A stretch of 33,831 nt of DNA. It comes from Spirogloea muscicola (Eukaryota; Streptophyta; Zygnematophyceae; Spirogloeales; Spirogloeaceae). Each line of letters starts with the position of its first letter. Within the stretch, counting starts at the first letter, position 1. Below are positions 1 through 33,831 of this stretch, piece after piece. A program made the position numbers and the translations under genes. The notes beneath the pieces are model-generated. The model was given only the letters and a program-made list of their open reading frames with translations, did no database searches and had not been told where the DNA came from. The stretch is taken from contig WELB01000105.1 of NCBI GenBank assembly GCA_009602725.1, positions 277,291 to 311,121 on the forward strand, read 5' to 3'.

Positions 1-9
1 GGCGGCGGT

Positions 10-40
<31 letters not shown>

Positions 41-55
41 GCGGCGGCGGCGGCG
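1..55. repeat. GGC trinucleotide tract before the LYAR start
   Basis: Nearly pure GGC triplets with one GTC and one GTG interruption run to the first base before the ATG at 56. The tract probably belongs to the 5' UTR of the LYAR gene. Reading it as coding would only add an alanine run with no ATG. Confidence 0.8.
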
Positions 56-1977
56 ATGGTGTGGTTCCAGTGCGAGGAGTGCGGCGGAGAGCTGAAGAAG
101 CCGAAGCTCAAGGCGCACTTCTTCCAGTGCGCCGCCAACCGGGTGCGCAGCCCGGGCCCCCGGCCCGCCGCCCGCCTCGGCGGCGCTGGCTGCGCTCCCA
201 GCGGCGCGAGCCCTAAACCCCTACGCCCTTACCCTAAACCCCTACACCCTTACCCCAATATCCAAGCCCTTGCTTTGGTGGCGGCGGCGGCGGCGCGCAG
301 CTGTCGTGCCTGGACTGCGGCGTGGTGTTCGACCGCTGGAGCGTGCAGGACCACACCTCCTGCGTCACCGAGACGGTGTGTTCGCCCACCACAGCCGCCG
401 CCGTGCCGCCGCCGCGGAGCTGGCCTGACCGCCGCGGCCGGCGCCCGCATCGCAGGAGAAGTACGGCCCCAAGGGCCCCGCCAAGGCGGCCCCAGCAGCC
501 ATGGCGCCCCAGTCGACCGCAGCGCTGGCGCAGGCCCGGCCGCTCAACGGCCATGCGCCGCTGCCCACCAGGCAAGCTGCGTCGCCGCCGCCGCCGCCGT
601 CGCTTTCGTGGAGTTGCCTGCGCTGCGGAGCTTTCCGGCGCGGCAGTGATGGGTGCGACCGGCAGCCATGGTCAGTCTCTCCCTATCACCAGCCTTGTGA
701 CGTTGCTTTGCTTGGGTATGCAAAGCAGGGCCCACGAGAAGCCGGAGGCAGCGCCGGGTGGGGCGCCGAGCGACGCGCTGGGTGAGACCGCCGCTGCTTG
801 TAAGGAGTCGCCGCAGGTGGCAGAGGCGGAGAGCCGTAAGAAGGCGAAGAAGGGGAAGCAGAACAAGGTGCAGAGGAGGGAGGGCGAGGTGTGGGGAGAG
901 CTTGCCGAGGCCAATGGATCTGGCAAGCAGGATGAAGAGGTCCGCTCACAACAGCGTGAGAAGAGGAGCGTGAGTGAAGAATTGCTTCATGAAAGGCATC
1001 GGGAGCGCAAGCTGCCGGCCATGCCGGCCAAGCCCGCCGTGCCTGAGGCGCTGCCGGAAACGGCAGAGGAGGAGGGCAGGAGGAGGAAGAAGAAGAAGAA
1101 GAACGGGAAGACGGCGTCAGAAATGAGGAACGAGGCGGGGCAGCAGCAGGAGGAGGAGGGCGAGGGGGAAGGAGCGGCAGCCACGAGCAATGCCACAAGT
1201 CACGTAGCATTAGAGGAAAGCGCAGTGCCGGAAGCGGGAGCTGGGCATGCAGTGCCGCTTTCTGTCGCTGTTGCGGGCGGGAGAGAGGCCAAGAAGGGCC
1301 GCAAGACAGCTAAGCCTGTTGCAGCGGCGGCACTGCCGGTGGAGGTGGCGGCTCGCCCAGAACGTGGCATAGAGGGTCCTGCTGCCGTGAGAAGGACTCC
1401 GCAGAAACGGAACGGGCTGGAAGGTCGTCTGGCTGCCGCACCACTTTCTGCGGCTGAGGCTCCAGCAGGCAAGAAGAAGCGAAAGATGGAACATGCGGCG
1501 GCAGAAGATGGTTTGAGGTTGACCCAGCCGGCAGCGGCAGCCGGTGCGACGTGCCGGGAGGGCGGCGCCACAACGAGCCCATCAAACGGCTATGCCATCT
1601 TCACACCGTCCCTCCATCCACCGATGGCTGGCGGGGCTCTGGGCAGCAGCACGGTGGCAGAGAGTGGGGCAGTGGGCCAACGACGGAAGGAGACCAAAGC
1701 GGACAAGGTGCGGCGGCTGAAGGCGGAGAAGGACGCGAAGCGGGAGGCGATGCTGGCCAAGGCCCGGGAGCGCAAGGTGCTGCGCAAGGCGCTGCGGGCT
1801 GCGAGGGTCCACGAGCTCAAGGCCGAGGCGGCAAAGGCGGGCTCTGCAAGCCCTGCCGACGCGCTCAAGGCCCTGCAGACGCGTGCGGAGAAGCGGCGGC
1901 TCAAGATGGCACTCAAGCTGGCCGTCGCAGAGAGTGTGCCTGCCACTCAAGTTGGGGGCCTGCTGGCCAGGGTCTGA
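56..1977 (+). CDS. LYAR: LYAR-type nucleolar zinc-finger protein
   Basis: Four exons fit: 56-142, 301-375, 456-670 and 729-1977, all GT-AG with matching phases, giving 541 residues. The ATG at 56 is chosen because the protein then starts MVWFQCEECGGELKK, the start typical of plant LYAR proteins. Two C2HC fingers are visible: C6, C9, H21, C25 and C32, C35, H47, C50, followed by the family signature EKYGPKG at residues 55-61. A third plant-type finger is expected near residue 100. Here only a WSCLRC piece is seen and no His pair follows, so it looks lost or degenerate. The rest is low complexity and rich in Lys, Arg, Glu and Ala, with Lys runs around 1090-1105 and KKKRK near 1470 that suit nuclear and nucleolar targeting, and a basic C-terminal helix region. 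LYAR proteins act in the nucleolus in ribosome biogenesis. The last intron (58 bp) could also use an acceptor 3 bases earlier. Confidence 0.88.
211..256. repeat. Short interstitial telomere-like repeat in LYAR intron 1
   Basis: Two tandem 21-base units start CCCTAAACCCCTA and end CCCTTA, followed by a partial third unit. They are degenerate forms of the plant/Chlorella telomere repeat CCCTAAA. The array lies wholly inside the 158-bp first intron of the LYAR gene and does not touch the splice sites. Confidence 0.8.
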
Positions 1978-2364
1978 CCCCTCTTCCGTCTTCGAAGCAT
2001 GGAGATTACTTACTTTGCTGTGGCCAGACGTGCGCTTACAGTACATCCTTGACATCAGTGCAGGCGGTCATGCCTCTTTGTGTGGCTTCACATAACAGGT
2101 CTGCAGAGGGTTGCCTGAGGAGCGAACAGAGTCATGACAGTGTATGAAACTAAGGTGCAGATGTTCAGAAGCAACTAATGAAAATTGCTCCAGCGGCCAT
2201 CACAAGTGCATGAGGGGGGCTGGCGAGACGACTGTCAAGCATCTCTAGAGATTTCTTCCTGGTGTGACAAAGAATGCTTCCTCTCACAAATGAGAGGCAG
2301 CAGGAGGTCGCTGTTGAATGCGCCTAGAATGTACATGAATGGGGCAGGATTGGTATTGTGGCGC
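1978..2364. other. Convergent intergenic region between LYAR and ALIX
   Basis: This 387-base stretch separates the stop of the + strand LYAR gene from the stop of the - strand ALIX gene, so it holds both 3' UTRs. I see no further gene. A TGTAA motif on the - strand at 2039-2035 could be a chlorophyte-style poly(A) signal for ALIX, but that is weak. Confidence 0.6.
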
Positions 2365-5300
2365 CTATTTGTAGTAATTGCCTGGAGGCTGCTGATATAG
2401 GGGCGAGGTGTATTGAACACCGCCTGGCGGGGAGGGGGTTGACACGGGGTTACCATAAAAGCCGGGCTGCCCGCTGCCAGCGGCAGGCGGCCAGTGGTTC
2501 TGAGGGGATGCGTACCCAAAGCTCTGCGGGCTGCTACCGTAGCCCTGCCCGCTGCCTTGCGTCTGCGGGCTGCTACCGTAGCCCTGCCCGCTGCCTGTGT
2601 AAGCTGGTGGCACGCTTGTGCTGTAGTGGGGCTGCGACAGCGACGAGTACGATGTCTGCGGCTGCTGCTGCTGCCAACACAAGACCAATCATCCAGTAGA
2701 CACTCAGCACGTGCTCCTAAGAACGTCAATGCTTGGTACGTGTCATCAGGCACACTTATGTATCTGATATTTGTTTACTGCAAGTGCGACCTCACAGGTT
2801 TTATACTGAAATCGAGGGGGAGAGGTCTGCCATCCGATACCCCATAATATTGAGGCAAAGGTTGCTGCATCGAGGACGTGGCAGAATTGTGGTAGGAGTA
2901 CTGGGGTTGTTGCTGCTGTTGCAGGTGACATAAAACATTACTGTCGGTAAGGCATATTTTCACCATTGCAGTACTCCAAGCAAACATGTAGGAGGAGATT
3001 AAAAAGAGACCAACTGACTCACACGTACAAGGACCATAATGCAGCACTCACTACCAGCATCATAGTCCTGGCCACCTTCAGATAACACATACTACTAGCT
3101 GAGTGTGCTTGGTGGTACCTGTGGTGGCGGCGGCGGCGGCGGCGACGGCTGAGTTGGCGGTGGCGGGTTGGGCCGGGGCTGGAGGAGGTTGAAGGGAAAT
3201 GGCAGCTGGTGCTGCTGCTGCTGCTGCTGCTGCTGCTGGGCTGTCGAGCTCTGCTCATGCTGTATTGACGCGCTCTCAGCTTGCACGTAAGAACATTCCC
3301 TACTATACTAAGTAAGCCACTGAATGACCGAATCAAGGGATGCACAGAGTTCAGCGATTGGACTTTCTCGACACTGCATGTTGTGTTTGTTGGTATACCT
3401 TGTCAAAGGAGAGCCCAGCAATCTGCCGCTGCAGATCCTCCATCATCTCGCGGCATTGTATGCTCCGTGTCATTACGTAGTCGCTGCACTGCTGCTTCAG
3501 GGCGGTGATTGCATCCTGCAGCGTGATGTAGAACTTGAGCCCCTCATTCATATTTCCCCGGATTTCGCGGTACTTGGCCACGGCTGCTTCGATCTGCTTG
3601 CAGACCTTGTCCTTTTCAGCTGCGCAAGATTGGACAACACTGCTGCTTCATGCTTGCAACCTTGAGCACAACTTGCCGCTATGCCCCGGTAAGCTAACAC
3701 TATGAAAGTCAACATCGCAGGCCCTGAGAGGCTTCATCGTTGTTATGCTGCAGATGATGAAATCTAGGGTTGAGATTCGAAGTTGGGCGTGACTGCAGCA
3801 GTAAAACCTTACCATTGTGGTCCCTCAGATTGAAGGCAACCGCAAATATGTCACACTGAGTCTGCAGATGCAAGTGGCTCCCGCAATGTCAGGAGCACAG
3901 ATGAGCTCATCAAGGACAACACCAATCAGGCTAGGCTGTTTGCCACTTCCAAAGAAAAACCTGAAATGAAAACAGGAATGGACGCTGTATCCCATTTGAC
4001 CGACGTGATCACAACGTGAGCTAGCAAAGTGGAGCACTTTGAGTATCCCGAACATTGACCAACCTTGATCTCTTGAAGAAGGTTCTGCTGAGCTTGCACG
4101 TTCTGGCTAACTTCGGCACAGACTGGATCATACTTGGCCAACTCTCGCTTAAAAAGGTCTTCATAGGAACCGGATGTTGTCAACAAGTGGTTCAGAATGT
4201 TGTCCTGTAAGGGAAGTACCACAAATATTGACGCAAAAGATGGTAGCAAAGCTCTAAGCAACGCCTAAGAAACAGTGCTAATATTGCAAGACAGCCATCA
4301 GCTGTTTGCAACGACTCTGTGGGCAACAGAAGCTTAGGGATTGCTATGCAGCACGCGACCATTCCTTGAGAAAGAGCAAGGCCCTCGTCACCATGTGCTA
4401 CAATACAAGCATATCATAGGTTACTCCTGCCTCTGAGTCCTCCCCCTACCACCCTGAGGCTTGCCATGTACCTTGCGCTTCATGTCCTTTAGCATGTCCT
4501 CAAGTCCTGCCCTTTCCTGCCCCAGCTTCTCCAGGTCAGCCTGGTAGGAGCACAGAAGCCTCAGCAAAGTAAGTCCCTGCAGAAGCGACCTGCCTACGAC
4601 TTCCAGTATGCCAGCAACATGGCTGTCATCATCACGCACAGAGTCCGTCAGACAGTGCACCCCGATCAGAGGCAATTGAAGACGTCCTTTACCAGAAGAT
4701 CTCTTAGGGTCGCGGCAATATGGTCCTCGTTTCCATGGACTGACACAATAGGTCTTGTCAACTTGGGAAGCGCAGCTTCAACCTGCAAAACAAAGAGATG
4801 AAGGTGTCAAGCGCCCACTGAGGGCCCACTGAGGGAGGGATGGAGCAAATGGTTTGACAAGTACAATCTACGTCGTCAGCAGATAGCTGACAGCGTTTGC
4901 TTTTGTGGAAACTGACAATTAGAAGGATCAATGCCAACATGAACAAGATGCACAGATAATATGTCCTGTCCAACATTGGTGAGTGCCACATGTGCTCACT
5001 GGCTGATTACTCAGGACGGAGAGGAGCTGCCGGTTGTCCTCAATAGCCTTCTCAATCCTGGCATCGCTCTCCCCTGCCTGCTTCAAGTTGCCAGCAAACC
5101 CATTGGCCCGATCGCGCAGGTTCTTGGTCAACGTGCTGGACTGAGGGCGCGTCCACCTAGTGCCAAACTGAGCCCGAATCTGAGCATCCTCCCTTGACTC
5201 CTTCTCCAATGTCTCCTCCGTCTGAAGCACAGCCAAGCAATTATCAACCAGATTTTGCCTGCTAGGAACTGGACAATGTATAAGAGTAAGTCATATCTTA

Positions 5301-8111
5301 CAAGTTCCATACAATCATTCAATACACCTGCTGGAGCGGCCAATTTTGAGAGCAATATACATCACCGTGCTCTCAAATTGTGAAAGCTAACTGCAGAATA
5401 GCGTGAAAAGTTCTGCGATGGATGCGCCAGACTGTTTGAGGCACATGTTGCTACACTTCGAGCAGAGTGGTACCTGGACAAGAAGCTCCTCATTGACTCG
5501 ACGGAGGTCTTTGAGCTGAGCTAGCTCCTGCAGCATGTTTCAAGAGACCAGCATTCAAGGCCAACAGAAGCACACTGCCACAATGCACTAGCATCAATAG
5601 AGGGCTTGAGGCAGCCTATGTCTATCTAAACTTCTCTACATACTCGCTTGCAGACATGGTCTTCTGTAGGCAAGTCATTCCACCATCCACGTCTCCATAA
5701 AGATATGAAACGTGCAAGGCATTCGATGTATGCATTGCAGACAGCGGCCATGAGGCAGCCATGAGTACCTGCTGTAAACCAGCAGGGCCACCATCGACGA
5801 GGACTGCTTCAACATCGTCGCGCAGATGGTCAGGCAGCACATTGATTCCTTCCAAAGCCAAGAGAGCATCCGGCATGTTCATTTCCTTGAGCTTGACCCT
5901 GGTCACATTGCTCTCCTGCTCAAGCTTCTCAGCCTAGACAGAGGTCACACCAGCCATTTAGGGAATGAGATCAACGTCGGATGACGGGATATGTGCTGAA
6001 TGTGATTACAAACACCAATAAGTACTGTTATTGCTATGGACTCTAGGCTCAGACAAACTCCTCTGGGATTTGAATGCACATTGAACATGGTAGCTCAAAA
6101 AATTTCAGAAAGCAAGCAGGTTGACAAGATGCCGACCTGGGTGCGAATGATATTGTCCACCATCTCAGTGTACTTGGAGAGGGCTTTGGCGCTGCTGTCT
6201 GGCACCAAACCCACAAACATCTTCTCGTTGCTGGCGTCCAGCACATCAGTTATCGGGAAGCTCTTAACCAGGGTAGCCGCAGGCAGGGGCGGCAGCATCT
6301 CGTTCGACGGGACCCGCATGAGATATACACGGTCGTTCTCCTTGTTGGCTCTCTCCAAGTTTCGAAGCACAGCCACTTCCAACTTGCTCACCGCGTCCAT
6401 GAGGGGGCCTACTACGCCCCTGGTGTTCTTCTTCACCTCGCTGATGACGCCGCTGGCTGCCTGTTGAGTTGACTCAGAAGCAGTACACAAGGCATGAACT
6501 TCTACTCAAGGTTAAGAATCACTTTCTGCACAGGCTAAGCGGCTAATAGAGGAGACGTTTCAATCATCATCTCAAATGAAGCAAATTGTAGCAATACTTC
6601 ACATCAATTCATTGTGCTGCTGTGTTGCTAGCCATGACATTCGGCAAGGGGCCCGCTCTGACCTTGAGGCGAGCAATCTCCTCTGCAATGTTTTCCTGCG
6701 CGTGTAAGTCAAGAGCCACCCGGAAGTACGCCTCCGCGTGGAACTGAGCAGCCTTGAGCTGCACGTGGTTGAGCCACGTCCTAACAGCGGCGATGGATGG
6801 CATCTATGTCAGCATAGCAATAAATATCTACTCAAGCAGTCAGATACCACAAGACCATAGTGCACATATACCATGCGAAGGGACGCCAGAGGCACCTGTC
6901 AAAGTGCTGATTCAAGGGAGGCAGGAGGAGTGCTGCGTAGGCCTCCTCGTAATACATCCCGACCTGCTTGGCCACCTTGGAGCACAAGATTGGTGGCTTG
7001 CCGTCCGCAAGAACCTTCTCAAAGAAGCACTCCTGCAAAGGAGCACGTCACCGATGCATGACTAACAACACAGCTTGTAAATATGTGTACTTTGCATAAC
7101 GGTTCAACCAGGCAACATTGCAGCAACTCCTCCGTACTTTGCTGTCACCAGGACTTAGGTGACAGGAGGTTGGCCTCGCATCGTCACTCAAAGAACTTGC
7201 ACGAGCTAGTGGTACAAATTACAGAGGGCAGCAACAAGCGCCGAAGGTGGCAATGAGGGGGGGTCTCCGCAGACCTGCGCTTGGGCCAGCATGAAGCGCT
7301 CCAGCATGCCGGCGCACTCCACGGAGACGTCTGGCGTGCAGTTTGCGGTATTCGCTGAAAATGCCTGCTCCATGGAACCACTTTGGCCTTAGCTCGGCTT
7401 TCTTGTAAGCAAGATGGAATGGCATTTTCAGTAAGCTCGAAGCTTAGCAGGAGGCCTTCAGCAGCTTATTGCGACCTGCGCTATGTGTAACGAGCTAACC
7501 AACACCAGAGCACATAGAGTGTAAAGAAGCAATTAGCTTGCTGATGGGGACCCTGACCTTTATTGCAATGTTGTCCCTCAGAAATGCAAAGGCTCCTGCT
7601 GCAGCCTGGCAGAGGCAGCAAGCCGGACGCGCTGCGCTCAGCTTGCAATGGAGAAGAAGCCAGCAATCCGCGCCTTCATTCAGCATTTGTGCCTTAATGA
7701 TCTAACTAGGCTCCAGCGTGTGGAAGTGCACTGTGCCAAGCAGATGGCGAAAATTTGTCGAGAAGACAGCACCTGGAAGCAATTGCAGGCCTGCTTGAGG
7801 CCGGCGGGCGTGGAGCGGTCGGCGGACAGCGCGAGCTGGCTCTGCACGGCGCCGAGGTTGAAGGCCACAGCGGCCTTCTCGAAGTGGATGTTCTGCTGGG
7901 TGGCCTTGCGCGACTGCTTGATAGCGTCGAACCACGTGAAGGCCAGCGTGTTGACGTGCTCGCGCTCGCCCGAGATGGGGAAGCGCGACTCCATGACGGC
8001 GAGCGCGCGGTAGTAGCGCTGCAGCAGGTCGCGCCGGGCCTCGAGCCCGTCGCCCTGGCGCTCCACCGCCACCCGCATCTCCTGCACCGCCTGCAGGTCG
8101 TCGTCGGCGTC
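2365..8111 (-). CDS. ALIX: ALIX/BRO1-domain ESCRT-associated protein (first exon not found)
   Basis: Seventeen exons can be read on -: 8111-7773, 7605-7558, 7364-7275, 7032-6896, 6780-6663, 6460-6137, 5933-5769, 5527-5474, 5221-5000, 4782-4693, 4540-4472, 4204-4064, 3861-3813, 3619-3399, 3259-3119, 2915-2841 and 2670-2365. Phases close and give 862 residues. Order: BRO1 domain (about 1-330, starting DADDDLQAV, with RRDLLQRYYRAL and IHFEKAAVAFNLGA), coiled-coil V domain (about 340-690, with FGTRWTRPQSSTLTKNL and a conserved CSDYVMTRSIQCREM block), then a Gln/Pro/Tyr-rich tail ending GNYYK. Plant ALIX binds ESCRT-III and ubiquitinated cargo at endosomes for vacuolar sorting. Compared with Arabidopsis ALIX (about 846 residues) only the first 40-45 residues are absent. 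No matching exon was found upstream to 9140. A CAG run near 3235-3210 encodes nine Gln. Acceptor of the last exon could be 2667 or 2670. Confidence 0.95.
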
Positions 8112-8273
8112 CTGCCCAGCGCACGGGCCATGGCAATGGCAGGTCAGTGCCGCTGTTGTTGAGGGTGACTGGTGGCTCACACTGCCCTGTGTAAGCGTCT
8201 CAAGCCTTCTGATGCTCAGAGGCTGGAGATGCTTGTCGAGTGCTTGACCAGGCGCGAGTCCGAGAAGCGAAGA

Positions 8274-8310
8274 TCCCTCCCTCCCTCCCTCCCTCCCTCC
8301 CTCCCTCCCC
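8274..8310. repeat. CCCT microsatellite
   Basis: About eight uninterrupted CCCT/CTCC units end in a C-run. The tract lies in the first visible ALIX intron or upstream region and is probably length-variable. Confidence 0.9.
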
Positions 8311-8729
8311 CGGGGGAGCCAGAGCAGCAGCCGAGCCCCGGGCCAGGTGCCGGCGCCCAGGTGCCCGCCCCAGGTGCCCCGCCAGGGAGCCCCTGCGGTT
8401 GGTGGGCCCAAGGCCGGGCCTTGCCCCCGCCGCCCGCCAACCGGTGCGCCTTGCCGCTAACTCTCTCCGACAGCTAACAGGCCCGGGCCGGCTGGCCGGC
8501 TGGCTCCGCTCCCCTTGACGGGGACGTTAGCGGGCAGGGCCAGCCGGCCCCCCCTCCTCCGCTGGTCAAGGATCTTGGGATCCGGCCGGCCCGCGCCGCA
8601 CGTGGACCCGCCCGTGGCCACAGAGCGCGGCACGTGGCGAGCGGAGCCCCCCCCGGGCACTCTCCAAACCCCCGCCCTCCGACGACTCGGAAGTGCGTGC
8701 CGCTCCCGTTGACCCGCGGAGCGCTTCAG

Positions 8730-8734
8730 CCAAT
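8730..8734 (+). promoter_or_regulatory. CCAAT box
   Basis: CCAATCGG sits about 200 bases before the + strand ATG at 8930, in a GC-rich block. It is a plausible promoter element for a + strand transcript, though five bases alone are weak evidence. Confidence 0.35.
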
Positions 8735-8929
8735 CGGAGTCCAGGAGCGGGCGACTTTCGCCAAGCGGACAGAGACTCCACCGGGGAGGGCATCCTCCCA
8801 CTCCGCCAGGCCCGCCCGAGAGCGTTTGCGGCTCCGCACGCGGCATTTCGAGCGTCCCGGGCAGCGCTCGGCACCACTGCCGCTCGCCTCGCTCCGGTCC
8901 TGCGAGACAGGCACTTTCAGGCGGTCATC

Positions 8930-8992
8930 ATGGAGGCCCAGTNCGCCGCCGCCGCCGCTGCTGCCGGCCAAAAGCCTCGCTCAGACGCCGCA

Positions 8993-9024
<32 letters not shown>

Positions 9025-9139
9025 GGGCGCCTGCAGCAGCGGCGGATACGGCTCCGAGGGGGAGCGTCGCTACCGCAATAGCCAGCCACTGTTTTGCTCA
9101 ACTGCAGCTAGGCACGACCGTCAAGCTGACGGCAGCTAG
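8930..9139 (+). CDS. Short Ala-rich open frame, possible first exon of an interrupted gene
   Basis: An ATG in good context (ATCATGG) opens a 69-residue frame that starts MEAQ, contains two Ala runs encoded by GCC triplets (one ambiguous base at 8943), then ACSSGGYGSEGERRYRNSQ, and stops at 9137-9139. The codon use and start context look real, and a CCAAT box lies upstream. I recognise no family. The frame ends where retrotransposon-derived sequence begins (a GAGAGGCCAGCCC motif just after the stop), so it may be exon 1 of a gene whose remainder was displaced by the insertions, or a chance frame in GCC repeats. Confidence 0.35.
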
Positions 9140-9473
9140 GGCCTTGTGAGAGGCCAGCCCAGAATGTCCCTAGGAAAGACAGAAGCAGCTCCTGGAAATG
9201 CGGAAGCAGCTCCTCCTGTGAACAGCTCTCCAGATTGACAGCAATGGCTGTGAGAGGTGGCTAACCCAAAAAGGAGAAAGTGCTCGCTCATAGAGAAGAG
9301 GGGCTGTCAAAGCCAAGCCCAAAACAGAATGGACAATGTCCAAAGCCGGAAATTTGAAGGGATCGCCCATTGAGGATAGGGGCTGGAAAAAGCCAGCCCA
9401 GAAAAGAATGAACAAAGGACGAGAAGGGGCCAGGGGAAATTGGACTACACTACAAAACACTGCAAAACACATT
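9140..9473 (-). mobile_element. Retrotransposon 3' UTR units (non-LTR family, - orientation)
   Basis: Read on -, two 3' UTR units are visible. Each has CATTC, then a hairpin of the GGGCTGG/CCAGCCC type (9302-9332 and 9379-9400), then ATGGGCGAGC or TATGAGCGAGC. The unit at 9362-9432 is nearly identical to 16309-16378. There is no coding part here. This is the outer end of the nested array. Confidence 0.75.
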
Positions 9474-9735
9474 GACGATGCAGAGGGAAGCTCAGTACCC
9501 ACGAGTGAGCAACATCAGGTCTGAGTAGCTCGCTGCAGGGAAAGAGGCACTCCGCCGAGATGCAGAGGCGGCGGCCATAGCACAGCCTGCTCGCGCGTGG
9601 AGAAGGGCTCGCCCATTGAGGATAGGTGCTGGAAAAGGCCAGCCCAAGAAAGAATGAACAAAGGACCCCCCAAAGGGGGGCAAGAAGAAGAAAGTGCTCG
9701 CCCATAGAGGAGAGGGGCTGGCAAAGCCAGCCCGA
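9474..9735 (-). mobile_element. 5'-truncated retrotransposon tail with 3' UTR
   Basis: On - the 3' end of the element's ORF is visible, ending SDLMLLTRGY and a stop at about 9492. Just upstream on - (9600-9735) are two 3' UTR hairpin units from the neighbouring copy, ending GAGCACTTTCTTCTTC. The ORF tail starts directly after a GGGCGAGCCCTTC end, so this is one truncated copy placed head-to-tail behind another. A palindrome of six C, AAA and six G (9665-9680) lies between the two hairpin units. Confidence 0.75.
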
Positions 9736-10019
9736 CAATAATTGACAATGTCTAAAGCCAAAGAAAAGAGGTGCCGGAAAAAGGACCACCTTAAACACTA
9801 CAAAACGCAAGACGATGCAAAAGGAAGCTCAGTACCCGCGAGTGGGCAACATCAGGTCGGAGTAGCTCGCTGCAGGGAAAGAAGTGGCACTCCCAATGGG
9901 GGCCAGGGCTGTGAAAAGCCAGGAATAATTGGCAAAGGTTCGAAGGGGCCAAATGATGGAGGGGCCTAAAAAGCGCTACGAAGGGGCCTGGAGATGCTAT
10001 GTCAGAACGGGGGAGGATG
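9736..10019 (-). mobile_element. Further truncated tail and 3' UTR of copy A
   Basis: On - another ORF tail ends SDLMLPTRGY plus stop near 9836. It begins right after a GTGCCACTTCTTTC terminus at about 9885-9897, which is the 3' end of the UTR belonging to copy A (9885-10019, with its hairpin at 9905-9925). The same order of UTR end, truncated ORF tail and next UTR is seen throughout the array. Confidence 0.75.
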
Positions 10020-10053
10020 GACCACTCCGTAGTTGCGAGTGAGGAGCCTCAAA

Positions 10054-12887
10054 TCCGACAGACTAGCTGCCGGAAACCTATCCCCCTGACGAAAGCAGGA
10101 GGCTGCAGCGAGAGCACGGCCAGCACGCACGCTGAAGGGAGACGGACAATTGCATTCGATATACCTGAGCCCACGAGCCAGCAGCGTTGAAGTCAGCCGG
10201 CTCACCGCGCCTGCGGGACATAGCGCGCCGCGCAAGCCTGGCCAGCAGGTCGAGCCACTGGGACCCGAGAGCCCCGTGCACGTCCACAGCCAGGGGTACG
10301 AACTCATCTGCAGCCTGGTGGTCGGCGTGTTTGGCCGCCTTGCTGCGAGCGGCCTTCGCCGCAGCGTGGCCAGCCCACGAGGCAGAGAGCCCCGGGTTGG
10401 AGCGGTCGACCACATCAGGGTTTAGGGTTTAGGGTCTAGGGTTAAGGGCCGCCCGGCGTGGACGCCACCAGGTCGACGCGGCGCGTGTGGAGTCCGTCGG
10501 CCCTCTGGAGGATGGGCATGACCGATGTAATCTCCATTGCCACCGTGTATCCGGCCTCCTGGAAGATGCCGAACATTGCATCTCGCCGCCAGCTCCGCCG
10601 GGTCCGTCGACCGCTCCCCACACTCACACTGCATCACCCAAGCAGACAGGGCGGGGGGAGACCCAACAGGCGATGGGTGGCCGTACGGAAGAGCTCATCC
10701 GGCATCCTGAGGGCGTCGTACCGGGGGAGCGTGCAGAGCCAGGCTGCCGCGCCAGGGGAGGCGGCCGACTGCAGCCGAGCATGGCCTCGCACGTCTGTGG
10801 GAGGGAGGAGCTGCAGCGTGGCCGTGAAGGACGCCTTGTCGACTGCCGCCATGTACCGCGCCTGCGCTTGCGAGTTGGTGGAGTGGGCAAGGTGGGCAAA
10901 CGGGACCACGCTCTCTGCGAGGGCAGGGTGCTCCGCAAGTAACTCGTCTTGATCTGAGCAGAGCGCCACCTGAAAAGGCAACGAGCCGGTCGCCACCTCC
11001 GTCACAGCCTGCTGCAGCATGGGCCGCCCATCATGGAGAAAGCGCTGTGCCACCGACGTGGCGACCTGAGCCCAACTGCCGAGGAACGCTGGCCTGCAGA
11101 TGTGAGTGAGCGAGCGGCAGCCGAGGCCGCCATGGCCGAGGGCAGAGTGGCCTGGTGCGCCGCAGCGGGCGAGTCGAGGAAGCCCGGGTGACGGATGAGG
11201 GCCGCCACGCTCTCCATGACGCCCGCATTGAACTTGGTGTGGGCCTCCAGCACCCGAGCAGGGAGGGATCGTCCGCGCCAGGTAGTAGGGACGCTGCACA
11301 ATGCATCTGGTGAGCATAGCAAGCGCCAGGTGCATATCCTGCAGCTCGGGGAGGCAGGCCACCAGCTGGAGGTGCTCCAGGAGCCAGTTGCGCAGTTGCC
11401 CGTCGACAAAAGACGGCGTGCCGAATGGGACCCCCAGGATGGTGAGGCCGCCTGGGGGAGTCTGGCACGCGGACGGCAGGGGCAAGGGGGCAGGGAGGCC
11501 ACGCGGGGACCACGCGATGCACTTCTTGGGCCGGATGCACATGCCGAGGGCGGCCAGCTGCTGCTGGAAGGTGGCGGTGGCTGCCGACACATCCCCTGGG
11601 CTGCCGACCAGTGTGGTGTCATCGGCGCAGGACGGCAGGAGGACGCCCGGTTGCGCTGCCGCAGTGGCCTTGAGAGCGCAATCGTGAGCCAGCGCAAAGA
11701 AGAACCCTGCCAGAGGATCCCCCTGGCGTGTGCTTGTCCTCGACTGCAGCGCCTCCACGTCGCCCCTCCCTGTCCGCCAGAGAAGGTCGCTGGGCTGGCC
11801 GTAGCCAAGGCGGAAGAAGGGAAGGAGGGAAGGGAAGGCCGCTCGCAGCTCCTCGGCAATGGCGCTGCGCTCTACGCTGTTGAAGGCGTTTTGGACATCG
11901 ACAGCCAGGACCATCCAGTCAGGGTGGAGATCCAGGGCCGCGCGGACGCCGTGGACGACAGCCTCCCCGCCGCTGCGTAGCCCAGCGCCGTATCATGTGG
12001 GGCAAGGTGGGTCTGCGCCTGCCCGAGATGTTGCTGCCACAGCGTGCGGGCCACCAGCCGGTACAGAACCTCGCCGATGGCGATGGGGCGGACTCCGCCA
12101 TTGGCCTTGGCGATGGCGAAGAGGTTGCTGGAGCGGAGCACCGAGCGGGTAGCAGCAGGGAGGGTAGCAGCAGGGACCTTGTCCTGGGCCACGAGCTGAC
12201 AGACTTGGAGCAGAGCCTGGAAGTCAGAGGCCTCGCCCTCCAGGAACAGCTCACGGAGGTGCTCCGTGAGCATGCCAGAGGGGCCGCCTGCTGCTGCTCT
12301 GCGGCTGCTCTGGAGTACCCAGCGGAGGGTTGCGGCGTCGAGGGCCACCGCCTTGGGCGGCTCGAAGGAAGGCAGCCAGGGGGGGGAGGGGGCACGGGCT
12401 TCGGGATGGAGGGCGTCCAGGGCACGTCTGGTTGTCGAGGTCGGTGAGCCAACGAAGAGTCCTCAAGTGCTTGCACAGCCCGCAAGAGCTCCCCGGCGTG
12501 TCCAAGGCGAAGAGCATGCCGGATGGCCGCTGCTCTGTCGGACAACGACTCCCCACGCCGAGCGTGGAGACTGGCGGCGGCTGCTGCCACTGCGGCGTCG
12601 TGTCGCGCCAGGAGCTCCTCCCATCGCCCGTTCTCGAAGAGGTTGATGTGTTCCAGAAGGGGCTGGCGGCCCTGGCCGCGGCCCTCATGCGGCACCCGGC
12701 CCAAGAGCAGGCGAGGGAAGAGGAGGAAGATGGTCCACTCGGCTTGGTTGCGGTGGACCGCTGCGATGCGGAGCAGGACAGGGCGGAGGGCGCGGCTGAT
12801 GTGTGGGCGTGCCCAGCGGGGAATGTGGCGGAGGAGGGGGAGCACCGCCTGCCTGAGAACCGCGGCCAGGTCAAGGTCCACGGACTA
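10054..12887 (-). pseudogene. Reverse transcriptase-endonuclease ORF of copy A, inactivated
   Basis: RT hallmarks on -: NGGVRPIAIGEVLYRL (about 12115-12065), motif A AVDVQNAF (about 11905), motif B STRQGDPLAG (about 11730) and motif C SCADDTTLVG, whose two Asp codons lie at 11623-11618. A CECGE motif follows at about 10635. Damage seen: a frame change near the eight-G run at 12379-12386; another one-base shift near 11985; a TGA with frame change near 10634; a deletion of about 50 bases that removes the His-x3-Cys half of the zinc motif; and the telomeric insert with a frame change. The last block DEFVPLAVDVHGALGSQW is typical for the family. No intact product is possible. Confidence 0.85.
10417..10448. 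repeat. Interstitial telomere repeat inside copy A
   Basis: The + strand reads AGGG TTTAGGG TTTAGGG TCTAGGG TTAAGGG, four slightly degenerate telomere units in 32 bases. On - it lies between VASTPGG and DVVDRSNP, so it splits the endonuclease-like domain and changes its frame. Copy B has no such array at this place. Confidence 0.9.
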
Positions 12888-12984
12888 CTGCCAGTGATGG
12901 CGGCTCGGTTGTGCTGGGCTCGGTGGGACAGTCTTCCCGTGGCCGCTACGGCGAGCGCCGGCTGGTGCTGCTCGTCGCGCCTGT

Positions 12985-13858
12985 TCCGCACGATTCCTCC
13001 TCCTCCTCCTCCTCCCACCCCCCTCCTCCTACACCTCCTCCTCCTCCTCCTCCTCCTCCTCCCCCTCCTCCTCCTCCTCCTCCCCCTCCTCCTCCTCCTC
13101 CTCCTCCTCCTCCTCCTCCACCTCCTCCTCCCCCATCGCCTCCATCAGCGCCCCCCACGCCATCCTCATCTCCCCCGCCGCCGTCACCCCCGCCATCGCG
13201 CCCTCCCTCGTCTAGCGTGATGCTGCCGTGCCCGCTGTGCCATAACGAGTACAAAGGCTCCCGAGGCCTGAAAATTCACATGAACACCTGCGGTCCGCGC
13301 CACGCCAGCCTTGCCTGCTCGCCTCCCGCAATGATGCCACTGCCGCCGCACACCGCCTCGTCGTCATCCCCCGCTTCGCCATCGCTGCCACCCCCGTCGC
13401 CAACCTCCTCGATGCCAGCGACGGACGCCGCGGCTGGCGTCCCTGCCTCCCCACCATTGTCGCCCTCATGGTCCTCTTCCCCGCCGCCCGCCTTGTCCCC
13501 TCCACCAGCCCCTTCGACTTCGCCTTCTCCAACGACCCCATCGCCCCCCCGGCCTTCATCGCCTCCGTCACCCCCTTCCTCAACCCCCACAGCATCGCCA
13601 GCGCCGCCGCCGCCGCCCCTGCCCCCGCAGCCGTCGCCGCCACCAACGCCGCTGTCGCCGCCGCCATCGCCGCTAGCTCCGCCGCCACCCCCGCCGCCGC
13701 CACTCCCGCCGCCTCCGCCTCCTCTCTCGCAGCCGCCACCTTCCCCTCCACCGTTGCAACCGACGCCTCCCTCCCCCTCAGTTCCGCCCAGCCCGCCTCC
13801 GCCTCTGCTGTGCCGGCACTGCCAGGGCCCCTGCCCCACCCTGCCCCCTGCAGCTTGA
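12985..13858 (+). mobile_element. Zinc-finger and Pro-rich 5' fragment of a retrotransposon ORF
   Basis: The + strand carries an open frame of Ser and Pro runs encoded by CCT triplets, then SVMLPCPLCHNEYKG with GLKIHMNTC (about 13220-13290), a C-x2-C-x12-H-x3-C finger like those at the N-terminus of R2-type elements. More than 150 residues of Pro/Ser-rich linker follow, then LLCRHCQGPC and a stop at 13858. It points away from copy A, which runs on - from about 12990. I infer the 5' part of another copy inserted head-to-head. It could also be an unrelated Pro-rich gene fragment. Confidence 0.5.
13000..13133. repeat. CCT/CCC triplet tract
   Basis: About 130 bases of CCT and CCC triplets form a long pyrimidine strand on +. 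It encodes the proline run of the fragment above. Together with the AGG tract at 13891-13945 it makes an inverted pair. Confidence 0.9.
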
Positions 13859-14190
13859 CACAGCATGAGCTCGCCTGCGCCCGTCGCGACAGGAGGAGGA
13901 GGAGGAGGAGGAGGAGGAGGAGGAGGAGGAGGAGGAGGAGGAGGAGATGGTGGTTGGAGAGGGAATGGCGGCGGCGGAGATTGCTTGAGGACGAAGTGGA
14001 GGCAGGAGGCGGCGAGGACGGCGGGGAGCGGCAACGGAGAGGCAGGCAGGCAGAGGCGCGGCAGGGGGCTGTCGCCTCGTCTTGATCCGGGGACGAGGCG
14101 CCCCGACCGCCTGGAGGACTCCAGGCTCCGGCTCCGACGGCGGCGCCGTGAGAGCGCGCGGTGGGGGCGATGGGGAGCGGGGCGGCGGGA
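13859..14190. other. Low-complexity GC-rich stretch with an AGG tract
   Basis: It starts just after the Pro-rich fragment and contains about 18 AGG triplets at 13891-13945, then purine-rich G/A sequence without a recognisable coding frame. It may be the remains of a Pro-rich linker of an element on the - strand (AGG reads as CCT there), but no family motif can be seen. Confidence 0.5.
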
Positions 14191-14442
14191 AGGAAGCACT
14201 TAGCCGAGACCCAGAGGGCGGCAGCCATAGCACGGCCTGCTCGGGGCTCTCGGCAGCCGCTAGCTGGATCTTCACTCGTAACTACTAAGCGGTCCATCCT
14301 CCCCCGTTCTGCCATGGCTCTTCAGGCCCCGCAGTCGCTGCTTAGCTCGTAGTTTGGCCCCTTCGAACCTTGTCAATTCTTTTCGGGCTGGCTTCTCACA
14401 ACCCTTGCCCCCATTGGGAGAGCCACTTCTTCTTCGATCTCC
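14191..14442. mobile_element. Small tail fragments, - then +, with a type III 3' UTR
   Basis: 14191-14245 resembles a short - strand piece of the ORF tail (compare 9540-9596). From 14262 the + strand reads the ORF end TRNY and TAA, followed by the UTR that runs through CCTTGTCAATTC and a GGGCTGGC hairpin to GAGAGCCACTTCTTCTTC at about 14432. The next copy begins straight after. Confidence 0.65.
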
Positions 14443-14631
14443 TCCAGCGGCTTGCCCGCCAGGCCATTGACCGGCGGCCGGGTCTGCCAGGGGCGATGCC
14501 CGGCTTCAACGCCGCCGGTTCGCTCGCCTAAGTCTTCCGTATGCGCCTGGCCGTATCGTTTCAGCGCTCCCTTGCCTACGCCGTCCACACGCGAGCAGGC
14601 CGAGCTATGGCTGTTGTCCGCCGCTTCCATG
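14443..14631 (+). mobile_element. 5'-truncated retrotransposon ORF tail
   Basis: The + strand encodes the family block FNAAGSLA, an in-frame stop where others have Gln, then VFRMRLAVSFQRSLAYAVHTRAG in pieces. It starts directly after the CACTTCTTCTTC end of the preceding UTR and is cut off at 14631, where an inverted copy begins. Confidence 0.7.
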
Positions 14632-14913
14632 AAGAAGAAGTGGCTCTCCCAATGGGGGCAAGGGCTGTGAGAAGCCAGCCCGAAAAGAATTGACAAGGTT
14701 CGAAGGGGCCAAACTACGAGCTAAGCAGCGACTGCGGGGCCTGAAGAGGCTATGGCAGAACGGGGGAGGATGGACCACTTAGTAGTTACGAGTGAGGAGC
14801 CTCACATCCGACAGACTAGCTGCCGGTAAACTATTCCCCTGACGAAAGCCGGAGGCCGCAGCGAGAGCACGGCCAGCACGCAGATGCAAGGCGTGGGCCA
14901 TGGACCGCTGGAG
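14632..14913 (-). repeat. Left arm of a 282-bp inverted repeat (retrotransposon tail)
   Basis: Read on - this arm holds the ORF tail AHALHLRAGRALAAASGFRQ through SDVRLLTRNY plus TAA and the complete type III 3' UTR ending GCCACTTCTTCTT. It matches 15539-15820 on the opposite strand over 282 ungapped bases with three differences that I can count. The element tail itself extends on to about 14984. Confidence 0.9.
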
Positions 14914-14988
14914 GGAGACGGACAAGCGCATACGATACACCTGAGCCCACGAGCCAGCGGCGTTGAAGTCAGCCGGCTCACCGCGCCT
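14914..14988 (-). mobile_element. Upstream continuation of the - strand tail
   Basis: It encodes the block GEPADFNAAGSWAQVYRMRL that precedes the inverted-repeat arm in the same frame on -. It ends where the oppositely oriented copy starts at 14989. Confidence 0.7.
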
Positions 14989-15400
14989 CCATGGGGAGCC
15001 GGTGGACTCCCATGCAGTAGGGTCGCTAGCGCAGGTGTACCGCATGCGCTTGGCCGTCGCGCTGCAGAGGTCTATGGCCCGCGCGCTGCACCTGCGTGCA
15101 GGCAGAGCCCTCGCTGCTGCCTCTGGCTCTGGCCAGGGGACCCGCTTCCAGGAACCCAGTCTCTCTGATCCGCCTCTGGGTCTCGGCGGAGTGCCTCTTT
15201 CCCTGCAGCGAGCTACTCAGACCTGATGTTGCTCACTCGTGGGTACTGAGCTTCCCTCTGCATCGTTTCTGTGTTCTGCAGTGTTTTGTAGTGTAGTCCT
15301 TTCTCCGGCTCCTCTTTCTTCGGCTTTGGACATTGTCCATTCTTTTTTGGGCTGGCTTTGCCAGCCCCTCTTCTCTATGGGCGCGCACTTCCCTTGATCT
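14989..15400 (+). mobile_element. 5'-truncated retrotransposon tail with 3' UTR
   Basis: The first 180 bases (14989-15168) are a direct repeat of 16449-16628 with four mismatches and encode HGEPVDSHAVGSLAQVYRM onward. After a short junction the ORF end SDLMLLTRGY and stop lie at 15216-15248. The UTR follows, with a perfect-looking hairpin GGGCTGGC-TTT-GCCAGCCC at 15349-15367 and the end GGGCGCGCACTTCCCTT at about 15396. Confidence 0.8.
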
Positions 15401-15538
15401 GAGGCTGCTTTGCACCCGACGGCCTTGGCTCACTCGTGGGTACTGAGCTTCCCTCTGCATCGTCTCTGTGTTCTGCAGTGTTTTGTAGCGTAGTTCTTTT
15501 TCCGGCTCCTCTTTCTTTGGCTTTGGACATTGTCCATT
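15401..15538 (+). mobile_element. Very short tandem tail copy
   Basis: The first bases after the preceding UTR encode LRLLCTR, and a second ORF end LTRGY plus stop lies at 15434-15449. The UTR then repeats the sequence of 15250-15340 up to CATTGTCCATTCT and is cut before the hairpin, where the inverted-repeat arm begins. Confidence 0.7.
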
Positions 15539-15820
15539 CTCCAGCGGTCCATGGCCCACGCCTTGCATCTGCGTGCTGGCCGTGCTCTCGCTGCGGCCTC
15601 CGGCTTTCGTCAGGGGGATAGTTTACCGGCAGCTAGTCTGTCGGATGTGAGGCTCCTCACTCGTAACTACTAAGTGGTCCATCCTCCCCCATTCTGCAAT
15701 AGCCTCTTCAGGCCCCGCAGTCGCTGCTTAGCTCGTAGTTTGGCCCCTTCGAACCTTGTCAATTCTTTTCGGGCTGGCTTCTCACAGCCCTTGCCCCCAT
15801 TGGGAGAGCCACTTCTTCTT
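15539..15820 (+). repeat. Right arm of the 282-bp inverted repeat (retrotransposon tail)
   Basis: ORF tail ending SDVRLLTRNY plus TAA (15643-15672) and the full type III UTR with hairpin at 15771-15791, ending GAGAGCCACTTCTTCTT. It is about 99 percent identical to the reverse complement of 14632-14913. The near identity means a recent duplication or gene conversion. Confidence 0.9.
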
Positions 15821-16010
15821 TTTAGGCTGGCTTTGCCAGCCCCTCTTCTCTATGGGCGCGCACTTCTCTTAGCAGGGATTACTAATTGCTTCGTAGCTGC
15901 TTCGTTTCTTTTTCGTGCTTGTTCTTCGTACTTCCCCTGGCCCCTTCCTTTGTTCATTCTTTTTGGGCTGGCTTTTTCCAGCCCCTATCCTCAATGAAGG
16001 GCGAGCCCTT
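15821..16010 (+). mobile_element. Two 3' UTR units from further copies
   Basis: The first is a hairpin unit (15826-15867) ending GGGCGCGCACTTCTCTT, followed by a tiny ORF end LSRDY and TAA (15868-15883). Its UTR runs through CTTTGTTCATTC, a GGGCTGGC/CCAGCCCC hairpin (15966-15986) and GGGCGAGCCCTTC. Again each piece follows directly on the last one's terminus. Confidence 0.7.
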
Positions 16011-16304
16011 CATCATTTCAACGCTCCCTTGCCTACGCTGTCCACACGCGAGCAGGCCGTGCTACGGCTGCCGCCTCTGGGTCTCGGCGGAGTGCCTCTT
16101 TCCCAGCAGCGAGCTACTCCGACCTGATGTTGCTCACTCGCGGGTACTGAGCTTCCCTCTGCATCGTCTTGTGTTTAGTAGTGTTTTGAGGTGGTCCTTC
16201 TTCGGCACCTCTCTCTTTGGCTTTGGGCATTGTCCATTCTTTTTGGGCCGGCTTTGCCAGCCCCTCTTCTCTATGGGCGAGCACTTTCTTTCTTCCCAGT
16301 GAGA
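16011..16304 (+). mobile_element. 5'-truncated tail with 3' UTR
   Basis: It begins after GGGCGAGCCCTTC with ORF tail sequence, reaches SDLMLLTRGY and stop at about 16117-16149, then the UTR with hairpin GGGCCGGC-TTT-GCCAGCCC (16245-16263) and ends GGGCGAGCACTTTCTTTC at about 16298. Confidence 0.75.
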
Positions 16305-16385
16305 AGGGCTCGCCCATTGAGGATAGGGGCTGGAAAAAGCCAGCCCAGAAAAGAATGAACAAAGGACGAGAAGGGGCCATGGGGC
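16305..16385 (-). mobile_element. Inverted 3' UTR unit
   Basis: The same unit as 9361-9432, in - orientation, almost base for base, with the hairpin at 16327-16347. It faces the UTR of the previous copy tail-to-tail. Confidence 0.75.
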
Positions 16386-16760
16386 GCTGGGCGCTCGGTG
16401 GATCGAGCTGCTCAACCAGCTCTCTCGTCACGCCATTGCCCGCCGCTTCCATGGGGAGCCGGTGGACTCCCATGCAGCAGGGTCGCTAGCGCACGTATAC
16501 CGCATGCGCTTGGCCGTCTCGCTGCAGAGGTCTATGGCCCGCGCGCTGCACCTGCGTGCAGGCAGAGCCCTCGCTGCTGCCTCTGGCTCTGGCCAGGGGA
16601 CCCGCTTCCAGGAACCCAGTCTCTCTGACCTGAGGCTGCTTAGCAGGGGTTACTGAGTGCTTCGTAGCTGCTTCGTTTCTTTTCTGTGCTTGTTGGTTCT
16701 TCGTACTTCCCCAGTGGGGGCAAGGGCAATGTGAGAGGCCAGCCCAGACTTGGAATACCT
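16386..16760 (+). mobile_element. Longest + strand tail in the array
   Basis: The + frame encodes RWIELLNQLSRHAIARRFHG, then the 180-base direct repeat (16449-16628), and ends SDLRLLSRGY with TGA at 16654-16656. The UTR runs on to the CCCCAGTGGGGGCAAGGGC area, where a GGCCAGCCC motif of opposite orientation follows. It covers roughly the last 90 residues of the endonuclease region. Confidence 0.8.
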
Positions 16761-16960
16761 GTTTCTCTTTGAACAAATGGACAAGGTCTGAACCGGCCGG
16801 ATGGCGCAAAAGGCAGGATACTAATCTCCAAGACGTTGGCAAGTGGGCTCTCAATAACCTCTGGTCAGTAAGTGGAAGACCAGCCGACAAGGACTGGACA
16901 GCTGAAGGGGCCGGAAAGTGCTAAGTGACAGCTACGTTAGCGGCTAAGAGGGTGTCATGT
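16761..16960 (-). mobile_element. Degenerate - strand tail
   Basis: On - the ORF end LLTRGY plus TGA is seen near 16868-16848, then a diverged UTR with CCTTGTCCATT near 16788-16778 and a GGGCTGGCCTCTCAC motif near 16748-16734. It is older than the copies to its left. Confidence 0.55.
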
Positions 16961-17049
16961 GAAGAAAAGCAGATCAGAATTCTGTCTTGTACTCAAGAAA
17001 GTCTGGGCTGTCCTCTCAGCCATCGCCCTCTCCTGGAAGCATCTCTCCC

Positions 17050-17250
17050 TCTCACAGAAAAGACTGGACAAGATTCAAAGGGCACGGTGAGTGCTGAATC
17101 ACACAAGCTATGCAAGTGGCTCGTCGAATGGGTGGTAAACCCCGAGTCGGCAGCCGCAAGTCAGAGTACCTTGCAGCCGGAAAAGTGTCACCACGGCGAA
17201 CCCAGAAGCAGCAGCCAAAGCGTCGCCTGCCCTCAAGTGCACAGCTCGCC
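17050..17250 (-). mobile_element. Old, diverged retrotransposon tail
   Basis: On - the frame reads RRFGCCFWVRRGDTFPAAR and then YSDLRLPTRG, clearly related to the ORF end of the family, followed by CTTGTCCAGTC in place of the UTR start. No hairpin remains. It marks the right edge of the main array. Confidence 0.6.
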
Positions 17251-17904
17251 ATACTCATCTTCACTCTCTTCACGGCAGCCAAGGTGACGATTGCTGTTAC
17301 TCAACACAGGAAAGCGAGCAGCAGCAGAAACAGGACCCATGTTGATGCTACAAGCACTGCAATCCTGAAGCTGAATTAGGCAATCCTTGCACTGTCCTCG
17401 GCTGGTGCCTGGATGCCGGATGGAAGCCGTGCCACTTGATGCAATACCTGCCTCGCTCTTGTTGCTAGCAAGCCCACTACTGAGTTCCACGTCTTGTAAA
17501 ATGAGGACACAGAGCGGCCCCATCAAGCAGGCAAAAGCAACACTACTGTAAGCAACACTGGAATGGCCCTGCTTGCAGAGATTCATAGAGGGTTTCCCAC
17601 GGAGGTGGATAGCGACAAGGACATCATATTGACAAGGAGAACTGCGTTGCTGGAGCAGGATATGATAGTAATTGTCAGCGCCCCTTTTGGGCGTGCATAT
17701 AAATGAATTGAATTGGTGTATACAATTACAGCGACTAGTCTCAAGTCTGTGGCAACAAATGACGCCCACTTGAAGGTGGCCGGCCGGCCAGCCCTCTCAT
17801 GGAGGCGCCAGAAGGCCTGGCGCGAGTGGGACTTGCTTATCAAACTCAATCCACAACACACACCCCCACTCTAAAACTCTGCGGCGCAATGCGGCGCGAC
17901 TTCA
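17251..17904. other. 3' flank of the Pro-rich gene, no gene recognised
   Basis: This AT-richer stretch probably holds the 3' UTR of the Pro-rich gene on -. A TGTAA motif on - at 17730-17726, about 175 bases after its stop, could be the poly(A) signal. A 178-codon open frame on - is present but shows no family motif and unlikely composition, so I do not call it a gene. Confidence 0.5.
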
Positions 17905-19143
17905 CTAGAGATGTATGACGGCGAGTTTCGCAAGCTTGGCGGGGGGCGGGGGGGAGCCGGTGGAGGAGCGCAGCGGTGGTGTGCCCGTCGCAATGACGCC
18001 GTGACCACGGAGGCGGTGTGGTGACGGCGGTGGCGGCGAGCTCCTGGGAGCGTCGTCGTCGTCGTGGTGGCCCTTGCCGGGCGGGTGATGGCCCTTGCCA
18101 TGGGGGTGGTGGCCGCGGCCCGGCGGGAGGTGGCCAAACTCGCGCTTGTCTGCTGGAGGCGACGGTCCCGGCTGGCCGCCATTGCCGTCTGTCCCCACTA
18201 TGTGGCCGCCGGGGATCACAGGTGACAGCTTACCAGTGGAGGGCGGCGGCGGCCCTTTCTTGGCTGGCGGAGGCGGAGGAGACGGCGGCGCATAGAAGCC
18301 ACCTCCAGACTTCTTGGTCGGCGGCGCCGGCGCCGGTGGCGGCTGCCTGGCCACAACCGGCGGCGGCGGCGGCGGCTTCTTGGCTACCGGCGGTTGTGGG
18401 GGCGGGCTCTTCGACGGTGGCGGCGGCGGCGATTTCTTGAGCGGGGGCGGCGATGGCGGCGGAGGTGGCGGCGACTTCTTCAGCGGAGGTGGTGGCGGCG
18501 GCGACTTGCTGGGCGGCGGCGGTGATGCCTTGGGTGGCGGTGGAGGAGGGAAGGTGCCAGTCTTGCCTGTGGATTTTGCCGCTGGCGGTGCCAGCGCAGG
18601 GGGGGGCAGCGTGGAGAGAGGTGGCGAAGTTGGAAGAGGGGGGGGAGATGCTGGGAATTGCGGCGACAATGGAGGAGGGGAGGAGGAGAGGAGGGGTGGG
18701 GAAGGAGGTGGAGAGGAGGGAGGAGGTGGAGAAGGAGGGGGGGAAGAAGGAGGGGGCGAGGATGGGGGAGGCTGAGATGGTGGCGGGGATGGAGGTGGAG
18801 AGGAAGGAGGCGGTGGGGAAGGAGGGGGCGAGGAGGGAGGAGGTGATGAGGGAGGTGGGGAGGAGGGGGGTGGAGAGGGAGGGGGCGAGGATGGCGGTGG
18901 CGATTTGGGAGGGGGGGGTGGTGGTGACGCCTTGGGGGGCGGCGGAGAAGAGGCCGTGGGAGGTGGAGGAGAGGCAGGCTGCAACTTGGCTGGTGGTGGC
19001 GGTGAAGAGGCCGTGGGCGGGGGCACAGGAGGAGGCGATGGCGGCGGCGGCGGGGAGGCTTTCACGACTGGAGGGGGAGGGGGAGGGCTCCTGGGAGGAG
19101 GGGGCCTGGCTGGAGGAGGGGGGGAGCTCGCCAGAGGTGGGGA
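17905..19143 (-). CDS. Ser-Pro-rich cell-wall-type glycoprotein, C-terminal part
   Basis: A single open frame on - runs from the assembly gap to a stop at 17905. The visible 412 or so residues are mostly SPPP repeats with Lys-containing variants such as KKSPPPPPP and KSPPPQPPVAKKPPPP, the pattern of hydroxyproline-rich extensin- or pherophorin-like wall proteins that enter the secretory path and are O-glycosylated on Pro. After the repeats comes a non-repetitive end with GGHIVGTDGNGGQPGP, then GRGHHPHGKGHHPPGKGHH followed by DDDD, and a further Pro-rich stretch to AKLAVIHL. The start, any signal peptide and any N-terminal domain lie in or beyond the gap. No globular pherophorin domain is visible. 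The opposite strand reads as a glycine-rich shadow. Confidence 0.7.
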   Translation of the reverse strand, partial: SPPLASSPPPPARPPPPRSPPPPPPVVKASPPPPPSPPPVPPPTASSPPPPAKLQPASPPPPTASSPPPPKASPPPPPPKSPPPSSPPPSPPPSSPPPSSPPPSSPPPSPPPPSSPPPSPPPSQPPPSSPPPSSPPPSPPPPSSPPPSPPLLSSSPPPLSPQFPASPPPLPTSPPLSTLPPPALAPPAAKSTGKTGTFPPPPPPKASPPPPSKSPPPPPPLKKSPPPPPPSPPPLKKSPPPPPSKSPPPQPPVAKKPPPPPPVVARQPPPAPAPPTKKSGGGFYAPPSPPPPPAKKGPPPPSTGKLSPVIPGGHIVGTDGNGGQPGPSPPADKREFGHLPPGRGHHPHGKGHHPPGKGHHDDDDAPRSSPPPPSPHRLRGHGVIATGTPPLRSSTGSPPPPAKLAKLAVIHL

Positions 19144-19823
19144 NNNNNNNNNNNNNNNNNNNNNNNNNNNNNNNNNNNNNNNNNNNNNNNNNNNNNNNNN
19201 NNNNNNNNNNNNNNNNNNNNNNNNNNNNNNNNNNNNNNNNNNNNNNNNNNNNNNNNNNNNNNNNNNNNNNNNNNNNNNNNNNNNNNNNNNNNNNNNNNNN
19301 NNNNNNNNNNNNNNNNNNNNNNNNNNNNNNNNNNNNNNNNNNNNNNNNNNNNNNNNNNNNNNNNNNNNNNNNNNNNNNNNNNNNNNNNNNNNNNNNNNNN
19401 NNNNNNNNNNNNNNNNNNNNNNNNNNNNNNNNNNNNNNNNNNNNNNNNNNNNNNNNNNNNNNNNNNNNNNNNNNNNNNNNNNNNNNNNNNNNNNNNNNNN
19501 NNNNNNNNNNNNNNNNNNNNNNNNNNNNNNNNNNNNNNNNNNNNNNNNNNNNNNNNNNNNNNNNNNNNNNNNNNNNNNNNNNNNNNNNNNNNNNNNNNNN
19601 NNNNNNNNNNNNNNNNNNNNNNNNNNNNNNNNNNNNNNNNNNNNNNNNNNNNNNNNNNNNNNNNNNNNNNNNNNNNNNNNNNNNNNNNNNNNNNNNNNNN
19701 NNNNNNNNNNNNNNNNNNNNNNNNNNNNNNNNNNNNNNNNNNNNNNNNNNNNNNNNNNNNNNNNNNNNNNNNNNNNNNNNNNNNNNNNNNNNNNNNNNNN
19801 NNNNNNNNNNNNNNNNNNNNNNN
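19144..19823. other. Assembly gap (680 N)
   Basis: A run of 680 undetermined bases. It hides the 5' part of the Pro-rich gene and the rest of the PRP18-like gene, which is more than 680 bases could easily hold. Confidence 1.
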
Positions 19824-20202
19824 CACCCTGCGCTTCTTGGCGGCGGCCTGCTGCGCGGCGGCGGCGCTGTCGTCCTCCCGAGCCGCAGACTCCTGCGCAG
19901 GCCTGGCTCACCGAGCGCCGCCGCATGTCAGCACAAGGCATCAGCAGAGCGCGCCGAGCTAATGACGGTGCAGCGACCGCGCTCGGGAGGACGAGCTGAG
20001 GCCAGGGCGGCCGCCATCACCCGCGCCTTGCCCGCGCGCACCTGTCGCGGCTGGCCTTGCGGCGCAGCTCTGCGGCCTCCTCGGCGCGCCGCCGCTCGAG
20101 GTCGCGGGCCGTGATCTCGGCGCGCCGCACGAACTTGCGGCCCCCGAAGTCGCGGGCCAGCGCCGCGCGCTTCGCCTCCAGCTCCGCCTGCAGCGCCTCC
20201 AT
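19824..20202 (-). CDS. PRP18: PRP18-like pre-mRNA splicing factor, 5' exons only
   Basis: Exon 1 (20202-20042) starts at a true ATG in good context and encodes MEALQAELEAKRAALARDFG, then GRKFVRRAEI and a Glu/Arg-rich helix. It ends in phase 2 at a GT donor. Exon 2 (19902 to the gap) follows an AG acceptor in matching phase and encodes PAQESAAREDDSAAAAQQ and KKRRV before the gap. The start resembles the N-terminus of plant PRP18, a factor of the second splicing step that acts in the spliceosome with SLU7. The diagnostic PRP18 domain itself is not visible, so the call rests on about 80 residues. An alternative is another coiled-coil nuclear protein with the same N-terminal style. Confidence 0.55.
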
Positions 20203-20599
20203 GGCGCCGCCAGAGGCGCCGAGAGCTCCGCCGCCGCCGCCGGCGGGCGCGGGGGAGTGGCCGTCAGGGCCGCCGGCGAGGAGCGGCGGAGGGTGATGCC
20301 AGGCAGGGAGGGGAACGTGCCGCTGACGGCGTCACAAGAAACGGCGAGTATATTGAGTGACGGGCCTGAGCGGGCAAGCACGTTGACGGATGCACATCCT
20401 GTTGCTGCTAAGCTAACCTCAGTAACCACAGAGCCAGCACGTAGATGGTCGCTAAGAGATGCCCGAACACCGTACGGCACAAGCTCTCTGGTGCAAAGCA
20501 TGAGCCTGAAAGCTCGCTGCAAACAGGCTGACACACGACTTCGCAGAAACGACGACGTTGGCTGCCGACATGCCCATCTTAGCTGGAGAATCCTCACGT
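20203..20599. promoter_or_regulatory. Upstream region of the PRP18-like gene
   Basis: About 400 bases before the - strand ATG, GC-rich near the gene (GCC/GGC clusters at 20218-20250) and more balanced further out. No second gene and no clear TATA or CCAAT element was seen. Confidence 0.4.
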
Positions 20600-20880
20600 C
20601 GTGCACTTCTCTTCGGGCTGGCCTTCCACAGCCCTCGCCCCTTTGGAAGAGCTCACATTTCTTCCTTCACAGCCCTAGCTGTGACAGAAGGACTTCACTG
20701 AGACTTTATTCCTTCCTTTATTTATGGCCTTTCACAGTCATTGCCTTCACATCGGACGCACTGTATCTATTTTGGGCTGGCCTCTCACAGCCATCTACAA
20801 CGCTTTTCCGCCCTCTACTTACTCCGACATGCAACTGTTGACTGCACACTATCAAGCATCCATTTGCAGTAGTCATGGAG
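20600..20880 (+). mobile_element. Diverged retrotransposon tails on +
   Basis: Two hairpin-type units occur (CGGGCTGGCCTTCCACAGCCC at about 20614-20634 and TGGGCTGGCCTCTCACAGCC at about 20774), and the first ends GAAGAGCTCACATTTCTTCC. The second is followed by an ORF end that reads FPPSTYSDMQLLTAHY at about 20805-20853. This matches the family end peptide with substitutions and lies more than 3 kb from the main array. Confidence 0.6.
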
Positions 20881-21200
20881 AGTAGTTACATAAATTTTCA
20901 CCTTCTGGCGCTTTCAGATCTTGTTACTTCCATTTGGGCTCTTAAGCTGTTGCCCTACACGGAAGAGCTGTTTGATGTGTCGTGAATGTAAATGAAGCTG
21001 TCTATTGTTGCCCAGCCAGGCACAATTGGCGTGGGTGCTGCCGCTTTGCAAGTGTCATGAGTACGACATTGAGAAGGTGAGGCCCAAGAAGCTTACTGAA
21101 GGGGAGGATGGCTGTAATAGCTAGCCATCAATCGTCTGAGGTCGGAAGGCGCAAGCGGCTTTCAAAGTAGCAACTATGAATTGGTGCTCAGCAACCCACA
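20881..21200. other. Stretch without recognised features
   Basis: I see no gene, repeat or element motif here. It may be the unoccupied target sequence between retrotransposon fragments or very old element remains. Confidence 0.5.
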
Positions 21201-24097
21201 CAAAGAGCGAAGTAGCCTTCTCAAAGGAGTGCCCCTTGAGAGTGCCACTTCTTCTCAAAGGAGGCAAGCCTTTGAAAAGCGGGCACACAAATTGAAGAAA
21301 GCGCGGCCAGATGGACTGGTGGCGGGGAAAGGCCAGCCCAAAGGAATGGACAAGGTTTGAAGGAGCCGGAGTGCGAAGGACTAGGACTAAGACATCAGCC
21401 AGGGAATGCTCAGTGACCTCTAGTCAGGAGATGCAAGTCTGAGTAGCTAGCCGGCAGAAAGACGTCGCCCTGACGGAAGCCGGAGGCCGCAGCCAAAGCT
21501 CGGCCTGCGCGCAAGTGAACTGCGAAGGCAAGGGACCGCTGCATCGAGATTGCCAAATGCATTCGGAAGACTTGGGCAAGGGACCCGGCGACATTGAAGC
21601 CGGGCTGCTCGCCCTGCTGCCCGAGGCGTGGGCCGCTGCACGCCGCGCAAGGTGGTGAAGCAAGTCAAGCCATTTTGTTAGGCTCCGTGCAAAGGCTCCG
21701 TGCACGTCGACTGCCAGTGGAACAAACTCGTCTCCCACCGGGTGGTCTGAGTATTTCCGTTCCTTTGCGCCCGCCGCTTGGCAGACTGCGCAGCCCGCCT
21801 CCTCCGACGAGCGTTTGGCGCTGCTGGAAAACAAAGCAGTCAGTGTGACAACGTCGGCAATAAGCCGAGGCCCCCCGCCGAGCGCGCTGGCGACGAGATC
21901 GGCGCGTCGGGTGTGGATGCGGCCATCCGCCCCAGCGGTCCCTTGGCATGATGCTGGTATTCTCGAGCGCCACCATGTAACCGGCCTCGACAAAGATGCC
22001 AAACATCGCATTCTGCAGCAGGTCGTGTGTTCCTGTCCGCTACCCGCCCCGTGCGCACCTGAGCATGTGAGCTGCCAACGATGCCGCGTCTGAACTGCGC
22101 TCTCCGCACTCACACTGCTGTACGCCACTGAGGCAGGGTGGGTGGAGGCCGAGGAGGCGGTGCACCGCCGTACGGAAGGCGTCATCGGGCATTCGGAGCG
22201 CGTCGTGGATCGGCAGCGCAGACAACCAAGCTGCCGCCCCTGGTGAGGATGGCGAGAGCCGCGCGCGCCCCCGGAGGTCGGCCGATGGCAAGAGCCCCAT
22301 CGCCGTGGTGAAGGAGGCCGCATCTACCTCTGCCATGAAGCGAGCTTGGGCCCGGAGGTCACCCGTGCGCGCGAGGTGCGCAAACGGGACGGCCCGTGGC
22401 ACCAGGGCGGGGTGATTTGCAAGCAGCGCATCCCAGGCTGACAGAGAGCCGCCTGGAAGGCCAATGTGCCAGTCTCCACGTCCGCTGCCGCCTGCTCCAG
22501 AAGGCGACCCCCATGCCGGATGAAACGCTGGGCCACCGAAGCCGCAACCTGCGCCCAACTCCCCAGGTGTGCTGCCCGGCAGGCACGAGCCAGCGGACGG
22601 CGGCCCAGACCCCCGCGGCTCACAGGCAGGGAGGCCTGGTGCATGGCAGCCAGCTTCGCCAGGAAGGCCGGGTGTTGGACCAGGGCCGCTGTGCTGGGAG
22701 GATACCTGCATCGAAGGTTGCATAGGCGGCCTGCGCCGCCGGGGAGGGGGGGAGGGCTCGAGCCAGGTGCAGGGGACGTTGCGCAATGCTGCGCGCCAGC
22801 ATGGCGAGCCCTAGCTGCATGTCGCGCAGCTCAGGGAGGCGGGCCGTCGGCTTGAGGTGCTCCTGCAGCTTACTGCGCAGCTGCTCGTCCACGAAGGCCG
22901 GTGAGCCCAAGGGAACCCCGAGGAGTGTGAGGCCCCCCGCTGGTGTCTGACAGCCGGAGGATAGGCGGAGGAGGGCTGGCAACCCTTGTGGGGACCAAGC
23001 GCTGCACTTCGACGCGCGGATGTCCAGGCCGATCTCCTTCAGCTGCTCCTCGAGGGTGGCAAAGGCAGCCAAGATCTCGTCTGCTTGCCCGACTAGGGTG
23101 GTGACGTCGGCATATGTGGGCATGAGGACGCCCGGGTGAGCAGCTGCCGTGGCCTTCAGGGCGCGGTCGTGGGCCAGCGCGTAGAAGAACCCCGCCAGCG
23201 GGGCCCCCTGCCGCGTGCCCGTGGAAGACTGAAGGACCTCCACCCCTCCGGCTCCAGGCCGCCATAGGAGATCACTGGGCTGGCCGTAGCCCAGCCGGAA
23301 GAACGGCAGCAGGGTGAGGAAGGCGTCACGGAGCTCCTCGGCGACAGCTGCGCGGTCGACGCAGTTGAACGCGTTGCGGACGTCCACTGCCAACACCACC
23401 CACTCGGGGTGCAAGTCGAGGGAAGCCCGCACCCCATGGACAACCGCTTCGCCGCCGCTCCGCAGGCCTGCGCCACACTGGTGTGGGGCCAGGTGTGTCT
23501 GGGCCGCATCGGCGTGCTGTTGCCAGACTGCCCGTCCCACCAGGCGGTACAGAACCTCGCCGATGGCGATGGGGCGGACGCCGCCATTGACCTTACTGAG
23601 GGCTAGCAGGGTGCTGGCGCAGAGCACACCGCAGATGCTGGTAGGGATGTGACGCCGGGCACGTGTTGGCACACCTGGTGCAGCGCCCGAAAGTCCGCCT
23701 CGTCCCCGTCGAGGAAGAGCTCCCTCAAATGCTCCGTGGCCATACGCGAGGGGCCGCCTGCAGCTGCGCGCCGGCTGCTCGGCAAGGCCTTGCGGAAGGC
23801 TGCCGCATCAAGGGCCACGTCCGCCTGCGGGACGTAGGAAGCCAACCACGAAGGCAGGGGAGAGCGCGCCGGGAGGTGGAGGGACGAGAGGGCTTCCCGC
23901 GTGGCCTCAGTCGCCGGCGCCAAAACCGAATCATCGAGCGCCTGGACGGCTATCGAGAGCTCCCCGGCATGGCCATAACACAGGAGAGCGCGGCGGGCAC
24001 TGGCCGCCATATCTGCAAAGTGCGGCGGCCTGCACAAGTTGGAGTCGGGGCGCCCAGTCTTTGGAACCGATAGACGACAGCGACTGGCCTCAGATTA
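21201..24097 (-). mobile_element. Degenerate non-LTR retrotransposon, copy B
   Basis: Read on -: it starts at 24097 immediately after the GAGCACTTTCTTC terminus of another UTR unit, is 5'-truncated within the N-terminal region, contains RT and endonuclease-like domains, and ends its ORF with SDLHLLTRGH plus TGA near 21450-21418. The UTR carries CCTTGTCCATTC and a GGGCTGGCCTTTCC motif at 21353-21325. The exact 3' limit near 21200 is a guess. Confidence 0.85.
21418..24040 (-). pseudogene. Reverse transcriptase-endonuclease ORF of copy B, inactivated
   Basis: The parts in order on - are GHAGELSIAVQALDDS (about 23965-23920), NGGVRPIAIGEVLYRL (about 23590-23540), motif A VLAVDVRNAFN (about 23390), motif B GTRQGAPLAG where the family Asp is Ala, and motif C YADVTT where the second catalytic Asp is Val (codon at 23105-23103). 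Then follow the zinc motif CECG with HMLRC (about 22115-22050), a TAG at about 22042-22040, HDLLQNAMFGIFVEAGY, and the RRADLVAS and DEFVPLAVDVHGAF blocks of the endonuclease region. Frame changes lie near 23650 and 22740. The copy cannot make an active enzyme. It is a better-preserved guide to the domain order than copy A because the endonuclease region is not interrupted. Confidence 0.85.
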
Positions 24098-24190
24098 GAA
24101 GAAAGTGCTCGCCCATTGAGAATAGGGGGCTGGAACAACCAGCCCGAAAAAGAATGAACAGAGTACGAGAAGGGGGCCAGGGGAAGCGCT
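24098..24190 (-). mobile_element. 3' UTR unit abutting copy B
   Basis: On -: GTTCATTC, hairpin GGGCTGGTTGTTCCAGCCCC, CTCAATGGGCGAGC and the terminus ACTTTCTTC, where copy B begins. It is the same unit as at 9361-9432 and 16305-16385, and it lies about 460 bases before the pyrophosphatase ATG. Confidence 0.75.
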
Positions 24191-24648
24191 AAGTAACAGA
24201 AACAAAGCTGCTCAGATTGGCCGCCAAGTCGACAGAGGAGGCATTGGGACCGCCGACGACGCCCAGCCGCGTCGATCCCACGTCCAAGCTCAACGGCGAT
24301 CCGTTTCTCCTGACGGCACGGCCGTCGGCTCATTCCCGCGTGGCATCCCGCGCAGGCAATATCCGATCCCCCCCCAATCCCCAGCGGCACTTCCAAGCCC
24401 CCCCCTCGGATGCAAGCAGCGGCCGTGCCTCCGATGGCACGGATCCAACGGCCCCACTTCCCTCGCCGCCGCCGCTGGTCGCCCTGTTCGGCTGTAGTGC
24501 AGTAGGGCGCCTTGTGCCATGTGCGCTGCCGCCGTCAAGGCGCCACTTGCCGCTCTCCCAGTCGCCTGGGGTTGGTGACCGCCGGCAGCTCCCGCCGCCG
24601 CCGCCTCCGCCACCGCCGCCGCCGCCGCCACCGCCGCCGCCGGACAAC
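24191..24648 (+). promoter_or_regulatory. Promoter and 5' UTR of the pyrophosphatase gene
   Basis: It lies between the retrotransposon unit and the ATG. It has C-rich blocks, and a CCG/CCA triplet tract at 24594-24643 just before the start codon, probably in the 5' UTR. No clear TATA box is visible. The frame of the start codon stays open upstream but has no family similarity there. Confidence 0.5.
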
Positions 24649-27600
24649 ATGGCAGACTCCGGGGCGGCCATGTCCTGGACTCCGCCCGAGATGAGCGTGT
24701 ACTTCGTGCACATTTTCATCCCGCTCGCGGGTGTCATTGGCATCAGCTTCGCCCTCCTCCAGTGGTACCTGGTCTCCAAAGTAAAGGTCAACGCTGGCTC
24801 CGATGGCGGGTATGTGCTGGACACAGAGGACGGCCTCGACGACTCTTCTGTGGTACAGCAGTGCGCTGAAATCCAGAGCGCTATCGCCCTTGGTGCGTTC
24901 CTGCCATACCGTCTGAGGATCTCCGCTTAAATATATTTCGTTTTAGATATGGAGGTTACTAAGTGCGCTGTCGTTATGCTTTTATTTTTTGAAGGGGATC
25001 ATTTCGTCTCTTCGAGGTCCTAGTGCAGCAATTCTTGCTAGGTGTTGTGGTTCATGATGGTGGCAATCACAAATTGTTATATTGCACTCCAACAAAATCT
25101 GCTCCATTGCTGTAATATTTGCCTACGTGTCAAGTTCATGGCACTTCTGTATATTCACTTCTGCAGAGAGTGCGTCACTGTTGCACATTCAGGGTGATGA
25201 CTATCTGCTTACTTGCCTTGAGTAGAAGTCGCACAATACTCGGGTGTTTGCACTCTTCAGATAGGCTAGTGGTGTCATACAAGTGACATATCAGTTGTCA
25301 TACCAGTGGCACACTATAGCCTATGTCTGAAAGTTGAATGCCTGTATGATTGCAACAAGCTAACACTGCAAGTGTTATTGTGTGTCCAGGTGCTCAATCT
25401 TTCCTCACGACTGAGTACAAGTACCTAGCAGTCTTCATGGTCGGCTTCTCCCTACTCATTTTCTTCTTCCTTGGCTCTGTCGACAATTTTAAGACCGACT
25501 GGGTGCCCTGTGAGACCAACGACAGTGGGAAGTGCGCTCCAGCAGTAGCAAATGCGCTGTTCTCCACCATTGCTTTCATTGCCGGGGCTATCACGTCCAC
25601 CATTTCTGGTTACCTTGGAATGACAATAGCCACTTATGCAAATGCCCGCACTACATTGGAAGCTCGGAAGGGCGTAGGCTTTGCTTTTATCACAGCTTTG
25701 AGGTCTGGAGCTGTTATGGGTTTCCTCCTTTCAGCCAACGGCTTACTGGTCCTATATTTCACCATTCTCCTCTTCAAGTTGTACTACCATCACGACTGGG
25801 TTGGTCTGTTTGAGTCCATTGCTGGCTATGGTCTTGGAGGCTCCTCTGTTGCACTCTTTGGGCGCGTTGGTGGCGGCATCTACACAAAGGCTGCCGATGT
25901 GGGAGCTGACTTGGTTGGCAAGGTGGAGAGGGGGATCCCAGAGGATGATCCTCGCAATCCTGCTGTAAGCATGCTTATGCTGTGTCAGCGCAGAAACTCG
26001 TGTTTCTGGATGTCATGATCTCACGATATGGTATCATCTAGGTTGTTACATGTGTCACACCGGCAAGTAGTTTGGCCCTGCAAGGTTGTATTTATGTAGC
26101 AAACCTTGCACAATTGTAGATCAGACATCACAGCATGTCTATCAGCCGCAATCAGTCTTCCATGATTGGGCATCTTACAGCCCAGGCACAGTGGTCCACA
26201 TGGATACCAAGCAATCGTTTTACGTGTGTGCGGTATGCAGGTCATTGCTGATAACGTTGGAGACAATGTCGGTGACATTGCTGGCATGGGTTCGGACCTT
26301 TTTGGTTCGTTTGCAGAATCGACATGTGCAGCTCTTGTAATCTCTTCTTTGGGATCTCTGGGGACCGACTTGGACTTTGTTGGCATGCTTTTTCCCCTCC
26401 TCATCAGTGCAAGTGGCATCCTTGTTTGCCTCATCACAACGCTTTTTGCCACTGACCTTTACAAAATTAAGGCCAACAAGGAGATTGAGAGGACGTTGAA
26501 GTGGCAGTTGATCATCTCCACAGTACTGATGACCCCTGTTATCTACGCCGTTGCCATTACGGCTCTTCCTGAGGAGTTTAAGATCAAGGTTGTTGGTCAC
26601 GGAGAGAAGACTGTCAAGAACTGGTGAGCACCTACTTGATTTGCAATGCAACAGCCTGCCTGCTTCTGTCTGGCAACTTAAGATAGTGCATTCTTGACCT
26701 CCACCTTATTCAGATTTATCCAGTCTGAATTGAACGATGTAGACACATGGGAGCTTGTTGAGTTGGGCTACCGGCATGACATAGTTCTAGACCACCTTTT
26801 CATTTCATTGATTGGTCAACGCGTTGTTCTGCAGGCAGGTATTCCTCTGTGTTGCATCTGGCCTCTGGGCTGGTCTGATCATCGGCTTTGTCACCGAATA
26901 TTTCACCAGCAATACCTACAGGTTTGCAATGCCAATCCTCCTGTATACTTTGCTGTGGTCTTCAACTTACCTGTATCTGTTAATGTTGTTGTTGTACTGT
27001 GGTAAAGCATGGGTTGTCATCCACACATGCACTCCACCTGGCGAAGATGTTGGCCAACAGCTACTCTTTCAGTCACGTGCTAAACCCTGAAGACTTAGAG
27101 GATGTTGCTTTTTGTTTACTGCATATGACTGGTTCAAGTGGCTGACACGTGATGTTGCACGTATTGCAGGCCTGTCCAGGATGTTGCCGACTCTTGCAGG
27201 ACTGGCGCTGCTACCAATATCATTTTTGGACTTGCTTTGGGATACAAGTCTGTGATCATCCCAGTTTTTGCCATCGCGGCTGCCATCTACCTCAGCTTCT
27301 CACTTGCAGCAATGTACGGCATTGCTGTTGCGGCCCTTGGAATGCTGAGCACTCTGGCCACCGGCCTTGCTATTGATGCCTATGGGCCCATCAGTGACAA
27401 TGCTGGCGGCATTGCTGAGATGGCTGGCATGGGACACTCCATCCGGGAACGCACTGATGCTTTAGATGCTGCTGGCAACACAACGGCTGCGATTGGCAAG
27501 GTACGGCACCGTTGTCTGGGTGTAATCCTTTGTTTGCCAATTAGAGGCAGCCACATTGATTACACTGCTTACTAAAGTGAGCATACTGCATACTGCATGC

Positions 27601-28867
27601 TCTTCTGCTGCAGTCAGGGAGCAAGTTTGTAAGAGATTGTGTCTCTTTTCTCTCAGACAATGGTAAACAGGAGATGCATTTGCAAAGAGCTGATCTTTGT
27701 GTGTCTGCATTGCAGGGCTTCGCTATTGGCTCTGCAGCTTTGGTATCCCTTGCTCTTTTTGGTGCATATGTTAGCCGTGCGGGTATTGCCAGTGTCGACT
27801 TGATTGACCCTCAGGTGTTTGTTGGACTGTTGGTTGGAGCCATGCTGCCCTACTGGTTCTCAGCTATGACAATGAAGAGCGTGGGTAAGGCTGCACTGGC
27901 AATGGTGGAGGAAGTACGACGTCAGTTCAACACAATTCCTGGGCTCATGGAGGGCACAACCAAGCCCGATTACAAGCGCTGTGTTGAGATATCCACTGAA
28001 GCCTCTCTCCGGGAGATGATCCCACCAGGCGCACTTGTAATCCTCTCCCCAGTTGTGGCGGGCGTTCTCTTTGGCACACACACCCTTGCTGGCCTGTTGG
28101 CAGGATCTTTGGTCTCGGGTGTCCAGGTAAGCCATGGCAGCCATTGTCACTGGATGTACACAGCTTCACCTGCCTTTTTGTGCACCCGTTGAGCAGGTGT
28201 CTTTAAGCACAAGCGTGGTGAGTAGCTTCTTGCTTTCTATGATCTGTTGACGGCTTTCACTGAGCTGTACATGTGCAACAGATTGCTATCTCTGCCTCCA
28301 ACACTGGCGGGGCATGGGACAATGCTAAGAAGTATATTGAGGTATATGTTATACTCAGAGGCTTGCCTGTTCGAAGTGATGCTAAAGTGATGCCTGTGCC
28401 TTGACCAACCTGTGCAGAGTTGATGCTTTGGTCGTCATTTTCATCACTATCTTTTTGTTGCATGTTGGTCGCACGATTGCAGCATTGGTTGTTAAAGAGG
28501 GGCTTCAGCAGAATTCTCTGTTACTATGGAATGAATAATGAGTGCATTTCAGCGGAGAGACGTCTGCTGCACTGCTTCATTTTGTGATCTAGTGTGCAGC
28601 ACTTAGTCTTCTTCCTGCAGATCAAGCATCTCTGACAGGGCAGTGAGCTTTGTCCAGGCTGGAGCTTCTGAGCATGCCAAGTCACTGGGCCCTAAGGGCT
28701 CAGATCCGCACAAGGCAGCCGTCATTGGAGACACGGTTGGCGATCCTCTCAAGGACACGTCAGGCCCATCACTCAACATCCTGATCAAGCTTGCGGCTGT
28801 GGAGTCCCTGGTGCTGGCGCCCTTCTTTGCTGCCCACGGGGGCCTCATCTGGGGAGGCGGCAAGTAG
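24649..28867 (+). CDS. AVP1: K+-dependent vacuolar H+-translocating pyrophosphatase
   Basis: Eight exons: 24649-24892, 25390-25964, 26241-26623, 26835-26921, 27170-27500, 27716-28126, 28282-28341 and 28658-28867. Phases close and give 766 residues, the usual length of plant type I enzymes. The protein couples PPi hydrolysis to proton transport into the vacuole or acidocalcisomes. The PPi-binding motif [11 protein letters not shown] is at residues 251-261, followed by [10 protein letters not shown] and, across the exon 2/3 junction, [19 protein letters not shown]. The K+-dependence segment reads [10 protein letters not shown] (532-541), with Ala536 and Gly539 as in K+-dependent type I pumps and not the Lys/Thr of K+-independent type II. 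The C-terminal block [20 protein letters not shown] is intact, and many hydrophobic membrane segments are evident. The start is the first of two in-frame ATGs (24649 and 24670). Nothing looks broken. Confidence 0.97.
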
Positions 28868-29397
28868 AGAGCACAATACAGCAGATGCTGTAGTTACTGC
28901 CTGAAACATACATTCTTTGTTCTCTGGATTGAGCAGCTTCTTCTCTCATCACCACCACCTTCATTCTTGTGCCATCTGAGTATGTGACCTTGAGCTTTTT
29001 GGTAGCGGCCGGGCCCAGAGTAGTAGAACCGTTGCTTGGCAAGAGTTGGCGTGCGCGCTCTCCCTGCTTGCAGGCAGATTCTTGCAGAGGCTTCTATGGT
29101 GGGAGCAGTTCTCATGGAAGCTCGGTGCCCAAGCGTTGATAGCTTTTATGAGCAGTAGGAGTAGCCTTCAAGTGGCTGGACACCGCCACTTGCCAGCCTC
29201 CTCTCGCCAACTTGTAGCGTCTCGCTCATCCATTTTCAATGTGCGGACATCCTAGGACTCCCTAGTTGTCTTACCCCAAGTTGCAGCTTGTAGAATGACA
29301 AGATCATCCTAATCATGTATGCTTGAAGCCTCTGCAGTACACAGGGCGCAGTGCCTATCTCAATGTCCGAGGGCCTTGTCTGAGGTAGTGAGGCCTG
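28868..29397. other. Convergent intergenic region
   Basis: 530 bases between the pyrophosphatase stop on + and the helicase stop on -, so it contains both 3' UTRs. I see no further gene, tRNA or retrotransposon motif. Confidence 0.6.
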
Positions 29398-32300
29398 CTA
29401 GGCCCTGCTCTGGTAGAACTGCGGCGCAAGCTCGGGCAGCCAGAGTGGGTCGACTGCTGTTACATCCCTGGCGTATTGCCGTGATGTTCTGACCAGCTCG
29501 TTGAAAACGATGCAGGCTGGCCGCTTGCCAAACAGGACCGAGGATGGATGGATGCTCACTATCTGGCCACTCGCAAGTGCCCTGCCAAGGTAACGTGCAA
29601 CAGTGCTGTCATGTATGACAATTTGGACCAAATCCAGGCGTGTAGCCGTAGCCAACTGGTAACTAGTCGGGCTGGAGAAAGAGAGGCCAGGGTAACCGAG
29701 GGCCCTGGCTTTTGCGGAGGCGAAATTGGGCGACAGCGTGCTACACACCTGTATGTCCCGTTTGGCTGACGCTGTGCGGCATTGAGGAAGAAGGAGGCGG
29801 CAAGGCAGCGTCGGAAGCGCGTCAGATCATCCTTGCATGAGGCGAGCGGCAGGCCAGATCCCTTGCAGAGGCCCTGCACCTGCCTGCGCAGTGGCATTGG
29901 CAACCAAAAGTAAGAATGATCAGGGGAGGGAAAAATCCCCTGCATCCAACCAGACACCTCCTACCCAATAGATCTTCGTCTGTCATACTTTCGAGACATG
30001 ATCTTAGTCGACTATTGGCGAAGCTTGATTTGAGCTCAGTAACGACGCTTCACCAGTAGAACACTTCGTGATGATATTGAAGCCCATGAAGCACATCATA
30101 GCCAGGTGTGCAGATTGAAGAGAGTTACCGATGGACGTCAGCCGCCTTGCGGAGGGAACGAGCGTTGAGGAAGTGCTCACGGCACCATGCCTGCAGCTCA
30201 GCAGCCCGTCCTCTCTGTCGTTTACCAGCTTCATCGCCGTTGTGAACAGCGGTAGAGTTGCCACCACCCTCGTCCAGGCCTGTGGCAGTGCCCTGGGCCT
30301 GGTAGGCCTGGAACACATTCACCAGCGTGCAATGGTCGCCATCTGGGCTCACAAATTGCTGCTTGGCTGCTCGTACCTGCACAAGGGACTAGGTCTGTTA
30401 GAAATTAGCTCAGACATGAGAATGAGCCGTGGATTTTGGACCTGAGCACTAGCTTGCAAGTGCTCAGGTGCATGACTGCGTAGTCTGAAAACCGTACGTA
30501 CTGCAACGTGCTTCAATACAAACACTGACACTGCTGACAGAGTCTTATAACCAGCATGCAAGCTGCGATCCGCTTTCTTGATGCTGGCAACAGGGAGCCT
30601 TTGGCAGCTGACATAAGCTGCCTGAAGGTAAATAGGACTTGGCTGCTATACGGTTCCTGTTCGCATTTCAGTAACGAAGTGCAAAGGAGGGCATCATTTC
30701 GGACAGGGGGCTGGCACCTCGGACTGCTTGTCTTGGGGCGAGAAGAAAACTGACTCAACTGAGAGCATGGCAACTGCCCCCAGCATCTCAGCGCCACACG
30801 CAAAGTCCTCGCCAGCAGCAGTGAGCAGGGCTTTGGCATACAGCGGCTCAAGCGGGAGCCGCGCCATGCGAGCACCCAGCGGTTCCGACAGGTCCCCCTC
30901 CAGAGTCAGCGCTCCCAAAACGTACAGCTGCTCCAAGGCCTTAGCAATTGCGGCTCTAATAGCAAGAACAAGGACGCAGCACAACTGTCAAATACAATGT
31001 TCAGTATTTGTAACGGGCAACTGACCAGACAAGTGGATGTTATCGAGTGGTGCCAGACTTGATGCACCTTGGAGGGGGGTCGAGGAAGTCGAAGTCGAGC
31101 ACGTCACGGACACCCAGCGCCTTGAGCTGCAGCACAATGCCGGCAAGGTTGCAGCGTGCAACCTCAGGCACAGCCTCATTTGCGAGCGCCTCAAATGCGT
31201 CCTCGGTGTAGAGTCGGAAGCACTTGCCAGGGCCCTCGCGTCCCGCACGCCCGCTGCACCCCACAATCAAGCTGCCCCAAGCTGAGTGAGAATCTAAGAG
31301 ACTCAATGAGTATCTTCAGCTGCAAGTCAATTCTGGGGCTCGGTCAACTCTGAGACCCAATTCTGATGGTCAAGGGGAACACCTAAATCAGCCCGAACAG
31401 TGAGAGAAGAAGCTAGTCATCAAAGAGCAGAAGAATGCGTGAAGTACATCTACAATGCATCTCCACACTGAGGCTTGTCCGTCCAGATCTCTGGCTGATC
31501 TGATCTGATCGTCTCTCAGGCTGTGAGTCGGCCGTCACAGTTGGAGAAGGATATTTATGGCAATCGGAGGTATGGCAAGGGTGTTGTACAGCATTGCAAG
31601 CACCGTCATGGCTGGGTCAGCCATAGTGCAACAGCAACCTGCGCTGACGAGCCTGCGCCTTGGAGATGGGCACGACCTCCAGCAGTTCAGTGCCGGCACG
31701 CGCACTGTACGCTCGGGCCTTGACAAGGCCGGAGTCAATGACGTAGCGCACACCAGGAATTGTGACGGACGTCTCCGCGATGTTGGTTGCCAGAATTACC
31801 TGCAGTTCTCGATTCTCAGCAACCCTGCTAGTCACAGACAGCTGTAGTAGTATCTTCTGAACCATGGTTGTATGATTCTGTGATCAATTGTATGATCCTC
31901 GCTGTGGTACTTTTGCCTGGCGTTCCGTATAAAGTGTTGGCTCTGGACTAGGTGCAGAGGTTGCAGATGACCTTCAGGGTAGCAGAAATGGTCCAAAGCA
32001 TCCAGGGTTTGATGTGAAAGGAGATTGAGAACACTAAATATTACCAAAGGGCTTTAGTATTCTGTGGGCTCTGGACTACTCTACACCAAAACCAAGGATG
32101 GGGTGTGCCAAGGCATCACTGATGCAGCAACTAGCTCTTCCAATGAAGGGCTGAATGAGGAGGACCTTGCGCACGCCCGGGGGCGCGGGATGGAAGGCGC
32201 GCAGCTGCTGCTCGCTGGGCAGTGCCGCGTAGATGGGCACGGGTGCGAGAGCGGCGGACGGGCCACCGGCCGCTGGTGGGGGCAGCGCAGCAGCGCGGTC

Positions 32301-33831
32301 GCGCAGCAGTCGCTCCATGGCCTCAATCTCCTCCTGGCCCGTCAGGAAGACGAGCACATCGCCTGGCCCCTCCTCCCGGTGCACCTGCCGGTTGCCACCA
32401 TCGGCAGCCGCCGCCGGCAGCGGACAGTTGCCGGAGCCACACTCGCCAGCCGTCAGGGGGGGCTCGGACGCAGCGCTCTGCCTGTGTGTGCAGGAAAAGC
32501 GGCAAGAATGGCTCTTGCTTAACCTCCAAAGGACCGAACCCTACACCTCGTCAGCATGAGCCTCCAGCAATCACAATCCTAGCCCAGGTTGGCACGGTTG
32601 CAATCCACTCTGTCCAGGGCGGCAGACCTGGAGGACGGTGACGAGTGCGGCATCGAGGTAGTCCGCCTGCGGCGCATCGGTGTACAGGACCTCCACGCGG
32701 TGCTGCCGGCCGCGCACGTATGCCGCCGAGGCGGAGGGCCGCCTGCTGCCTTCTTCGCCCCCGCTGCTGCCAAAGTATTGGCGGAGGCGCAGCGCGTCGA
32801 GCGTCGCCGACATGACAACCAGCTTCAGCGGGCCCGCAGATGCAGCCCCATCGGTGGCGCCGTTCGCGCCCTCCGTGGCGTGCCACAGGCCAGCAGCCTC
32901 TCTCCGCAGCACCTTGCGGTGGTCCGGCTCGTCCACCGGCGCCCCCCCCGCGACCGCCGCCACTGGCGGTCGCAGCCGCCGGGCCTGCACCTGCTTGAGA
33001 AGCCCGAGGAGCAAATCCGTCGAGGCAGTGCGCTCGTGGGCCTCGTCGACGACGACAACGGCGTACCTCCGCAGCAGCGGGTCCAGCAGTGCCTCCCTGG
33101 AGCAGCGCCAGCCGTCGCGCAGCAGATCGAGGGTCAGGATGCCGAAGCTGGGCTCAGGCATGGCAGCCATGCAGCTACTGTGACAAGAAGCTGATGATGC
33201 GACGAGCTGAGCTTGGAGTCGATGCAGGAGGGCACACGGAGTCGGCTGCGGCTGACCGGAGGAGCATGCCGTCGGTGAGGAACTTGATGCGCGTGCCCGG
33301 GGAGGACGCGTCGTCGAAGCGCACGGAGTAGCCAACCTCGGCGCCCAGCGCCACGCCCATCTCCTCGGCGACGCGCGCGGCGACCGCGACCGCGGCCACG
33401 CGCCGCGGTTGCGTCACGGCGATGGCCTGGCGCGCGCCCGCGAGGCCCGCCGCCAGCAAGAACTGCGGCAGCTCTGAGCGGCAATGGGCGGCGGCTGTCG
33501 GAGGCGGCAGCGGCGGCGACAGCGGCGCCGTGGCCATCTCGGGCCTGAGTTGAGTGAGAGGGGGTCAGGATGACGGTGGGCAGCGCACGCGTGGTCTTGC
33601 CGCTGCCGGTCTCGCCGACGAGGATGAGCGTGTCGGCGGTGCGAGCTTCGCGCACCAGCGCCGTCTCGGCTGCCACACAAGGACGACGACCAAGCGGGAG
33701 GAGGAGGGGAGGAGGGAGGGCTCGCGCGTCAGCCGCGACCGCAGGCCTCAGCGCAGCCGCCGCCGCAAAGCCGGGCGCCGCGGCGGCGCACCGGAGGCGA
33801 TGGGCAGCGCCGCCCGCTGCGCCTGCAGCAG
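29398..33831 (-). CDS. DHX33: DHX33-like DEAH-box RNA helicase (5' end outside window)
   Basis: Eleven exons on -: 33831-33792 (partial), 33669-33589, 33473-33257, 33096-32628, 32384-32166, 31799-31639, 31253-31068, 30955-30718, 30376-30129, 29883-29749 and 29581-29398. Phases close and give 725 visible residues. Helicase motifs, visible numbering: [10 protein letters not shown] (32-40), Ia TQPRRVAA (61-68), II DEAH (130-133), III SAT (209-211), [25 protein letters not shown] and VI QRSGRAGR, the last built across the exon 6/7 junction. The HA2 and OB-fold parts follow, with [16 protein letters not shown] and the end block [21 protein letters not shown] helicases of this group remodel RNA-protein complexes in an ATP-dependent way; animal DHX33 works in the nucleolus. 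A Gly/Ala-rich insert lies between motifs II and III. Only a few N-terminal residues seem to be missing. DHX40 or plant DEAH4-type names are alternatives within the same group. Confidence 0.9.

Follow-up and report, generated by a model that had tools for sequence, protein, structure and literature searches.

A retrotransposon array in Spirogloea muscicola, its probable origin by nested insertion and a favoured internal junction in one family

The locus and its three element families

The window analysed here, a stretch of 33,831 nucleotides (G000:C105:277291-311121) in the 153-Mb, 471-contig assembly of Spirogloea muscicola, holds a dense array of retrotransposon copies and, to the right of it, a second, related element (Table 1). 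Telomere-like repeats and gene content, judged by eye, point to a eukaryote and probably to a green alga. The copies of the array fall into three related families, A, B and C, which we set apart by their 3' ends: family A finishes in ...GGGAGAGCCACTTCTTC, family B in ...ATGGGCG[A/C]GCACTTTCTTC or GCACTTCTTC, and family C in ...CAATGGGCGAGCCCTTC. Constant pyrimidine tails of this kind close all three families, and element sequence often comes next; the three kinds of tail that the initial annotation had singled out are indeed found at or near the places it named, with element sequence after most of them. In the translation of locus L002, the C coding region finishes with ...SLSDLRLLSRGY-stop, which the A and B coding ends resemble by eye, and the coding end is followed by an untranslated stretch with a hairpin of the GGGCTGG...CCAGCCC type in predicted folds.

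Table 1. Retrotransposon features of the window, in window coordinates
Feature	Position	Strand	Basis or remark
C fragment in B copy (9275-9356 + 9439-9602)	9357..9438	-	joined flanks span site in 16 loci
Short C copy, 64 nt, in B-tail-to-B junction (9600 site)	9603..9666	-	tails; flank joins
B copy hosting long A-type element	right part 9689..9878, left part 14191-14243	-	flank join
Long A-type element	9879..14190	-	reverse transcriptase frame 10634-11914
B3, left part, outermost B copy	14200..14265	+	joined to 14436-14560 aligns to L019, L038, L041; left side only ~20 nt
A copy, 5'-truncated, in B3	14266..14435	+	tail GAGCCACTTCTTCTTC; 5-bp duplication GATCT on both sides
B3, middle part	14436..14613	+	joined to 16071-16290
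C copy in B3, interrupted three times	14614..16011	+	pieces ~14614-14629, 14986-15169, 15397-15411, 15869-16011
A copy in C, opposite orientation	14632..14988	-	duplication CATGG; join spans site in 6/6 rows listed, ~16 nt on one side
B1, 5'-truncated B copy in C	15170..15396	+	C flanks of B1 and B2 joined span site in 15 loci
B2, left part, 5'-truncated B copy in C	15412..15538	+	first ~16 nt filler, B match from 15428
A copy in B2	15539..15820	+	99% complementary to 14632-14913; flanks contiguous in B copies
B2, right part and tail	15821..15868	+	flank join
B3, right part and tail GAGCACTTTCTTTCTTC	16071..16290	+	59-nt repeat; flank join
C copy, tail to tail with B3	16303..16388	-	tail at 16290 meets opposite-strand C tail
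Second, related element (copy B of the initial annotation)	20604..24096	-	reverse transcriptase frame 22620-23672
C-like copy beside second element	24103..24208	-	AATCTGAG on both sides, by eye; tail found

The RVT_1 domain is matched by the second element (E 2.5e-13, 50.6 bits), which aligns to 10612-12378 at 69%, and by the long A-type element of the array (E 1.1e-6, 29.0 bits, borderline against a curated cut-off of 29.6); no RVT_1 match came from the C-family frame of L002, in which only the final portion of the reverse transcriptase domain is present. By eye, this frame carries at its C terminus, after the reverse transcriptase, CxC...HxxxC and then an R-V-D-x14-D ... K stretch, a pattern of the kind expected for a CCHC motif with a PD-(D/E)xK-type endonuclease. 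The pattern follows in part the portion of PMC3636483 consulted. The C-terminal endonuclease-like domain proposed by the initial annotation is thus recognisable at the level of motifs in L002, and it found no match in Pfam or among solved structures. From these motifs we infer membership in the R2-type (restriction-like endonuclease) group, and all three families probably carry an endonuclease of that type.

From about 12890 the long A-type element becomes GC-rich, with a zinc-finger-like frame on the other strand. In this 5' part (~12890-14190), a C2H2-like finger near 13226-13300 and a proline-rich frame lie on the strand opposite to the reverse transcriptase, perhaps through a 5' inversion as in L1. 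Telomere-like repeats (GGGTTTAGGGTTTAGGGTCTAGGGTTAAGGG) stand at ~10417-10449 in the coding part of the same element, as if they were a repair patch. Elsewhere in the window, 680 N bases (19144-19823) fall within a proline-rich protein frame, and frames that by eye resemble a proton-pumping pyrophosphatase gene (24640-26018) start right beside the C-like insert.

Contiguity of the interrupted elements

The initial annotation had named eight places at which a new 5'-truncated copy was thought to begin directly after a tail. An automatic empty-site test, positive for 18 of 45 A copies against a shuffled mean of 9.8 and maximum of 14, is weak, since same-family flanks match by chance and six of the 18 best matches were at the copy's own locus (window rows excluded); explicit joins within the window were therefore used instead. 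In each of ten such joins, the two flanks of an insert were fused and aligned to other copies. In five of them a C or B element is made whole in a single alignment, and these account for six of the eight named places (14432, 15396, 15820, 15867, 16010 and 9885), where it is the interrupted element that resumes after the tail and not a new copy that starts. The other five comprise the 14432 repeat, the C-join repeat, two joins on other inserts and the 9600 site.

The right-hand nest is held by the outermost B copy, B3. Its stretches 14436-14613 and 16071-16290, once joined, give a one-piece alignment to L041 (query 10-394, 91%), and the join is spanned in 29 loci; as the middle and right parts are contiguous in other copies, the C nest with its tail near 16010 sits in B3. 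A 59-nt repeat (14555-14613 and 16012-16070, 91.5% identical) brackets this nest and resembles a long target duplication. The C copy can be reassembled in the same way: when 14984-15169, 15401-15416 and 15870-16011 are joined, all 344 nt align with small gaps to L002, L003, L006 and L008 at 90-92%, so that B1 (tail near 15396) and B2 (tail near 15867) are both inside one C copy. At the next level, the B2 stretches 15427-15540 and 15822-15870 join into a one-piece alignment to L002, L038, L039 and L062. On the left, the reverse complements of 14191-14300 and 9701-9878 were fused, and the join is spanned in 14 of the 14 rows listed, 12 of them outside the window; since the joined B parts align across it, the long A-type element lies inside a B copy (the 9885 site).

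At 24097, taken by the initial annotation as the start of its copy B, the tail is present and the start of a new copy is not confirmed: by eye, an 8-bp direct repeat (AATCTGAG), part of which may be microhomology, brackets a C-like insert. The 9600 site is an exception to the nested reading. There, a complete B tail is separated from internal B sequence by 64 nt of C, and the joined flanks align across the join in L017, L037, L038, L066 and L075, of which at least L037 and L038 are B-tail-to-B junctions themselves; the earlier description of a tail followed by B holds at this place. In L037 and L038 the B tail is followed by internal B at locus-specific points (TGCCTACGCC... and CTCTTGCTACGG...), so B-B tandems exist too, and the 9600 site of the window looks like one of them. 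L017 has, at ~9775-9850, three B-like tails spaced at 23 nt (...TCTATGGGCGAGCACTTTCTTC), and these are joined at TTC as well.

Ends, targets and distribution of the copies

Among 45 A copies, the 3' end is fixed and the 5' ends are scattered, with aligned lengths from 30 nt to 500 nt, where 500 nt is the reference length and the values for diverged copies are minimum lengths. At window 9878, the row of 45 nt is really the long A-type element, and L005 has an internal deletion. Constant 3' ends and variable 5' truncation hold equally in the 30 unselected A copies that remain after setting aside 15 from L031-L039, loci that had been picked for neighbouring hits. A single one of these 30 copies, in L006, has its 5' end against a tail; its 25-bp duplication fits the right half of a nested insertion, and the same junction is one TTC|ACAGCCC match (see below). 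This tabulation of the sequence upstream of A copies, which the initial annotation had itself put forward as a check, speaks against its reading.

Flanking duplications of 5-25 bp are found for 19 of the 45 A copies at a score of at least 4.5, compared with 8.5% of shuffled pairs, and 26 copies have none at this cut-off. Of the 25 duplication-supported sites, which come from 19 A copies and six dimers, 15 have pyrimidines at all of the first three target bases, against a background of 16.7%; the count is biased towards pyrimidines, since TTC repeats of the tail itself contribute to defining the duplication. The targets differ among copies and share a loose pyrimidine bias, with no fixed target sequence.

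Tails were also counted beyond the window. In 297 kb there are 146, eight of which fall in L001, a partial repeat of the window, leaving 138 distinct ones. The 22-nt A tail has 1,183 exact occurrences in the 153-Mb genome and its reversed control pattern none, so that the count is not a product of chance; the A tails listed lie at many positions along contigs C1-C7. A random sample of 20 stretches of 10 kb each, drawn from contigs C1-C99 (200 kb in total, 45,729 bases of it N), yielded 24 tails, with at least one in 11 of the 20 stretches. Element-like sequence follows 11 of these 24 tails, as against 7.1% of bases matching other loci, which indicates that insertions are clustered in older copies. 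Such clustering would be compatible with gene-poor landing zones, with a pyrimidine preference or with the loss of insertions from genes.

Given the constant 3' ends, the variable 5' ends, the duplications and the contiguity of the interrupted elements in the window, the array very probably arose as members of three related non-LTR retrotransposon families inserted into one another, each copy being synthesised from a fixed 3' end by target-primed reverse transcription. Its starting point would be the 3' end of the RNA, which reads CACTTC(TTC)n or nearly so, and synthesis would stop early; a constant 3' junction with a variable 5' end is what copying from the RNA 3' end produces. The older, interrupted element would then resume after the constant tail and mimic a fresh truncated copy. 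Targeting would be loose, with a preference for pyrimidine runs that would follow from a brief, putative pairing of the (UUC)n RNA end with a GAA-type primer end. The argument that random nesting gives no constant breakpoint, from which the initial annotation had started, is wrong, as target-primed insertion fixes every 3' end and the remainder of the target comes next.

The initial annotation had concluded that the element's own 3' terminus, or the TTC repeat there, is the preferred target and that copies stack head-to-tail. This could account for 102 A-tail-to-A matches against 1,183 exact A tails, for the pyrimidine bias of the targets, for the B tails of L017 and for the B-tail-to-B junctions at 9600, L037 and L038, but we consider it very unlikely: a tail is abutted by one unselected A copy in 30, seven of the eight named sites are nested or repeat-flanked, and second A copies mostly start at two internal sites, whereas stacking on tails should give random truncation. 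As the main cause, it is rejected by the upstream flanks of A copies, the family tabulated. What stands of the proposal is the pyrimidine-rich targets, the element-like sequence after 11 of 24 randomly sampled tails and the concentration of A-A junctions at two internal TTC sites, and not the terminus. The array is thus an ordinary nest of LINEs, and its constant edge can for the most part be put down to the fixed 3' end of the element itself. A fixed 3' end combined with dense nesting imitates a site-specific breakpoint, which is a trap when arrays are read by eye.

The reverse transcriptase domain, the constant 3' end with variable 5' truncation and target-site duplications of variable length, which together mark a non-LTR retrotransposon (LINE), are all present. 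With the R2/NeSL/R4/HERO group these elements share a reverse transcriptase, followed in L002, as read by eye, by a Cys-His motif and R-x-D-x14-D ... K, as well as a fixed 3' and a variable 5' end; unlike most of the group, they have no fixed target gene and enter loosely pyrimidine-rich targets. In the part of PMC4640811 consulted, four clades of this group are described as mostly target-specific and HERO as having many non-specific members. Nested LINE clusters are also formed by Zepp of Chlorella and Coccomyxa, the likeness being one of nesting. According to the excerpt of PMC3446292 considered here, Zepp in Coccomyxa is gathered in a single cluster on each chromosome, probably at the centromere, a pattern that differs from the dispersed copies of S. 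muscicola, whose tails occur in 11 of 20 random 10-kb stretches.

A favoured junction inside family A

Nested insertion explains the array, not a hot spot of A-A junctions that the genome-wide scans revealed. A whole-genome search looked for A tails with an internal A anchor 18-48 nt further on (31-nt scan), and in 50 of the 60 matches the junction lies exactly at (TTC)n|AGGC or AGAC, with n = 2-6. The next 31 nt upstream gave seven matches, and in the letters listed for them (up to 80) no tail reads straight into that stretch. When the last part of A was scanned, 30 matches were obtained, 19 of which fit one of two junctions, TTC|TCACAGCCC (13) or TTC|ACAGCCC (six), an assignment made partly by match length, the 13 rows of the 30 with letters listed showing three and five; the stretch between the two scans gave five matches. 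Three other TTC sites of that stretch had no match of the expected length in the 30- and 5-match scans. In all, the four scans produced 102 A-tail-to-A pattern matches, some overlapping (60+7+30+5). The favoured site is inside the A 3' region and not at the terminus, and the A-A junctions cluster far more tightly than random nesting would allow. Both hot sites are predicted to fold as hairpin loops, and intact hot sites number 524 exact ones plus 26 of a GTAGT variant. In family B, the 31-nt scan showed no comparable hot spot for A immediately ahead of GGCTCC (four matches).

We read 43 of the 60 hot-site matches with their flanks (L035 and L051-L090, ~0.85-1.4 kb), omitting 12 odd-looking ones and five at the end of the list. 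A sequence runs upstream up to or near CCTCTTC in 12 of the 43 (L035, L051, L052, L054, L057, L058, L060, L064, L072, L075, L083 and L089), and the upstream A sequence is ambiguous in L055 and L065. The duplication cut-off is reached by eight of 39 dimer rows without N in the flanks, against a null of 6.3%; the duplications of L058 and L068 look spurious and were set aside. In the script's output, one duplication of at least 5 bp lies outside the whole dimer in L053, L056, L062, L074, L084 and L088; the same is true by eye of L065 and L067, and in L031, outside the 43-row set, TTATA is seen on both sides of the dimer. Some dimers therefore appear to have been inserted as one unit.

First and second units were compared in 20 pairs, a first unit of at least 109 nt being needed (L057, L068, L073, L088 and two of the three L090 junctions were dropped). 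They are not closer within loci than between them (3.75 and 3.62 differences, respectively), and one position carries a variant in eight of 20 second units and in none of 20 first units, a variant that is rare among intact sites (26 versus 524). Since units of one locus are not more alike and the junctions are concentrated, the tandems are neither simple duplications nor the outcome of random nesting.

It is plausible, though short of probable, that the A-A tandems form during reverse transcription: cDNA paused at a UUC hairpin loop, GCCU[CUUC]AGGC or GGGCUG[GCUUCUCA]CAGCCC, would switch to the UUC tail of another element RNA, the dimer would be integrated at once, and some dimers may later have turned into source elements. 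The concentration of junctions at the two sites (50/60, then 13/30 and 6/30), the other three TTC sites without length-fitting matches, the predicted loops and the single outer duplication of eight dimers (six by script, two by eye) are in line with such switching, and the comparison of units argues against local duplication. The 12 rows of 43 with A upstream to CCTCTTC resemble, on the contrary, DNA insertion at the hot site, and a variant confined to second units suggests that some dimers may descend from a dimeric source. Duplications are seen in just 8/39 dimers, two of them the spurious-looking ones, and the hairpins are predicted only. The part of PMC8857657 consulted also suggests that template jumping may be dispensable in vivo and that LINE-1 chimeras stem from RNAs ligated beforehand.

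A somewhat doubtful alternative is that the A-A junctions are insertions into existing A DNA at a hot target, CCTC^TTCAGGCCCC. The same 12 rows would be its footprint, their inserts being mostly short (14-162 nt), and several 5' junctions share short words with the target (e.g. GCCCC); against it, a single step cannot yield dimers with one duplication at an unrelated target, only four A tails were found at the B pyrimidine run preceding GGCTCC in the 31-nt scan, and the other TTC sites of A are not hot. More than one of template switching, a dimeric source and a hot DNA target may act. An assembly artefact or local tandem duplication is extremely improbable as an explanation, since the junctions lie on many contigs with differing flanks and units within a locus are not more alike, even if L036 has two A copies with near-identical upstream flanks from local duplication, L090 has three junctions 112 nt apart and 45,729 of 200,000 sampled bases are N; local tandem duplication was rejected as the main cause when units of the same locus were compared with those of different loci, and one instance of it is L036. 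There, at ~480-850, an A copy and its upstream flank are duplicated with a period of 364, a segmental tandem duplication.

The switching proposed above resembles the template jumping of the R2 reverse transcriptase, in which, in the part of PMC8857657 consulted, continuous cDNA is made from separate RNAs. R2 jumping needs little or no primer-template pairing, whereas here the jump would leave one internal hairpin loop through UUC microhomology. We tentatively suggest that the reverse transcriptase might switch at a sequence-defined place, where the UUC of the hairpin loop would pair, by way of the cDNA, with the UUC at the tail of another RNA. In the titles and abstract openings that literature searches listed, such dimers were not found for a green-algal element, which is no proof of their absence in print.

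If this suggestion is true, tandem elements with a constant internal junction integrate as a unit and can become source elements, and self-stacking is written in the RNA, not in the choice of target. To our knowledge, template jumping by LINE reverse transcriptases is known mainly from test-tube work. Were the hot spot the result of programmed template switching, it would provide a natural, countable record of this activity.
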